Positions 1 through 64,000 of a DNA stretch of 64,000 bases are shown piece after piece (the first letter of the stretch is position 1; the number at the start of each line of letters is the position of its first letter). A program made the position numbers and the translations under genes. A model generated the notes under the pieces. It did not search any database. It was not told where the DNA came from and worked only from the letters and a program-made list of their open reading frames with translations. The stretch comes from Flavobacterium ajazii. Lineage in GTDB: Bacteria > Bacteroidota > Bacteroidia > Flavobacteriales > Flavobacteriaceae. The stretch spans positions 372,001 to 436,000 of the forward strand of contig NZ_JAAEHL010000001.1 of the NCBI RefSeq assembly GCF_010614725.1, written 5' to 3'.

Positions 1-1348
1 TATTAGAATTTTGTTTAATAGATGATTCTGCTGCTAAACTTTTTGAAAGTTCTTCTAGCGTTCTGCCTTTAGTTTCAGGCATTTGAAAGAATACCCATAG
101 TAATTGCCAAACCATCATTAGACAGAAAATAGAGAACACCGTGGTAGCACCAATTTCTTTAAAAAGAAAAGGGATAAAAGATGGAATTAATGCCGCCAAT
201 ACCCAATGCACCGAAGTTCCAAAAGCAGTACCTGCCGCACGTAATTTATTTGGGAACAATTCTGAAATAAAGACCCAAATTACCGAGCCTTGTCCTACTG
301 CGTGAGAAGCAATGAATAAAAAGAAAAATAAAGGAACTGCCATTCCTTTCCATTCAAAATAGAATGCTATAGTCACTAAAGCTAAGGAAACAATATATCC
401 AGCAGAGCCCAAATACATCAAAGTTTTACGACCATATTTGTCTATTAATGAAATTCCTATCAGTGTAAATACTAAGTTTACGATTCCGATTCCGATACTG
501 CTAAAAAAAGAAGCTGATTTTTCAAGACCTGCCAATTCAAAAATCCTTGGTGCATAATATAAAAATGCATTGATACCCGAAAACTGATTGAATAAGGCAA
601 TAAAGAAAGCCAACATTAACGGCTTTCTGTATTTTTTCATAAAGATGGATTCGTCTACTTTTTCTTTTATTTTTTCATTAGACATAGCTTCTAATTCCAA
701 CTCTGCTTCTTCGGGAGTATTAACCAGTAAAAGAATTTCTTTTGCTTTAGCTACATCTTTTTTATAATCAAAAATGTAACGAGGACTTTCTGGAATGCCC
801 AAAACCAAAAGTGTGTAAATTAATGCAGGAGCTGCCTGCACGCCTAACATCCAACGCCATGAATTTTCTCCTATATCCTGTAATAAATAATTGGAAAGAA
901 AAGCAATCAGAATACCGAATACAATGTTAAATTGATATAGTGCCACTAACTTACCACGGTCTTTAGCCGGAGCAATTTCGGATACATAGGTTGGGGCAGC
1001 AATAGTTGAGGCTCCAATACCTAAACCTCCTAAAAAGCGGAAAATCGAAAAGACAATTGGGGAATTCGCAAAAGCTGTTCCAACTGCTGACAAAAAGAAC
1101 AATACTCCTATCAAAATCAAGGTGTTTTTACGACCTAATTTGTTGGTAGGCAATGCTCCAAAAACAGCTCCTAATACAGTTCCCCAAAGTGCAGAAGACA
1201 TCACTACCAAACCATGAAACAAATCAGAAGAATTCCATAATGTTTGTAATTGTTTATCGGCTCCCGAAATGACAACGGTATCAAAGCCGAAAAGAAAACC
1301 AGCCAGGGCCACAACGACCGACCAGTAAATGATTTTTTTATTTTTCAT
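1..1348 (-). CDS. MFS sugar porter (sugar:H+ symporter), C-terminus beyond window
   Basis: Inner-membrane importer of a monosaccharide, of the sugar porter family (XylE/GalP/AraE type). The reading frame starts with ATG at 1348 (MKNKKIIYWSVVVALAGFLF) and stays open to base 1, giving 449 codons, so only a few C-terminal residues are missing. Visible family signatures are the first-helix GFLFGFDTVVISG, the loop KLGRKNTL, PESPRYI before the central loop, DKYGRKTLMYLG and the C-terminal PETKGRTLEEL, with about 12 hydrophobic segments. It lies 35 nt downstream of the GH88 gene and is probably the last gene of the GH127-GH88-transporter operon. It would take up the monosaccharide released in the periplasm, plausibly arabinose, xylose or galactose; the substrate cannot be read from the sequence. 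Confidence 0.93.
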   Translation of the reverse strand, partial: MKNKKIIYWSVVVALAGFLFGFDTVVISGADKQLQTLWNSSDLFHGLVVMSSALWGTVLGAVFGALPTNKLGRKNTLILIGVLFFLSAVGTAFANSPIVFSIFRFLGGLGIGASTIAAPTYVSEIAPAKDRGKLVALYQFNIVFGILIAFLSNYLLQDIGENSWRWMLGVQAAPALIYTLLVLGIPESPRYIFDYKKDVAKAKEILLLVNTPEEAELELEAMSNEKIKEKVDESIFMKKYRKPLMLAFFIALFNQFSGINAFLYYAPRIFELAGLEKSASFFSSIGIGIVNLVFTLIGISLIDKYGRKTLMYLGSAGYIVSLALVTIAFYFEWKGMAVPLFFFLFIASHAVGQGSVIWVFISELFPNKLRAAGTAFGTSVHWVLAALIPSFIPFLFKEIGATTVFSIFCLMMVWQLLWVFFQMPETKGRTLEELSKSLAAESSIKQNSN

Positions 1349-1383
1349 TTTTAAAAAAGGCAATTAAAATTTTGGTTTTATAA

Positions 1384-2646
1384 TTAGTTAAGTTTATAAG
1401 TAAGTAATGGCTTTTGCCCCTGAGCAATTTTTTTGTAGCGCAATAATGCTTCTACATAATAATAATCGGCGTAGATAATGGAATAATCAATCTCAGAACC
1501 AGCGGGTTTATGTCCTGTAGAATGCAATAAAAGTGCTGAATTATGATTTTTGCTCTGATAGTTTGCAGATAATTCTTTTAACATCCCCAAGGCTTTTTCA
1601 TTGTACTCATTAGCCAGATTATTATCCGTTGTATAAACAGCCAATTCTAATAATGCAGAGGCAACGACAGCTGCAGCTGATGCATCACGAGGTGAGTTTG
1701 GAATTGCAGGATCATCAAAGTCCCAATATGGAATTAGATCTTTTGGTAAACGATCTAAATAAACACGGGTTACTTTGTGAGCAAAATCAAGGAATTTAAG
1801 ATCCTTCGTTTCGCGATATACCATTGTATATCCGTAAATTGCCCAAGCCTGTCCACGTGCCCACATACTGCTGTCGCTATACCCCTGATGCGTAACTCCT
1901 TTTATTTTTTTACCCGTTTCTTTATCATAAACTACTGCGTGATAGGAAGTATAATCGGGTCTAAAATGGTTATTCATGGTTACTGCTGCATGGCTAACTG
2001 CCATATCGTATAATTGTTTTGATCCGCCATTTTTGGAAGCCCAGAATAATAATTCCAAATTAATCATATTATCCATAATGGTATTGTGTTGAGGCCATTC
2101 CATGTTTGGTACATCACGAGGCCAGGATAAAATAGTACCTACTTTTGGGTTAAATAAAGTGGCCAATGTATCAGCAGTTTTTAGTAATACTGATTTATAT
2201 TCCGGATCCTTGGTTAAACGATACCCATTACCATAACTACTAAATACCTGAAAACCTAAATCGTGATCTGTGGCTGAAGAAACAGAAAGTGGTTTTAAAT
2301 ACTCCGTGTATTTATCTGCAACTTTTTTCCACTTACTGTCTGTAGTTACCTCAAAAAGATACCATAATTCTCCTGGCCAAAAACCACTGGTCCAATCGGT
2401 GTAATCTACCATCCGCCATTGAACGGTATCAGGTGCAATATTTCTCGGTATCAAACCATTATCTGGAATTTGAGCTAAAGCTTTTGAAGTTTGCTTTACA
2501 CAATAATTCAATTCGGCATCTACATTGAAATCACTTTCTGCCGGAGTTTGAACCAACTGTTTACCACAGCCGGCAAGCAGCATAAATACTCCCAATATAA
2601 CTGTTACTTGTTTGTCTAGAATCATAATCTTATTACTGTAATTCAT
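1384..2646 (-). CDS. GH88 unsaturated uronyl hydrolase, lipoprotein
   Basis: Glycoside hydrolase of family 88 (unsaturated glucuronyl/galacturonyl hydrolase). It removes the 4,5-unsaturated uronic acid that polysaccharide lyases leave at the non-reducing end. The 420-aa product has a lipobox (LLAGC, Cys27). It carries the family motifs TDHDLGF (near residue 129) and MDNMINLE (near 190), whose Asp residues match the two catalytic Asp of GH88, then WARGQAWAIYG and PYWDFD. The start ATG shares its A with the TAA of the upstream GH127-like gene, which suggests translational coupling. Met8 is an alternative start. It fits a lyase-using pathway together with the alginate-lyase-superfamily protein of this locus. 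Confidence 0.92.
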   Translation of the reverse strand: MNYSNKIMILDKQVTVILGVFMLLAGCGKQLVQTPAESDFNVDAELNYCVKQTSKALAQIPDNGLIPRNIAPDTVQWRMVDYTDWTSGFWPGELWYLFEVTTDSKWKKVADKYTEYLKPLSVSSATDHDLGFQVFSSYGNGYRLTKDPEYKSVLLKTADTLATLFNPKVGTILSWPRDVPNMEWPQHNTIMDNMINLELLFWASKNGGSKQLYDMAVSHAAVTMNNHFRPDYTSYHAVVYDKETGKKIKGVTHQGYSDSSMWARGQAWAIYGYTMVYRETKDLKFLDFAHKVTRVYLDRLPKDLIPYWDFDDPAIPNSPRDASAAAVVASALLELAVYTTDNNLANEYNEKALGMLKELSANYQSKNHNSALLLHSTGHKPAGSEIDYSIIYADYYYVEALLRYKKIAQGQKPLLTYKLN

Positions 2647-4583
2647 TATTTATTTAGTTCCCAATAAATAGTATATCGCTGCCTATGTATATCAGAAATT
2701 GGTTTTAGTACTTCATCATTTCCTTTAATCTTAAACAACAAATCACTATTGTTTACTTTGGAAATATTCTTTAGTAATTCCTTAGATGAATAGTTCAGCT
2801 TATTTGTAATCGAAGCTGGAACATGATAATCGTAGGTATAATAATCATTGTATAATTTAGGATTACTAAAGGGAGCCGGCTCTATCATATCGGTAGTACC
2901 TAATTCGGCCGCCAAGACAATTGGTCCATAAGTTACTGCTACTACCTTTGGATTGTCCGGAGTAGGTGTAATCTTTAATGGTAAATCAAATGCCACTTCG
3001 ATAGTATCTCCATTTTTCCACTTACGATTGAGTATGATATAATTACCCGGTTTTACAGTAATTTTTTGCTGCTCGCCATTTATTGAAAGCTTAGCACCTT
3101 CAGTTGCCCAATTCGGATATCTAATATTTATAGGAACAGCTTCTGAACCTGCTGTATTAATGGTTAATTTGATATTATTTTGATTTGGAAAAGTCGTTTC
3201 TTGTTTAATCGTTAATCCTTTCTCTTTCCAAACTAATTGAGATGGAATGAAAAGATTGACAAATAGATTCTTCTTATCATGATAATAAATAAATTCTCCA
3301 TATTTGGCCTGATTTTCAAAACCGCTTCCTACACAACACCAAAAGGAATCTTCCGGCGTGCTGTATACTTTATGAGCACCTGGTTTCATAGGCAGGAAAT
3401 ATGCAACCATTCCTGATTGTGGATCCTGCTGTCCTAAAATGTGGTTATATAAAGCCTTTTCGTAAAAATCAACGTATTTAATTTTAGGATCATAGGCAAA
3501 TAAGTGACGCGTCAGTTTAAGCATGTTATATACATTACACGATTCGCCAGTGTATCCGCTCAAATGTTCTGATTGGTGATCAGGTTCAAAAAATTTTTCT
3601 TTATCACTATTACTGCCAGTAATAAATGAATGATGATCTACTACGGTATTCCAAAAGAACTCAGATATTTCACGATATTTATTTGTTCCTTCTAATTCAT
3701 AAGCACGAGAAATACCAATCAATTTCGGAATATAAGTATTCGCATGCTTTTTGTTCAGATTGTCTTCCTTATCAATCAATGGATTTAAAGCATCGTCGTG
3801 ATAAAAGAACTCTTCGAGGAACTTATAATTTGGATTTGCTGTAATTTGATATAAAGCATAAAAGGAGTCGTTCATCCCTCCAAATTCATTGCCTAGCATC
3901 GTTTTGCGTTCTTCCTGAGTAAGAGGTTTTAATTTTTGATAAGCCCAATCGGCCATTCCTTTAACCACTTCAAAAGCTTCATTACTATTGCAATACAAAT
4001 ACTGATCAATAAGACCTGAGAATAACTTATGTTGTGTATACCAAGGCGCCCAAACTTTTTGCCCTTTTATAGCTCTATCAATTAAATTTTCGGGAAAAGC
4101 GCTGAGATAACCTTTTTGGTTGAGTACTTTTTGTATTTCTGCTAAACCAGATACAATACTATCAGATTTCACTTTATATTTATTGTCACCAGTAGAAGCA
4201 TACAGTAAAGCTAAACCAGAAAGTATATGTCCAGTACTGTGGCCTCGCAACTCACAATCTAAGGATTCCCAGCCCCCTAATTTCTTCATGGCAAAATAAC
4301 CTCCTTCATTACCACTGTATATTCCGGCATTATTACGAAAACTATGCAGCAAACGACTGGCACTAATATCCATAATCCATTTGCTCTCCCGAATCATATT
4401 ATCCTTAAAAGGACTGTCTAATAATTTCACATCCTGAAGATCAAAAGCTGTTAATTGGATATTTTTAGTATCTCCAACTTTTATTTTTGATTGATGCTGT
4501 CCGGGATAATGAGACTGCGCAGATGCCGTTATAGTGGTTATCAAGGAAAATACGATATACTTCGAATTGTTTAAATACTTCAT
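2646..4583 (-). CDS. GH127/GH146-type beta-L-arabinofuranosidase (DUF1680)
   Basis: Putative periplasmic exo-enzyme that removes beta-L-arabinofuranosyl residues. The protein is 645 aa with a signal peptide ending near TASAQ. The zinc-thiolate active site of the family is visible: ESCNVYN (Glu and Cys, near residues 345-348) and FWCCVGSGFEN (adjacent Cys pair near 415-416), spaced as in characterised GH127 enzymes. RGHSTGH and MLGNEFGGMNDSFY are further conserved stretches, and YPNWA marks the start of the beta domain. It is the first gene of the GH127-GH88-transporter operon. A candidate HTCS operator lies about 155-190 nt upstream. The choice between GH127 and GH146 needs a profile search. 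Confidence 0.88.
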   Translation of the reverse strand: MKYLNNSKYIVFSLITTITASAQSHYPGQHQSKIKVGDTKNIQLTAFDLQDVKLLDSPFKDNMIRESKWIMDISASRLLHSFRNNAGIYSGNEGGYFAMKKLGGWESLDCELRGHSTGHILSGLALLYASTGDNKYKVKSDSIVSGLAEIQKVLNQKGYLSAFPENLIDRAIKGQKVWAPWYTQHKLFSGLIDQYLYCNSNEAFEVVKGMADWAYQKLKPLTQEERKTMLGNEFGGMNDSFYALYQITANPNYKFLEEFFYHDDALNPLIDKEDNLNKKHANTYIPKLIGISRAYELEGTNKYREISEFFWNTVVDHHSFITGSNSDKEKFFEPDHQSEHLSGYTGESCNVYNMLKLTRHLFAYDPKIKYVDFYEKALYNHILGQQDPQSGMVAYFLPMKPGAHKVYSTPEDSFWCCVGSGFENQAKYGEFIYYHDKKNLFVNLFIPSQLVWKEKGLTIKQETTFPNQNNIKLTINTAGSEAVPINIRYPNWATEGAKLSINGEQQKITVKPGNYIILNRKWKNGDTIEVAFDLPLKITPTPDNPKVVAVTYGPIVLAAELGTTDMIEPAPFSNPKLYNDYYTYDYHVPASITNKLNYSSKELLKNISKVNNSDLLFKIKGNDEVLKPISDIHRQRYTIYWELNK

Positions 4584-5184
4584 TTTACTTTAAAATCTAC
4601 TTTTTCATTCTTTTCAAATACTTTATATAATTTGAAACTTTACTACTTTAATTTGTCTATACAATAATATATTATGTGCTTATCCAAAATAACATCTGAA
4701 TACAATTTCAATATTAGGCACTTTTACTTTTAAGGAAGATAAATTATAGTTCAAAAAGTATAAATTATGAAGTTTATTAGCCTAAATAAAAACTTAATAC
4801 ACTTGTAAGCAATTTTTTACCAAAAAAGCACTTTAAAAATCAACGGAATTAAAGCCTAATTTTCTTCTATAAAAATTGCCCCATAACAGCTCGCAATAAT
4901 ACTTCTGGAATCTAAATTTCAACTACACTGGCTCAGCTAAAATTTTACTAACCGGAATTTAAAGTTTATTCTAAAACTTATTCTTTTTTCAAACCTCTCT
5001 CAATATTATAAGTCACCTCATTATCCTTTACTGTTTTAATGTATAGCTCGTTTTATTATTAAAATTAAGCGAACTACTGTTTAAAACGCACCATATTTTA
5101 TAGCTTTTGTACAATGAGTTACAGACTACGATTTTATTTACATCTAATTTTACACCTATTCACTAATCTAAAAATCAAATTCTT
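4584..5184. other. Divergent intergenic region of about 600 bp
   Basis: No convincing coding sequence. The region separates the minus-strand GH127 operon from a plus-strand secreted-protein gene and must hold both promoters. The only distinct signal is the tandem motif at 4738-4775, listed separately. The rest is AT-rich with no clear TAnnTTTG box facing either gene. Confidence 0.7.
4738..4775 (-). promoter_or_regulatory. Candidate HTCS operator, upstream of GH127 operon
   Basis: Two direct repeats with 21-bp period: unit 1 GATAAATTATAGTTCAA (4738-4754), a 4-nt spacer AAAG, then unit 2 TATAAATTATGAAGTTT (4759-4775). The stretch TTCAAAAAGTATAAATTAT matches the motif upstream of susC at 18 of 19 positions, in the same orientation relative to its gene. 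AraC-type output domains of HTCS regulators usually bind direct repeats, so I infer that this is the site for the HTCS encoded at 25.5-29.7 kb. Confidence 0.55.
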
Positions 5185-6072
5185 ATGAAAAGAAAATTAC
5201 ACTTCAAAAATTCGTTATTTACAAAACTACTAATGACTACAATTACATTAACAAGCTATGCTAATTTACAAGCCCAACAAAAAGTGGGGAGCAATTTAGA
5301 CGGAAGTTTTAATACAGATAACGTTTTTGGAGAATGGAGCGTACAGAATGGGGGAAGTGGTACTGTCAGTGGCGGTTATCTTAATACAACTATGACCATA
5401 CAATCAAATAGTAAATATCGAGGAGATATTTGGTACAATTATAGCAATTTGGCAGCAAATGATATTATATTAAATTCAACAAATCATGCTTACCTTGCTA
5501 TCAAATTTAAAGGGAGTAGACCAGATGGGGCAATAAAATTAGAGATGCAACGTGTAACCAGTGGAGGAACTTTGGTTTGGGATAATACCGCATGGCTTGG
5601 CGGATCGGCAGATGGAAGCGTTACAACTTCTAACGGAGATACTATATATTATTTTCAGTTAACTAAAGATGCTGATTTTACTGGTGGTGATTTGACTTAT
5701 AGACGAATCCATATTTTAGTTGCTGATGCTGTGGTTAGTACCTCGTATCAAGTAGATTGGATAGCTACTTTTTCTGATACTGCATCCATTCAGACTTATG
5801 CTACTTTAGGACTATCAAAAGCAGAAAAAGGGACTTCTGGAATTCAACTCTATCCGAATCCTAGTAAAGAAAATTATTTTAGTTTACAATTGAATACGGA
5901 AAGTTCAAGTGAAGATGTTAATATTGAAATATACAGTTTGACCGGAGTTTTATTGAAAGAAGAAACTTATAAAAATTCCAGTTCAACTATAGAAGTAAAA
6001 CACAACCTGCCTAAAGGAGTTTATCTTGTACAAATAAATCATCAGACGACTACTAAGTTGATTGTGAATTAA
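5185..6072 (+). CDS. T9SS-secreted glycan-binding-like protein (DUF4979-like module)
   Basis: A 295-aa protein with a signal peptide (to about LQAQ, residue 31), one beta-rich module (about 35-210) and a C-terminal type A sorting domain of the type IX secretion system (from about residue 215, with IQLYPNPS, EIYSLTGVLL and LPKGVYLVQI). The middle module aligns by eye with the C-terminal module of the surface glycan-binding lipoprotein at 18919-20091: YRGDIWYN against RRADLYNI, HAYLAIKFKGSRP against YPILAMKIAF, TIYYFQLTKDADF against VIYYDLSADYL, and QVDWIATFSDTASIQTY against EVDWIRTFKSKAELQAF. I see no catalytic motif. It is probably a secreted or surface-bound carbohydrate-binding protein for the same glycan. 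It is the only plus-strand gene in the locus and has its own terminator. Confidence 0.75.
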   Translation: MKRKLHFKNSLFTKLLMTTITLTSYANLQAQQKVGSNLDGSFNTDNVFGEWSVQNGGSGTVSGGYLNTTMTIQSNSKYRGDIWYNYSNLAANDIILNSTNHAYLAIKFKGSRPDGAIKLEMQRVTSGGTLVWDNTAWLGGSADGSVTTSNGDTIYYFQLTKDADFTGGDLTYRRIHILVADAVVSTSYQVDWIATFSDTASIQTYATLGLSKAEKGTSGIQLYPNPSKENYFSLQLNTESSSEDVNIEIYSLTGVLLKEETYKNSSSTIEVKHNLPKGVYLVQINHQTTTKLIVN

Positions 6073-6134
6073 GCTAACGTTGTAGCGCTCTATTGCAATG
6101 CGCTAAAATTTGACATCACTTTAGACAAGAAAAG

Positions 6135-6180
6135 AATACCCACTTTGCATACCATAAGAACTGCAAGTGGGTATTTTTTT
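6135..6180 (+). terminator. Intrinsic terminator between convergent genes
   Basis: AATACCCACTTTGCA pairs with TGCAAGTGGGTATT (one bulged T, 12-nt loop) and is followed by a T run. It ends the plus-strand secreted-protein gene. Adenines precede the stem only partly, so it may also work weakly for the converging GH97 gene. Confidence 0.8.
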
Positions 6181-6238
6181 ATGTAGCTGCTAAGTAAAAA
6201 CGCTTAACACAGCCTAATATAAATTAATTCTCAGGGTA

Positions 6239-8197
6239 TTATTTTTTAGACACTTCGCTGATTATAATCACTACTCCTCCACTTGCTTTTAAATTAAAAG
6301 AAAGTATTTCTCCTCCTTTTATGATTTGTTCTTTAACAGCAACTTTGGTTCGCGTTTGAATTGTATCATCATCCTGAAACGTTTTAATGCTGTATTTTTT
6401 GCCTTTAGCTAAAAAATCGGTAGGAATTGTAATTTGACGTGATTGATTGTTTGTGATTGCTCCAATAAACCAATCATTTCCTTTTTTACGAGCTACTGTA
6501 ATAAACTCTCCTACTTCACCATTAATAACCTTTGTTTCATCCCATACCGTATGGACTTTATCAAAAAATTCAATTTCCGGCTCTCCTTGGTAAAATGCAG
6601 GCTGATCATACCAATAGAAGAATTGGATTGGACTATAATACACCACTGATAAAGCCAACTGATGTGCATGAGTATTTTTAATACGATTATTGTAATAAGC
6701 AATAGTATAATCAGCTGGGCCAGCTAAGAAACGGGTAAAAGGTAAAATGGTGTTGTGGTTAGCATCCGGCATTTCTTCATTACCACGGATCCCTTCTTGT
6801 GTCATTAAATTGGGATAGGTACGACTGAATCCTGTAGGACGGTATTCGTCATGTATGTCTACCATCATTTCATATTCGGCACATTTTTTAATTGCTTCAT
6901 GTAGCCAGTTTGACCAACGCTGATTTCCAACTTGTACAAATCCGAATTTAATACCTTTAATTCCCCATTTTTTATACAATGGTAAAATACTATCGAGCTG
7001 TTGCACTAAAGCTCTTTGATTCACATATACCCAAACTCCTATTCCTTTTGATGAAGCATAAGCCGTTAACTCTTGCATATTGAAATCTTTGATTTCTGAA
7101 ACCGTAGTAGCATCAGAACTCATTTTCATTTCCGGACCATACCAACCCGCGTCTAAATGAATGTACTGTAAACCTCTGTCTACTGCAAAATCAATACATT
7201 TTTTAGCATCGGCCTGAGTTAGTTTTGCAACACGAATTACTTTGCCCGGTTTGATAAAAGCCGTATTTTTTATTTGATTTTCCGGGTTTAGATTCAGTAT
7301 GATGTCATTATTTGTAATTAAATCTGTTGCTTTGTCAGCGACCATGATGACACGCCAAGGAGTTGCATAAGCCGGAATTACATCAACACTTCCATACAAA
7401 GTGGCCTGAATTGCATTGGGTTTCGTTGGATTTAAACTCAATTTCATTCGCGAATAATCCACCATCTGTGCTTCTGTAACAGCGACGGTAAGTTTGTTGG
7501 ATAATTTCATGGTTAAAGGACGTTCGCTTTGTCCTTTCCAGTTTTTAAGAGGCAGTAAATCATAAGGTCCTTGTGCCCAGGGTTCATAATAAGCCAAAGT
7601 ACCTTCGGGCATTGTAAACTGCGTTTGCTCTCCAACAATATGCAGAAAAAGACCGTTGGTAGGTTCAGGAAAATAATAACGAAATGCTACACCTTGATTA
7701 TACGCACGGACTACAACATTCATAAAGTAACTTTTATTCTTATCGTAACCGTCTGTCAAATTTGTGGGAGTTTCTTGCCCTTTACGAAATGTAAGAGTCA
7801 ATTCATTATAATGGTCTGTAATCAAAGTCTTCTCTCCATAGATCGGTTTCCAGGTTTGATTTACGGTATTTTTAAGTACTCCTGTAAAATTAAGATTCTC
7901 TCCCCATACTTTACACGTATCATTAGGTATGCCTAAAGCAGATTCGAAAGTTTGATTTTCAACCAACACCCCTAATTCTGATTCTAAGACTACAGGTTTT
8001 CCTTTGAAAGCAAGCGAATAATACAATTGCTTAGCGGTTACTCCCTTTTCTTTTTGATAAAAGGTAAATTCATAGTTCCCGTCTGGTGACTTTAACTTCT
8101 GAAGTGTTTCATTTACAATTTTTTGTGCAAAGACTCCTATCTGTATAAAGAATACTAATAAGAGCATTAAACTATATTTTTGATTTATGATTTTCAT
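6239..8197 (-). CDS. GH97 alpha-glycosidase, probably inverting (SusB-like subgroup)
   Basis: Glycoside hydrolase family 97, 652 aa with signal peptide (to about IGVFAQ), periplasmic. It has the N-terminal beta-sandwich (about 25-280), the catalytic barrel (RGLQYIHLDAGWYG, GIKGIKFGFVQVG, DIHDEYRPTGFSRTYPNLMTQEGIRG) and a C-terminal beta domain. Retaining GH97 enzymes use an Asp nucleophile in the strand read here as KFGF (near residue 417). The Gly in its place, together with HDEYRPTG, is the pattern of the inverting SusB-type alpha-glucosidases. The substrate (alpha-glucosyl or other alpha-linked tip sugar of the glycan) is not determined. Its start lies 2 nt after the stop of the hydrolase gene upstream, in one operon. 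Confidence 0.9.
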   Translation of the reverse strand: MKIINQKYSLMLLLVFFIQIGVFAQKIVNETLQKLKSPDGNYEFTFYQKEKGVTAKQLYYSLAFKGKPVVLESELGVLVENQTFESALGIPNDTCKVWGENLNFTGVLKNTVNQTWKPIYGEKTLITDHYNELTLTFRKGQETPTNLTDGYDKNKSYFMNVVVRAYNQGVAFRYYFPEPTNGLFLHIVGEQTQFTMPEGTLAYYEPWAQGPYDLLPLKNWKGQSERPLTMKLSNKLTVAVTEAQMVDYSRMKLSLNPTKPNAIQATLYGSVDVIPAYATPWRVIMVADKATDLITNNDIILNLNPENQIKNTAFIKPGKVIRVAKLTQADAKKCIDFAVDRGLQYIHLDAGWYGPEMKMSSDATTVSEIKDFNMQELTAYASSKGIGVWVYVNQRALVQQLDSILPLYKKWGIKGIKFGFVQVGNQRWSNWLHEAIKKCAEYEMMVDIHDEYRPTGFSRTYPNLMTQEGIRGNEEMPDANHNTILPFTRFLAGPADYTIAYYNNRIKNTHAHQLALSVVYYSPIQFFYWYDQPAFYQGEPEIEFFDKVHTVWDETKVINGEVGEFITVARKKGNDWFIGAITNNQSRQITIPTDFLAKGKKYSIKTFQDDDTIQTRTKVAVKEQIIKGGEILSFNLKASGGVVIIISEVSKK

Positions 8198-8199
8198 GT

Positions 8200-9804
8200 T
8201 TATTCTTTTTTAATAAAAAAATGATTTTCTACTGGTGTCGCTGATTGTAAACCTGTTTGATTTCCATATTGCCAAGCCACTACTGTAACTTTTATTGGAA
8301 ACTTCGATTTAGGTGGTATTTTCGAAAAATACAAAGTGTTTCCGCTGATGAAAGCCGGCCCTTCTTTAACATAAAATTGCACTGTTGTATTTTGGTCGGA
8401 AACAGCTTTTAATGGTACTGTTTTTACTATTGCAGTAACATCTCTCAGTGCATCAAATTTAATTGTTTGTTGTCTGCCAGATTTGTTAAAAAGTGGAAAT
8501 TTTATGTTTATCTGCTGTACAGCACTTTTGTAATTCTTATCACCTTCATTATGTGCTAACAACCAAATATCACAGCTTCGTTTTGCATTATTAAAACCCA
8601 GCTTATCAAAACTAATTTGAAAGGTTGTATCATTTACCTTTTTAACTGGTCCGCAAATTCTATCCAATTGGAGTTTTGTAACGGCATGCGACGAAGCAGA
8701 TTTAGTATGTGTGGAATCGGAAAAAAAAGCACTTAAATTAAAAGTTACTCCATCTGCTTTAGGTACAAATTTGGGCTGAAAATTAGCATGGTTCTTTAAT
8801 GATTCTACAATTTTACTGTTTTGCTTAAACCCAATAAATTGTTGTTTTTTTCCTCTCGCTCTGGCATAAAATGATTCAGTGGCCATTGCCATTTTTTTAT
8901 CAAAAACCCAGGAACTTGTTGCCCGATTACCGTTGAATTTATCAAAAGAAGCAGGAACAGCCTGAGGGATCGAATCTTTTCGCCATTTATCCATCAGCCA
9001 GCCCGAACTTGGTTCTACTTCTTTTAATGTAGTAAAACTACTAATTTCCTGCTTTGAAGGAAGTCTGTGCATACCTGCCGCTTTTATATAATTGGCCATA
9101 TATTTTACCAGCTCATCCGAATAATCAAAATGACCATGCCCGGCATCCGCAAATAGTGTGATCACACTTTTGGGATGTTTGGCTATGTACTTATATGCGG
9201 GCTGAATTCTGGCTTTCCACCATTCGTATTCACCCATAATAAACAAAGCCGGAATACCATCTATATTTCGATTACCCCAATCAGGATTAGGCTTACTGCT
9301 TCCTGTTAAAGTACTTTGGGGTGCATCGCCATGAATGGAAACTAAAGCTAAGGTACGTTGCGGATTAAACGCTGCATAATTCCATGGAAAACTTGCCATA
9401 GCAGAATGTCCAATGGGCACAATTGGTACATGAGCCAACTCCTTATATCCGGAAACTTCTGCTAAGGACTGAAATACGCTTTCAATTATTTTATCCTCAT
9501 TTTTAGCAGTATCGTATATCCAGCTTATTACGGGAGTAACCCAAACCTCAGCAAAACCCAACTCCGCTAGTACTTTTCTAAAATAAGTGTGTTCAAGGAT
9601 TCCTTCTTCAACCATATTATGCTGCCCAAAAACAATCCCTTTTACCTGTTTGCAATTTTCGGGAATCCATAAAAAAGCTTGCGGATGGTCATTTGTTTCT
9701 GCTGAAATAGTTGTATTTACTTTTACACTCCATTGCCATATCTGACTATAACCACTTAAATTTAAAAAGCTTATAAAAATTAGTAATCTGAATTTAGTGC
9801 TCAT
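8200..9804 (-). CDS. Secreted alpha/beta hydrolase, putative carbohydrate esterase
   Basis: A 534-aa protein with signal peptide (to about SGYSQ). The N-terminal half is an alpha/beta-hydrolase domain: oxyanion-region GIVFGQHNMVEEG, nucleophile elbow GHSAMASFP (Ser near residue 134), acid-region IMGEYEWW and the catalytic His in DAGHGHFDYSDE (near 220). The C-terminal half (about 280-534) is beta-rich and resembles Ig-like modules that often follow such esterases in glycan loci. Location between GH97 and a beta-helix gene suggests removal of acetyl, methyl or another ester from the polysaccharide. Pectin methylesterases of alpha/beta-hydrolase fold (CE19 type) are one precedent, but I cannot assign the family. 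Confidence 0.7.
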   Translation of the reverse strand: MSTKFRLLIFISFLNLSGYSQIWQWSVKVNTTISAETNDHPQAFLWIPENCKQVKGIVFGQHNMVEEGILEHTYFRKVLAELGFAEVWVTPVISWIYDTAKNEDKIIESVFQSLAEVSGYKELAHVPIVPIGHSAMASFPWNYAAFNPQRTLALVSIHGDAPQSTLTGSSKPNPDWGNRNIDGIPALFIMGEYEWWKARIQPAYKYIAKHPKSVITLFADAGHGHFDYSDELVKYMANYIKAAGMHRLPSKQEISSFTTLKEVEPSSGWLMDKWRKDSIPQAVPASFDKFNGNRATSSWVFDKKMAMATESFYARARGKKQQFIGFKQNSKIVESLKNHANFQPKFVPKADGVTFNLSAFFSDSTHTKSASSHAVTKLQLDRICGPVKKVNDTTFQISFDKLGFNNAKRSCDIWLLAHNEGDKNYKSAVQQINIKFPLFNKSGRQQTIKFDALRDVTAIVKTVPLKAVSDQNTTVQFYVKEGPAFISGNTLYFSKIPPKSKFPIKVTVVAWQYGNQTGLQSATPVENHFFIKKE

Positions 9805-9846
9805 TCTTATTCAATTTTCAATTTTATCAGCATCACGACTTCACTT

Positions 9847-11268
9847 TTACCATTTACCTTTACCATTCATGGTTTGAGTTTCGGTATTCGTTAACTGTGG
9901 CAGATTCGATTTAATTTCAAGATTTTTAGCATCATCATTTTTTATGATCAGACTGTGTTCTAAATCATTAATTAATACAATATTTTCTGTTGGCATTGGT
10001 AAAATAGGAGAACTCATTTCTGCGTGAGCCGGCATACCAAATCCCAGCATGATGGGTAAGACTGGCATTACTGTTTGAGTATCATTTGCATAAAGCCTTA
10101 CCCGATGGTTTTTCCCCGCAATAGTAGCGATAGTGTGTACCAATGATTTTGGCATGCCTGAAACTAATTCTAATTCTACATCAGCACCTACCGTATTTTC
10201 TCTAAGATATAATAATGGTCCAAATTGTATGTCTGCCCTGCAATCACGCACTACTACATTAGACCCGATTAAAAAACCTCTTTCTGTTCCAAAAGCCTGA
10301 CAGCCTTGTAATAGCGTTTGATTTTTAGCATCATCTGTCCCTCCGATTTCAAAACCTGAACGGGTGTTTTTTGAGGTACAATTACGAAGCGTAACTTTAC
10401 CTACTCCGCCATACGTACGAAAACCATCTTCACAGAGTGCTTTTGTGTATCCCGGACTAATCATATAACGACCGTCGCGATTTTGATATACGCTTTGATA
10501 TTTTAATTTTTCTGCCAGACCTCCTGATTCCGCCAATATATCATTGGTCGTACGCATTTCACCTTCAGCATAACAATCTTCCAAAACTACATTATCAGTG
10601 TTATGTCCCTGTGTCTGGATATAAAAACAGTGTCCAAACGCACGACTAAAAACTTTACATCGTTTAATTGTATTGTTTTTACCTGCAATCATGATTCCGC
10701 TTTGTTTCTGAAGACTGGTCAAATTTGGACCTCCTTTTCCAAACAAATCTCCATATCCATAAGTTGAACCGCTTACATATAATTTGACATCTTCCAATAA
10801 GGTATTATCTCCAAAAATTGAAAGTATATTGCCATTACTTCCTATGTTTTTAGGTCCGGTATTTTTAATGGTTAAACCTTTTATGGTATTACCATTTCCA
10901 TCAATAAAAATACAGCGCATATAACCGTAGGGTAGAATTTTATATAATTCGGTATTGATTTCGAAGGTAACTCCTGTAAAATCAAAGGTGTTGTTATTGC
11001 CTTTAAAACGTAAAAACCAACGAGGAGGACGCTTTTGCTGTTCTGTTGCTTCCGGAAGTTCTGATAATAATTTAGTTATCCTGACTTTCGTTAAATAATC
11101 TGTAAGTGAATAAACTCCCGGTTTCATCTGAATATTTTGACCATTCCCTTTGGCAGACTGTTCTAAGGCTTCGAGTGTTTCAACTTGTTTTACCTTATTT
11201 TCGGCTTGTGCCATAACTGCAGTAAATACTAATACTACTGTCGTTAAAAGTGATTTGAAATTCCTCAT
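9847..11268 (-). CDS. Secreted right-handed beta-helix protein, function unknown
   Basis: A 473-aa product if started at the internal Met at 11268, which begins a clean signal peptide (MRNFKSLLTTVVLVFTAVMA). The longer reading from 11298 adds ten charged residues ahead of it. The body is a parallel beta-helix: repeated N-T-I/V-x-x-L/C rungs such as GNTIKGLTIKNTGPKNIG, NNTIKRCKVFSRAFGH, NVVLEDCYAEGEM and KVTLRNCTSKNTRSGFEIGG. It lacks the Asp triad of GH28. Such proteins are often polysaccharide lyases or glycoside hydrolases. Position inside the enzyme operon argues for a role in glycan cleavage. Confidence 0.75.
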   Translation of the reverse strand: MRNFKSLLTTVVLVFTAVMAQAENKVKQVETLEALEQSAKGNGQNIQMKPGVYSLTDYLTKVRITKLLSELPEATEQQKRPPRWFLRFKGNNNTFDFTGVTFEINTELYKILPYGYMRCIFIDGNGNTIKGLTIKNTGPKNIGSNGNILSIFGDNTLLEDVKLYVSGSTYGYGDLFGKGGPNLTSLQKQSGIMIAGKNNTIKRCKVFSRAFGHCFYIQTQGHNTDNVVLEDCYAEGEMRTTNDILAESGGLAEKLKYQSVYQNRDGRYMISPGYTKALCEDGFRTYGGVGKVTLRNCTSKNTRSGFEIGGTDDAKNQTLLQGCQAFGTERGFLIGSNVVVRDCRADIQFGPLLYLRENTVGADVELELVSGMPKSLVHTIATIAGKNHRVRLYANDTQTVMPVLPIMLGFGMPAHAEMSSPILPMPTENIVLINDLEHSLIIKNDDAKNLEIKSNLPQLTNTETQTMNGKGKW

Positions 11269-11327
11269 TGTATTTCTATCTTTTTTGAATCTTAGCAAGC
11301 ATAACTACCCGCTATATCCTTTGTTAT

Positions 11328-12977
11328 TTATTTTGTTATTCTGAACCAGTCAAAATCGGCGTAACCGCCCATACGGACATTATTTAAACTTGTCGCAAAG
11401 ATTCCGATTTTAGCCGCTATCCATAAGTCTTTTTGCGCTTTTGCCGGTTTGCCAATTTCAATAAAATCAATTCCATTTTCACTATAGCTAAATTGACAAT
11501 GAGCATCAGGTGCTGTTACTTTCATTCGCAATTGCACTTCATTCGAAAGTAACGGTTTTTCTTCTATAATTTTCTCTTGTTCACCATTTACCGCATTCTC
11601 TGCAATAACCTGCTGCACCCAATATCTATCATCATGGAAAGCAATAGCCACATAAGAGTACGACTGCCCCATAAGTAATAATCCTGCTTTTTTACCCGCT
11701 GTATTCCATTCTGTAGTCAACTTTACTTTGGTTGTAGCTGTAAAATTTGGTGCTGGTAATTTTTGTAAAAGTAAGTTAGGTACATTCCATAAATTTGTCT
11801 CATTCTTTAAACTCATTGCAAACAATCGCAGGTAATTGGTTCCTGGAATCTGTGCACTCCATTTTATAGAACCGTTCGCATACCACTGCCATTGCAAACC
11901 CGGTTTACCATCATTGAACTCGTCACTTTCTGCCGGATTAATTATAGTAGATTGCACTTTAGAAAGAGGTTTGCTATAACTTGCTACAGGTTCACCAATA
12001 CCATTACCATCAAAGTCTTTTCCCATTACAGGCCAATTGTCTTTCCAGCTCATAGGCTGTAAATGTAAAACCCTGCCATAAACTCCTTGATCCTGAAAAT
12101 GTAAGAACCAGGAATTGTCATCAGGACTTGTAACCCAGGCTCCTTGATGTGGGCCATTTATTTTTGTACTGCCCTGCTCCAGAACCACCTTATCTTCATA
12201 AGGCCCATAAATGTTTTTGGAACGCATTGCGACCTGCCAGCCGTTTTCAACACCTCCTGCCGGAGCTAAAATATAATAGTATCCTGCTTTTTTATATAAT
12301 TTAGGACCTTCCATCGTATGGTGCTTATCGTGACCATCGAATACATTTTTACCTTCATCAATAACCTTAGTTCCTTCTGAATTCATTTTATTAATGGTCA
12401 ACACACTATTGATACCTGCGCGACTGACTGCCCAAGCATGTATTAAATAAGCATTGTCATTTTCCCACAATGGACAAGGGTCAATAATTCCTTTACCTTC
12501 CATAACCAAAATAGGTTCGTCCCATTTTCCGTAAATATCTTTGGTTTTGACCATATAGATACCATAATCAGGATCTCCCCAATAAATGTAGAATTGATTT
12601 TTATGAAAACAAATTGCCGGAGCCCAAACCCCTTTACTGTGTTGCGGTATATTAAATACTTCTTCAGGTACTTGTTTTTGCAATGCAAAATTAATGATCT
12701 CCCAATTGACTAAATCTGTAGAATGCAAAATAGGCAGACCAGGTGTGCAATTAAAACTACTGGCTGTCATATAATAATGGTTTCCTACCCGAATCACATC
12801 CGGATCGGAATAATCGGCATATAAAATAGGATTGGCATAAGTCCCATCTCCTTTATCGGATTGCCAAACCTGAGAAACATACGTTTTTTGATTTTGTATC
12901 GCACTCTCTTTTTGAGCATCTGCTTTTACAGCGAAAAGAAACATCAATAAAAAAGTACTGTATTTTAAATTTTGCAT
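11328..12977 (-). CDS. GH43 beta-xylosidase/alpha-L-arabinofuranosidase
   Basis: Glycoside hydrolase family 43, 549 aa with signal peptide (to about VKADAQ). The five-bladed propeller (about 40-340) shows the three catalytic acids: Asp in YADYSDPDVIRV (general base, near 55), Asp in GIIDPCPLWEND (near 165) and Glu in TMEGPKLYKKAG (general acid, near 221). The C-terminal third (about 350-549) is the concanavalin-like domain common in beta-xylosidase-type members. TASSFNCTPGLPILHSTDLVNW resembles subfamily 12. It likely trims arabinofuranose or xylose side chains in the periplasm. It is in one operon with the DUF4861 gene upstream (24-nt gap). Confidence 0.9.
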   Translation of the reverse strand: MQNLKYSTFLLMFLFAVKADAQKESAIQNQKTYVSQVWQSDKGDGTYANPILYADYSDPDVIRVGNHYYMTASSFNCTPGLPILHSTDLVNWEIINFALQKQVPEEVFNIPQHSKGVWAPAICFHKNQFYIYWGDPDYGIYMVKTKDIYGKWDEPILVMEGKGIIDPCPLWENDNAYLIHAWAVSRAGINSVLTINKMNSEGTKVIDEGKNVFDGHDKHHTMEGPKLYKKAGYYYILAPAGGVENGWQVAMRSKNIYGPYEDKVVLEQGSTKINGPHQGAWVTSPDDNSWFLHFQDQGVYGRVLHLQPMSWKDNWPVMGKDFDGNGIGEPVASYSKPLSKVQSTIINPAESDEFNDGKPGLQWQWYANGSIKWSAQIPGTNYLRLFAMSLKNETNLWNVPNLLLQKLPAPNFTATTKVKLTTEWNTAGKKAGLLLMGQSYSYVAIAFHDDRYWVQQVIAENAVNGEQEKIIEEKPLLSNEVQLRMKVTAPDAHCQFSYSENGIDFIEIGKPAKAQKDLWIAAKIGIFATSLNNVRMGGYADFDWFRITK

Positions 12978-13001
12978 TATAATAATCTAAGGTATTTGTA
13001 A

Positions 13002-14198
13002 TTAATTCACTGTTACCTGCAAAGGATTTTGAATTATTTCAGCTTGTTTGTTAAGCATTTCATCCCATTGTGTAACCTCATTTACCTGTTTACTTCCTGT
13101 CCAGACAAAACCCGCATAAAAAGTAATTTTTTGCGATGGATTGGTAACAATTAACAAATTACTTTGGTCAGGGGTTGTTGAGTTGTTAGCAAATGCCTGA
13201 GTAACTAATTCCGGATTCAGTACAATTCCTTCACCTAGAAAAGTTTTATCAATAGGTTCCCAATGACGGAACCATCCTTTTGTTTTGTTGATATTAATTT
13301 CTCCTTTCTTATCGTGCAATGTAATTCCAATAGCATAATTTGGAAACTGCTCTTTAGCCTTTAAAATAATATCAAATTTTGAAAAATTACTACCCAAATC
13401 TAATGAAATAAGTTTAGTTTCCTTAATTTGATATTGACTCCAAGGAGCATAATCTAATTCGAAAATAGTACGCAGCGGTCCTTTAGCTATCATTTTATAA
13501 CTAGTATAATTTTTACCTACTTGTAAACTATCGTTAACCCAGACTCCTGCTCCGCCTGTACCGCGACTAGCTCCTACATGGTAAGGATCATATCCTTCTC
13601 CATGATCGATGTGATAATAACCTGCTTCTTTCACATTTTTAGCATACCAATCATCAATAATAGAATAATCTACTTTTTTAAGCCAAAGATCGATTCCGCT
13701 TGAAAGTGTACCTCCTTCTTTGCCTTCTTCAACTAACTGCTGCGCTACTGGTCCATAAGCTCTAAAAGCTACTCTATTATTTTCCCAGGCATAATCATCG
13801 ATACGTTCCGGGACGAAACGAGAATAGGCCACTGCATTTGATTGTAATTCTTTTACTGTATCAATCATTACCACAAAATCTGCTACGCTTTTTGCTTGTA
13901 CCTCAGCCTGAAAAAGCAATTCATCACCTTTACCATCTTTATCATAATCAACCCACTGGGTAGTTAGAAACTTATCTGTTCCTTTTAATTTGACACGAAC
14001 ATTTTTTTCTGAATTGTTCTTTAATACTTTTTCAATCTGACTACGCTTTACTGTAACAATTTCTTTTCTGTCAAAATTCAAGCTATTTCTAACTGTTACT
14101 TGAGTTTCATCCGATTTATTTGTGGAAATACAGGCTGTGAAGAAGATAACTGTAAAGCAACAGTTGAATATTATTTTTAATTGATTACGTATTTTCAT
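13002..14198 (-). CDS. DUF4861 family lipoprotein
   Basis: A 398-aa lipoprotein (lipobox near FFTACIS, Cys23) matching the DUF4861 family as I recognise it from the N-terminal VRNSLNFDRKEIVTV and the later FRAYGPVAQQL, HIDHGEGYDPYHVGASRGTGG and GKNYTSYKMIAKGPLRTIFELDY. The fold appears all-beta. DUF4861 genes recur in loci for uronate-rich glycans next to GH28, GH88/GH105 and lyases; I know of no firm activity. Spacing of 11 nt to GH28 upstream and 24 nt to GH43 downstream places it in their operon. A catalytic role against a rhamnogalacturonan-like or oligouronide structure is inference only. Confidence 0.75.
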   Translation of the reverse strand: MKIRNQLKIIFNCCFTVIFFTACISTNKSDETQVTVRNSLNFDRKEIVTVKRSQIEKVLKNNSEKNVRVKLKGTDKFLTTQWVDYDKDGKGDELLFQAEVQAKSVADFVVMIDTVKELQSNAVAYSRFVPERIDDYAWENNRVAFRAYGPVAQQLVEEGKEGGTLSSGIDLWLKKVDYSIIDDWYAKNVKEAGYYHIDHGEGYDPYHVGASRGTGGAGVWVNDSLQVGKNYTSYKMIAKGPLRTIFELDYAPWSQYQIKETKLISLDLGSNFSKFDIILKAKEQFPNYAIGITLHDKKGEININKTKGWFRHWEPIDKTFLGEGIVLNPELVTQAFANNSTTPDQSNLLIVTNPSQKITFYAGFVWTGSKQVNEVTQWDEMLNKQAEIIQNPLQVTVN

Positions 14199-14209
14199 AT
14201 TTTAAATAA

Positions 14210-15655
14210 TTACTTTTTTAGTTTAAAGGAAAGTTCTTCAACATGTTCGCCAACAAAAAAGCCAGCCATATCCGCTGTTTTATACCATTTAGGCTTTTCC
14301 TGCATATCATCATGTATCAAAACACCATTTATTTTAAGATTTTCGAATACTATATTCTTTATTTTACGCTGTTCATTATAACCTGCAATAATTGAAGTGC
14401 CGGCATTTTTACCTACATAATCAATATTTCGAAAAACGACATTTTCGATGCCACTACCAGGAGCCGTACAATATTTTGTATTATAAAAAACCCGAAGATT
14501 TAATAACTGTCCTTCTCTAAAATCTTCTATTCTTATAGTATCAAAAAGAACATTTTTAGCCGTATTATTATCTCCTACATTAATACTTAAACAGCCTTGA
14601 TAATCTTGTTGTTTTTCTTTGTGATCGAGAATATCAATATTGCTGTAAGTTAGATTTTCAAGCAGTTCCGGATTGTTACTGTTTCCATGTGTGCCAATCA
14701 AAATAGGATGGCCTACATCTGCCCAAAGCGTGCTGTTTTTCATGGTAATATTTTTACAGCCTCCTTTGAAATCTTTTCTGGTGCCATATACAGTTGTACA
14801 ATCGTCCGATGAACGAATGAAAACCTTATCAAACTGGACATTATTACTAGCCATAACATTCATTCCATCGCCCCAGCCAAAAAAACTGATTGTTTTTACA
14901 TTTTCAATATTCACCTCATCAGATCCTCCTGTTAAACATTGTGAAGCAAAAACACCTTCTACTTTAATGTTCTTAGAGTTTGCAATATGAATACCCAGCT
15001 TTATTTCCTGATCTACCATACCACGGCCACAAATAGTAACATTGGACACACTATCTAAACGTATTTGTCCTTTAAGGATAGCTCCACCAGCCAGATAGAT
15101 TATTTTATTGGACTGAACATTTAATTTTTGATTTGGAATTTCATGAACTCCCGGACCAAAGTAAATTACATTGGAATCATTCTGTTTGGGAGGGTTTACC
15201 TCTAGTGGATTGGCAAAAAGATGCAAATTGTGGAAAATATCATTATTGATTTCAATAGATAAATTGGCTGGATTATTCAGAACAAAATTGATTATATTTC
15301 CTTTTACTTTTGATGGTATATCAAGAGCTAAAGGCCTAATTCTGGATTGATCAATTTTAGCTTTTAAAACTGTTACCTGCACCTCAACAGTACCAGAAAA
15401 GTCAAAAGAAGCTAGTGCCGCAGTTTGTACCGAATGCCCTGCACCGACCACCTGATCTACTTTTACATTTTGTACAAAAACATCCAGCCATTTTCCTCCC
15501 GATTTTCTGACTTTTACAATGAAATCTGAATTTTTGTTTACTTTATCAGGTACAGGATAAACCACTAAGCTGTCTTTAGTGATAGCAAATAATTGTACTG
15601 CAACCAAAAAGAAAAAAAGTGTTAATCTTATTTTATGTTTTAAAATCTGACTCAT
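14210..15655 (-). CDS. GH28 polygalacturonase-family enzyme
   Basis: Glycoside hydrolase family 28 (polygalacturonase, rhamnogalacturonase and relatives), 481 aa from the Met at 15655. That start gives a good signal peptide (MSQILKHKIRLTLFFFLVAV); the reading from 15676 adds seven residues. An N-terminal beta domain (about 25-120) precedes the beta-helix. Catalytic-site signatures are present: WGDGMNVMASN (near 262), SSDDCTTVYGTR (Asp pair near 282) and the His in DVGHPILIGTHG (near 315). GH28 enzymes hydrolyse alpha-linked galacturonic acid, and this is one of the clearest pointers to a pectic target. It is the first gene of the operon GH28-DUF4861-GH43-helix-esterase-GH97. Confidence 0.88.
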   Translation of the reverse strand: MSQILKHKIRLTLFFFLVAVQLFAITKDSLVVYPVPDKVNKNSDFIVKVRKSGGKWLDVFVQNVKVDQVVGAGHSVQTAALASFDFSGTVEVQVTVLKAKIDQSRIRPLALDIPSKVKGNIINFVLNNPANLSIEINNDIFHNLHLFANPLEVNPPKQNDSNVIYFGPGVHEIPNQKLNVQSNKIIYLAGGAILKGQIRLDSVSNVTICGRGMVDQEIKLGIHIANSKNIKVEGVFASQCLTGGSDEVNIENVKTISFFGWGDGMNVMASNNVQFDKVFIRSSDDCTTVYGTRKDFKGGCKNITMKNSTLWADVGHPILIGTHGNSNNPELLENLTYSNIDILDHKEKQQDYQGCLSINVGDNNTAKNVLFDTIRIEDFREGQLLNLRVFYNTKYCTAPGSGIENVVFRNIDYVGKNAGTSIIAGYNEQRKIKNIVFENLKINGVLIHDDMQEKPKWYKTADMAGFFVGEHVEELSFKLKK

Positions 15656-15739
15656 GTAATTAGTTTTAAGTGGCACTGAAGACTAGTTGTTGTTTGTTAT
15701 TGCCGTTTTTCAATGTTAATTAGAAATAGGAACTTGCTT

Positions 15740-15777
15740 TATTACTTAATTATCAAAGGGTATAAATAATGATCCAT
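15740..15777 (-). promoter_or_regulatory. Candidate HTCS operator, upstream of GH28 operon
   Basis: Third copy of the tandem 21-bp-period motif, about 85-120 nt before the GH28 start: unit 1 TATTACTTAATTATCAA (15740-15756, weak), spacer AGGG, unit 2 TATAAATAATGATCCAT (15761-15777). TCAAAGGGTATAAAT is the best conserved part. Orientation relative to the gene is the same as at the two other sites. Confidence 0.4.
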
Positions 15778-15922
15778 ATCCCTCACTATTCTCTAAATAT
15801 CGTCAGAACGCTTTATGTCCAATCTTAAAAAAATCACTTTTTCTTTTTAAATTAATGGTGCCATTTATAGATCTCACGAATCATTTTCTGCCAAAACAAG
15901 TCTATTTTAGAATGGTTCAGAT

Positions 15923-17326
15923 TTACGGATAAACAGTTATTATCACTCTTTGATACCTTGTTAATGGAGGCACTCCATTATCGGTAACACTCAAAATAAT
16001 ATGGATTGTTTCTGGTTTAAAAACTTTAGGTGCAATAAAATAAGCTTTTTGTTGATTGCTATCACTTATTTCCAAAGGTAAACGTGTTGTTCCAAAAGTA
16101 CCAGGTTCGCGATAGTGTTCCCATTTATAAGTAAGCGTATCACCATCGGGATCCGTTGACTTCTCTGCATTTAAATGAATAACATCCCCACTTTTAGCTT
16201 TAATATTATTTAAATGATTTAATATTACTATAGGCTGGTGGTTCGCTTCTTTATAACTTTTGATTGTCCAGTCCATTCTTGCAGCAAAATCATTTTGATA
16301 CGCTGTTCTCCAACGCCATACTGTTGCTTTGTTACTGATGTAGGTATTACCATCATTTCCTGTTACTTCATCTTCTGTGTCAGTCCATATTGGTCTTGTT
16401 TCATTTTGATAAAACCATTTTCTATATCTTGGCGTGTATAATTCATAACGCCCACCCCAGCTTCCCCAATCAGGGTGTTCTGGTTCGTTAAGTCCATTTG
16501 GAATTAAATAAAGAAATGAAGGAGTGTCACCTTCCATTATAAATTCCGTTTTAGGGTATTTTGCTCCTAAAGCACCATGTCCTTCCCTAATATTTTTATC
16601 TAGCCATGGATTATCGACAATTGAAAAATCCGGACCAGAGAAGGAATGTCTCTGATCACCGCTTATACCGCACCAAGTCGCATAATGATAAGCTCCTTTT
16701 TCATAATACCCTGGACTTACTATGTAAAAAAGATTTGGAAAATTGGTTCTTATCCATGGTCCGGAATCATCCTGATCTGAAATGGTATATATTCTAATTT
16801 TAGAAAGAAATGTTTCGATTTCGTCAAAACTTCGACTCATACTGACTTTCCATAGGGCCTGGGCAAGACAATTAGTTCCTCCCCAGCTGCAAATCCAAAC
16901 GGGCTGCTTTTCACTCTGATCAACCATCTTGATAATCCATTCAGAACCTTCAGAATCTTTACCGGCACCAACACCTTGCATGCCATAAACAGGAAGCCCT
17001 GATTTAACTATATTTAATAACTTATCCATTTCTGGAAAACCTTTTTCATGTTTTAAAAGATTCTGTTGAACCTTACCATATTCCTTGATAACTTCCTTGA
17101 TACGCTGTGGTGCTATCCTATCCCTAAGATGTGTAGAAGTTGTCGCTATGATTCCTAATATATCCCATTGATTTGAATACAGGAGAAATCGTATAAGAGA
17201 TTGTGTATCATCGGGCTCATTTTCAATATCAGTCAAAATCAAAACTTGCTGTTTGTGCAAAGTTTCCTGAGCATGGATCTCTCCAAATTGAATGATGGTA
17301 AAAAGGATTAAAAAAAATTTATTCAT
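15923..17326 (-). CDS. DUF1593 secreted nucleoside-hydrolase-like protein (Sde182 type)
   Basis: A 467-aa protein with signal peptide (to about GEIHAQ). The N-terminal domain (about 25-330) has the Asp-rich motif [13 protein letters not shown] of the nucleoside-hydrolase fold, [27 protein letters not shown] and [14 protein letters not shown]. The C-terminal domain (about 370-467) is an Ig-like module with [17 protein letters not shown]. This is the DUF1593 family, named after a Saccharophagus cellulose-binding protein; activity is unproven, but the metal-binding Asp cluster suggests hydrolysis of a furanosyl-type glycoside. It lies between the lyase gene terminator and the GH28 operon and probably has its own promoter. 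It is the intact paralog of the broken gene at 53219-54671. Confidence 0.85.
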
Positions 17327-17523
17327 AAAATGAGATTTATTAAATATTCTACAACTTCAAGAAAGCCAGCTGCAGATAGAAATCCAAGAATTTTTTATTC
17401 TGAACAGTTTTTGTTTTGATCGGGTTTAAAGCCTTAAATTCAAAATCATAATCAATACTAAAAAAAGACAAAAACCGTAATCTTAATCCCCAATGAAGCT
17501 ATAGTTACTGTACGCTGCTATAT

Positions 17524-17561
17524 AAAACCCGTAAGGAACGAGATGTAGCTTACGGGCTTTT
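17524..17561 (-). terminator. Intrinsic terminator after the SusCD-lyase operon
   Basis: CCCGTAAG and CTTACGGG pair around a 13-nt loop (17528-17556), flanked by A and T runs on both sides. On the minus strand it directly follows the lyase gene, so it separates that operon from the DUF1593 gene. Confidence 0.75.
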
Positions 17562-17570
17562 CTATAGTTC

Positions 17571-18848
17571 TTATCTTGAATACAGTAATGTACCAAAACC
17601 TAAATCATCGTAACCTCCACTATTAACATCATATTCTCCACTTCCACCTTCGGGATAGACAATATCTCTAGCCATTTTAATATAGCGGGCTTTAATACCT
17701 TTTTTTACTGTATAATGATTATAAACTCTTTCCCAAATAGGTCTAAGACTTCCTCTGGCAGCATCATCAGCCGCTTTCGTATGTGTTATATTATTACAAT
17801 TGGTATAGGCTGTAAATGGTACTGCTAATTTTGCTGCATTAAATTTTGCTTCATACTCAGCTGCTTTTAAAATCATATTATCATTATAGCCATAGACATC
17901 CAATCCTTGTGTATAAGACATTTGAGCAATTGATCCCAGTAAACCAATAACCATCAGGGCGTGTCCCTGGTCTCTTCCTGATTCCTGAATTTGTCCCAAA
18001 TCAATATCATCATTGGACGTTTTAGGATGAATATAATTGATTGCTTTTTTTAGTTGCCCATTTCCAGCACCTTTCATTAAGTAATTAATCACATAAGTAT
18101 ATTTAGCTACATCGTCATTTAAAACTGCAATAGACATAATAGAAGCCAGATTACATAGATCCCAGTTGGCCCAATAATGAGAGTTACATGTTTTGTAATG
18201 CGTTTGCAGGAAATTATAATTTACCGGGTAAAATACATCCAACATCCATTTTTTGAATTTTTCCAGATCAGTAGCATTCCAACCCGAATAATCACGCATA
18301 ATTTCAGCGGCGTTGGCAAATTGGTACCCATAAATACCAGCACCTAATGCTTTATTAGAATCTCCACTAATAGAAGTACAAGTGGCAGCCCAGGCATTTA
18401 AAATCTGAATCGACTTATTAGCATAAGCTACATCTCCTGTAATTTTCCAACGAATAGCCGTTAAATAAGCAGCATGAGCATCATTAAAGGCAGTACTGTA
18501 ATTATCCGGCAAAGGTTCTTCTACTGACCCACCCCCTCTGATAAGTGTAACCACAGGCCCTTTCATCGCATAAGTAGCCGAAGCATGGCTATTAGAAATC
18601 ATTTTGTTATAACCTGAGATCCATGGATCCACATTATTCTGAACATTTGTTTTCATACGATCAAAATCTTCCTGAGAATGCAATAATCCGGGATGAGCGA
18701 AAACAAAATTTGAAGGTACTGTAATATCTTCAGTTGTTGTAGTATCACTATCGGCTGTGCTCTGTGGTAATCCATAATCATAACTACAAGCAATAAATGT
18801 TAAAGAACTTATTACTGCAATTGCTATTTTAGTTTTAATATTTCTCAT
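17571..18848 (-). CDS. Alginate-lyase-superfamily lipoprotein (polysaccharide lyase)
   Basis: A 425-aa lipoprotein (lipobox LTFIACS, Cys21) with the alpha/alpha-toroid alginate_lyase domain from about residue 50 to the end: FAHPGLLHSQEDFDRMK, AAYLTAIRWKITGDVAYANKS, the substrate-cleft stretch CNSHYWANWDLCNLASI (near 220) and IQESGRDQGHALMVIG (near 290). The last two resemble PL38-type uronan lyases. As the last gene of the susC-susD operon, with a lipid anchor, it is the best candidate for the surface lyase that makes oligosaccharides for import and supplies the unsaturated ends that GH88 removes. The exact uronan (galacturonan, glucuronan side chain) is not readable. Confidence 0.78.
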   Translation of the reverse strand: MRNIKTKIAIAVISSLTFIACSYDYGLPQSTADSDTTTTEDITVPSNFVFAHPGLLHSQEDFDRMKTNVQNNVDPWISGYNKMISNSHASATYAMKGPVVTLIRGGGSVEEPLPDNYSTAFNDAHAAYLTAIRWKITGDVAYANKSIQILNAWAATCTSISGDSNKALGAGIYGYQFANAAEIMRDYSGWNATDLEKFKKWMLDVFYPVNYNFLQTHYKTCNSHYWANWDLCNLASIMSIAVLNDDVAKYTYVINYLMKGAGNGQLKKAINYIHPKTSNDDIDLGQIQESGRDQGHALMVIGLLGSIAQMSYTQGLDVYGYNDNMILKAAEYEAKFNAAKLAVPFTAYTNCNNITHTKAADDAARGSLRPIWERVYNHYTVKKGIKARYIKMARDIVYPEGGSGEYDVNSGGYDDLGFGTLLYSR

Positions 18849-18918
18849 TTTATTTATTTTTTTATTTGCTAATTATAGACCAGGAATTAATGGAATTCCC
18901 GGTCTAAAAATTACTTAA

Positions 18919-20091
18919 TTACAATCCAAGGAATGCTTGAAGTTCAGCTTTACTTTTAAAAGTACGAATCCAATCTACTTCATATCCTGTTTCAGAACCT
19001 ACGATATCGGCAATTTTAAACTGCCTTGTTGATAATTCAGTTTCTGTTAAATAGTCTGCTGATAAATCATAGTAAATCACATTTTGAGCAACAAAGTCTG
19101 TTTTGTATTTGTTATTACCCGAATTAATACCTCCTGAAACTGCAGGATCAAGAATAATATTACCAGAAACCGGTTTATGACTACCAGTTGCAACAAAGGC
19201 AATTTTCATAGCCAGAATAGGATAAGTAGGAGACTGTACCCATTTGGCTTTAGCAGTTCCTGATGGAGATGGAAAGATTCCACTTATTATATTATACAAA
19301 TCGGCACGACGTTTACTCGCAGAAGTACCCAATAAAGTAGGATCAAAAGTCACTTTCAATTTACTATCTTCAATCTTGTACGTTGCATTTTGAGCCGGTA
19401 ACCATTGAATATCTGTCGGGTCATCAAATTCAAAAATATATTTTCCTTTTGGAGGTGCAATAATTTTAAGTTCCGGACCTGTAATTATCTGATTTGCTAA
19501 CCATACTCTTATTCTCCCAGTTACAGCATCTTTAGGTACTATCGCTCTTATCTCTTTATCTGAAACTGAGATAACTTTAGCATATTTGGCGTCATATTTT
19601 ATTATTCCGTCTGTAAAAGTTACCTGAACTTTTGATAAGTCAGTTCCAAATCCCTGACCACTAATTGTTACTAATTCACCAACATTGGCAGAAGTTGGTG
19701 AAAGACCTGAAATAGTAGCTCCTGTTAAATAGGTAAAATCTGCTGTGATAACTTTATTTGTCCAAACTTTTACAGTAATAGGACCAGTTCCTGCATCCTG
19801 TGGCACTCTTACAGTAACCGAAGTATCGTTATAGGTTAAAATCTCATCTGCAAGAATACCATTAAAATAAATTTTTGCAGCTTTAACATATTGCCCGAAA
19901 TTAGTACCTGTTAGCGTAATAACATTTCCGGAAGTTCCTTCAGAAGGAGAAACTGAGGATACCGTAACGGCAGGATAAGTAACCAGAGGTTCTCCCACAA
20001 AGTCTTTTTCCTGATCACTGCAAGAAGTAATAAATAGTATACTTACGAATGCTGTGACTGCTTTTATATTGTTTTTTATAATTTGCTTCAT
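18919..20091 (-). CDS. Surface glycan-binding lipoprotein with two IPT/TIG domains
   Basis: A 390-aa lipoprotein (LFITSCSDQ, Cys24) in the SusE-like position directly after susD (25-nt gap). It has two IPT/TIG domains (about 42-125 with VSSVSPSEGTSGNVITLTGTNFG; about 126-215 with ISGLSPTSANVGELVTISGQGFG) followed by a C-terminal module (about 220-390) that ends VDWIRTFKSKAELQAFLGL, of the DUF4979 type. The IPT domains act as spacers from the membrane and the last module likely binds the glycan. The same module occurs alone, T9SS-exported, in the gene at 5185-6072. Confidence 0.87.
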   Translation of the reverse strand: MKQIIKNNIKAVTAFVSILFITSCSDQEKDFVGEPLVTYPAVTVSSVSPSEGTSGNVITLTGTNFGQYVKAAKIYFNGILADEILTYNDTSVTVRVPQDAGTGPITVKVWTNKVITADFTYLTGATISGLSPTSANVGELVTISGQGFGTDLSKVQVTFTDGIIKYDAKYAKVISVSDKEIRAIVPKDAVTGRIRVWLANQIITGPELKIIAPPKGKYIFEFDDPTDIQWLPAQNATYKIEDSKLKVTFDPTLLGTSASKRRADLYNIISGIFPSPSGTAKAKWVQSPTYPILAMKIAFVATGSHKPVSGNIILDPAVSGGINSGNNKYKTDFVAQNVIYYDLSADYLTETELSTRQFKIADIVGSETGYEVDWIRTFKSKAELQAFLGL

Positions 20092-20116
20092 TTTGAATAC
20101 ATTTAGAAGTTCCTAA

Positions 20117-21895
20117 TTAATAACTTGGATTCTGTACCAATTTCCCATTCAATTGTATTTGCGTTAAAGGAATAGGAAATAAATAATGTTTACGTTGAAA
20201 GTTTCTGTTTGCTGTCGGGTCTAACAACAAAGCTCTCAAACTACCTTTACCCGTAGCTACTGCCATTTCTCCATAAGGATATAAAGCCGGTTTATAAATG
20301 GTAGAGTTCCCTTCGTAATCAGTACCCTGAATAACAGAACCTAAAATTGGTTCATTTAAGGTTTCTTCTGCAATTCCCCAACGTTTTAAATCATCAAAAC
20401 GTGTATTTTCACCAAACAACTCAATCGCTCTTTCTCTTCTGATTTCATTTAGCATATTCATATTGTTTGCAGCTACAAAGGCATTTGTTAATGCAGGAAG
20501 ACCCGCTCTGCCTCTAATCAAATTAATGGATTGGTTTAATTCAGCATCAGTAATAGCTCCATTCAATTCATACAAGGCTTCTGCATAGATAAGGTATACT
20601 TCAGCTAAACGAAGTTGAGGATAATCCGGAGATTCTGTATTTGCTGCACGATAAGTTCCGTATTTATAGGATCTGAATTTTCTGTTTGCATATCCGGAAC
20701 CGCTATCCCCGCCAGGTCCTAATAATTTGATTGCACCCTGAGCAGGAACAGCATCAGTGGCTATATCTACAAAATAAGAAGTCAATCTATAATCACGATT
20801 TTTGTATTCATCCTGTACGTGAACATAACCCTGAAATAAAGGTGATTTGTCTACCGGTAAACCATCAGTACATAAAAACATATCCATGAATTTTCTGGAA
20901 GGAGCCAATCTTGAAGCTACGGTATGACTCAAATTAATTCCTCCCTGCAATAGCCCATAGTCGTATTTGTTATATAAAATAAACTCTTTATTAGTAGATT
21001 TATCTAAACCAGCCGGATTAGAACCCGAATCTTCAAGGTTAAATAAATAGCACATACTCATGTTATTCAATACTGAATTATAGTTCCATAATTCATAACC
21101 ACCATTACTAATTACATCTTTAACTAATGCAATAGCTTCCTGTAAATAAGCTGTAGTATTTGAAGCAGCTTCAGCAGAACCAGCTCCTGTAGTTACTCCG
21201 TCTCCATCAGTAGATACTCCCACATATTTTTCCCAGGTTGCTTCATATAATAATACTCTGGCTTTAAAAGCTTCAGCAGCCCATTTGCTAAGGTGTCCTT
21301 TATCTGCAGCTGAAATATTTTGTTCTACAGGCAAATCCGGAATGGCTTCTGATAAGTCTTTTAGGATTTGTTTCATTACTTCATAACGACTACTGCGCTT
21401 TCCGTATAAAACCTCAGAATTTACATCAATTACTGTAGTTACAATTGGTACCCCACCGAATCTCTTTAATAAAAAGAAATGGTGCCATGCTCTAAAGAAT
21501 TTTGCAGCTGCTACATATTGTGCAATGGCTGTTTTATCCCCTGAATAATTTTCAGCTGCTTTCAATAAAATATTATTCGCACGAATATATTTATAAGGAT
21601 TTGTCCAATATATATCTGAATTAGTTGCAACGATATTACCTCTACCTTCTTCCTGAGCTAAAGAAGTTAAATCGGTACCGAAATCCATAAAATTGTAAAT
21701 ATTACTACTATTAATAGCTTTCCAACTTACCATTTTATTATAAAAATCATTAGAGGCAGCTTTAAAATCAGCCGGTGTTTTAAAATAAGCTGCTTCTGTT
21801 TGCACATCAAGAGGATCTAAATCTAAAAAATCACTCTGACAACTAGAAAATAACAATACTGAAGACAGTACTAAGGTTGTTACTATATTTTTCAT
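20117..21895 (-). CDS. susD: SusD/RagB outer-membrane glycan-binding lipoprotein
   Basis: SusD-family lid of the SusCD transporter, 592 aa, lipobox LLFSSCQSD (Cys19). It has typical N-terminal DFLDLDPLDVQTEAAYFKT, TPR-like helices (AAKFFRAWHHFFLLKRFGGVPIV, AEAFKARVLLYEATWEKY) and the C-terminal YPQLRLAEVYLIYAEALYELNG and EIRRERAIELFGENTRFDDLKRWG. It follows susC by 17 nt. It captures oligosaccharides at the cell surface and hands them to SusC. Confidence 0.96.
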   Translation of the reverse strand: MKNIVTTLVLSSVLLFSSCQSDFLDLDPLDVQTEAAYFKTPADFKAASNDFYNKMVSWKAINSSNIYNFMDFGTDLTSLAQEEGRGNIVATNSDIYWTNPYKYIRANNILLKAAENYSGDKTAIAQYVAAAKFFRAWHHFFLLKRFGGVPIVTTVIDVNSEVLYGKRSSRYEVMKQILKDLSEAIPDLPVEQNISAADKGHLSKWAAEAFKARVLLYEATWEKYVGVSTDGDGVTTGAGSAEAASNTTAYLQEAIALVKDVISNGGYELWNYNSVLNNMSMCYLFNLEDSGSNPAGLDKSTNKEFILYNKYDYGLLQGGINLSHTVASRLAPSRKFMDMFLCTDGLPVDKSPLFQGYVHVQDEYKNRDYRLTSYFVDIATDAVPAQGAIKLLGPGGDSGSGYANRKFRSYKYGTYRAANTESPDYPQLRLAEVYLIYAEALYELNGAITDAELNQSINLIRGRAGLPALTNAFVAANNMNMLNEIRRERAIELFGENTRFDDLKRWGIAEETLNEPILGSVIQGTDYEGNSTIYKPALYPYGEMAVATGKGSLRALLLDPTANRNFQRKHYLFPIPLTQIQLNGKLVQNPSY

Positions 21896-21912
21896 ATTAT
21901 TCTTTTTAACAA

Positions 21913-24900
21913 TTAAAAGGATACGTTTAATCCTAGCGAATAGGTTCTTGTAAATGGATAAATAACATTTGAACTATCTCCAAATTCCGGATCATACCCA
22001 TCTTTTACTTTTGAAAACTCAAACAGATCATTACCTGAGAAATACACTCTGAATTTATCTAACGGAAACTTTCCAATTTTAAAATCATTCATAGTATAAC
22101 CCACGATTAAAGATTTTAATCTAATATAACGGTTATCTTGCAACATAAAGTCATTGTCTTTCCAGTTCCAGGCTGCTCTGGTAGTATTAGCAGTCATTCT
22201 TGGATAGTCTGCATCTGTATTTGTTTCAGTCCAGGTTTTACCAATGTAAGCTGATGTTTGACTACCAAATAAAGTATTGAAAGGATACGATAAGTAACCT
22301 GTTCTAAGAACATTTTGCTCTAAAAGTCCCTGAAAGAAAGTAGAAACATCAAACTTACCGTAAGTTGCACTTAGATTAATACCATAAACATAATGTGCTT
22401 GCGTATCTCCCATAAATTTCACATCCTTCACATCAATAACGCCATCACTATTTAAATCTACTCTTTGTGTATCACCAGGGCGTAATACATTAACTCCTGA
22501 AGGAAGTGATCCGTTACCATTAGTATTAGCATAATAAGTATCAACTTCATCCTGACTTTGGAACAAATTAGTTGTTTGGTATAAGAAAACAGCATTTAAA
22601 GGAAATCCTACAACACCATTTGTATTTACCCCATTTGTAATAGCTGTAGCATTTTCTTTCTTAAGTAAAATATTTCTACTATCACCCATATTAGCCGAAA
22701 CAGTATATTTTAACTTACCAATTTGACCTCTGTAACCCAATGTTGCTTCCCATCCTTTAGTTTCTAATTCACCCGCATTAGTTTTTGGAGCAGTCCCCCC
22801 CAATACATCAGGATATATGATATTAGTTAACATACCAACATTCTTTTTGGTGTAGCCATCAAATGATCCGAACAGCTTTTTATTAAAAAAACTAAAATCT
22901 ACACCATAGGTTTTCATAGCTACTCTTTCCCATGAAATATCATTAGAAGTAATACCATTTACATAACTGGCTGTTTGTAAAGCCGGAGTAGTACCGAAAA
23001 CTGCACTGGTATTAGTTATATTAGAAACATAACTATAATTTGAAATACCTGATTGCGAACCCATTTCAGCATAAGAGTATCTTAATTTCAAATAGCTTAA
23101 TGGTTTAATTTTTTTCATAAAACCTTCTTCAGATACAACCCATCCGGCTTGTACACCACCGAAATTATTCCATTTATTCCCGGGCCCGAATTGTGATGAA
23201 CCATCACGTCTTCCACTTACTTCTAATAAATATTTATTATTATAAGAATAATTAAACCTTACTAAATAAGAATATAACCCATTTTGACCTTTACCTCCTG
23301 TAGCTTCTACCTTATTATCAATAGATCCCATATTGATATCATAAACACCGTTGTCTACAAAACCTAATCTGTATCCATACAATCTGGTATCTTGGGTTTT
23401 TTCAGCAGTCATTCCTAAAAGAGCTGAAAAATTGTGATTGCCTAATCCTTTTTCATAGTTTAAGAACCCTCCATAATTCTGATAGGTAATTTGTTTGTTT
23501 TCCTGTCTAATTGAAGAAACCGAATTAACCGATTCAGGAGCCAAATCACCATACCAGGAATATTGAGGAACTGTTATAATATAATTTAGATTATTAAAAA
23601 AATCTTTATTATAAGCTACTTTCGTTTGGAAGGTTAAACCCTTAGCGAGGGTAAAAGTAGCTGCCAAATTCATCATAATCTGATCTCTGGTAGTTATATC
23701 TCTACCGCCATCCACAGTTGCTGCTACGTGATTTCTATTACCCGCAATGTTAAAGTTGGCATACCATTGACCGTATGGATTTCTTGATGGAAAGAACGGA
23801 GGATCTTGTGATACCGAGCCATCCAAACCAGATGATGGAGAAGAAAGGTCATACTTTAAATAAGAAACATTTGTTTCTAACTTCAACCATTTATTAACGT
23901 TAAAATCATAGTTTAATCTAACATTATATTGTTTTTTACCATCATAAGCTGTTTGAAGTGCTCCAAGATCTTCAGAGTAACCATAAGACACACGATAATT
24001 AGAATTATCAGTACCTCCTGAAATACTTCCATTGTGGTAAGTAGAAACCGATGTACCAAACATTTCATCGTAGCGAGGCGAATTAGAAATGTAAATATCT
24101 CCCCAATACAATGTTGGGTAAATACCGGCATAACCTGTTTGCATTAATTGTAAATTTTCTTTAGACTGCCATCCCCAATAATTAGCCTGAGCACCATCTT
24201 GTTCAGCTGCCTCCAGCCAAACTGTAGCATATTGCTGCATTGTTGGTGATTGTGGTCGAATACCTAAGGTGTTTACTCTTGTAGTCGTAGACAAATCAAT
24301 TTTCATTTTACCGGACTTTCCTTTTTTGGTAGTAACCATAATTACACCATTAGAAGATCGAGAACCATATAAGGCAGCAGAAGCATCCTTTAATACTGTT
24401 ACCGACTGGATGTCGTCTGGGTTCATATTATAAAAAGCCTCATTATTTATAGCTGGAGTTCCATCAATCACGATTAATGGAGAACCACCATTAATAGAAC
24501 TTGCTCCACGAATTTGGAGATTAATACCTTCACGACCCGGTCTGGATGAATTACGGGTAACCACTAAACCTGGTGTCTGACCTTGTAATGACAAAGCCGG
24601 GTTCGTAACGGCTCTGTCCTGAAAAGCCTTAGCTGATACTGTCTCAATAGATCCTGTAGCAGTCATTTTCTTTTGTGTACCATAAGCTACCACAATTACC
24701 TCATCTAATTTCTTTTGGTCAGCAACTAATGCTACATTAATTACTGATTTACCGGCAACTGAAATTTCCTGGTCCTGGTATCCAATAAAGCTAAAAACTA
24801 AAATGGCATCAGAAGAAGGTACACTAATAGTAAAATTACCATCAAAGTCTGTGATTGTACCTTGATTGGTTCCTTTAATCATAACGTTAGCTCCAGGACA

Positions 24901-25104
24901 ACCTAAATTGTCTTCTGCAGTTACTACCTTTCCCTTTATTATTATCTGCTGAGTTGTAATATTCAATTCAACTGTTTCCATCATTCCAATCTTTCCCTTT
25001 TCTAAGGCAAATGCATGAGAAGAAATGCAAACTAACATCGAACAAAGCAGTACAGGCTTTAATCGATTAATTGAATTTGTTTTATTTAAAACAAGTTTAT
25101 TCAT
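21913..25104 (-). CDS. susC: SusC/RagA TonB-dependent oligosaccharide transporter
   Basis: TonB-linked outer-membrane transporter, 1063 aa. After a signal peptide it has a carboxypeptidase-D-like domain (about 53-130, with IIKGKVVTAEDNLGCPGANV and LVFSFIGYQDQEI), the TonB-box region LDEVIVVAYGTQKK, a plug domain (IQIRGASS-type stretch read as LQIRGASSINGGSPLIVIDG, VLKDASAALYGSRSSNGVIMVTTKKG) and a 22-strand barrel ending RTYSLGLNVSF. First gene of susC-susD-SGBP-lyase. A candidate HTCS operator lies about 190-225 nt upstream. Confidence 0.96.
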   Translation of the reverse strand: MNKLVLNKTNSINRLKPVLLCSMLVCISSHAFALEKGKIGMMETVELNITTQQIIIKGKVVTAEDNLGCPGANVMIKGTNQGTITDFDGNFTISVPSSDAILVFSFIGYQDQEISVAGKSVINVALVADQKKLDEVIVVAYGTQKKMTATGSIETVSAKAFQDRAVTNPALSLQGQTPGLVVTRNSSRPGREGINLQIRGASSINGGSPLIVIDGTPAINNEAFYNMNPDDIQSVTVLKDASAALYGSRSSNGVIMVTTKKGKSGKMKIDLSTTTRVNTLGIRPQSPTMQQYATVWLEAAEQDGAQANYWGWQSKENLQLMQTGYAGIYPTLYWGDIYISNSPRYDEMFGTSVSTYHNGSISGGTDNSNYRVSYGYSEDLGALQTAYDGKKQYNVRLNYDFNVNKWLKLETNVSYLKYDLSSPSSGLDGSVSQDPPFFPSRNPYGQWYANFNIAGNRNHVAATVDGGRDITTRDQIMMNLAATFTLAKGLTFQTKVAYNKDFFNNLNYIITVPQYSWYGDLAPESVNSVSSIRQENKQITYQNYGGFLNYEKGLGNHNFSALLGMTAEKTQDTRLYGYRLGFVDNGVYDINMGSIDNKVEATGGKGQNGLYSYLVRFNYSYNNKYLLEVSGRRDGSSQFGPGNKWNNFGGVQAGWVVSEEGFMKKIKPLSYLKLRYSYAEMGSQSGISNYSYVSNITNTSAVFGTTPALQTASYVNGITSNDISWERVAMKTYGVDFSFFNKKLFGSFDGYTKKNVGMLTNIIYPDVLGGTAPKTNAGELETKGWEATLGYRGQIGKLKYTVSANMGDSRNILLKKENATAITNGVNTNGVVGFPLNAVFLYQTTNLFQSQDEVDTYYANTNGNGSLPSGVNVLRPGDTQRVDLNSDGVIDVKDVKFMGDTQAHYVYGINLSATYGKFDVSTFFQGLLEQNVLRTGYLSYPFNTLFGSQTSAYIGKTWTETNTDADYPRMTANTTRAAWNWKDNDFMLQDNRYIRLKSLIVGYTMNDFKIGKFPLDKFRVYFSGNDLFEFSKVKDGYDPEFGDSSNVIYPFTRTYSLGLNVSF

Positions 25105-25292
25105 TTTTATTTGTTTTGGTCGTTGATAATTTAGTTTAAGTTTGTTAACACTATGATCTTTAAGCTGGTTTGCATTTCATAAATACATTTTTTTACGGTT
25201 AATAATTTTGATACTCGTAATTTTAAATCGAAATAATTACTAAATCGACAAAATCGAACAATGCAATATTAAAAAATTGACGATCCAGAGCA

Positions 25293-25330
25293 TATAAACC
25301 ATGATTCAAAGAGTATAAATTATATTTCAA
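25293..25330 (-). promoter_or_regulatory. Candidate HTCS operator, upstream of susC
   Basis: Best copy of the tandem motif. Unit 1 TATAAACCATGATTCAA (25293-25309) and unit 2 TATAAATTATATTTCAA (25314-25330) agree at 13 of 17 positions and are 21 bp apart, two helical turns, with spacer AGAG. Two related copies precede the GH127 and GH28 operons. The adjacent HTCS is the natural candidate regulator. Confidence 0.6.
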
Positions 25331-25474
25331 TATCATGTAATAACCTATATATTTGGGGAGTTTAAACACTTTTACACTACTATCTTTCGTGATAATAATA
25401 AAAAACTAAAGCTGTTTATTATGTCACTCCCTTTTAAAATAATTATGGAGATTAATCTCAATTTTTAAGACAAT

Positions 25475-25508
25475 AAAAAAATCCGATTTGAAACTAAATC
25501 GGATTTAA
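25475..25508 (-). terminator. Intrinsic terminator of the HTCS gene
   Basis: AAATCCGATTT and AAATCGGATTT pair perfectly around a 6-nt loop (25479-25506). Read on the minus strand the stem is followed by a run of seven T. It lies 20 nt after the HTCS stop codon. Confidence 0.85.
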
Positions 25509-25527
25509 ATAAAGCTCTCAGCTGTTT

Positions 25528-28500
25528 TTAGTCAATAGACTTATCTTCATTTTTTCTTGTTTTATTTTCTTCTATATATTGGGAAGGCGTTACATTAAAA
25601 ACTTCCTTAAAAGTCTTCGTAAAATATGCCGTTGAATTAAATCCGCAATTATGAGCTACTTCTTTAATCGAATATGAATCACTAATCAGCAGTTCGGCAG
25701 CATATTTTAATTTTATGGTTCGAATAAAATTACTTGGATTTTGTCCCGTCAAGGAACTAATCTTTCGATAAAATTGAGAACGTCCCATATTTAAAGCCTT
25801 AAGTAAATCATCTAAAGAAAAATCGACGTTAGTTACATTATCTACGACTGCTTTTGTGGCTTTGTCCAAAAATTTCTCATCGAGTGAATTAATCGTTATA
25901 TCAGATGCCGGAATAATTCCACCTACAGCCGCAAATCGCTCGCGGGAACGCTTACGTGCTTCCAACAGATTATTAACTCGTGCCTTAAGTACATTAATAC
26001 TGAATGGTTTTGACAAATAGGCATCAGCACCTTTTTCATAACCCATTGCCAGATCTTCATCTAAACTGCGGGCAGTAAGCAGTAAAATAGGTATATGACT
26101 AATTTCGAAATCACTTTTAAGCTGTTGACATAATTCGAAACCATCCATTTTTGGCATCATTACATCACTGATTATGATGTCTGGAAAATACTTTCTTATT
26201 TTTTCTAAACCAGCCACTCCATTGACTGCTTCTTTAACTCTAAACTGTTCATTGAGTTCTGTTTTAAGATGACTTCGAAGCACTTTATTATCTTCAATTA
26301 AAAGTACTAATGGCCTTTTTTTATCTGCATCTGAAGCCACTACATCCGAATTTATATTTTCATCAGCTATCGAAATTTCATAATCTGCAGATGAAAGCGC
26401 ATTCATATTTTTGCCTTGGGATGTTATAGTTTCTGCTTCTATAATCTTTTTACCGTCTTCTTTTAAATCCGCCGGCAATCGTACACTAAAAGTTGTGCCT
26501 TGTTTATATTTACTTTCAACCAAAATCATTCCTTTGTGGAGTTCAACAAGGCTCTTCGTAAAATTCAGCCCAATACCTGTTCCCGCTTTAGATGCATCGG
26601 CATGAAAAAAACGCTGAAAGACTTCTTTAAGCTGTTTCTTTTTAAAACCTATTCCAGTATCAGAAACATTAATCTGAATCATTTTTCGATTAATCGAAGG
26701 CCTCAAATAATTCCATTTATATCCTATACTGTCTACAAAAATTTCAGATAATGTCAACGTAATAATTCCTCCATTATCTGTAAACTTAATTGCATTAGAC
26801 AAAAGATTTGCTAGTATTTTTTCAATTTTGTCAGCATCAAAATTTCCATAATATTGATCAAATTCTGATTCAAAAACAAAACGAATATTTTTCGATTTAG
26901 CTAAATCTTCAAACAAGAAAAAAGTTTCCTTGCTAAATTTCACAATATCCAGATTAGCAATTTCTAAATTAGATTTACCTAAATCCATTTTTCTAAGATC
27001 CAATAATTGGTCCACCAAATAAAGTAAACGCTTACTGCTTTTTTGAATTATAGCTGCAGATCTTTTTACTTCATCAGGATCATTAAAGTGAGTCAATATT
27101 TTTTCAACGGGATTTAAAATCAGGGTCAAAGGTGTTCTGAACTCATGGGAAACATTAATAAAGAATTTTAGTTTTAATTGATCCAATTCTTGTTCTTTCT
27201 CCTCATTTAATCTTCGAGTATAATACTTTAATCCAAACCAGATCATAGCTGCACCTGCAATCATATAGAAAATATAGGCCCACCATGATTTCCAAAAAGG
27301 AGGAGAAACATTAATCTCAATACTTGTTTTACCAGCATTTTCCCATTGACCATCAATAGCGGCCATTACTTCAAAAGTATAGGAACCAGGTGGCAGATTT
27401 GCATAATTTGCAATACGATTATTATCTGCATTGATATATTCTTTATCCAGACCAGACATTTTATAAGCATATTTGACACGCTCTGGATTCTGATAATTTA
27501 AGGCTACAAAGCTTATTGATATATGACCTTCATTATAAGCCAGTTTTAATTTATCTAAACTATTAAGATTATTTTCAAACAAAACTCTATTATTAATCGT
27601 ATCGCCGGCATTAACTCTTTGATTGAACAATTTTATACCAGACAGAATAGGTTTTACTTTGTCTGAATTCAATACAATATCGTTAGGATTAAATAAATTA
27701 AATCCATTTATTCCTCCAGCTATTATACGTCCATCAAAAGTTTTGGCTATTGATTTACTTTGAAATTCGAGACCTTGCAAGCCATCATGAACATTAAAAT
27801 TAATAATCTTACCTGATTTAGGACTTAATAGAGACAGACCACTCTTTGTACTAATCCATATATTTTTATTATTATCTTCCTGTAAGCCAACCACTAAATT
27901 ATTTGGAAGACCACTTGATGAAGAATAGGATTTTCTCAATTGTAAATGCTTATCTAATTGAAACAAGCCCATATCTGTACCAATCCAAATATTCCCTTTA
28001 TAATCTTCGATTACCTGGTTTACGCGATTACCCTGGACATTTTTAATTTTAATTTCTTCAAACTGGATTTTCTTTGGTATTCTGGCATCCAATTTATCAA
28101 GATTGACATAACAAAGACCTATAGATGTTCCTGCCCAAAGTCTATTTTTTGAATCTACAAAAAGTGAAAAGACAAAATTACTGATGATACTTTTGGGTGA
28201 ATTAGGACTGTTCTTAAACTGATAAAAACGTTCTGTTTGGGTATCAAATAAATTTAGTCCTGCTAGAGATGTACCCAGCCAAAGTCTTTCTTGTTTGTCT
28301 TTGGCAGCACACCAAACCGTATTTTGACCTATTGAAAAAACATTATTCGGATCATTTAAAAACCGTTTTACATGACCAGTCTCTGTATTAAATTTATTAA
28401 GACCTCTATCCCAGGTACACACCCATAACTCATTATTATTGCCCTCAATTACATATAGAATTTTATTGGAACTCAATGAATTTGAATTACCCGGAATATT

Positions 28501-29730
28501 TTTATAGTGTTTATACGTTTCTTTTGTATCATCATACATATCAAGACCTCCTCCATCTGTTCCAATCCAGATACGTTGACGACTATCCTGAAATACTGAC
28601 TGTGCAATTTTTGTACTTAAACTATTTGAAGTTTGAGCTTTGTAGAAATGATGTCCAAATGATGATTTAAACAAAGCTAATTTGCTTACTCCTTTGTTAT
28701 AAGTGGCTATCCAATACGTTCCTTCTTTATCCTGCAGTACTTTTGACGGTTGATTGTTGGGTAATGAAAATGGATCATCCGGATTTTGAACGAGATGTTT
28801 TATCAATCCTTTTTCTTTATCCAATAAGTATAAACCCTCTCCATCTGTAGCAACCCAAATTAAACCTTTACTATCCTGATACAAATGAAAAATTGGTACT
28901 GAGAAACTATCTTGACTAATTTTTTTATGCTGTTTGGTAGTCGAATTATAGACATACAAATGCCCTAAATCATTCCCAATCCAAAATTCGCCTTTATTAT
29001 CAAGTATAATTTGTTTAGGCAAATGATCTAAAAACTGATTGGTCTCAAAATTTATATTTTGACGCTCAAATGCATTGGTTTTGAAATTGTACTTATGCAA
29101 ATTATTTCCTGCCGTTCCAATCCAAAGTTGTCCTTTTTTATCTAATATTAAATTAGAGACATTATTATTATCTAATGCATTACTGTTTTTAGAACTGGCA
29201 GTATAACGAACTGATTTTAAACTCTGGAAGTTATTTGAAAAAATTGAAAGATCAATTTTAATCAAACCATTTTTGGTACCAACCCACAGTATTTTTTTTA
29301 GAGTATCAAATTTTAGACAATTGATTTCCTCTCTCGGATTAGTCTTATCGATAATATTTCTGTCCAGATTAATTTTGTAGAATCTCTGCGCTTTTTTATC
29401 AAAGACATTCAAACCATTACTCGTTCCTATCCATAGGTATCCTAAATGATCTTCCGTAATGGCATTTATACGATTGTTACTAATCGAATACTTATCATTA
29501 ACTATTGGTCTGAAAATTTCAAATTCGTAGCCATTATACTTATTTAAACCGTCAATGGTACCAAACCACAAAAAACCTTCTTTATCCTGAAATATTTCGA
29601 CACAAGTACTACTGGACAACCCTTTGCTGGTATCAAAATTCTCAAACTTCAAATTTGAAAATTGTGCATTACTATTAAAACTTACTATTAATAAAGCACT
29701 TAGTATTAAATCTTTTATTCTCACATTCAT
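25528..29730 (-). CDS. Hybrid two-component system sensor-regulator (HTCS)
   Basis: Single-protein sensor and transcription activator of the locus, 1400 aa from the Met at 29730, which begins the signal peptide MNVRIKDLILSALLIVSFNS; the reading from 29757 adds nine residues. In order: periplasmic two-propeller sensor of reg_prop repeats (about 25-730, many W-x-G-T-x-x-G-L units), a Y_Y_Y domain (about 740-815), one membrane helix (WWAYIFYMIAGAAMIWFGL, near 822-842), HisKA with FINVSHEFRTPLTLI (His near 858), HATPase, a receiver domain with IIISDVMMPKMDG (Asp near 1193), and a C-terminal AraC-type helix-turn-helix. Such proteins bind a specific oligosaccharide in the periplasm and activate the neighbouring susC operon. 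Confidence 0.96.
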   Translation of the reverse strand: MNVRIKDLILSALLIVSFNSNAQFSNLKFENFDTSKGLSSSTCVEIFQDKEGFLWFGTIDGLNKYNGYEFEIFRPIVNDKYSISNNRINAITEDHLGYLWIGTSNGLNVFDKKAQRFYKINLDRNIIDKTNPREEINCLKFDTLKKILWVGTKNGLIKIDLSIFSNNFQSLKSVRYTASSKNSNALDNNNVSNLILDKKGQLWIGTAGNNLHKYNFKTNAFERQNINFETNQFLDHLPKQIILDNKGEFWIGNDLGHLYVYNSTTKQHKKISQDSFSVPIFHLYQDSKGLIWVATDGEGLYLLDKEKGLIKHLVQNPDDPFSLPNNQPSKVLQDKEGTYWIATYNKGVSKLALFKSSFGHHFYKAQTSNSLSTKIAQSVFQDSRQRIWIGTDGGGLDMYDDTKETYKHYKNIPGNSNSLSSNKILYVIEGNNNELWVCTWDRGLNKFNTETGHVKRFLNDPNNVFSIGQNTVWCAAKDKQERLWLGTSLAGLNLFDTQTERFYQFKNSPNSPKSIISNFVFSLFVDSKNRLWAGTSIGLCYVNLDKLDARIPKKIQFEEIKIKNVQGNRVNQVIEDYKGNIWIGTDMGLFQLDKHLQLRKSYSSSSGLPNNLVVGLQEDNNKNIWISTKSGLSLLSPKSGKIINFNVHDGLQGLEFQSKSIAKTFDGRIIAGGINGFNLFNPNDIVLNSDKVKPILSGIKLFNQRVNAGDTINNRVLFENNLNSLDKLKLAYNEGHISISFVALNYQNPERVKYAYKMSGLDKEYINADNNRIANYANLPPGSYTFEVMAAIDGQWENAGKTSIEINVSPPFWKSWWAYIFYMIAGAAMIWFGLKYYTRRLNEEKEQELDQLKLKFFINVSHEFRTPLTLILNPVEKILTHFNDPDEVKRSAAIIQKSSKRLLYLVDQLLDLRKMDLGKSNLEIANLDIVKFSKETFFLFEDLAKSKNIRFVFESEFDQYYGNFDADKIEKILANLLSNAIKFTDNGGIITLTLSEIFVDSIGYKWNYLRPSINRKMIQINVSDTGIGFKKKQLKEVFQRFFHADASKAGTGIGLNFTKSLVELHKGMILVESKYKQGTTFSVRLPADLKEDGKKIIEAETITSQGKNMNALSSADYEISIADENINSDVVASDADKKRPLVLLIEDNKVLRSHLKTELNEQFRVKEAVNGVAGLEKIRKYFPDIIISDVMMPKMDGFELCQQLKSDFEISHIPILLLTARSLDEDLAMGYEKGADAYLSKPFSINVLKARVNNLLEARKRSRERFAAVGGIIPASDITINSLDEKFLDKATKAVVDNVTNVDFSLDDLLKALNMGRSQFYRKISSLTGQNPSNFIRTIKLKYAAELLISDSYSIKEVAHNCGFNSTAYFTKTFKEVFNVTPSQYIEENKTRKNEDKSID

Positions 29731-30365
29731 TATAGTATTATCCTGTAAACACAACATTATTTAGGATTATATTAATTCCATTTTTACTGTCTTTTTAACT
29801 AAGTAAAAAAACATACCTAATCTTTTTAACCATTTTTATACCATCATATTAGCTGTACAAAGCAAAAGACATAAAATTTATTTAAGAAAGCAAGCATCCG
29901 TATAAAAAAAGCTAAATGCCCTCTACGCTACAATTTTAAATAAAAGCGATGTAAATGCTTTTAAATTATCAATCAATTACTATAAAATATGAACCATTTA
30001 GCTATAAAATTTCCATAAAACTATGCAATCGATCTTTATAAAATTCCTGTAATAAATCTTCAATCACTTTTTTGGAGTGTCTCAATTTTGCTACAAAAGC
30101 TAAGACAGTTTTGTTTCAGTAGGCAGGATGATTTGTTTTCATTGCATGTTCTTTCAAGTTTCCTGATCTTAATTTTTGCTAAAATGACATATCAATATCA
30201 TAGCCCTACTTTTGATGATAGCGATATTCAGTTTACGGACTTAAGATTCGAATCCTGCTCTTCCCGCAAAAAAGACAATAGAAGCGAAAATTAAAGTTTT
30301 CAATCTTTTCAAAAAACCTCAAACCTAATTCCGGGTAGATTACGTATATAGGATAAAAACGAATC
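29731..30365. other. Gene-poor AT-rich region
   Basis: About 635 bp upstream of the HTCS gene. The short open frames in it have low-complexity or atypical composition, and I do not call them. I see no repeats, RNA gene or clear promoter. Confidence 0.6.
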
Positions 30366-30629
30366 ATGACTGCAAATTCATACCATATGCCATCCGCCAT
30401 ATACAAATATCTTGCTATCAACGATGGCCGTTCCGTACCTTTTCAGGAGCTGTGTCTTTTTCTTTACACTCTGGGAAACGAAGCTGTTTTTTCTTTTGAA
30501 ATTTTTTCTGCCGAAAAAGCCTACCAGACCCGCGTAATGAATATATTAATTTTCCTTTCGGATATTAATCTCATTACGCTGGACGAAACTACAGACGAAA
30601 GCTTTATTAACAAGATCTGCCGGAACTAA
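30366..30629 (+). CDS. Hypothetical protein, 87 aa
   Basis: Small protein of unknown function (MTANSYHMPSAIYKYLAIND). Composition is normal for a soluble protein, with a hydrophobic middle (FQELCLFLYTLGNEAVFSFEIF) and an acidic C-terminus (LITLDETTDESFINKICRN). No family recognised, no signal peptide. It sits alone between the HTCS gene and a minus-strand hypothetical. Could be a real small gene or chance reading. Confidence 0.4.
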   Translation: MTANSYHMPSAIYKYLAINDGRSVPFQELCLFLYTLGNEAVFSFEIFSAEKAYQTRVMNILIFLSDINLITLDETTDESFINKICRN

Positions 30630-30763
30630 TTTCCGACTGCTTTAACACAGTTTGTGAGTAATATTATGTCCTTTTTTGTTCGATTGCATAAACGAGTTGT
30701 TGATTAAAAATAAAGAGGTATTGAATTATATTTATTTTAATTTAAGTTTGAATAAAGAATATT

Positions 30764-31324
30764 TTATTCCGTTGTACAATCAATCTGATTCTTTTTGCTG
30801 ATTTTCTCCACACCTCTTTCTCTCATAAGTTCTGCTGCATCGAGCATTTTAATTAAATGAATATAGGGTATTGTGAGGTCAGAATAAGAATCTCCTGCCT
30901 GAGGAGACAATGAAAGTTCCATGATTTGATATAGAAATAATTCAAATTCTTCAAGAGTTTTTTCATCAAATGCTTTTTGAAATACCATAAAAGGATTTTC
31001 GTATTCTTCTTTTGTTAGAGAAGAAAGATGAAAAATGGTTTCAGAGCGTGAAGATGCTCCTACCTTCCATTTTTTGTTTTTCTTTTGCAGACAGTAACAT
31101 ACTTTAATAAAAAAACTGAAAGCAGTATACAGGACAAAAATATCAAATGGATTGTCTTGTCTGTAGACTTTTGCTTTATGGCAATACATTACCGCTTCGC
31201 TTAAATTATGTTTGTAATAATCAAGATCTGCAAAGTCAAAAAAAGCATTAATTGCCTTAAACGGATTTCCTGCCGTATATCCTGTCCAAAATCCGGTTTC
31301 TAAGAATATTTTATTCTTTTTCAT
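30764..31324 (-). CDS. Hypothetical protein with ETGFWTGYTAGNPF N-terminus
   Basis: Unknown function. The Met at 31324 (MKKNKIFLETGFWTGYTAGN) is preferred over the Met at 31426, because the extra 34 residues look untranslated and no conserved start precedes them. The 186-aa product is soluble and helical (INAFFDFADLDYYKHNLSEAVMYC, FDIFVLYTAFSFFIKVCYCL, LEEFELFLYQIMELSLSPQ). It is divergent from the XRE regulator gene at 31554, which may act with it. A degenerate copy of its N-terminal codons lies at 34126-34169, so the family has had more than one copy here. Confidence 0.65.
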   Translation of the reverse strand: MKKNKIFLETGFWTGYTAGNPFKAINAFFDFADLDYYKHNLSEAVMYCHKAKVYRQDNPFDIFVLYTAFSFFIKVCYCLQKKNKKWKVGASSRSETIFHLSSLTKEEYENPFMVFQKAFDEKTLEEFELFLYQIMELSLSPQAGDSYSDLTIPYIHLIKMLDAAELMRERGVEKISKKNQIDCTTE

Positions 31325-31481
31325 AGTAAGTAGCTTTAAAATACTCATGCGAAATTGCATTCTTTCAAAAGGATAATCTATTCGAAAAGCAGATATTATA
31401 CCAGAAAGTATTGGACTAAAACACAAATAAAAACAGTATAATATCTTACAAAAAGAAATAACGTTTTATGGGATATTTTTC

Positions 31482-31526
31482 TATCTTTGAAACTCAGGAT
31501 TTTTAATTCAAATGGCTTTATCTTTG
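31482..31526 (+). promoter_or_regulatory. Candidate promoter(s) of the XRE gene
   Basis: Two copies of TATCTTTG, which fits the Bacteroidota -7 consensus TAnnTTTG, at 31482-31489 and 31519-31526, 37 bp apart. The second lies 27 nt before the start codon. No good -33 TTG at standard spacing was seen, so only the -7 part is supported. Confidence 0.4.
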
Positions 31527-31553
31527 AGCTTTTAGAAAATTGACACACTCATT

Positions 31554-31961
31554 ATGGAACAGAAAATACATCAGGGAAGAAACGTAAAACGTTTTAGAGA
31601 AATGCTTAACATAAAGCAGGAAGCTTTGGCTTATGATCTGGGCGAAGACTGGAACCAAAAGAAAATTTCTATGCTCGAGCAGAAAGATGTAATTGAAGAC
31701 AGCCTACTGAAACAAATCTCTGCTGTATTGAAAATTCCTGTTGAAGCTTTTCAGAATTTTGATGAGGAACAGGCGATAAATATTATTTCTAATACTTTTT
31801 CAGATTTTAAAGATGGTGCTTCGGCAATTAATATTCAACCAACTTTTAATCCCATAAGAGAGGTCTTAAAACTTCATGAAGAAAAAATTGCTTTGTACGA
31901 AAGGATGTTGAAGGAGAAAGATGAGATGATGGTTAGGCTTGAGAAGTTGATTGGGAAGTAA
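31554..31961 (+). CDS. XRE-family transcriptional regulator
   Basis: A 135-aa DNA-binding protein. The N-terminal helix-turn-helix spans about residues 8-65 (GRNVKRFREMLNIKQEALAYDLG, KKISMLEQKDVIEDSLLKQISAVL, with KIPVEAFQNF closing the domain). The C-terminal part (about 95-135, PIREVLKLHEEKIALYERMLKEKDEMMVRLEKL) is a predicted coiled coil for dimerisation. This layout is common in Bacteroidota as a stand-alone regulator. It is followed by its own terminator, hence monocistronic. Target unknown. Confidence 0.88.
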   Translation: MEQKIHQGRNVKRFREMLNIKQEALAYDLGEDWNQKKISMLEQKDVIEDSLLKQISAVLKIPVEAFQNFDEEQAINIISNTFSDFKDGASAINIQPTFNPIREVLKLHEEKIALYERMLKEKDEMMVRLEKLIGK

Positions 31962-31981
31962 TTAATTGCAAGTATATTAGA

Positions 31982-32010
31982 AAGAGACTTTTGGGTCTCT
32001 TTTTTTGTTT
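31982..32010 (+). terminator. Intrinsic terminator of the XRE gene
   Basis: AAGAGAC and GTCTCTT form a 7-bp stem around TTTTGG, followed by seven T. It begins 20 nt after the stop codon. Confidence 0.85.
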
Positions 32011-32106
32011 TGAAAATATTACAGATAAGAAGTTACGATACCTTTATACAGATTTTCTAAAATAAATCATTAGGATTAAGAATGTTAAAAAATATATTGA
32101 ATTATA

Positions 32107-33120
32107 CTAAAGTCTTGGTTTAAATTGGTTTTGATAAAATTTTCTCCACCTTTCTTTGTTAAATGGCACATTTTCTTTTTCCATTCGATTTTGATATTTC
32201 CCTATAAATTTTTCATAATGCGGAGGTCCACCATTTCCTTTTTGTATTATTTTATTTGCAAATTTATTAAATTCATCATCACTAATTTTACTGTTTCGAC
32301 ATAGCTGAGCAACAATAAGCATTCTAATTTGCCATAACATACTGTAATTAAAATCTTCCTCATATTTCCCTATAATTTTATCAATATAAATTTCTATTTC
32401 TTCTGATCGTAAATCACATAAGTTTTCTCCTAAAACATGATTAGTAACATGTTTCTTTAAAACAAATCTAATCATGTCGCCAGCATTACTTGTAGTCAAA
32501 GTCAAATCACTACCTCGTAACTCAAATTCCGGTTCATGGGTGTAATTATTTTTTCTTTGAATTTCGATATTGTATGGTGCGAAATTTACTAAACCCCAAT
32601 TAAGATATTCTGAATACTCTTCAATATTATAGTCAATTACCTCGTCTAACACAAAAACTTCTAAATCATTTATCATGCATTTTTCAATAACTAAATTGCA
32701 CAACAAAAAATCACTATATTCAATTTGATTTTGCAAAAAACCTTTAAATAAAATGCCTACTAACTCAGCTTTTTCGTGGTCATCACATTTATCTAAAATA
32801 TACAAAAGTTTTTCCCCTATTTTAATTCGATACTTTTTAGAATCATCAATTTCATTTATAACTTTTTCCCGTTCATCTGCTGGCACATCACTTAATTGAG
32901 TAAGGAAATACAATATTTTCTTCATAAAAAGAGCATCGCTTACTTTTGCACCAGCTTTACCAATTGAAATAATTGAATTTATTATTGGAATATCTTTTAA
33001 AACACCTTCAGCTAAAAATGTGTCAAGAAATATTTCTGAAAATTCAGTTGTTACACCTTGTAAATCTGAATCTTTTAATGTTGTAGTTAATGCTGTTGAA
33101 ATATTACTAATAATTGTCAT
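32107..33120 (-). CDS. Hypothetical protein, 337 aa, possible membrane-interacting N-terminus
   Basis: Not assigned to a known family. The N-terminal part has TEFSEIFLDTFLAEGVLKDI, then a short Gly/Ile-rich stretch IPIINSIISIGKAGAKVSDALF that looks like a re-entrant or amphipathic segment, then MKKILYFLTQLSDVPADEREK and a helical middle (EKAELVGILFKGFLQNQIEYSDF). The C-terminal half is charged (YEDDF-type helices, GGPPHYEKFIGKYQNRM). Proteins of this general outline occur as single genes in variable regions. It stands alone on the minus strand before a group of REP-like repeats, and lower GC than the flanking genes fits acquired DNA. I do not assign a function. Confidence 0.7.
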   Translation of the reverse strand: MTIISNISTALTTTLKDSDLQGVTTEFSEIFLDTFLAEGVLKDIPIINSIISIGKAGAKVSDALFMKKILYFLTQLSDVPADEREKVINEIDDSKKYRIKIGEKLLYILDKCDDHEKAELVGILFKGFLQNQIEYSDFLLCNLVIEKCMINDLEVFVLDEVIDYNIEEYSEYLNWGLVNFAPYNIEIQRKNNYTHEPEFELRGSDLTLTTSNAGDMIRFVLKKHVTNHVLGENLCDLRSEEIEIYIDKIIGKYEEDFNYSMLWQIRMLIVAQLCRNSKISDDEFNKFANKIIQKGNGGPPHYEKFIGKYQNRMEKENVPFNKERWRKFYQNQFKPRL

Positions 33121-33161
33121 AGATAGAATTATAGCTAATAATAAAAAATCAATAAAATATA

Positions 33162-33200
33162 CCCGCTGAAGCGAGCGTTTCAGTCGTGAAAATAAGTTTT
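33162..33200 (+). repeat. REP-like palindromic repeat, copy 1 (degenerate)
   Basis: Most diverged of four copies: CCCGCTGAAGCGAGCGTTT followed by CAGTCGTGAAAATAAGTTTT. Keeps the core GCGAGCG and the tail GTGAAnnTAAGTT seen in the others. Confidence 0.6.
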
Positions 33201-33270
33201 ATATTCAAAAATTATTTGTAACTACTTATTTCCAGATTTCTTTAAAAATCACTTTTCCAAAAAAATAATC

Positions 33271-33310
33271 CCCTCGCTGGCGCGAGCGTCTCGCTCGTGA
33301 ACGCAAGCTT
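33271..33310 (+). repeat. REP-like palindromic repeat, copy 2
   Basis: Contains the palindromic core GCGCGAGCGTCTCGCTCGTG, where CGAGCG pairs with CGCTCG, preceded by CCCTCGCTG and followed by AACGCAAGCTT. GC-rich in an AT-rich background. Confidence 0.8.
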
Positions 33311-33381
33311 TTTAATATAGAAATGTGTTCACGATAATGATATGCAAACTTTTTTCAGGACGAAACAGGAGAGCAAAATAT

Positions 33382-33825
33382 TTACTTATAATCAAAATCC
33401 CATAAATCCAGCCTGGTAATGTTTTTTATTGTCCCTCCAAACATTCCCATATGGCCTCTAGCATTCATGTCAAAAGTTCCCACGATTATAACATACTTTT
33501 TATTATAGTTCTTTAAATTTTTCTTTTCAGTAGTTTCTTTTGAAAAATTTACCCAAAAACCATTCTGAGATATACCTTTTGAATAATCTTCTTTATGTAA
33601 ATAAATTGCATTTCCTTCAAACTCCAAATTCAAATATCCGATAACTTGAACTTGTTTTCCGTCATATTTTTCAGGAGTTGAAATTAATTTAATTATTGAA
33701 ATATTAAATTCATGGAAAGGAATACCCTCCTCTTTTTCATTTTCTTTAGGTTCTTTAGTAGTTGTCTTATTCTGTGAACAAGCATTTAATGAAAACACTA
33801 ATAAAATTAAAATGATATATTTCAT
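33382..33825 (-). CDS. Hypothetical lipoprotein with OB-fold-like domain
   Basis: A 147-aa lipoprotein from the Met at 33825 (MKYIILILLVFSLNACSQ, lipobox Cys16); the reading from 33834 adds three residues. After a charged linker (KTTTKEPKENEKEEG) comes a small beta domain with ISIIKLISTPEKYDGKQVQVIGYLNLEFEGNAIYL, which resembles the nucleotide/oligosaccharide-binding-like folds of small periplasmic lipoproteins. YVIIVGTFDMNARGHMGMFGG follows. Function unknown. It lies between REP-like copies 2 and 3. Confidence 0.75.
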   Translation of the reverse strand: MKYIILILLVFSLNACSQNKTTTKEPKENEKEEGIPFHEFNISIIKLISTPEKYDGKQVQVIGYLNLEFEGNAIYLHKEDYSKGISQNGFWVNFSKETTEKKNLKNYNKKYVIIVGTFDMNARGHMGMFGGTIKNITRLDLWDFDYK

Positions 33826-34007
33826 GTGGCACAATTTAGTTTGTTGATAAGCATAAAGATTATAATATCACAGATATCCAAAAAACTTATTATAACTTAA
33901 AATTACTTTTTCTTTTTTAATTTCTCTTCTAATTAATCTTAAATTGGGTTTATGCAATTTTTCGTCAAATGAATTTTGAATTGCGCGAAAGGTTGCTACT
34001 TCATACT

Positions 34008-34045
34008 CCCGCTGGCGCGAGCGTCTCGCTCGTGAGCGTAAGTTA
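34008..34045 (+). repeat. REP-like palindromic repeat, copy 3
   Basis: CCCGCTGGCGCGAGCGTC then TCGCTCGTGAGCGTAAGTTA. Nearly identical to copy 2 over 30 bases. Together with copy 4 it forms a long-range inverted pair. Confidence 0.8.
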
Positions 34046-34093
34046 GGTTTACAATAATTATTAATAGAAATAATTTAAATTAATTTTGTGCAT

Positions 34094-34129
34094 TGAGCGC
34101 ACGAGCGAGACGCTCGCGCCAACGGGGAT
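34094..34129 (-). repeat. REP-like palindromic repeat, copy 4 (inverted)
   Basis: Same element on the opposite strand: the minus strand reads CCCCGTTGGCGCGAGCGTC followed by TCGCTCGTGCGCTCA. It abuts the gene fragment at 34126-34169. Confidence 0.8.
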
Positions 34130-34169
34130 TTGCTGTCGTATATCCTGCTCAAAATCCGGTTTCTAAGGA
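34126..34169 (-). pseudogene. Remnant of an ETGFWTGYTAGNP-type gene
   Basis: This 44-bp stretch matches 31263-31306 within the N-terminal codons of the hypothetical gene at 30764-31324 with about five differences. In the matching frame it reads E-T-G-F-stop-A-G-Y-T-T-A-N-P, so the Trp codon TGG has become TGA. It begins directly at the REP-like repeat and supplies the stop codon of the gene at 34163-34840. Confidence 0.6.
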
Positions 34170-34840
34170 ATAACTATTTTTCGTTTAATTTTACGTTCAA
34201 TTTCAGGCAATACTTTATCATTTAAAAGATTATTCATGCTTTCATCAAAATTGGGAAAATTTGGAGGACTTAGTATATTTTTCTTTTTTACATTGCTAAT
34301 ATTCCCAACATTAAAATCTGAAACTACTTCGTTCGTTTCTAAATTTAGTAAATCGTTATTCAAAAATATATTTGTTCTTTTATCTCCATTAAAGACTCCT
34401 GCTTTTTCAAATTCTATTCCAAAATACCCATCAACAATAAACAAATAGTCTAAATTGTATTTCACTTTTGTTTTTTTTAAATCATCGTTTATGTATTCTC
34501 GTTTTGTCCAAACGAAAATTGGATCATTTGCCTTACTAATTGTATCTTTTATTTGAATAATTTCAACATTTAATAAAGCTAAATTTTTTAAATAGGCATT
34601 AATTATTCTTTCAGTCGGGTTTCCTTTTCCTGTTTCTAAAAATTTATAAGCACCAGAAAACATATCCTTTTTTTCTACGTTTGAAATTTCAACAGTATTA
34701 GACATTACTTGTCTTGTAATTCTGTAAGGCCCATTTATATTAAAAATTATACCCAGTTTTTTCTTTTCAGGATTTTGAGAATAGCTAAAATTAAACAGTA
34801 GAGTTATACATAGAATTAGAAATGTTCTTTTTTGTTTCAT
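34163..34840 (-). CDS. Hypothetical secreted protein, 225 aa
   Basis: Signal peptide MKQKRTFLILCITLLFNFSYSQ, cleavage near residue 22, then a soluble domain of unknown family (LGIIFNINGPYRITRQVMSN, RIINAYLKNLALLNVEIIQIKD, LDYLFIVDGYFGIEFEKAGVF). It is probably periplasmic or surface-exposed. The last codons lie in the duplicated gene fragment, so the C-terminus may have been altered by the rearrangement. Single gene, no clear partner. Confidence 0.7.
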   Translation of the reverse strand: MKQKRTFLILCITLLFNFSYSQNPEKKKLGIIFNINGPYRITRQVMSNTVEISNVEKKDMFSGAYKFLETGKGNPTERIINAYLKNLALLNVEIIQIKDTISKANDPIFVWTKREYINDDLKKTKVKYNLDYLFIVDGYFGIEFEKAGVFNGDKRTNIFLNNDLLNLETNEVVSDFNVGNISNVKKKNILSPPNFPNFDESMNNLLNDKVLPEIERKIKRKIVIP

Positions 34841-34898
34841 TTTTTTATTTAATTAATGTTGAATCTTTGTTTCGGCGTACAAATAATTTAGGAAAGAC

Positions 34899-36326
34899 CT
34901 ATTTATCTTTCTTTTTAAAAACCTTATAAAACACAAAAAGAATCCCTAGCCAAATCGGAATTAATTCTACAGATATCTTCATATTTGTCATCCACATAAT
35001 GGCTAAAATACCCAATAAAAAGGCAAAACAGATATAATTGCTTACGGGATAAAATATAGATGCAAACTTAGTTTTGGTGTTTTCCTTGTCTTTTGTTTGT
35101 CTAAATTTTAAATGCGTATACGAAATCATAACCCAATTAATCACTAAGCAAGACACTACTAAAGACATTAAAATACCAAAAGCTTCTTCTGGAATTACTT
35201 TATTGATTAAAATACAGATCGCAGCAAAACAAGAAGAAATTAAAATGGCATTAACAGGCACCGAGTGTTTGTTCAGTTTCTTTAAAAACTTTGGTGCACT
35301 ACCCTGATCTGCTAAACCAAATAACATGCGTGAGTTGCTATAAACACTGCTGTTATAAACTGATAGAGCAGCAGTTAAAACAATTAAGTTAAGCACATTA
35401 GCGATAAGCTTTGTAAAAAATATTTTCTGTCCAAATAACGTAAACTCCATTCCGTTTAAATTTTGAAAAACCATTACAAACGGACTGCTGTCTGTCGTAA
35501 TTTGTCTCCAGGGCGACAAAGCAAATAAAATAACCAATGCACCTACATAAAATATAAGGATTCTGTAAATAACCTGATTGGTTGCTTTTGGAATGTTTTT
35601 TTCCGGATTTTCTGCTTCGGCAGCGGTAATTCCAATAAGTTCTAAACCTCCAAAAGAAAACATAATCAACGCCATTGCAGACAATAAACCCTGAAAATCT
35701 CCAGTTGCTGTTTTTTCAAAGAAACCTTTTGGAAAGAAACCTCCATCGTTATACAAATTATGAATCGTTGCGTACTCTCCTCCTGTTCCGCTTACCAGTA
35801 AATAAGTTCCAAAAAGAATCATCGCAATAATCGCAACCACTTTTATGATAGAAAACCAAAATTCGGTTTCTCCATACACTTTTACAGAGGCAAAATTCAA
35901 AGCATTAATAACCAGAAAGAAAAATAAACTGGATACCCAAAGTGGAACTTCAGGCCACCAAAACTGCACATAAACCCCAATAGCCGTAAGTTCGGCCATA
36001 CTAACGAGAATATACAAAATCCAATAATTCCAGCCAGATGCAAAACCTGCAAATGAGCCACAATACTTGTAGGCAAAATAGCTAAAGCTTCCTGATACAG
36101 GTTCTTCGACAACCATTTCGCCGAGTTGTCTCATAATAAAAAAAGCGATAATTCCGGCAATAGCATATCCTAAAATAACAGACGGCCCTGCTAATACAGC
36201 CGCCGGACCAATGCCAAGGAAAAGACCTGTCCCTATAGATCCGCCTAAGGCAATTAACTGAATGTGTCGGTTAGTTAGCTCGCGTTTAAGCTGATTCTCT
36301 TCTACGGCTTCATTTTTTTGTTTCAC
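34899..36326 (-). CDS. Amino-acid permease (APC superfamily)
   Basis: Inner-membrane amino-acid importer, 475 aa with about 12 membrane helices. Family features: NRHIQLIALGGSIGTGLFLGIG (first helix and substrate-binding GSIGTG), MRQLGEMVVEEPVSGSFSYFAYKY, and SFGGLELIGITAAEAENPEKNIPKA. These are typical of the AroP/CycA/GabP branch for neutral, aromatic or gamma-amino acids; the exact substrate is not readable. It is preceded by the unrelated DUF1826 gene on the same strand. Confidence 0.92.
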   Translation of the reverse strand: MKQKNEAVEENQLKRELTNRHIQLIALGGSIGTGLFLGIGPAAVLAGPSVILGYAIAGIIAFFIMRQLGEMVVEEPVSGSFSYFAYKYCGSFAGFASGWNYWILYILVSMAELTAIGVYVQFWWPEVPLWVSSLFFFLVINALNFASVKVYGETEFWFSIIKVVAIIAMILFGTYLLVSGTGGEYATIHNLYNDGGFFPKGFFEKTATGDFQGLLSAMALIMFSFGGLELIGITAAEAENPEKNIPKATNQVIYRILIFYVGALVILFALSPWRQITTDSSPFVMVFQNLNGMEFTLFGQKIFFTKLIANVLNLIVLTAALSVYNSSVYSNSRMLFGLADQGSAPKFLKKLNKHSVPVNAILISSCFAAICILINKVIPEEAFGILMSLVVSCLVINWVMISYTHLKFRQTKDKENTKTKFASIFYPVSNYICFAFLLGILAIMWMTNMKISVELIPIWLGILFVFYKVFKKKDK

Positions 36327-36428
36327 AAATTAGGTTTTAAAGGAGTTAGGTGTATTCAGAAATGTATAAACAGCGAAGATAAGTTAAAAAAGGAATCGTA
36401 CAAAGCTTCGTTTTGTGACTTCTCTTCA

Positions 36429-37127
36429 TTAGCAAATCAACAGCAATCGATATTCGCCATAGTTTTCTTTTGGTGCTCTATGAATACAAGGCAGAACTTG
36501 TTGTTTTGGATGGTCTACAGCCAGACGCCAAAGATGCATTTGTCCTAAATTAATGGGCTCTGCATCTTCATGCAGCTGATAATGTAAATCAAAGTAATTT
36601 TCTTTTAAAAAGTCTTCAAACTCTGCCTCTTCTCCATCATGGAGTTCTTTTAGCTTTACCCGGATTTCCGGAATTAAAATTTTCTGTTCTGCCTGCGAAT
36701 TGGATACAATATCACTTGCCGCTCCATGATAGGTACATAAAAAAGTATCTGTTGCAATGGGAGATCGATCGACATGAAATGAATATACATCTGTAGATAT
36801 AAAATCAAATTCATTATCACGCTCATAGCATTTTAGTAAATTAAGAACCGGCGAGGCTCCAAAATCTGTCAGTAACTGTAAATCATTTAAAATTATTTCC
36901 CTTGCTATATTCCCTTTTTCTGATAGTTGAAGTGTCATTAAATCTTTTGGAGAAACTTCTGTTATGTTCTCCTTTAAACTTAATTTATTCACAATTTCTT
37001 TAAAATCGCCATCTAAATTTCTGTACCAGCACAATGCATTTACTTCTCCCTTGAAATCTGTATGTACAAGCTCAGAGAAAGTAGATACTATACTAATTTG
37101 ATTGCTGGCAGAAAATGTATCACTCAT
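36429..37127 (-). CDS. DUF1826 family protein
   Basis: A 232-aa cytoplasmic protein matching DUF1826 by YSFHVDRSPIATDTFLCTYHGAA in the middle and the C-terminal GQMHLWRLAVDHPKQQVLPCIHRAP. The conserved His, Asp and later His are spaced as in 2-oxoglutarate/iron-dependent dioxygenase-like beta-sandwiches, so a metal role is possible, but no activity is established. A possible -7 box TATTTTTG lies on the minus strand at 37166-37173. Confidence 0.75.
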   Translation of the reverse strand: MSDTFSASNQISIVSTFSELVHTDFKGEVNALCWYRNLDGDFKEIVNKLSLKENITEVSPKDLMTLQLSEKGNIAREIILNDLQLLTDFGASPVLNLLKCYERDNEFDFISTDVYSFHVDRSPIATDTFLCTYHGAASDIVSNSQAEQKILIPEIRVKLKELHDGEEAEFEDFLKENYFDLHYQLHEDAEPINLGQMHLWRLAVDHPKQQVLPCIHRAPKENYGEYRLLLIC

Positions 37128-37298
37128 TGCATTATGATATTAAGAGATTAGTTATTCATAAATTACAAAAATATGTAATAGTCGTCAGTTGCGGCATTTT
37201 TAAATTTAGATTTGTGACACATTCATGTCTGTTACTATTCAAAAACAAAACATTAGCAAAATAAAGATTTTACAGGTTAGATTCTAAATATAGTAAAG

Positions 37299-37340
37299 AT
37301 AAAAACCCTATCAGAAATTTTAACTTCTAATAGGGTTTAA
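37299..37340 (-). terminator. Intrinsic terminator of the pectinase gene
   Basis: AAACCCTATCAGAA pairs with TTCTAATAGGGTTT with one mismatch; on the minus strand the stem is followed by a short T run. It lies about 30 nt after the stop codon. Confidence 0.8.
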
Positions 37341-37367
37341 CATAAAAAGTACTTAAGCTTATAAAAC

Positions 37368-40300
37368 TTATTCTTTGATAATGGTTTTATTTATAACTCC
37401 CTTATCTGTCAATATTTTAACTATATATGTCCCCGCACTTGTATTGATATTCATTTTTACAATTGTATCCGTAATTTCGTTTAATGTGTAAATTTGCTGT
37501 CCAAGCATATTGAATACTAAAATCTGTTTAGCCTTTCCAATAGTACCAAGATCAATGTAAAATTCATTTTTAAATGGTACAGGATATATTTTTACTTCAG
37601 ATTTAACCTCTTCAACAGCTACATCAAGTGTACTGTCAGAAGCATCATTTTTGGATGTACTGCCGCAACTAACTGCGGTAGGATTAATTCCTTCTACCTC
37701 TATTTTATCAATATTAGCCAATCCTGATGATGTCGTAGCTTCTAATCTGATGGTATGAGTACCGGCAGAAAGCGATACTGTAACTAAAGAGCTGGAATTT
37801 TCGGCCCAGGTTGTCCAATTAGTCGTAGCATTAAAAGCTGCAGTAGCTACGGTAACGCCATCTACAATTACTTTAGCACCTCTTGCAGTAGTGCCTCCAT
37901 TAGAATATCTCCATCGAAGTATATAACTTCCGGAAGAAGTATTCACAGACCATTGAATTCCTGCACCAACTGCGTTATTTGAATTAGCAAAACCAACACC
38001 CTGGAATCCGGCATTATCACTATCTATCGTACCTTCTACAAAACAGAATCCAGTTTCATTTTCATTGATAGAAATTTCACTACTTGTTGCAACCGGATCT
38101 GTATAGTTAGCAGTTCCTGTTTGATTTTGATTGGCAGTAATTGTCGCTACTAATCCATTAATATATACTTCTAAATTAGTATATACAGAGTTAAGTGTGT
38201 AGGCTGTTCCGTCTGAAATATTGTTGCTATTCAAACCATTAGCACTTTCCCAGCTATCCGGCATTCCGTCATTATCCGTATCCGTAGGTGCTGTAGTGGA
38301 ATTGTAGGATGGCCATCCTCCAACATCAGATTGTGTATCAATCAGACCTTTAGTACTTCCATTTGATCCGGTATAAGTAAAGGTTCCATTAGTAGCTTCT
38401 GATACTATTCTGCTGTCCACGGCATCACGCTTAAGGCTTGCTCCTACGTATGCTAATACTCTGTTGTAGGCATTTGCCGCAGAATGTGTGGTCATATCTC
38501 CAAAACTATATTCAGTATTTACACGAAGCTCTGTTTTACTTTTTGAAGACGGATTAGGATCTACACCATTCCAGTTATCACCTGAAGTAGTTGAATTTGC
38601 AGTGGTATAATTTCCATTGACATAAAAACTACCCCAAACACCTGCAGGCTGTGAGTTAGAACCATCGTCCGCACTTGGAGAAATAATTCGGTCATTTACT
38701 CCTGAACCTGTTGCTGGTCCGGATTTATAATAATTATTGGTAAGATTGTACGATCCTCCTTCGGCAGCATAAGCACTGTTGCCGCCCCAGTTATAAATAA
38801 CATTATTTCTAAAATCAACCATTTCCAGATTAGGAAGCGCCGAATATCTGCTTCCGCAAAAACGGGCATTTCGACTATCATGATGAGCTAACATATTGTG
38901 ATGAAACGAAGCTTTTTTTCCTCCCCAGATTCCACCATAACCATGAGTTCCCTTATCGTGAATCGATACACGTAAACTTTCAGACATCATACACCATTGC
39001 AAAGTAAAATTCTCATTGTCATAAAATGAAGCACATTCATCTGTACTCCAGCTCATAGAGCAGTGATCAATGATAATGTTTTTATGATTTCTGCCACCAA
39101 TGGCATCTCCTTCATGCTGTGCCTGATCGCCCATACGAAAACGAAGATATCGGATAATAACATTATCAGCGTTTACATTTACTGAATAATTTTTCAGACA
39201 AATTCCGTCACCCGGGGCAGTCTGACCGGCTATGGTAATATCTCCATTGTTAATTTTCAGATCTGAATTAAGTGCAATGATTCCGGATACCTTAAACATT
39301 ACTGTTCTCGCTCCTGTTGCCGTAACAGCTGCTCTTAAACTTCCTGCACCTGAATCGTTTAGATTGGTAACATAGATTACCTGTCCGCCACGACCACCAC
39401 TGGTATAACGTCCAAAACCTTCAGCACCCGGAAATGCAGGCGAAGTAATCGCCTGAGCAGCAGCAACTTTTTGAGTCGCTGCAGTTACTGTTAAAGTCCC
39501 TGATTTTGTTGCATTTGGACTACCTCCAACTGTGGTAATTGTATAGTTAAATGTTCCGCTCACAGTTGGTTTTCCGCTAAAGGTTATGCTTTTTGCAGTA
39601 TTATCTATAGCCGCATTTATTCCGGATGGCAATCCTGATACAGTTACTGTAGTAGCATTTTCCCAATTATAATAAAAACCTGTAATTGCAGTATTTATTG
39701 CTACAGTTTGACTAGAACCTCCAGCTCCGTGCTTTATTAATGCAGCTCCTAATGTGACAGAATTAATGATCGTGTCCGGATTCCAGTTATCAGTAACCTG
39801 TGGATTGGCATTAGTTGCTTTTAAAACATTCAATTTTGAATAAGAAGCTGCCTGAGTAGCTGTCAAAATTTTTGCCCATGAAACTCTTGAAGACGGAACA
39901 TACCCTGCTCCTGAGTTATTATATTCTGCAAAACGTGCTGTAGTCTGATTGGCAGCGTTACCCCAGTCATTCCATCCTACTGCCTTAATCGCATTTGTCA
40001 TACTGGTGTTCATATAAGTAACCGATGCATAACCTCCCCATGGACGTCCAAGATCAGTAATATTACTTCCCGAACCTGTAATCTGACAATTATTGAATAC
40101 AAAACCATACGCAAGATGCGATGCGGTATTAGCAGCAGTTAAAGAGCTTCCTCCTTTAGTGTAAATCTGGCAGTTTTGAAAATAAGCAATGGCTCCTCCA
40201 AAGATAAAGTCTGTAGTACCTTCAAAATAGCAATTTTCATGATAAGATCTCCCACTGTGAGGATAATACGTATCCTGATCTCCTAAAAAACGACAGTTCT

Positions 40301-40745
40301 TAAAAACAGCCTTATCAGCAGTAGAGCGAACTGCTACAGCCTGTCCAACCGGTCCGGATGAATTAGCAAATGTAAGGTTCAATGCATAAAATCCTGCACC
40401 ATTGATGAAAGTGCTTGCTGAATTCGAGGTTCCGTAAGCAGCTCCTGTAGCAGGATTAATTTTGGATGCATAATTATTATAGGTTAAAATCGTTCCGGTT
40501 GAACTTTGCCCTATAAAGGTCAGATTGGTTTTATTTGAAGGAACAGTGATTACTTCGTAATAAGAACCATTTTTAATATAAATTGTAGTTCTGGCCGAAC
40601 TATTAGCAGGAGCTGCATTGACAGCAGCCTGTACAGTAGTATAATTTCCTGTACCATCCTTGGCAACTACAATATCATAGGTCTGTGCTTTCAGTTTTAT
40701 CGAAAAGAAAGCTAAAAAAGTTAATAGTAAAATTTTTTGTTTCAT
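37368..40745 (-). CDS. Fused CE8 pectin methylesterase - PL1 pectate lyase, T9SS-secreted
   Basis: Modular extracellular pectinase, 1125 aa from the Met at 40745 (signal peptide [20 protein letters not shown]); the longer reading from 40844 lacks a plausible start. Domains: CE8 methylesterase (about 22-310; [39 protein letters not shown] with the catalytic Asp, DLGRPWGGY); a small Ig-like linker (about 345-430); PL1 pectate lyase (about 435-860; [31 protein letters not shown]); a CBM6/35-like module (about 905-1040); and a T9SS type A tail ([15 protein letters not shown] to the end). De-esterification and lyase cleavage of homogalacturonan would act in sequence. Monocistronic, next to the DeoR-controlled operon. 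Confidence 0.93.
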
Positions 40746-41121
40746 ACTTTTTTGGTTTTGGTTAGGGTTAGTTAATAGTTTTACAGTAAGTACTTTTCCT
40801 GTTAAAACAAAATTATAAAAAACAAATACCAAAAAAGTAGACATATTACTATTAAACAGGGGGTAAAAAATATTCTTTTTAATTATTTACAAATCAAACA
40901 ATTAAAATCTGCTATATAATTTATACAATTAATTAAAGCGATTTTTTAATTTAATAAATAAAACAACAAAAAAGAAAAAACTATTAAAATCCAAATAGAA
41001 AGTTATTTACACTTAAAAACAATCATTATTTCTTATAATTATCAGTAATTCAATAACAATTTTAAAAATTACTTTTATTTTTTCTTGTTTCAAGAAATCT
41101 AATAACCGAATAACATAATTT

Positions 41122-41171
41122 TCCTTTATTTTCTTTTACTTTGTTTTGTTTTTCTTTTATTTTCTTTTACA
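41122..41171 (+). promoter_or_regulatory. Candidate DeoR-family operator (10-bp periodic TTTTCTTTT repeats)
   Basis: CTTTATTTTCTTTTAC at 41124-41139 and CTTTTATTTTCTTTTAC at 41154-41170, about 30 bp apart. Within each, TTTTCTTTTA-like units recur at 10-bp steps. DeoR-family repressors commonly bind T-rich direct repeats spaced by one helical turn. The same pattern precedes the broken DUF1593 gene (54716-54757). Confidence 0.45.
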
Positions 41172-41221
41172 TTTGCTTAATACTTGTTTTGCATTCAGTT
41201 TAATTCATTTTGTTTTTATTT

Positions 41222-41229
41222 TATATTTG
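41222..41229 (+). promoter_or_regulatory. -7 box of the DeoR operon promoter
   Basis: TATATTTG fits TAnnTTTG and lies 24 nt before the ATG at 41254, downstream of the candidate operator. No clear -33 element at normal spacing. Confidence 0.5.
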
Positions 41230-41253
41230 TTATTCACAAATAAAACAAATAGC

Positions 41254-42015
41254 ATGTTAGCAAATCAACGAAGAGAAAAAATACTGGATCTTTTAAAAGA
41301 GGATGGTTTTGCCAAAGTAAACGATTTGGCCCGCTTATTTAAAGTTACAGAGGTAACCGTACGTCAGGACCTCGAAAAATTAGAAAGCGAAGGATTAATT
41401 CTAAAAGAACATGGAGGTGCAAGTATAAAAAATGTTGAAGATCAGGTGCGAAGTTTTTCTTTACAGCGACAGGAAAATCTCGAGCAAAAATCGGCTATTG
41501 CCCAGAAATGCCTTGAATTCATAGAAAATGGAGATACTATTATTCTGGATTCCGGATCAACAACAACAGAAATTGCAAAAAGATTAAAAGGTCTTAAACA
41601 ATTAACCGTGATTACTAATGCATTAAACATAGCATTATTACTGGGAGCAGATCCCGATATCGAAGTCATTATGACCGGAGGCGAATTCAAACCGCCAACA
41701 TTATCGCTCACCGGACAAAAAGCTGCTGACTTTTTTAAAGGATTAAATGTTCAGAAATTATTTTTGGCCACGGCAGGAATTTCATTAAAAGCAGGACTAA
41801 CCTACCCTAGTATTAGTGATTTGGTTGTAAAAAAAGCAATGATCGAAGCCGCAGAAGTAACGTATCTGGTAGCCGATAGTACTAAAATGGGTAAAAGTGC
41901 ATTAGCTAGTCTAGGAGCCTTATCGCTAATTGATTACATCATTACGGATGATAATATAGAGGAAAAACATAAAGAAGTATTTAGAGAAAACGAAATTGAA
42001 GTAATAGTAGCATAG
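41254..42015 (+). CDS. DeoR-family sugar-operon repressor
   Basis: A 253-aa transcription regulator from the ATG at 41254 (MLANQRREKILDLLKEDGFA); the reading from 41146 would begin inside the promoter. N-terminal winged helix (about 5-58; VNDLARLFKVTEVTVRQDLEKL and EGLILKEHGGA) and a C-terminal DeoR effector domain (about 75-230; GDTIILDSGSTTTEIAKRL, VIMTGGEFKPPTLSLTG, LFLATAGISLKAGLTYPS), which senses a phosphorylated sugar intermediate. First gene of the sugar operon, so probably autoregulated. Likely ligand: the sugar phosphate made by the FGGY kinase at the end of the operon. Confidence 0.93.
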   Translation: MLANQRREKILDLLKEDGFAKVNDLARLFKVTEVTVRQDLEKLESEGLILKEHGGASIKNVEDQVRSFSLQRQENLEQKSAIAQKCLEFIENGDTIILDSGSTTTEIAKRLKGLKQLTVITNALNIALLLGADPDIEVIMTGGEFKPPTLSLTGQKAADFFKGLNVQKLFLATAGISLKAGLTYPSISDLVVKKAMIEAAEVTYLVADSTKMGKSALASLGALSLIDYIITDDNIEEKHKEVFRENEIEVIVA

Positions 42016-42036
42016 AAAATTTTTAATTAATAATAA

Positions 42037-43440
42037 ATGACAACATCAACATTAGGAGTAATCATTGGAAACAGAGATTTTTTTCCAGATAGTTTAGTAG
42101 AAAAAGCCAGGTTTGAAATTATCGAAGTTTTTGCCCAATTAAATATTAAGCCTATTTTATTAGACAGCACTGACACCAAACTTGGTGGTGTAGAAACGTA
42201 TAAAGAAGCACAAAAATGCGCTGATTTATTCAAAAAACACCAGGATGAAATTATGGGAGTTTTAGTATTGCTGCCTAATTTCGGAGATGAAAAAGGTGTA
42301 GCAGATACTTTAAAACTGGCTAATTTAAATGTTCCTGTTCTAATTCAGGCATACCCTGATGAATTAACCAAAATGAATGTAGTCAACAGACGTGATTCCT
42401 GGTGTGGAAAAATTTCAGTCTGCAATAATTTATATCAGTACGGAATAAAATACTCGCTCACAAGTCAACACGTTATGAGTCCGTCTGATCCTGTCTTTCA
42501 CAAAGACTTATTAGATTTCACAGCAGTTTGTCGGGTTGTAAAAGGAATGCGCAACGTGCGTATCGGTGCTATCGGCGCAAGACCGGGAGCATTTAATACG
42601 GTTCGTTATTCTGAAAAGATATTACAAAGAAATGGCATTACGGTAACTACAGCTGACTTATCTGAAATCTTAGGAAAAGCAAATAAATTAACTATAGAAG
42701 ACGAATCGGTTAAAAAACATTTAGAATCTATAAATGCTTACGTTCCTAATAGCAAAGCTCCTGATGAAGCTATGCTTCAAATAGCAAAATTAGATGTTGT
42801 ATTGAAAGATTTCATGGAAGAACACGCTTTGGACGCCACTGCTATTCAATGCTGGACTTCACTACAGCAAAATTATGGCTGTAATGTGTGTACAAGTATG
42901 AGTATCATGAGCGAAAATATGCTTCCAAGTGCCTGCGAGGTTGATGTAACAGGAACTTTGAGTATGTACGCCATGCAACTAGCTTCAGGTTCACCAAGTG
43001 CATTGGTAGACTGGAATAACAACTATGCTGATGATCCTGAAAAATGTGTTTTATTCCACTGTGGGAATTGGGCTAAGTCATTTCTTCCGGACATCCAGTT
43101 AAGCAACGCCCCTATTTTAGGAACTACTGTGGGAGTTGAAAATACTTATGGTGCCCTGGACGGAAGAACACCGGCAATGCCGCTTACTTACGGAAGAATC
43201 AGCACTGATGACCCAAAAGGAATTATTAAAGTATATATTGGTGAAGGCGAACTTACTGATGATCCCCTTAATACTTTTGGAAACAGAGCCGTAGCTCAAA
43301 TACCAGACTTACAAGGATTAATGCAATACGTTTGTAAAAACGGATTTGAACACCACGTAGTAATGAATGCCTCAAAAACAGCAGCAATCTTAGAAGAAGC
43401 TTTAGGAAATTATATGGGTTGGGAAGTTTACAGACACTAA
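42037..43440 (+). CDS. L-fucose isomerase-like aldose-ketose isomerase
   Basis: A 467-aa cytoplasmic enzyme of the fucose/arabinose isomerase superfamily, interconverting an aldose and its ketose with Mn2+. The C-terminal half holds the metal-site residues: Glu in SACEVDVTGTLSMYAMQLASG (near 301), Asp in ALVDWNNNYADDPEK (near 326) and His in VLFHCGNWAKSF (near 339), matching the Glu-Asp-His ligands of FucI and AraA. It is shorter than E. coli FucI (591 aa), which fits the compact group of the family whose substrates are poorly known. It lies 21 nt after the DeoR gene. The aldose imported by the RbsABC-like system downstream is the presumed substrate. Confidence 0.85.
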   Translation: MTTSTLGVIIGNRDFFPDSLVEKARFEIIEVFAQLNIKPILLDSTDTKLGGVETYKEAQKCADLFKKHQDEIMGVLVLLPNFGDEKGVADTLKLANLNVPVLIQAYPDELTKMNVVNRRDSWCGKISVCNNLYQYGIKYSLTSQHVMSPSDPVFHKDLLDFTAVCRVVKGMRNVRIGAIGARPGAFNTVRYSEKILQRNGITVTTADLSEILGKANKLTIEDESVKKHLESINAYVPNSKAPDEAMLQIAKLDVVLKDFMEEHALDATAIQCWTSLQQNYGCNVCTSMSIMSENMLPSACEVDVTGTLSMYAMQLASGSPSALVDWNNNYADDPEKCVLFHCGNWAKSFLPDIQLSNAPILGTTVGVENTYGALDGRTPAMPLTYGRISTDDPKGIIKVYIGEGELTDDPLNTFGNRAVAQIPDLQGLMQYVCKNGFEHHVVMNASKTAAILEEALGNYMGWEVYRH

Positions 43441-43491
43441 ACTGGATTAATTATATAGTTTACGAAGTTTACAAACACTAAATAAATTAAA

Positions 43492-44331
43492 ATGCACATT
43501 GCAGAATTAAAACGAAAGTCAATAGAGAGTAGAAAAAAAATACTCAAATATATCTATAATGCCAAAGCAGGTCATACAGGAGGAAGTTTGTCTATTATAG
43601 ATATTCTGAATGTATTGTACAACAATGTCATGAACGTTTCTCCGGAGAATTTCAAATCTAAAACCAGAGATGTATTTGTTCAAAGCAAAGGACATTGTGT
43701 TGAAGCATTATATGTAGTTTTAGCTGATAAAGGTTTTTTCCCTGAAGAAGATTTATTATCACTCTGCAAATATAATTCCCCATACATAGGACATCCAACC
43801 AAATCTATTCCCGGCATTGAACAAAATACCGGCGGATTAGGACATGGTTTGCCTATTTGTGCAGGAGCCGCTTTAGCAGCAAAAAGAGACTGCTCAGGAG
43901 TAAAAGTGTTTACTGTTTTAGGTGACGGTGAAATGGCAGAAGGTTCAAACTGGGAAGCTATGATGTTTGCCTCGCACTACAAATTAGATAATCTCTGTGC
44001 TATTTTAGACTATAATAAACTTCAAATTACAGCTCCAAATGCTGACGTCATGGGCTTAGAACCAATAGATAAAAAACTCGAAGCTTTTGGCTGGGCAGTA
44101 ACTCATGTCGATGGTCATAATTTGGAAGAACTTTCGCAAACGCTTAATAATTTACCCTTAGTAAGTGGAAAACCAACTTTTATTATAGCGCATACCACTA
44201 AAGGAAAAGGAATCAGTTATATGGAAAACGTATTGAAATGGCACCATGGCGTTCCTTCAAAAGAACAATACGACCTGGCTATTGAAGAATTAGACAAACA
44301 ATTACAAGAACTCGAAACTGTTTTAAAATAA
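43492..44331 (+). CDS. Transketolase, N-terminal (TPP-binding) subunit
   Basis: First half of a split thiamine-diphosphate transketolase, 279 aa. It shows KAGHTGGSLSIIDILNVLY, GQ/K-G-H-type FVQSKGHCVEALYVVL, NTGGLGHGLPICAGAALAAK and the TPP motif GDGEMAEGSNWEAMMFASHY ending in Asn-Lys (DYNKLQI). The stop TAA overlaps the start of the C-terminal subunit (TAATG), so the two are co-translated. A dedicated split transketolase in a sugar operon points to two-carbon transfer from a ketose phosphate as a catabolic step, as in the apulose-4-phosphate transketolase AptAB. Confidence 0.93.
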   Translation: MHIAELKRKSIESRKKILKYIYNAKAGHTGGSLSIIDILNVLYNNVMNVSPENFKSKTRDVFVQSKGHCVEALYVVLADKGFFPEEDLLSLCKYNSPYIGHPTKSIPGIEQNTGGLGHGLPICAGAALAAKRDCSGVKVFTVLGDGEMAEGSNWEAMMFASHYKLDNLCAILDYNKLQITAPNADVMGLEPIDKKLEAFGWAVTHVDGHNLEELSQTLNNLPLVSGKPTFIIAHTTKGKGISYMENVLKWHHGVPSKEQYDLAIEELDKQLQELETVLK

Positions 44332-45287
44332 TGGAAGAAATAAAAAGAACTGATGCCGCGAACCTCGAAGTTTTTTCTGAAGTTCTTCAGTCATTAGCAG
44401 CAACAGACAGGGATATTACAGTTGTCACAAGTGATTCTCGTGGCTCTGGAAAGCTCGTGCCATTTGGTCAAAAATATCCTGAACAAATTGTTGAAGTGGG
44501 TATTGCCGAACAAAATCTTGTAGGTGTTGCTACGGGATTAGCCAGTATGGGTAAAAAAGCATTTGCCGTCTCCCCAGCCTGTTTTCTTACAGCGCGGGCA
44601 TTAGAACAAATTAAGAATGATGTTGCTTATTCTGACAATGCTGTAAAATTAATTGGTATAAGTGCCGGAGTTAGTTATGGTGCTCTAGGAACCACACACC
44701 ACAGTTTACATGATTATGCGGTATTGAGAGCAATCAATAACATTGCTATTGTAGCACCTGCAGACAATTTTGAAACTGCTGAAGCCATCAAACAGGCAGC
44801 CAAAATGCAAAGTCCCATATACCTGCGTTTTGGTAAAAAAGTGATGCCTGCAAATCTTAATCCAAACAGAACAGATTTTAAAATTGGCAAAGGACGTATC
44901 ATTCAGGAAGGAAGTGATTTAACGTTTATCGCCACAGGTGAAGCTGTACTTCCTTGTGTTGAAGCCGCTAAACTTCTGGGAAAAGAATATAATATTAGCT
45001 GTAAAATAATCAGTCTGCACACCATTAAACCTTTGGATACAGAATTATTATTGGCTGCAGCCGAAAATAAAAAGCCTATTATTACTGTCGAAGAACATTC
45101 CATCAATGGAGGATTAGGCGAAGCCGTTGCTTCTTTATTATTCCAAAATGAATGCACTAATAAATTTAAAATCGTAGGATTGCCGGATGATCATACCGTT
45201 TCGGGTTCGCAAACTGAAATTTTCAATCATTATGGCATATCAGCTGATGGATTAAAAAATACCGCTTTAAACCTGTTAAACCTATGA
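44331..45287 (+). CDS. Transketolase, C-terminal (pyrimidine) subunit
   Basis: Second half of the split transketolase, 318 aa, with the pyrimidine-binding domain (VTSDSRGSGKLVPFGQKYP, VEVGIAEQNLVGVATGLASMGK with the catalytic Glu, FLTARALEQIKNDVAYSDNAVKLIG, GALGTTHHSLHDYAVLR) and the C-terminal transketolase domain (ITVEEHSINGGLGEAVASLL, GLPDDHTVSGSQTEI). It overlaps both neighbours: TAATG with the N-terminal subunit and ATGA with the binding-protein gene, evidence for a tight operon. Confidence 0.93.
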   Translation: MEEIKRTDAANLEVFSEVLQSLAATDRDITVVTSDSRGSGKLVPFGQKYPEQIVEVGIAEQNLVGVATGLASMGKKAFAVSPACFLTARALEQIKNDVAYSDNAVKLIGISAGVSYGALGTTHHSLHDYAVLRAINNIAIVAPADNFETAEAIKQAAKMQSPIYLRFGKKVMPANLNPNRTDFKIGKGRIIQEGSDLTFIATGEAVLPCVEAAKLLGKEYNISCKIISLHTIKPLDTELLLAAAENKKPIITVEEHSINGGLGEAVASLLFQNECTNKFKIVGLPDDHTVSGSQTEIFNHYGISADGLKNTALNLLNL

Positions 45288-46204
45288 AGATAAAACACTT
45301 TTCCTTAGTGCTTATAGCATTTATTTTAGTTTTAGGCTGCTCTTCAAAAGAAAAAGCTGAGAAACCTAAAATTGCAGTCGTGGTTTCTACATTAAATAAT
45401 CCGTGGTTTGTGATGCTGGCAGAATCAGCAGCTGAAAATGCCCGAAAATTAGGATATGAAGCCAAAATATTTGATTCACAAAACAATCCCGCTGTCGAAT
45501 CAGATAATTTTGAAAATCTTATTTCTTCGGGTTATGATGCCATTCTTTTAAACCCAACAGATTCAGACGGCTCAATTTCGAGTATCTTAAAAGCTAAAAC
45601 GGCAGGAATTCCTGTTTTTTGTATGGACAGAGAAGTAAACGTCGATGATGCAGCAACAAGCCAGATTCTTTCTGACAACTATTCGGGTTGTGTTGCTATC
45701 GGAATCGAATTTGTAAAAGAATTAAAAGAAAAGGGAAAGTATGTTGAAATCTTAGGACTTGTAGGCGACAATAATACGTGGGCGAGATCAAAAGGGTTTC
45801 ATTCAGTTGTGGATAACTTTCCCAACCTAAAAATGGTGGCACAACAAAGCGGCAATTTTGACCGGACTAAAGCTATGGAAGTTTTAGAAACGATTATGCA
45901 GGCAAATCCTGATATCGATGCTGTTTTTTGTGGCAATGATGCTATGGCAATGGGAGCTTTTCAGGCTTTACAAGCTTCGGGAAAGGAATATAAAGTGAAA
46001 ATTTTTGGGTTTGATGGCGCTGGTGATGTAGTGGAGAAAATCAGGGAAAAGAAAATTGTCGCTACAGGCATGCAGTTTCCTAAAGTAATGGCTAAGACAG
46101 CAGCTCAATATGCAGATGAATATTTTAAAGGAAGAAAAGTATTTCCTCAAAGAGTTCCGGTAGAAGTTGAACTGATCAATGCATCAAATATAAAAGACTA
46201 TTAA
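45284..46204 (+). CDS. RbsB-type sugar-binding lipoprotein (ABC importer)
   Basis: Periplasmic-binding-protein-like lipoprotein, 306 aa (ILVLGCSSK, lipobox Cys19), of the ribose/galactose-binding family. Features: KIAVVVSTLNNPWFVMLAESAAENARKLGYEAKIFDSQN, YDAILLNPTDSDGSISSILKAKTAGIPVFCMDREV, NNTWARSKGFHSVV, AVFCGNDAMAMGAFQAL and KIFGFDGAGDVVEKIRE. These include the usual pentose/hexose contacts (Asn, Asp, Arg). Because it is tethered to the inner membrane it delivers its sugar from the periplasm to the RbsC-like permease. The ligand is not assignable by eye. RbsB-type proteins that bind D-apiose are known. Confidence 0.92.
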   Translation: MKIKHFSLVLIAFILVLGCSSKEKAEKPKIAVVVSTLNNPWFVMLAESAAENARKLGYEAKIFDSQNNPAVESDNFENLISSGYDAILLNPTDSDGSISSILKAKTAGIPVFCMDREVNVDDAATSQILSDNYSGCVAIGIEFVKELKEKGKYVEILGLVGDNNTWARSKGFHSVVDNFPNLKMVAQQSGNFDRTKAMEVLETIMQANPDIDAVFCGNDAMAMGAFQALQASGKEYKVKIFGFDGAGDVVEKIREKKIVATGMQFPKVMAKTAAQYADEYFKGRKVFPQRVPVEVELINASNIKDY

Positions 46205-46206
46205 AG

Positions 46207-46821
46207 ATGAAAAAAAAGTATATTTATATTTTAGCCTTTCTTATAATAGCCATTTTAGGGTACAATTCTGTTTATTTTAAAAAACTGAGTGATATAAAAA
46301 AAGTAAAAAAGGAATCCTTTGACTTTAAAGCATTCGCTGATTCAATTTATTACAAAGGCATTTTGAAAAGCAAAAAGACGATTGCTTTGACTGATCTGAT
46401 CGCTTCAATAAGAGCAAATCAGGAAGCCGCCTTTAAAAAACATGGTAACAGGTTAGGTATAGGGAATTCAGCTTATTTTATGATCAAAAGCACCGGAAAA
46501 ATAATCGATATCAAAGATGGTATTTACACGATTGCTGATAAAAAAAACGGTGTGGTTTTCATTGACACCAAATACATCTTCGGAAATGATTTAAGAGATG
46601 CCTCAGGTCTAGTGAAACTAACTGATTTTAAAACTAATGCTCAATTTAACAAAGTATCTGAGAGTTTAAATGAGATTGTCCGAAATGAAATTATCCCTAA
46701 AGAAACTAAAAATGTAAAATTAGGTGATAGTATTTCATTTTCTGGAGCCATCAAATTAAATAAGAAACAGACTTTGTTTACTGACCTTTTAATTATTCCG
46801 TCACAAATTAAACTTCAGTAA
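46207..46821 (+). CDS. DUF2291 family periplasmic protein
   Basis: A 204-aa protein with one N-terminal membrane anchor (YIYILAFLIIAILGYNSVYF) and a DUF2291 domain (FKAFADSIYYKGILKSKKTIALTDLIASIRANQ, GNSAYFMIKSTGKIIDIKDGIYTI, and FSGAIKLNKKQTLFTDLLIIP, an OB-like barrel). DUF2291 genes are typically found beside ribose-type ABC importers, so an accessory role in that transport system is likely but not characterised to my knowledge. It is 2 nt after the binding-protein gene and 1 nt before the ATPase. Confidence 0.82.
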   Translation: MKKKYIYILAFLIIAILGYNSVYFKKLSDIKKVKKESFDFKAFADSIYYKGILKSKKTIALTDLIASIRANQEAAFKKHGNRLGIGNSAYFMIKSTGKIIDIKDGIYTIADKKNGVVFIDTKYIFGNDLRDASGLVKLTDFKTNAQFNKVSESLNEIVRNEIIPKETKNVKLGDSISFSGAIKLNKKQTLFTDLLIIPSQIKLQ

Positions 46822-46822
46822 A

Positions 46823-48313
46823 TTGTTACAGGCAATAAACATATCAAAAGAATTCCCGGGAGTAAAAGCACTTAATCAGGTAAATTTTAAATTTTATCCT
46901 GGGAAAGTCAATGCCATTTTGGGAGAAAACGGAGCGGGAAAATCTACCTTGTTAAAAATTTTGACAGGCGTTTATACCCAGTATGATGGTGAAATTCAGT
47001 TAAACGGAGAAACAGTTTCATTTTCGAGTATAAAAGAAGCACAAAATGCCGGAATTGCGATTATCCATCAGGAATTAAACCTGATTCCGGAACTTAGTGT
47101 AACCGAAAATTTATTTCTGGGTAGAGAAATTAAAACTTCCCTCGGACTTCTGGATTTTTCAAAAATGGAAGCAGAAGCAAAACGTCTTTTTGAAAAAATT
47201 CAATTGAACGTTTCACCAAAAACCCTGGTACAGCATTTAAAAGTGGGTGAACAGCAATTGATCGAAATCGCAAAAGCACTGCTTTGTAATGCTGATGTTA
47301 TTTTGATGGATGAGCCTACTTCTGCCCTTAGTGACAAAGAAATAGACAACCTGCACCGCATTATTTATGAGTTAAAAAAAGAAGACAAAACCATTGTTTA
47401 CATTTCTCATAAAATGGATGAATTATTCAAAATTGCCGAAAACTATACTGTTTTAAGAGACGGAAACAGTATAGATGAGGGAGAAATGAAAAATACTACC
47501 GAACAGGAATTAATTCGGAAAATGGTAGGCCGTGATGTTTTGATAGAGAAAAAAAATACTAATACTGAATTTCAAAATACTATTTTAAAAGTAGACAACC
47601 TTAATCTGATCAATCCAAACGATAAAAAAAGAAAACTCCTTCATGATATTTCTTTCGAATTAAAAAAAGGAGAAATTCTGGGCATATTTGGTCTGATGGG
47701 CGCCGGCAGAACAGAACTTTTGGAGACCTTATTTGGTATGCATCCAACGAATAGTGCTTATGATTTAGAAATTGATCAGAAAAACACTTTTCATAAAAAA
47801 CCAAAAGATGCTATTGAAAACAGATTAGCTTTTGTAACCGAAGATCGTAAAACAGAAGGACTGGTTTTAGGAATGGATATTTCATCCAATATCAGTTTGA
47901 CAAACCTTCCCACCTTTGGGCTTTTGAAACCGTCAAAAGATAAAAGCGCTTCAAAAGATTACATTGAAAAGTTACGCATCAAAACACCCTCTGAAATGCA
48001 GTTGTGTCAAAATTTAAGCGGTGGAAATCAACAAAAAGTAGTTCTGGCAAAATGGCTTACGACCAATCCCAAAATCTTAATGATGGATGAACCTACGCGC
48101 GGAATTGATATTAATGCTAAAAATGAAATTTACAATCTAATAAAAGAACTCGCTGCTGACCACATGAGTATTATATTAGTTTCTTCTGAAATCCCAGAAA
48201 TACTTGCCCTTTCGGATCGGATTTTAGTAATGGCTGAAGGAAAAATTAAAGCTTCCTATTTAGCTGCTGAAGCGAATGAAGATAAATTATTAAAATCGGC
48301 TTTACCGGAATAA
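46823..48313 (+). CDS. RbsA-type sugar ABC transporter ATPase (double domain), TTG start
   Basis: A 496-aa ATPase with two fused nucleotide-binding domains, as in RbsA, MglA and AraG. First domain: Walker A GENGAGKSTLLK, signature HLKVGEQQLIEIAKAL, Walker B VILMDEPTSAL. Second domain: GLMGAGRTELLETL (the usual degenerate loop), signature LSGGNQQKVVLAKWL, Walker B ILMMDEPTRGID. The start is TTG at 46823, 1 nt after the DUF2291 stop; no ATG exists nearby and the N-terminus LQAINISKEFPGVKALNQVN fits the family from its first residue. Confidence 0.94.
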   Translation: MLQAINISKEFPGVKALNQVNFKFYPGKVNAILGENGAGKSTLLKILTGVYTQYDGEIQLNGETVSFSSIKEAQNAGIAIIHQELNLIPELSVTENLFLGREIKTSLGLLDFSKMEAEAKRLFEKIQLNVSPKTLVQHLKVGEQQLIEIAKALLCNADVILMDEPTSALSDKEIDNLHRIIYELKKEDKTIVYISHKMDELFKIAENYTVLRDGNSIDEGEMKNTTEQELIRKMVGRDVLIEKKNTNTEFQNTILKVDNLNLINPNDKKRKLLHDISFELKKGEILGIFGLMGAGRTELLETLFGMHPTNSAYDLEIDQKNTFHKKPKDAIENRLAFVTEDRKTEGLVLGMDISSNISLTNLPTFGLLKPSKDKSASKDYIEKLRIKTPSEMQLCQNLSGGNQQKVVLAKWLTTNPKILMMDEPTRGIDINAKNEIYNLIKELAADHMSIILVSSEIPEILALSDRILVMAEGKIKASYLAAEANEDKLLKSALPE

Positions 48314-48327
48314 TTCTAACTATAACT

Positions 48328-49302
48328 ATGACTATCTCCTTAAACCACCCTCTTGTCAAAAAGTCGCAATCTTTAATTGCGTTGTTTCTTTTATGTCTGT
48401 TTATCAGCTTATTGTCTGATAAATTTATGACCAGCGCCAATCTTTGGAATGTATTAAGACAAATCTCTGTTAATGTTTGTATTTCTGTTGGAATGACATT
48501 AGTTGTTCTGATGGCCGGTATTGATCTTTCGGTAGGTTCTGTCTTAGGTTTTACTGCAGCAGTCTGTGCCGGTTTATTAAAAAACGGGCTCGCATTTGAG
48601 ACGATGGATTTATTTGTAGGCTTTACTGTTTTAGGCGCCATTTTAGTATCAGTACTAATTGGCCTCGTCTTAGGGCTCTTCAACGGCTGGGTAATTACGA
48701 AGTTCTCCATCCCTCCTTTTGTAGCAACACTGGCGATGTTAACCATTGCCCGTGGCTTAACAATGCTTTATACTGCAGGTATTCCTATTTCTAATTTAGG
48801 TACTGAATTTGAATTTATTGGTTCCGGATGGATGTTAGGAATTCCGGTACCTGTATGGATTTCCATATTCATGGTACTAATTGTAGTTTTCTTAACGAAT
48901 AAAACAACTTTCGGAAGATATATTTATGCTATTGGAGGCAATGAAAAAGCGGCATTTTTATCCGGAATCAACATCAATAAAATCAAACTGGCCGTTTACG
49001 GAATTGCCGGAATGATGGCGGCTGTTGGTGGTGTTTTGGTCACTTCAAGACTAAACTCAGCACAGCCAAATGCCGGTACAAGTTACGAACTGGATTCAAT
49101 CGCAGCGGTAGTTATTGGCGGAACATCGCTTTCAGGTGGCATTGGTACTGTTACAGGAACTGTAATCGGTGCCGTTATTATTGGTGTATTGAATAATGGA
49201 TTGGTTTTACTGGATGTCTCGCCTTTTTGGCAGCAGGTAGTAAAAGGATTTGTTATTTTATTGGCCGTGATTATTGATAAAATGAATCAAAAAAACAAAT
49301 AA
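48328..49302 (+). CDS. RbsC-type sugar ABC transporter permease
   Basis: A 324-aa inner-membrane permease with about ten hydrophobic segments. Family stretches: LWNVLRQISVNVCISVGMTLVVLMAGIDLSVGSVLGFTAAV, GLFNGWVITKFSIPPFVATLAML, YIYAIGGNEKAAFLSGININKIKL and IAAVVIGGTSLSGGIGTVTGTVIGA. It follows the ATPase gene by 14 nt. A 239-nt gap with an inverted-repeat element then separates it from the DUF1593 gene. Confidence 0.94.
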   Translation: MTISLNHPLVKKSQSLIALFLLCLFISLLSDKFMTSANLWNVLRQISVNVCISVGMTLVVLMAGIDLSVGSVLGFTAAVCAGLLKNGLAFETMDLFVGFTVLGAILVSVLIGLVLGLFNGWVITKFSIPPFVATLAMLTIARGLTMLYTAGIPISNLGTEFEFIGSGWMLGIPVPVWISIFMVLIVVFLTNKTTFGRYIYAIGGNEKAAFLSGININKIKLAVYGIAGMMAAVGGVLVTSRLNSAQPNAGTSYELDSIAAVVIGGTSLSGGIGTVTGTVIGAVIIGVLNNGLVLLDVSPFWQQVVKGFVILLAVIIDKMNQKNK

Positions 49303-49329
49303 TAACCCTTTACTGAACTTGTTGATATT

Positions 49330-49490
49330 GAAGTGATTTAAACTTTTTTGATTGAAGCGAAAAATAGGGATTTTTGCTTCAGATTTTAGCTTTTTTGCAC
49401 TGCATAGCAGCGCTACGGAGTAAAAAAACAGCTAAAATATGGGGTAAAAAAACCATTTTGTAGCCAATTGGAAAAAGTTTAAATAACTTC
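49330..49490 (+). mobile_element. MITE-like 161-bp inverted-repeat element inside the sugar operon
   Basis: Terminal inverted repeats GAAGTGATTTAAACTTTTT (49330-49348) and AAAAAGTTTAAATAACTTC (49472-49490) match at 18 of 19 positions. An inner stem pairs ATTTTAGCTTTTTT (49383-49396) with AAAAAAACAGCTAAAAT (49422-49438), and the centre contains GCAGCGCTACGGAG. ATT flanks both ends and could be a 3-bp target duplication. It has no coding capacity. It could be a miniature transposable element or a structured regulatory or processing element between rbsC and DUF1593. Confidence 0.6.
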
Positions 49491-49540
49491 ATTATCTATT
49501 TTAAAAGATAACTTCCAAAACAAGTAACTATAATTAAAAA

Positions 49541-50830
49541 ATGAATAAACTGATTTTAACGATTCTATTTTGTATTGTTTCTAAAACAGTAATTGCGCAA
49601 CAGCCAGTACCTGTCAAGCCTCGTATTCTGGTAAGTACAGATATTGGCGGTACAGACCCCGATGACAATCAATCTATGATACATCTTTTGATGTATAATG
49701 AGAAGTTTACTATCGAAGGACTTGTTTCTTCTCCTTCATTCGGTGAGGGCAACAAAGAAGAAATACTCAGAACTATTGATCTCTACGAAAAAGATTTACC
49801 AAAACTAAAAACACACGTCCAGGGATTAGCATCTCCTAAATATTTACGTTCTATAACAAAACAAGGAAGAAAGGGAGCTGCTCCATTGGAGGGTTTTACA
49901 ACACCAACGGAAGGTTCTGACTGGATTATCAAATGTGCTCTTAAAAAAAGCAAAGAGCCTCTTTGGATACTGGTTTGGGGAGGTCTCGAAGATTTAGCAC
50001 AGGCACTACATGACAAGCCTGAAATCCAAAAAAATATAAAGGTATTCTGGATAGGCGGCCCAAACAAAAAATGGAGCGCAAACAGTTACGCATACATAGC
50101 AATGAATTTCCCGGCTCTCTGGTTTATAGAATCCAATTCATCCTACTATGGATTTTTCTCAGATAATGTAGCCGAGAATTTGAACGGAAAAAATTACTAT
50201 AAAAACTATATCAACGAAGCTGGTTTTTTAGGTAAAGACTATAAAGAGAACCGCTATAAAGGCAGGCTTAAAATGGGCGATACACCATCGTTACTATATA
50301 TGATGGATGGAGACCCTAATAATCCAAAAAAAGAAAGCTGGGGAGGCAGTTACATTAAGTTTCAGCAAACTCCCAGAATTGTATTTAAAAGAAATACATC
50401 AGCACAGGACACAGTGCCAATCTTTTCGATTGTAGAATTTCACTTTAAAGGTCCTGTTGTAAATATTCCTAAAGATTCAGCTTGCATTACAATGACCGTA
50501 CAGGCAGAAATCGGAGAACAAAAATGGGACGGATTCTACACAGGTGATGGAAATTATATCGTCAGATACTCTCCAAAGCGCCCTGAAAAACTGACTTATA
50601 AAGTTACTTCGGACATTCCGGGATTTGAAACACAGACCGGAACTTTTCTTGTAAGCAATCTATGGCCTGGAAAATCCAATGTAACAGACTACAGTTTAGG
50701 CAAAAACTGGTACACAGACCGACCAAATCCTGAACTGTATGATGGAATCTGGCAAGGCGGAAAAACAGTTTTAAAATGGAGAAGCGATGTTCTGTTAGAC
50801 TGGGCTAAACGTTGGGAATGGCTTCGATAA
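49541..50830 (+). CDS. DUF1593 secreted nucleoside-hydrolase-like protein, short divergent form
   Basis: A 429-aa secreted protein (signal peptide to about TVIAQ). Asp-rich motif LVSTDIGGTDPDDNQSMIH (residues about 30-48) fits the metal site of nucleoside-hydrolase folds; WILVWGGLEDLAQAL, FWIGGPNKKW and KMGDTPSLLYMMDGD are the equivalents of stretches in the two longer paralogs. The C-terminus (about 300-429) is a beta domain different from theirs (WDGFYTGDGNYIVRYSPKRP). Placed between the importer genes and the kinase, it likely releases the sugar that the operon then imports, phosphorylates and cleaves. That role is inference. Confidence 0.82.
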   Translation: MNKLILTILFCIVSKTVIAQQPVPVKPRILVSTDIGGTDPDDNQSMIHLLMYNEKFTIEGLVSSPSFGEGNKEEILRTIDLYEKDLPKLKTHVQGLASPKYLRSITKQGRKGAAPLEGFTTPTEGSDWIIKCALKKSKEPLWILVWGGLEDLAQALHDKPEIQKNIKVFWIGGPNKKWSANSYAYIAMNFPALWFIESNSSYYGFFSDNVAENLNGKNYYKNYINEAGFLGKDYKENRYKGRLKMGDTPSLLYMMDGDPNNPKKESWGGSYIKFQQTPRIVFKRNTSAQDTVPIFSIVEFHFKGPVVNIPKDSACITMTVQAEIGEQKWDGFYTGDGNYIVRYSPKRPEKLTYKVTSDIPGFETQTGTFLVSNLWPGKSNVTDYSLGKNWYTDRPNPELYDGIWQGGKTVLKWRSDVLLDWAKRWEWLR

Positions 50831-50862
50831 TAAATAAACAAATTTTTACTGTAAAAAGATAA

Positions 50863-52362
50863 ATGAAAAAATATATTCTTGCCATTGATCAGGGTACAAG
50901 CAGTACTAAAACCATTATTTTTGACGAATTAGGACAGGCTGTTGCAAAAGGCAGCGTGGATCTAAAAACCAATTATTTTGACAATGGTTTTGTAGAACAA
51001 AATCCTGAAGATATTTATCAAAATGTTCTCGATTCTGTTCGCCTTTGTCTGAACAATTTTAGCAATCAGGGATTTCAGCTTACAGATATTGTTTCCTGCG
51101 GCATTAGCAACCAAAGAGAAACATTTGTGCTTTGGGACAAAAATGGAAAAGCATTGACTCCGGCAGTAGTCTGGGCTTGCAAACGTTCTATTGATATCTG
51201 TACCGATTTAATTGAAAAAGGACAAAATGATTTTATCAAACAAAAAACCGGTTTACTTTTAGATCCTTATTTTTCGGGGACTAAATTGCTTTGGCTGATA
51301 CAACATGATGCCGAATTAAAAAAGAAAACAGAAAACGGAGAAGTTTATTTTGGAACGGTCGATTGCTGGCTTTTGTACAAATTAACCAATGGAACCCATT
51401 TCAAAACTGATTATACCAACGCTTCCAGAACCCTGCTTTTCAATATTCATACGCTAAAATGGGATACTGAAATTCTTGAAAAATGGGGATTACGCCATCT
51501 AAACCTGCCTCTCGCCTGCCCTTCTTCGCATGATTTTGGAACATTTGATTTGAGTCAGATTTTAAATGATAATACTACTATTTCTATTCCAATTACAGCT
51601 TTAATTGGCGACTCTCATGCCGCTACTTTTGGAGAAGGCTGTTTTGAAAAAGGTACTGCCAAAGTTACACTGGGAACAGGAAGTTCCATTATGATGAATA
51701 TTGGAAATGGAGCCGTTTTATCCAATTCCGGAATGCTCACCACCATTTGCTGGAGTACAGAAAACCGGGTAGATTATGCACTCGAAGGTGCAATCGTTTC
51801 CTGTGGTTCTACTATCGAATGGCTAAAGAACGAATTGCAATTATTCTCCAATGTGGCCGAAACAGCAGTTATGGCAACGTCTATTGCTGACAACGCAGGC
51901 GTTTATCTGATTCCTGCTTTTAGCGGATTAGGCGCACCACACTGGCAAATGAGCCGAAAAGCATCTATTGAAGGAATGACTTTCGGAACGACTAAAAATC
52001 ATATTGTCAGGGCAGCTTTGGAAAGTATTCCCTACCAAATAAAAGATGTAGTTGAAGCCATGGCAAAAGATATGCAAGCTCCTTTAAAATCTATTTCGGT
52101 AAACGGAGGCTTGACTCAAAACCAATTTGTCATTCATTATTTAGCCGATTTATTAAGAATTCCGTTAAACAAGCAGCGAAACCCGGATGTTTCTGCTTTG
52201 GGAGCCGCTTATTTATCCGGCTTAAAAAGTGGTGTTTACAGCAGTATCGAACAACTTTCGAATCTTATTAAAAACCAAACTGAACAGGTTTTTGCCGATC
52301 TGTCAAATGAATTGCCGGCAAATGGATATCTGGGATGGAAAGAGAAAATAAAACAGGTTTAA
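50863..52362 (+). CDS. FGGY-family sugar kinase (glycerol-kinase-like)
   Basis: A 499-aa cytoplasmic kinase. ATP/sugar motifs: AIDQGTSSTKTIIFD, CGISNQRETFVLWDKNGKAL, VWACKRSIDIC, GTVDCWLLYKLTNGTHFKTDYTNASRTLLFNIHTLKW, AALIGDSHAATFGEGCF-type (read ALIGDSHAATFGEGCF), KVTLGTGSSIMMN and ISVNGGLTQNQFVIHYLADLLRIPL. GlpK-like sequence, but FGGY kinases change substrate easily and the operon context argues for a ketose (ribulose/apulose-type) rather than glycerol. It is the last gene of the operon, 32 nt after DUF1593. Confidence 0.92.
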   Translation: MKKYILAIDQGTSSTKTIIFDELGQAVAKGSVDLKTNYFDNGFVEQNPEDIYQNVLDSVRLCLNNFSNQGFQLTDIVSCGISNQRETFVLWDKNGKALTPAVVWACKRSIDICTDLIEKGQNDFIKQKTGLLLDPYFSGTKLLWLIQHDAELKKKTENGEVYFGTVDCWLLYKLTNGTHFKTDYTNASRTLLFNIHTLKWDTEILEKWGLRHLNLPLACPSSHDFGTFDLSQILNDNTTISIPITALIGDSHAATFGEGCFEKGTAKVTLGTGSSIMMNIGNGAVLSNSGMLTTICWSTENRVDYALEGAIVSCGSTIEWLKNELQLFSNVAETAVMATSIADNAGVYLIPAFSGLGAPHWQMSRKASIEGMTFGTTKNHIVRAALESIPYQIKDVVEAMAKDMQAPLKSISVNGGLTQNQFVIHYLADLLRIPLNKQRNPDVSALGAAYLSGLKSGVYSSIEQLSNLIKNQTEQVFADLSNELPANGYLGWKEKIKQV

Positions 52363-52475
52363 ACAGAATTAAAATTGTGTTACTAGTCCTAAATAATAGA
52401 TACAGATTATTTAGACAAATATCCTTAATTAAACACCTGTAGAAGCTTTTCTTTCATGTGTTTTTCTTTTAGTAT

Positions 52476-52802
52476 TTATGCGTCATTAATGCAATAATTT
52501 AATAATATTTCAGCTAGATTTAAGTCTGTTAAATTTTCATTCATTTTGTTTTTTGAATCTTCAATGAAGTCAAAAAAATAATAAAAATCAGTCAAATTAT
52601 AATACTTAACATTCTGAAATTCAAATTCAATTTTACCTTCCGTCTTTTCTATTTCGAAAAATTCTATTCCGTTGTTTATATTAAAAGGTTTTTGCATATA
52701 AATTTCCACAACTTCAGATTCAATATTTAGAGATTTATTTCTAAAAAATTCTTCCTTATTTCCTTTTGTTCTAAAATAATTTATTAGTTCTGTTAATGTC
52801 AT
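52476..52802 (-). CDS. Hypothetical protein, 108 aa
   Basis: Acidic soluble protein (LTELINYFRTKGNKEEFFRNKS, EIYMQKPFNINNGIEFFEIEK, FYYFFDFIEDSKNKMNENLT) with no recognised family or signal. Size, acidity and alternation of beta and helical stretches recall small immunity-like proteins, but no toxin gene is adjacent. It stands alone on the minus strand. Confidence 0.55.
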   Translation of the reverse strand: MTLTELINYFRTKGNKEEFFRNKSLNIESEVVEIYMQKPFNINNGIEFFEIEKTEGKIEFEFQNVKYYNLTDFYYFFDFIEDSKNKMNENLTDLNLAEILLNYCINDA

Positions 52803-53218
52803 GTTTCAGATAATTGTATACTATTCTGATTCTTCAGAGTAATTGCTAAATATTCCTTAGACTTGCGTCAGTTGTTAAAATCCGATTGAGTTCTTTCTGC
52901 TAAGATAATGCTTTTTAGAAATTAGAAATTCCTGATGATTAAAAAGCTGCAATTACGCTAATGTGTTGTTGTATGCTGTGCCTTACATTTAATTTCGCTA
53001 TTGAAAAAATCGCAATAATATTAGCTAATTCTCCATTCAGATTTTATAGAATGATTTGTTTTCATTTATTCTATTTAATGAACGTATGCGAAATTTTTTC
53101 GTTGTATGTTTCCTCAAAAATAACCCAAAAGATTACAATCATCAAAAGAAAATTGATTGCCCTCTTCCCTTCTAAACAAAACTTATTTAAACAAAAAAAT
53201 TACAGATTGAACTATTGA
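52803..53218. other. Gene-free AT-rich interval
   Basis: About 415 bp. A plus-strand frame at 52961-53218 is open but its translation is Cys/Phe-rich, lacks a family and overlaps no promoter; I do not call it. No terminator was found for the broken DUF1593 gene on the right. Confidence 0.5.
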
Positions 53219-54671
53219 TTATTCTTTAACTGTAACAATAACTCTTTGATATCTCGTCAAACGAGGAAAACCATGATCAGTGACTGCCAGAATGATATGC
53301 ATAGTTCCGAGACCTGGTTCCATAACCCGCTTAGCAGGAACTACAAAAGAAGCTTCCTGCTGATCAAAGTTTTGTATTTCAATCGGCTGCCCGCTTTTTC
53401 CGCTTGAAACCGGAAAAGTTCCTGCTTCGGAGTAAAAGAACCAATTGTATGAAAGCGCATCTCCATCAGGATCATTGGAGCCTTTGGCACTTAATTTAAT
53501 CAAATCCCCTTTTTTAGCATTGATATAGCTATCATGTTCTAATTTTACAACAGGCGGATGGTTGGCCTTTTTATAATCTTTAATGGTCCAGTCCATTCTT
53601 GCTGCAAAATCATTCTGAAAAGCCTCTCTCCATCTCCATATTGTTTCATGGTTTCCTTCATGCCAGCGACCATCATTACCTAATACTTCATCTTCTGCAT
53701 CGGTCCATATCGGACGACTTTCGGCTAGCAGATGCCATTTTTGTTTTCTTGGCGTGTATAATTCATAACGGCCTCCCCAGCCTCCATATTCGGGATGCTC
53801 AGAAACATTTAATCCGTTGTTAATTAATGACAAAAATGACGGAGTATCACCTTCCATCAAAAATTCCCAAAAGGGATATTGGGCTCCCAGAGGGCCTTTA
53901 GATCTTATATTTTTACCCAGCCATTCGTTCGAAACAATAGTAAAATCGGCACCATCACATCGGGCGTGAAAAAAATCACCACTAATACCACTCCAGGTAG
54001 CATGATGATAAGCACCACCCTGATTAAATCCAGGACTTACTATATAAAACAAATTTGAAAATTCCTTACGAATCCACGGTCCGCTATCGTCCTGATCACA
54101 CCCTCAATTTTGATACGAACTTTTCTAATTCTTTTGCAGAACGTGTCTGTTTTACTTTCCATAATGCCTGCCCTAATACATTTGGCCCTCCCCAAACCGG
54201 AACCCATAATGGCCTCGCATCATTTTTATCAACAGACTGAATTAATAATTCTGAAGCAGGCGAATCATGTCCTTTTCCGATAGCCTGCATTCCATATTTT
54301 GGTAATCCTTCTGTAATAACAGACTTCAAATAATCACCGGTTGGAAAACCTGTTTCATGTTTTTCCAGATTATCTCTTACTTTGGTATAAGCTTCAACAA
54401 TTTCCTCCACACGGTATTTTGCAACCTTTTCTTTTTGATGAATCGAAGTCGTTGCTGTAATTCCTTCAATATCATAATTATTGGCATACACTAAAAACCG
54501 AACCAGTGACATCGCATCATCAGGCTCATTTTCTATATCAGTGAGTACAAAAACTCTTGGTTTGATCTGAGCAGTGACAAAAGTTGTAACTAAAAACAGT
54601 CCAATGAATATTTTAAACGGAGAAAAATAGCTTAAATTAATCTTCTGTTTTGTTCTTTTCGAATGATCCAT
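53219..54671 (-). pseudogene. DUF1593 gene broken by a frameshift (about 11-nt deletion)
   Basis: Two reading frames make up one DUF1593 protein of about 480 aa. The 5' part (54671 to 54096) has signal peptide and [31 protein letters not shown] and ends ...EKFVSKLRV then TGA. The rest, in another frame, restarts at GATCAGGACGATAGCGGACC (54099-54080; D-Q-D-D-S-G-P) and runs to the stop at 53219. In the intact paralog (15923-17326) the join reads [16 protein letters not shown]; here the codons for YTIS are reduced to one T. The C-terminal domain ([15 protein letters not shown]) is otherwise unspoiled, so the loss is recent. No slippery heptamer is present, so programmed frameshifting is unlikely. 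Confidence 0.85.
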
Positions 54672-54715
54672 AATCAGTTATTATTTTAGAATAGTGCACT
54701 GCGAATATACAAAAA

Positions 54716-54757
54716 GCAAACAAAAGAAAATAAAAACAAATAAAAGAAACAAAATAC
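54716..54757 (-). promoter_or_regulatory. Candidate DeoR-family operator before the broken DUF1593 gene
   Basis: On the minus strand, units TTTCTTTTAT, TTGTTTTTAT and TTTCTTTTGT follow each other at exactly 10-bp steps, then TTGCTTTTTG. The match to the repeats at 41122-41171 includes TTTTATTTTCTTTT followed by TTTGCTT. It lies 45-85 nt before the start codon, suggesting that this gene belonged to the same regulon as the sugar operon. Confidence 0.4.
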
Positions 54758-54839
54758 CGTAGGCACTGCAAAATCATTTATTCTCAATTTTCTTATAATC
54801 CTGTAAGATGATTTAATATTTTATGACTAAATTGGTAGT

Positions 54840-55970
54840 ATGAGAACAAATCCGGATGTACTGATAATTGGAGGTGGTCTTGCCGGTCTGGCAAGTGCTT
54901 TGCATTTATCTAAAAAAGGACTCAGTGTTATTGTGATTGAAAAAGCGGCTTATCCCAGGCATAAAGTCTGCGGGGAATATATTTCTAATGAAATTTTACC
55001 TTACCTGCAATGGCTTGGCGTAAATGTTTCTGAACTTCAGCCTACTCACATTTCAAATTTTGAATTTTCAGCTCAGAATGGTAGAATCGCTCATACAAAA
55101 CTTCCATTAGGTGGTTTCGGGGTCAGTCGTTTTGCACTGGATAATTTTTTATATGAAAAGGCAGTACAAAACGACTGTACTGTAATTACAGATTCTGTAA
55201 TTGGGGTTTCTTTTGAAAACAATGCATTTACAGTAACAACTTCACAGCAGATTTTCATATCCAAAATTGTGCTGGGTGCTTATGGAAAAAGGTCAAATAT
55301 TGATCAGTTACTCGCACGGGATTTTATTGCTAAAAAATCCCCATGGCTAGCTGTAAAAGGGCATTACAACGGCGAATTTGATAATAGCCTTGTTGCGTTG
55401 CATAATTTTCAGGGAGGTTACTGCGGTGTTTCTGTTGTGGAAAAAAACATTATAAACATCTGCTATCTGGCCGATTACGAAACTTTTAAGAAATACAAAA
55501 ACATAGACGATTATCAAAAAGAAGTACTTTATAAAAACCAAAATCTAAAAGCTGTTTTTGAAAACTCTACTCCTATTTTTGAAAAACCGCTTACCATCAG
55601 CCAGATTTCATTTGATAAAAAAAATCCTGTAGAAAATCATGTTTTAATGATTGGAGACACCGCCGGACTCATACATCCTATGTGTGGCAACGGAATGGCG
55701 ATGGCAATTCACAGTGCCAAAATCGCTTCAGAATTAGTGCTGGATTTTTACAGCGGAAAGATAGAATCGCATGCATTATTAGAAAAAAAATATAGAACAG
55801 AATGGAATAAGCATTTTAAAAACAGACTGATTATGGGAAGGTTTTTAGCCAAAGCTTTAACTTATAAAACTTTTACATCTATAATGACTTCTATGGCTGC
55901 ATCAATGCCTTTTTTGCTTTCAGCAATAATCAGGCAGACGCACGGAAGTCCTATAAATATCAACGAATGA
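54840..55970 (+). CDS. FAD-dependent oxidoreductase of the type III PKS cluster
   Basis: A 376-aa flavoprotein of the geranylgeranyl-reductase/aromatic-hydroxylase group: dinucleotide motif IIGGGLAGLASALHLSKKGLSVIVIEK (near residues 9-35), YPRHKVCGEYIS, and the second FAD motif MIGDTAGLIHPMCGNGMAMAIHSAKIA (near 275). Start of the cluster; its stop overlaps the methyltransferase gene (ATGA). In Streptomyces srsABC a type III PKS product is methylated and then hydroxylated by a flavoprotein, a useful precedent. Reaction here: ring hydroxylation of the polyketide, or reduction of a chain, is inferred. Confidence 0.85.
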   Translation: MRTNPDVLIIGGGLAGLASALHLSKKGLSVIVIEKAAYPRHKVCGEYISNEILPYLQWLGVNVSELQPTHISNFEFSAQNGRIAHTKLPLGGFGVSRFALDNFLYEKAVQNDCTVITDSVIGVSFENNAFTVTTSQQIFISKIVLGAYGKRSNIDQLLARDFIAKKSPWLAVKGHYNGEFDNSLVALHNFQGGYCGVSVVEKNIINICYLADYETFKKYKNIDDYQKEVLYKNQNLKAVFENSTPIFEKPLTISQISFDKKNPVENHVLMIGDTAGLIHPMCGNGMAMAIHSAKIASELVLDFYSGKIESHALLEKKYRTEWNKHFKNRLIMGRFLAKALTYKTFTSIMTSMAASMPFLLSAIIRQTHGSPININE

Positions 55971-56680
55971 AACTGTGCACCAAATATAGAACAGAAGAAA
56001 CTGAGATAATGGACGATTTTACGCTTGAGGGTGCAGAATTAACTGAAGCATTAGATCAGATAGCCAAAATCAATCAGCTGTTAGGAGGTAATAAATTAAC
56101 GCTTCATGGATTAAAAAAGTTATTGAGAAAAACTGATGCTGTTAAGCCTTTGTTAATAGCAGATATTGGCTGCGGTAATGGGGATATGCTTCGAATGCTG
56201 GCACTATATGGTAAAAAAAAAGGTCTTAATTTTAAATTAATTGGTATAGATGCCAATCCTTTTACAATACGTTATGCAGAAGATCTTTCTAAAGAATTTG
56301 AAAATATAGAGTTTAAATGTATAGATATTTTCAGTCCTGATTTTGACTCCCTTAAATATGATATTGCCTTATGTACCCTTACCCTACACCATTTTTCAAG
56401 TACGCAAATCAAAGATATTTTGAAACATATTTATCATAATACTTCAAAAGGAATTGTGGTAAATGATCTGCATCGAAGCAAAACTGCTTACAGATTGTTT
56501 AAACTGATTTGTGATGTTTTTAATCTGAATGATATGTCACGTAAGGACGGACTGGTTTCTATTTTAAGAGGGTTTAAGAAAAAAGAACTGGAGCATTTCT
56601 CCGAAAAACTAAATTTTAAAAACTATGCCATAAGCTGGAAATGGGCGTTCCGTTACCAGTGGATAATTACAAAAATATGA
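55967..56680 (+). CDS. Class I SAM methyltransferase of the type III PKS cluster
   Basis: A 237-aa methyltransferase with SAM-binding motif I LLIADIGCGNGDMLRML (near residue 65), motif II LIGIDANPFTIRYAEDL, motif post II IEFKCIDIF and YDIALCTLTLHHFSS. It overlaps the flavoprotein gene at its start and the PKS gene at its end (ATGA in both). Probably O- or C-methylates the aromatic product of the PKS. Confidence 0.87.
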   Translation: MKLCTKYRTEETEIMDDFTLEGAELTEALDQIAKINQLLGGNKLTLHGLKKLLRKTDAVKPLLIADIGCGNGDMLRMLALYGKKKGLNFKLIGIDANPFTIRYAEDLSKEFENIEFKCIDIFSPDFDSLKYDIALCTLTLHHFSSTQIKDILKHIYHNTSKGIVVNDLHRSKTAYRLFKLICDVFNLNDMSRKDGLVSILRGFKKKELEHFSEKLNFKNYAISWKWAFRYQWIITKI

Positions 56681-57729
56681 GTGTAAAGATAATCACAGCT
56701 GTAAAACAGCTTCCGCAATATTCACGGGAGACCAAAGATATAATTCCTTTTTTGGATGTCTGGCTCGAAGGTCAGGAAGAGCGTTTTATAAAAAAAGTAA
56801 AAAAAATATTTGAAGGTGCAGCAGTAGATAAACGCTACTCTGTAATGGAACCTTCTGAAGTTTTTACGGCAACTTCATTTGAAGAAAAAAATGATATTTA
56901 CAGCCGTGAAATGATTCTTCTGGGGCATCAGGTGTTGGAAAAAGCACTTGAAAAAGCCAGCTGGGATCCACAGAGCCTGGATTATATTATTACGGTGAGC
57001 TGTACAGGTATTATGATTCCGTCATTAGATGCTTATTTGATTAATAAAATGAAACTGCGTCAGGATATTGTGCGTCTGCCTGTAACAGAAATGGGCTGTG
57101 CCGCAGGAATATCAGGAATTATTTATGCAAAGAATTTCCTGAAATCAAATCCGGAAAAACGTGCTGCTGTAATTGCTGTAGAATCTCCTACTGCTACGTT
57201 TCAGCTGAATGATTTTTCGATGCCTAATATTGTAAGCGCTGCAATTTTTGGGGATGGTGCGGCATGCTGTCTGCTTTCGTCCGATGAAAAAGATACCGGA
57301 CCTGAAATTCTGGATGAAGAAATGTATCATTTCTACGATGCTGAACATATGATGGGATTTAAGCTAACTAATAATGGGCTGAAAATGGTTCTGGATATAG
57401 AAGTACCCGATACCATTGCTGATCATTTCGAAAATATCATACATCCGTTTTTGAAACAGAACAACCTTGATATTAAAGATATTGACCACCTGATATTTCA
57501 TCCCGGCGGAAAAAAAATCGTCAACACTGTTGAAGAACTTTTCTCTGGATTAGGAAAAAATATTGATGATACAAAAGAAGTTCTCAGACAGTACGGAAAT
57601 ATGTCAAGCGCTACTGTGTTATATGTATTAGAACGAATTATGAATCGTAATCCTAAAAAAGGCGAAAAAGGAGTTATGCTGAGCTTTGGTCCCGGATTTT
57701 CGGCACAGCGGGTTTTATTGGAATGGTAA
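56677..57729 (+). CDS. Type III polyketide synthase (chalcone synthase-like)
   Basis: A 350-aa homodimeric type III PKS from the ATG at 56677, which overlaps the methyltransferase TGA; the reading from 56641 adds 12 non-family residues. Catalytic triad: Cys in TEMGCAAGISGIIYAK (near 141), His in LIFHPGGKKIV (near 275), Asn in YGNMSSATVLYVLERI (near 308). It extends an acyl starter with malonyl-CoA and cyclises it, in bacteria typically to alkylresorcinols or alkylpyrones. The dedicated KAS, ACP and dehydratase next to it probably supply or modify the acyl chain. Confidence 0.93.
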   Translation: MSVKIITAVKQLPQYSRETKDIIPFLDVWLEGQEERFIKKVKKIFEGAAVDKRYSVMEPSEVFTATSFEEKNDIYSREMILLGHQVLEKALEKASWDPQSLDYIITVSCTGIMIPSLDAYLINKMKLRQDIVRLPVTEMGCAAGISGIIYAKNFLKSNPEKRAAVIAVESPTATFQLNDFSMPNIVSAAIFGDGAACCLLSSDEKDTGPEILDEEMYHFYDAEHMMGFKLTNNGLKMVLDIEVPDTIADHFENIIHPFLKQNNLDIKDIDHLIFHPGGKKIVNTVEELFSGLGKNIDDTKEVLRQYGNMSSATVLYVLERIMNRNPKKGEKGVMLSFGPGFSAQRVLLEW

Positions 57730-57741
57730 TATTTAGAAATT

Positions 57742-58179
57742 ATGGAATTAACAGCTATTATAAAAAAACTTCCTTATAGTGAACCTTTTTTATTTGCGGA
57801 TGAACTTCTGCATGCAGACGAAAATGGTGTAACGGGAACTTTTACATTTAAAAAAGAACTTGATTTTTATAAAGGCCATTTTAAGGATAATCCTGTGACG
57901 CCGGGGGTTATTTTAACTGAAACGATGGCACAGATCGGCCTGGTTTGCCTCGGAATATATTTATTAGGCGGAGATCTTAAAGGAGCTACTGTAATTGCGT
58001 TTACTTCTGCCGATATGGAATTTTTAAAGCCTGTATATCCCGGTGAAAAAGTAACCGTGAGTTCGCAGAAAATTTTCTTTCGCTTTGGCAAACTAAAATG
58101 CAGTGCTGTAATGAAAAATGAAACAGGACAGGAAGTCTGCCGTGGTATTCTGGCCGGAATGATAACTCAGAAATTATGA
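57742..58179 (+). CDS. FabZ-like 3-hydroxyacyl-ACP dehydratase (hotdog fold)
   Basis: A 145-aa hotdog-fold protein. FYKGHFKDNPVTPGVILTETMAQIG holds the catalytic His of GHF and the Glu of ETMAQ found in FabZ/FabA. It is 12 nt after the PKS gene and overlaps the KAS gene (ATGA). Likely dehydrates the 3-hydroxyacyl-ACP formed during chain elongation by the cluster KAS. No ketoreductase is encoded in the cluster, so a cellular FabG is presumably shared. Confidence 0.87.
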   Translation: MELTAIIKKLPYSEPFLFADELLHADENGVTGTFTFKKELDFYKGHFKDNPVTPGVILTETMAQIGLVCLGIYLLGGDLKGATVIAFTSADMEFLKPVYPGEKVTVSSQKIFFRFGKLKCSAVMKNETGQEVCRGILAGMITQKL

Positions 58180-59444
58180 AAAAACGAATTGTAATAACAG
58201 GTCTTGGCGTAGCCGCACCAAGCGGTGTTGGAATTCCGGAATTTACGCAAGCGCTTAAAAATAGTGTCTCAGGCATTCGTCATAACTTGCAGCTTGAAGA
58301 ATTACAATTTTCATGTCAGATTAGCGGGGAGCCTGAAATATCAGAAGAATTAAAATCGAAATATTTTACCGAGCTTGAACTTCGGGGATTTAACAGCAGT
58401 GGAATTTTATACGGTGTGATTGCAGGTATGGAAGCCTGGACCAATGCCGGACTACCAATAAATGAAAGTCCTGATTGGGACAGCGGTGCTATTTTTGGAT
58501 CGGGTACTTCCGGTATTGATAAATTTCGCGAAAGCATTTACAAAATTGATGATTTACAAACCCGCAGACTAGGCAGTACCGTTGTAGCACAAACCATGAA
58601 CAGCGGTATAAGTGCTTATCTTGGAGGAAAAATCGGATTAGGAAATCAGGTAACCACAAATTCATCTGCCTGCACAACAGGAACCGAAGCGATCTTAATG
58701 GCTTATGACAGGATACAGTCAGGTCAGGCAAAACGAATTCTTGCCGGAAGCACTTCAGACAGCGGTCCGTATATTTGGGCCGGATTTGATGCGCTTAGAG
58801 TTTGTCCTTCAAAATATAACGAAAATCCAAAAGAAGGTTCAAGACCTATGAGTGCTTCAGCTGCAGGATTTGTTCCCGGAAGCGGTGCCGGTGCATTGGT
58901 TGTTGAAGATTTAGAAAGCGCTCTGGAACGCGGAGCGGTAATTTATGCCGAGGTACTAGGCGGAAATATCAATTCAGGCGGACAGCGAGATGGCGGTAGT
59001 ATGACAGCACCAAACAGTACTGCAGTACAGCAATGCATCAAAAATGCAATTACTAATTCAGGTATACATCCAAATGAAATTGATGCCATAAACGGTCATC
59101 TTACGGCAACAACAAAAGACAGTCTGGAAATTGAAAACTGGACAAAAGCACTGCAGCGAAGCGGTACTGATTTCCCTTATATCAATTCTTTAAAAAGTCT
59201 TACCGGACATTGTTTAAGCGCCTCAGGGAGTATTGAAAGTGTGGCATCGGTCTTACAGCTTCATGAGAATTTCTTATTTGGAAACATAAACTGTGAAGAC
59301 CTTCATCCTGAAATTGCTGCGCTAATAGATCATTCTAAAGTCCCATTAAAAACCATTAATACTAATCTTAATATAATTGCTAAAGCCAGTTTTGGTTTTG
59401 GTGATGTAAACGCATGTGTAATATTTAAAAAATTTGAAAAATAA
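58176..59444 (+). CDS. Beta-ketoacyl-ACP synthase (KAS, FabF-like)
   Basis: A 422-aa condensing enzyme with intact Cys-His-His set: Cys in TTNSSACTTGTEAI (near 165), His in INGHLTATTKDSLEIENW (near 307), His in SLTGHCLSASGSIESVAS (near 344). Also VVITGLGVAAPSG-like start (RIVITGLGVAAPSGVGIPEF) and RPMSASAAGFVPGSGAGALVVE. It probably extends acyl-ACP on the dedicated ACP encoded next. Length and motifs match FabF; it is not a decarboxylating KSQ or chain-length factor, because Cys is present. Confidence 0.92.
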   Translation: MKKRIVITGLGVAAPSGVGIPEFTQALKNSVSGIRHNLQLEELQFSCQISGEPEISEELKSKYFTELELRGFNSSGILYGVIAGMEAWTNAGLPINESPDWDSGAIFGSGTSGIDKFRESIYKIDDLQTRRLGSTVVAQTMNSGISAYLGGKIGLGNQVTTNSSACTTGTEAILMAYDRIQSGQAKRILAGSTSDSGPYIWAGFDALRVCPSKYNENPKEGSRPMSASAAGFVPGSGAGALVVEDLESALERGAVIYAEVLGGNINSGGQRDGGSMTAPNSTAVQQCIKNAITNSGIHPNEIDAINGHLTATTKDSLEIENWTKALQRSGTDFPYINSLKSLTGHCLSASGSIESVASVLQLHENFLFGNINCEDLHPEIAALIDHSKVPLKTINTNLNIIAKASFGFGDVNACVIFKKFEK

Positions 59445-59445
59445 A

Positions 59446-59700
59446 ATGGAGAGAAAAGAACTTACCCAAAAACTAAAAAACATTATAAAACCGTATGCTG
59501 CAGATAAAGATGCTTACGAAAACTTAACTGAAGAAACAGATTTTATAAAAGATTTGAAAATCAATTCTGCTAATCTGGTTGACATTGTACTTGATATTGA
59601 GGAACAGTTTGACGTCGTAATTGAAAATACGGATATGGAGCGTATGCTTGATGTAAAAACTGCTGTAGAAATTATTGAAACCAAACTTGCAGCTAAATGA
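59446..59700 (+). CDS. Acyl carrier protein
   Basis: An 84-aa acidic ACP from the ATG at 59446 (MERKELTQKLKNIIKPYAAD), 1 nt after the KAS stop. The phosphopantetheine-site Ser is in KINSANLVDIVLDIEEQFDV (near 41), with Asn in place of the usual Asp just before it (NSA instead of DSL), as in some specialised ACPs. The stop overlaps the PPTase start. A dedicated ACP with its own activating enzyme implies that intermediates are kept apart from primary fatty-acid synthesis. Confidence 0.87.
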   Translation: MERKELTQKLKNIIKPYAADKDAYENLTEETDFIKDLKINSANLVDIVLDIEEQFDVVIENTDMERMLDVKTAVEIIETKLAAK

Positions 59701-60200
59701 TTGGTAACGATGTTATAGATCTTCGGCAGTCTCGAATAGAAAGTAACTGGCAACGTAAAGGATTTATCGAAAAACTTTTTACTGATACAGAAAAGCAACT
59801 TATAAAAGACTACCATAATCCTGAAATAATGGTGTGGCTTTTATGGAGCATGAAAGAAGCAGCATATAAAATCTACAATCGTCAGACTAAAATACGGGAA
59901 TACATTCCTAAAAAACTGTCATGTTCGATAATCAAATTAGTCCCGTATATTCAGGGTTTCGTGATTTGCAATGGAAACAAATATTATACTAAAACTTTAA
60001 TAACGTCTGAAAATATTCACACTGTAGCTGCTTCGACTTCTGAAGACCTTAATAATATAATTGAGATAGAAAGAAAGGGAATCATAAAAACCGAAAACGG
60101 TATTCCGTATCTGTATGTTTCTAATGAAAATACATTTAAAGAGGTTTCAATAAGTAATCACGGGCGTTTTGAACGGGTTATCAGGATAGCAGAAAATTAA
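59697..60200 (+). CDS. 4'-phosphopantetheinyl transferase
   Basis: A 167-aa PPTase that converts the neighbouring apo-ACP to its holo form using CoA. Motifs: N-terminal IGNDVIDL (metal-binding Asp) and the core LLWSMKEAAYKIYN (W-x-x-K-E-A, catalytic Glu and Lys). Start ATG overlaps the ACP stop TGA. Last gene of the cluster; the convergent hydrolase gene follows. Confidence 0.92.
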   Translation: MIGNDVIDLRQSRIESNWQRKGFIEKLFTDTEKQLIKDYHNPEIMVWLLWSMKEAAYKIYNRQTKIREYIPKKLSCSIIKLVPYIQGFVICNGNKYYTKTLITSENIHTVAASTSEDLNNIIEIERKGIIKTENGIPYLYVSNENTFKEVSISNHGRFERVIRIAEN

Positions 60201-60220
60201 CAATATCAATCTTTAGCAGC

Positions 60221-61183
60221 TCAGTAAATTACAGATTCAAAAAAATTATATGCTCTTTTTTCTGCATATGAATACGTTGAATCCCGCAATGGAAAAGCAC
60301 AATGCCCTCCATATTTTGGGGTTTCCAAATAAACATAGATGCTGTTTTGAGCTATCGACCTTGGATAACATCTTTCACCTAAAAAAGGGTCATCCAGCGA
60401 ATTAATAATTAAAACCGGAATGGTAATGTTTTGAAGGGAAAATTCCGGGGAGACACGCTCATAATAGTCTTCCCTACTTGCAAAACCATGTAGCGGTGCT
60501 GTAAAATACTGGTCTACTTCATCAAAAGAAGAAATTTTATCAATCTGATCACGGTTTATAAAATCAGGAAACTGCTCTGCTTTGTATTTTAACTTCCTTT
60601 TAATATCAATTGTAAAATTCTTTAAATAGACTCTGTTAAAACCTTGCTTAAGTATAGCCGCACTTGTTGCAATATGAGTCGGTACTGAAATCGAAACTGC
60701 AGCCTTTATACGTTTATCTATTTTTGTCCAGCCTAAATAATTAAGAAGCTGAACACCGCCCATTGAATACCCAATCAAGTAAACATCTTCAAATCCTTTT
60801 TTCAAAACGAACTGAACCACTTCATCTAAATCATCAACTGCTCCGTGATGATAAAGCCTAGGAAGACGATTCATTTCTCCTCCACAAGTACGATTGTTCC
60901 ATGCGAAAACTGAAAACCCTTTCTGCTGAAAATAAGCCGCACAGCTATTGTTATAAGTTCTTCGGGAATCACCTTCTAAACCATGGCATAAAATAACTGC
61001 TTTTTTAGAATCATTTACAACAAAATCAATATTGATAAAATCTCCATCGTTTAATTCATGTTTTTCTCTTGTATAATCAGGAACTTCAAACTTTTTAAAC
61101 AAAGCTGCATAAATAGTAGAAATGTGCCTGTTACGATGAAGAATAGAAGGAAGATTATACTCTGATTGTTCAATTATTGGCAT
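60221..61183 (-). CDS. Alpha/beta hydrolase, YheT-like
   Basis: A 320-aa cytoplasmic alpha/beta hydrolase. KKAVILCHGLEGDSRRTY gives the oxyanion region, LIGYSMGGVQLLNYLG the nucleophile elbow (Ser near 144), LIINSLDDPFLGERCYP the Asp and YGGHCAFPL the His (near 295). The pattern fits the YheT family of hydrolases and esterases, whose natural substrates are mostly unknown. It converges on the PKS cluster, 20 nt from the PPTase gene, and is probably separate from it. Confidence 0.85.
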   Translation of the reverse strand: MPIIEQSEYNLPSILHRNRHISTIYAALFKKFEVPDYTREKHELNDGDFINIDFVVNDSKKAVILCHGLEGDSRRTYNNSCAAYFQQKGFSVFAWNNRTCGGEMNRLPRLYHHGAVDDLDEVVQFVLKKGFEDVYLIGYSMGGVQLLNYLGWTKIDKRIKAAVSISVPTHIATSAAILKQGFNRVYLKNFTIDIKRKLKYKAEQFPDFINRDQIDKISSFDEVDQYFTAPLHGFASREDYYERVSPEFSLQNITIPVLIINSLDDPFLGERCYPRSIAQNSIYVYLETPKYGGHCAFPLRDSTYSYAEKRAYNFFESVIY

Positions 61184-61532
61184 AAAAAAAGAGTTTTATG
61201 GTGCTTAATACAAATCTAAGAAATCGGGCAATATATAATTAAAAACTATCTTTTAATTTTAAATTTAAAATAGATATTAATGAAATTTTAAGCCAAAAGA
61301 TAAAATATCAGAGCAAAATAAATCCAAATACCAACATTAATTGGAATTTGGATTTTACAATATTGGGAATTTAAAGAAAATCTAATTGGTTTTATTCACT
61401 TTAATTCAGAACAAAAAATGAATAATTCAGAACCTTTTTAATTTAGAGATTTGTGAAACTACTATATTTGAATTATCATGAACAATAATCTACTAAATAA
61501 ATTAAAGTGGATTTATCCGATCTTTATAAACA
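61184..61532. other. Intergenic region with a histidine-kinase promoter
   Basis: About 350 bp of AT-rich DNA between divergent genes. The only clear signal is the -7 box at 61463-61470. No gene or repeat was seen. Confidence 0.65.
61463..61470 (+). promoter_or_regulatory. -7 box of the histidine-kinase promoter
   Basis: TATATTTG (TAnnTTTG consensus), 62 nt before the kinase start codon. A -33 partner at standard spacing is not evident. Confidence 0.45.
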
Positions 61533-63239
61533 ATGAGAATGTATTTTAGTTTTTTTCTGATTTTTATACAGGTTTTCTGTTTTGGTCAAATTTCTTTTCA
61601 ATTGTTGAAAAAAGATCTTGAACATAAAATAGTGTATTCTGATTTTAAATCTGCTTTAGACATTATTAACAAGAACAGAGAGCATTATGACGATTTGAAA
61701 AAAAACGATCTGGATGTTATAAAAACAAAAATTCTAACCGAATTCGGTCTCTATGATGAAGCCTTTAAACTCTCTCAAAATCTGATAGATAACCCTGGAA
61801 TTACAGAAGAGCAAAAACTAAAAATTCATGTAGAAAGGGCACTTATTTATGAAATAAACGATGTAGATAAATCCTGCTTTTCAGAATTAAAAAAAGCCGA
61901 AGCAATACTTTTAAAACACCCAGAATTTAAAATTAAAAATTACACTAATTTCCTTATCCGAAAATCCTCTTATTACAGGGTTAATGGCTTTTCAAAAAAG
62001 GCATACGAGCTTGCTCTACAGGCAAAAAAATATGCAGAATCTGTTAACGATAAAGTAAACATGCCTGTTGTAGAACTGATTTTAGGACTTGGCAACCGAA
62101 AAACAAATTCTGAAGCAGAATTACGGCATTACAATCGCGCACTTTATTTATACAAGCAGCTGAATCATTACGAAGCAGTTATTTCAATGTACTCCAATTT
62201 GAGTTGTTTTTATTTATCAGGAAGGGAATACAAAATGGCTAATACCTATATTGATTCGGCTATTGCTATTTCATCAAAATCAAGTGTTTTAAATTATAAA
62301 GCTGATGTTTTTCAGACCAAAAGCAATATTTTAGAAAAACAAAACAGAGCTGATTCTGCGTTGTATTACTATAAAATTGCTTCAGAATTGTACCGACAAT
62401 ACAATGGCGAACAGCGCGACCTAAAAGTCAGGGAACTTGAAATTGAATATAATTTTGACAAAGAAAAGTCTGAAAAGCAATTACTCAAAAAAGATATTAA
62501 AACCACAAGAATCTTAAATGTGACACTTTTTATATTGGTTCTGATTTTAGCTTTCTTTGCTTGGCAGATTACTAAAAACAAAAGAAAAATCGAGATTCAA
62601 AAACAAAAAATCGCCGAGAATAACATTACCCTAAAAACCAATGTAGAAGAAAAACAATTTCTTGTTCAGGAGTTGAATCACCGGGTTAAAAACAATCTGG
62701 CAGTGATTTTAAGCCTGATTGATTTTCAAAAAGATCAGGCAAAAAATGAAAATTATAAAAGTATATTTGACGATCTGCATCAGCGTATTAAGACAATAAC
62801 CATCGCCCACGAATTTTATTCGTATAGTGTGAATTATAACGATAATGATTTGATTGAAGCTTCGAATTACATCAATAAAATCATTGAATCTCATCAAAAC
62901 AGCACATTAAGAACATTTAGATATATAAATGATATTGAACCGGTTTATTTTAATGTTGATAAAATTCTCTCTCTTGGATTACTAATAAATGAATTGGTTA
63001 CAAATTCTATAAAACATGCCCAACCAGAAGATGAACAGCTTGTTATACTTCTTGAACTTAGAAAAATAAATAATGAAGTTGAATTAAATTATTCCGATAA
63101 CGGAACGGTTTTTAATTTTGAGAATAATAACAACTCTTTGGGACTTTTGATTATTGAAGGAATGGTTAAACAGTTAAAAGGAAGTTATACAAGAGAAAAA
63201 GCAAACTATAAAATAATATTTCCGAATGTCAGAAAATAA
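61533..63239 (+). CDS. TPR-containing sensor histidine kinase (HisKA_2)
   Basis: A 568-aa membrane kinase: signal-like N-terminus (MRMYFSFFLIFIQVFCFGQ), helical TPR-type periplasmic region (about 60-320; AYELALQAKKYAE, AVISMYSNLSCFYLSGREYKMANTY), one membrane helix (ILNVTLFILVLILAFFAW, near 328-346), a coiled linker, HisKA_2 dimerisation domain with LVQELNHRVKNNLAVILSLIDF (phospho-His near 383) and a HATPase domain (LGLLINELVTNSIKHA, LNYSDNGTVFNF, SLGLLIIEGMVKQLKG). The stop overlaps the response-regulator gene by 14 nt, so the two form a two-component pair. Confidence 0.92.
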   Translation: MRMYFSFFLIFIQVFCFGQISFQLLKKDLEHKIVYSDFKSALDIINKNREHYDDLKKNDLDVIKTKILTEFGLYDEAFKLSQNLIDNPGITEEQKLKIHVERALIYEINDVDKSCFSELKKAEAILLKHPEFKIKNYTNFLIRKSSYYRVNGFSKKAYELALQAKKYAESVNDKVNMPVVELILGLGNRKTNSEAELRHYNRALYLYKQLNHYEAVISMYSNLSCFYLSGREYKMANTYIDSAIAISSKSSVLNYKADVFQTKSNILEKQNRADSALYYYKIASELYRQYNGEQRDLKVRELEIEYNFDKEKSEKQLLKKDIKTTRILNVTLFILVLILAFFAWQITKNKRKIEIQKQKIAENNITLKTNVEEKQFLVQELNHRVKNNLAVILSLIDFQKDQAKNENYKSIFDDLHQRIKTITIAHEFYSYSVNYNDNDLIEASNYINKIIESHQNSTLRTFRYINDIEPVYFNVDKILSLGLLINELVTNSIKHAQPEDEQLVILLELRKINNEVELNYSDNGTVFNFENNNNSLGLLIIEGMVKQLKGSYTREKANYKIIFPNVRK

Positions 63240-63876
63240 GAGTAGAATATTGATTGTAGAAGACGAAGTTTTAATAGCATTCTCATTAAAGAAAATGCTG
63301 GATAAAGATTTCTTTTCTGAAATTGCCCATGATTATGAAGAAGCCAAAATTCTGCTGTCACATAAACCCTTTGATCTTGTTCTGATAGATATTTCCCTTT
63401 CCGGAGATAAAACGGGGCTTGATTTGGCTAATTTTATTAATACCAATATTTCGATTCCTTTTATTTTTACAACTGCATTAACCGACAAAGGAACTCTCGA
63501 AAAAATAACAAATTTGAGACCATCAGCCTATCTTTCTAAACCTGTTGAAAGCGTTAACCTGATTACTGCGATAAAGCTCGCTTTGGCGAATGAAGACATG
63601 ATTTTTAAAATTGAGATTGGAAAGCAAATCTATTATTTTCAGGCAAAAGATTTTCTTTTTGCCGAAGCTGATCATGTGTATGTTGAAATACATTTAAAAT
63701 CCGGTAAAAATCAGATTCTGAGAACAACGATGACCTATCTGGAAGAGATTTTTCCGTCCAAACATTTCAAAAGAATTAACCGGAGTGTTGGTGTAAATCC
63801 TTATCACATCTCAAAAATTGTAAACGATAAATTGTTTATTGAAGATAGGATTTTTAAGATTTCTAAAAAATTTTAA
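63226..63876 (+). CDS. LytTR response regulator
   Basis: A 216-aa response regulator. Receiver domain (about 5-120) with phosphoacceptor Asp in DLVLIDISLSGDKTGLDLANFI (near 55), acidic pair in LIVEDEVLIAF and the Lys in SAYLSKPVESV. The LytTR DNA-binding domain follows (about 130-216; FLFAEADHVYVEIHLKSGKNQILRTTMTYLEEI, FKRINRSVGVNPYHI). It overlaps the kinase gene. Target genes unknown; LytTR regulators bind imperfect direct repeats near promoters. Confidence 0.94.
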   Translation: MSENKSRILIVEDEVLIAFSLKKMLDKDFFSEIAHDYEEAKILLSHKPFDLVLIDISLSGDKTGLDLANFINTNISIPFIFTTALTDKGTLEKITNLRPSAYLSKPVESVNLITAIKLALANEDMIFKIEIGKQIYYFQAKDFLFAEADHVYVEIHLKSGKNQILRTTMTYLEEIFPSKHFKRINRSVGVNPYHISKIVNDKLFIEDRIFKISKKF

Positions 63877-63889
63877 TATTATTTAGAAC

Positions 63890-63920
63890 AAAAAAAAGGT
63901 GTTTCAGAACATCTTTTATT
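63890..63920 (+). terminator. Probable terminator after the LytTR gene
   Basis: AAAAGGTGTT (63894-63903) and AACATCTTTT (63908-63917) pair with one G-T wobble around a 4-nt loop, flanked by A and T runs. Confidence 0.5.
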
Positions 63921-63978
63921 AATTGAGGGACAAAGTTATTAGTTTTAAACCTACAAATAAAACTAAGACTATACTTCT

Positions 63979-64000
63979 ATGAAAAAACAATACTCTTTTA
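63979..64000 (+). CDS. Start of a further gene, cut by the window edge
   Basis: ATG at 63979 reads M-K-K-Q-Y-S-F before the window ends, typical of the start of a signal peptide. Only seven full codons are visible, so the call is tentative. Confidence 0.3.

Follow-up and report, generated by a model that had tools for sequence, protein, structure and literature searches.

Gene content and organisation

Analysis of the window, the whole 64 000-nucleotide stretch of Flavobacterium ajazii DNA, identified a seven-gene operon on the + strand at positions 54840-60200, for which open reading frames and Pfam/NCBIfam searches agreed with the functions given in the initial annotation. The first three genes encode an FAD-dependent oxidoreductase with a flavin monooxygenase-like fold, a putative ring hydroxylase (54840..55970; Pfam FAD_binding_3 2.8e-11); a SAM-dependent methyltransferase (MT; 55967..56680; Methyltransf_25, PRK06202-like by Pfam/NCBIfam), and a type III polyketide synthase (PKS) of 350 amino acids with the residues C141, H275 and N308 (56677..57729; Pfam Chal_sti_synt_C 2.6e-21). 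These are followed by genes for a FabZ-like 3-hydroxyacyl-ACP dehydratase (DH) with H46 and E60 (57742..58179; Pfam FabA 3.3e-11; FabZ 61 bits, cut-off 113), a FabF-like beta-ketoacyl-ACP synthase (KAS) with C166, H308, K340 and H345 (58176..59444; Pfam 2.4e-26; FabF 268 bits, cut-off 494), a dedicated acyl carrier protein (ACP) with Ser41 in the motif INSANL (59446..59700; Pfam PP-binding 2.2e-4; NCBIfam ACP 42 bits, cut-off 71) and a 4'-phosphopantetheinyl transferase (PPTase) of the ACPS superfamily (59697..60200; Pfam ACPS 1e-10). NCBIfam matches were below their curated cut-offs, and every protein matched one or more Pfam models above the cut-off. The most probable start of the PKS is 56677 and not 56641, and comparison with relatives favoured the ATG at 59446 over the TTG at 59434 as the probable start of the ACP.

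The initial annotation had described seven same-strand genes with mostly overlapping start and stop codons, and this was confirmed: 4 bp overlaps (ATGA) are found at four of the six junctions (FAD/MT, MT/PKS, DH/KAS and ACP/PPTase), the others being gaps of 12 bases (PKS-DH) and 1 base (KAS-ACP). Among 80 closely related loci, the overlap was retained in 80 for MT/PKS, 74 for ACP/PPTase, 73 for DH/KAS and 21 for FAD/MT. No gene for a ketoreductase, acyltransferase (malonyl transferase) or thioesterase is present among the seven, so that other enzymes must supply steps of the pathway.

Conservation of the operon

Conservation was assessed in a set of 95, comprising the window and 94 loci (80 close and 14 more distant Bacteroidota). 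The complete unit was found in the same order and on one strand in all 80 close loci, and the first six genes in order in 14/14 divergent loci, with the PPTase in 10 of these. Flavobacterium johnsoniae CI04 (L040) also carries the operon. The catalytic residues of PKS, KAS and DH were all kept (95/95), and the ACP, KAS and DH genes, which had been proposed to belong to the operon, were borne out as members in every locus. Each of the five window genes flanking the operon was present in just 0 to 4 of 100 loci, indicating that the unit is conserved and not its location. The grouping of the seven genes thus exceeds chance, as it recurs complete while its neighbours do not.

The phosphopantetheine serine of the ACP (S41) was kept in 95/95, flanked by Asn and Ala and not by Asp and Leu. 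The occurrence of NSA in place of DSL had been singled out from the window; it is indeed present there but is not exceptional, the motif being constant across the ACP family (95/95) and Asn preceding the Ser also in the alignment with the solved ACP 5zws. The cluster likewise has its own activating enzyme, as first noted, yet this is not essential: the PPTase was found in 91 of the 95 loci with no match in the other four, whose genomes each contain one PPTase elsewhere. The window genome has two matches to the PPTase family, one of which is the cluster copy. Co-evolution of PPTase and NSA was considered and dropped, as the four operons lacking a PPTase still have NSA.

In 11 of the 95 loci, a gene for a FabL-like reductase is located exactly between the PKS and DH genes; it is absent from the window operon. 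In the three of these reductases that were scanned, FabL was the best family (148-162 bits) and FabG models scored 96-119 bits, all below cut-off. The sequence Y-[AG]-A-V-S-x-A-K was found in 11/11, fitting Y-x6-K, the enoyl-reductase motif; judged from sequence, the protein could instead be a ketoreductase. Its presence and absence require at least four changes on a 34-row tree. A search of the window genome for an orthologue returned just generic SDRs at 22-32% identity, and the FabI model gave no match above its cut-off in this genome. A protein of the genome strongly matches the Enoyl_reductase family (387 bits), and we take it to be FabV.

The PKS and its tailoring enzymes

The Cys-His-Asn triad of type III PKSs was intact in 95/95. 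Among the PDB matches listed, the closest solved structure was Pks11 of Mycobacterium tuberculosis (E 2.4e-51), with CylI also among the nearest solved relatives; the starters of Pks11 are long-chain acyl groups and the ring formed by CylI is a resorcinol. The AlphaFold2 model of the PKS was poor (pLDDT 60) and was used solely to name fold relatives. Identity with DarB (dialkylresorcinol/flexirubin) was rejected at 25.7 of the 550 bits of the NCBIfam cut-off. Position 228, placed by alignment with Gly256 of chalcone synthase (CHS) and not claimed as equivalent to the ArsB Trp281/ArsC Gly284 position, is Phe in 95/95 of the clade and Trp in the PKSs of 11/11 loci from other phyla (below) and in 6/6 other Bacteroidota PKSs, so that cyclisation could differ. 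Structure 3VS8, sought for the ArsB/ArsC mapping, was not among the best 60 matches listed in the PDB searches. Three residues ahead of the catalytic His, 69 of 95 have Met and 26 have Leu, a variation that was uninformative.

The best NCBIfam match of the flavoprotein was the GG-red superfamily (112 bits, under its cut-off). Its AlphaFold2 model (pLDDT 84.5) matched the folds of the halogenases ChlB4 and PltA, 3-hydroxybenzoate 6-hydroxylase, PqsL, UbiI and PHBH in the PDB; the model thus resembles phenol hydroxylases among others, while the top matches by E-value are halogenases, which counts against its reading as a ring hydroxylase. The W-x-W motif is absent from the flavoprotein sequence, and a search with this sequence against the PDB gave nothing at E 1e-8.

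The resemblance to srsABC suggested in the initial annotation was supported, SrsA-C being known by description: in 11/11 loci of other phyla, the proteins encoded beside the PKS were homologous to the window MT (phmmer E 5e-29 to 4e-19 in a 37-protein set) and to its flavoprotein (E 1.5e-34 to 1.6e-5, weakest in Deinococcus). The PKS-MT-FAD trio was present in all 13 plasmid loci opened, out of 32 plasmid records matched by the MT. The PKS matched 222 plasmid records, of which 11 were opened; three contained the trio (L157, L161, L162), two a PKS with an isoprenylcysteine methyltransferase-like (ICMT) gene (L152, L153), three different neighbours (L154, L155, L158) and three were without gene annotation (L156, L159, L160). 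The PKS alone is therefore no predictor of the trio, whereas the MT is, in the loci opened. By sequence homology, PKS, MT and flavoprotein form a cross-phylum trio, to which the fatty-acid part is an addition.

Comparison with known systems

As in the window, PKS, MT and flavoprotein are found in one unit in srsABC, pkqABC, hidABC (hierridin) and the planctomycete trio, although the window order FAD-MT-PKS is unlike that of the known trios (SrsA-C, PkqA-C and HidA-C were likened by description). As far as their descriptions go, these loci are without a KAS, DH, ACP and PPTase of their own, whereas the window has all four. A match to a characterised pathway, which had been named as grounds against the initial interpretation, was thus approached for the three-gene head only and not for the whole operon. 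Planctomycete trio PKSs are described as making alkylresorcinols, and methylated alkylresorcinols when combined with tailoring genes from Gimesia maris (PMC10896814); pkq-type operons are described as yielding quinones (PMC9927152).

Sphingomonad plasmids (Sphingobium yanoikuyae L157, Novosphingobium L162 and L166) resemble the window in having the trio with an ACP and a KAS beside the PKS. Their KAS is just ~25% identical to that of the window, which suggests separate recruitment, their ACP is without NSA (3/3) and no match to the window DH or PPTase was found at these loci. We know of no product for these clusters.

ArsB/C and GCS are described as type III PKSs that use acyl-ACP (PMC6274091), which provides precedents for handover from ACP to PKS. 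According to the same source, the type III PKSs of Azotobacter arsABCD receive their acyl-ACP from a dedicated fatty acid synthase, much as proposed here for the window; that synthase is type I, whereas the window encodes discrete type II-like proteins (KAS, DH and ACP) and no type I genes, and an Ars-type assignment was rejected. The cylindrocyclophane pathway, as described, likewise starts its chain on a free ACP and forms a resorcinol with the type III PKS CylI (PMC8086630), but extends the chain by type I PKS modules and differs in tailoring.

Other Bacteroidota encode a type III PKS (about 32-36% identical to that of the window) next to an ICMT-like gene instead of MT and FAD (6/6 opened); the other operon genes were not found at these six loci. 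Pfam ICMT was matched in the two scanned, and the other four are 34-56% identical to the protein of one of the loci (L127). A PKS with an ICMT methyltransferase is the layout of bacterial alkylpyrone clusters (bpsAB), and we take these pairs to be BpsAB-like. Such an assignment was rejected for the window, where a Methyltransf_25 protein adjoins the PKS and ICMT belongs to the other clade.

Proposed pathway and alternatives

With moderate confidence, we predict a phenolic or quinone lipid as the product of the operon, with an acyl starter from an ACP-bound mini-fatty acid synthase and a PKS-derived head that is methylated and oxidised. The prediction draws on gene content, co-conservation, cross-phylum homology of the trio, intact catalytic residues and the FabL-like gene of relatives; from these we infer every reaction, how long the chain is, which ring is formed and that the ACP hands over to the PKS. 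Malonyl-ACP, ketoreductase and, in the window's clade, enoyl reductase would be supplied by housekeeping enzymes, and the dedicated ACP would be activated by the cluster or a housekeeping PPTase. The cluster KAS and DH would build or finish the acyl chain on this ACP, from which it would be handed to Cys141 of the PKS. The PKS would then add malonyl-CoA units and cyclise the ring, most likely to an alkylresorcinol, which the MT would O-methylate and the flavoprotein hydroxylate, giving a methoxy-hydroquinone or quinone. The earlier proposal that the starter is built inside the cluster holds in part: the FabL-like reductase of relatives raises the likelihood that a chain is built on the ACP, but steps need enzymes from outside. 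Counting against the predicted pathway are the missing ketoreductase, malonyl transferase and thioesterase, the pyrone products of Pks11, F228, the halogenase fold matches and the possible ketoreductase identity of the relatives' enzyme.

It is rather unlikely that KAS, DH and ACP have no part in making the starter, with ACP and KAS just shuttling or transferring an ordinary fatty acyl chain, or with the fatty-acid genes forming a separate co-transcribed pathway. The enzymes absent from the operon, the repeated changes in the reductase on the tree and the sphingomonad loci, with only ACP and KAS beside the trio, would fit this, yet the conserved catalytic residues of KAS and DH, the exact position of the reductase when present and the overlapping genes argue against it.

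A ring that is an alkylpyrone and not a resorcinol, decorated by flavoprotein and MT, also seems doubtful. It is favoured by Pks11, described as making alkylpyrones (PMC6274091), and by Phe instead of the Trp of the trio enzymes at the CHS Gly256 position; however, Phe remains aromatic, the PKSs of the PKS-ICMT pairs of Bacteroidota fall in a clade of their own and lack the other operon genes (6/6 opened), and the phenol-hydroxylase-like flavoprotein suits a phenol substrate. Formation of a small phenol from malonyl-CoA only, with the fatty-acid genes irrelevant to the starter, is very improbable, as DpgA (3,5-dihydroxyphenylacetyl-CoA synthase), although the top NCBIfam model of the PKS, reached 175 of the 425 bits of its cut-off (NF042429) and was rejected as its identity, no other dpg-type gene is among the seven and the MT and flavoprotein have their homologues in the lipid trio.

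No described product for the seven-gene combination was found in searches of the open-access PMC literature. Under the predicted pathway, the operon resembles the bacterial gene sets known for making quinones or membrane lipids with a ring as head, expanded by a small set of fatty-acid-building enzymes of its own. It offers a clear and testable example of chain-building enzymes coupled to a type III PKS, in which natural variants (with or without reductase, with or without PPTase) predict differing tails. More speculatively, and on balance improbably when all parts are taken together, a type II mini-fatty acid synthase on its own ACP might feed the PKS directly and so make the tail independent of the membrane fatty acids, the tail might be saturated in genera that have the enoyl reductase and 2-unsaturated in those that lost it, the product might be an alternative quinone or a phenolic membrane lipid not described before in Bacteroidota, and sphingomonads might have reached the same design independently. 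Should the product be a quinone, an electron carrier other than menaquinone would be added in a genus that is very common in soil and water. Among the predicted gene clusters of Flavobacteriaceae, ~10.7% are given as type III PKS clusters (PMC10734526).

Operon structure and conservation

The seven same-strand genes of the initial annotation at 54840-60200 (+), encoding an FAD oxidoreductase, methyltransferase, type III polyketide synthase (PKS), FabZ-like dehydratase, FabF-like ketoacyl synthase (KAS), acyl carrier protein (ACP) and phosphopantetheinyl transferase (PPTase), were borne out by open reading frames and family assignments, and the overlapping start and stop codons it had described were found as 4-bp ATGA at the FAD/methyltransferase, methyltransferase/PKS, dehydratase/KAS and ACP/PPTase junctions. 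The PKS-dehydratase and KAS-ACP spacings in the window are 12 bases and 1 base, respectively. The PKS start appears best placed at 56677, because the ATG there overlaps the methyltransferase gene by 4 bp in 80/80 loci.

The 5.75-Mb genome carrying the window had Flavobacterium as its closest relatives, judged by the operon. In 80/80 close loci (the best 80 of 539 relatives), from Flavobacterium and a few other Flavobacteriaceae, the complete seven-gene set was collinear with that of the window and lay on one strand. In a phylum-wide sample, a type III PKS was detected at E <= 1e-20 in 153 of 345 genomes. A PKS of >= 67% identity was found in only 31 of the 345, the window genome counted, the next best PKS being 36% identical. 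Matches were listed for 17/23 sampled genomes of the window's genus and 11/15 from other genera in its family. The 14 least similar of these 31 formed a divergent set, and the order FAD-methyltransferase-PKS-dehydratase-KAS-ACP on one strand was kept in 14/14. Three of the 14 (loci L113, L114 and L115, in genomes G249, G080 and G138, respectively) belong to the class but not to the window's family, and their PKS identities of 73-78% matched or exceeded those in some same-family genera (67-75%), which suggests horizontal transfer of the operon. Five window genes flanking the operon seldom recurred among 100 loci with flanks of varying length (hydrolase 2, histidine kinase 4, other three 0). An Sde182-type nucleoside-hydrolase-like gene at 53219-54671 (-) consists of two ORFs in different frames, matching the PF07632 profile at 1-154 and 174-268; it is frameshifted in the assembly used.

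Catalytic residues were kept in all 95 sequences (94 loci and the window) for the PKS (C141, H275, N308), dehydratase (H46, E60) and KAS (C166, H308, K340, H345), as was the Asn-Ser-Ala (NSA) sequence at the ACP active site (N40, S41, A42). A PPTase was detected in 91/95 operons, with D5, E54 and K58 in 91/91 and D8 in 89/91. The four PPTase-less loci (L123-L126) all retain NSA and their genomes contain one PPTase match each, on a different contig; the operon PPTase is therefore a usual yet dispensable partner. The window genome has two PF01648 (PPTase family) matches only: the operon gene and a second, whose open frame spans 218 aa.

An additional reductase gene

A short-chain dehydrogenase/reductase (SDR) of ~265 aa is encoded between PKS and dehydratase in 11/95 loci, comprising 1/80 close loci (L072) and 10/14 divergent loci, and is absent from the window. 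Nine copies compared were 50-97% identical, and the catalytic motif Y-x6-K was present in 11/11. The top NCBIfam model was the enoyl-ACP reductase FabL (3/3 scanned, under cut-off), with FabG models scoring lower; an enoyl reductase is tentatively preferred, although the gene may instead encode a ketoreductase. Presence and absence of the gene on a PKS tree (34 rows) required at least four changes, and we infer a probable ancestral eight-gene unit from which it was lost repeatedly. SDR-free gaps measured 818 bases in L116 (dehydratase-KAS) and 560 bases in L121 (PKS-dehydratase). The window genome contains SDRs of the generic kind only (best by E-value, 28% identical) and a strong Enoyl_reductase family match (387 bits), presumably FabV, and these could stand in for the absent SDR. 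The PKS-dehydratase gap exceeded 60 bases in 16 operons, about 13 of which (including L034, L043, L046 and L051) shared, by eye, a recurring sequence (GCGGATTTTAC..., ...AAATCCGTTTTATCCGCG).

Related operons in other phyla

The window methyltransferase query matched 32 plasmid records, of which 13 were opened, three of them first found with the PKS query; in 13/13, genes for both a flavoprotein and a type III PKS lay within a few kilobases of the methyltransferase gene. Hosts of these trios were Alpha- and Gammaproteobacteria, Deinococcus and one planctomycete (Paludisphaera), and the flavoprotein of the Microvirga trio (L168) was annotated short. The window PKS, methyltransferase and FAD protein matched their trio counterparts with E-values of 1e-42 to 1.6e-5 (11 loci, small sequence set). 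The Paludisphaera order, methyltransferase-FAD-PKS, also occurs in Gimesia maris and Rhodopirellula baltica (PMC10896814). That study describes alkylresorcinols made by the G. maris, R. baltica and Stieleria maiorica PKSs, methylated alkylresorcinols when the G. maris tailoring genes were included, and no product from two planctomycete PKSs lying outside such operons. The pkq operon yields polyketide quinones serving as alternate electron carriers (PMC9927152). The operon is a common extension of a known operon type, undescribed as far as our searches of the open-access PMC literature show; it is a good target for experiment and not a new category of system.

ACP and KAS genes also adjoin the trio on sphingomonad plasmids (L157, L162 and L166), a parallel design in another phylum. 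These KASs were 65-67% identical among themselves but ~25% identical to the window KAS, which was closer to ordinary FabF proteins (33-34%), and 3/3 sphingomonad ACPs were without NSA. On these grounds, ACP and KAS are read as having joined the trio twice, in what would be two separate recruitments.

Assignment of the window PKS to DpgA or DarB was rejected, as its scores fell short of the NCBIfam cut-offs. Among the eleven top-ranked distant PKSs from the phylum-wide Bacteroidota sample, six (L127-L132) adjoin a small ICMT-like protein (34-56% identity across all six; Pfam ICMT in both scanned). The six loci hold none of the other operon genes, and this type was rejected for the window operon.

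Proposed pathway

In these families, KAS extends acyl-ACP and FabZ dehydrates, type III PKSs condense malonyl-CoA and then cyclise, flavin monooxygenases hydroxylate phenols and SAM enzymes methylate. KAS elongation and FabZ-type dehydration would occur on the cluster ACP, followed by malonyl-CoA condensation and cyclisation by the PKS, and then by flavoprotein hydroxylation and SAM-dependent methylation of the product. Acyl-ACP starters have precedent in ArsB/ArsC and GCS (PMC6274091) and in CylI (PMC8086630). The nearest PDB entries to the window PKS by sequence were Pks11, then CylI, and likewise by fold, from a poor model. PKS residue 228 aligned to chalcone synthase Gly256 (G in chalcone synthase, F in 1i8b, a structure named G256F mutant) and was F in 95/95, in contrast to W in all 11 trio enzymes compared and in 6/6 others, a difference that may bear on the type of ring formed.

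The predicted flavoprotein model was good (pLDDT 84.5, pTM 0.87), and its structural neighbours were the halogenases ChlB4/PltA, 3-hydroxybenzoate 6-hydroxylase, PqsL, UbiI and PHBH. W-x-W, part of the halogenase motif, was absent from the window flavoprotein sequence, so a hydroxylase is preferred, a halogenase being the less likely alternative. Elsewhere in the genome, four ketosynthase matches within 14 kb (G000:C30:324111-338123) perhaps represent a flexirubin or aryl polyene cluster.
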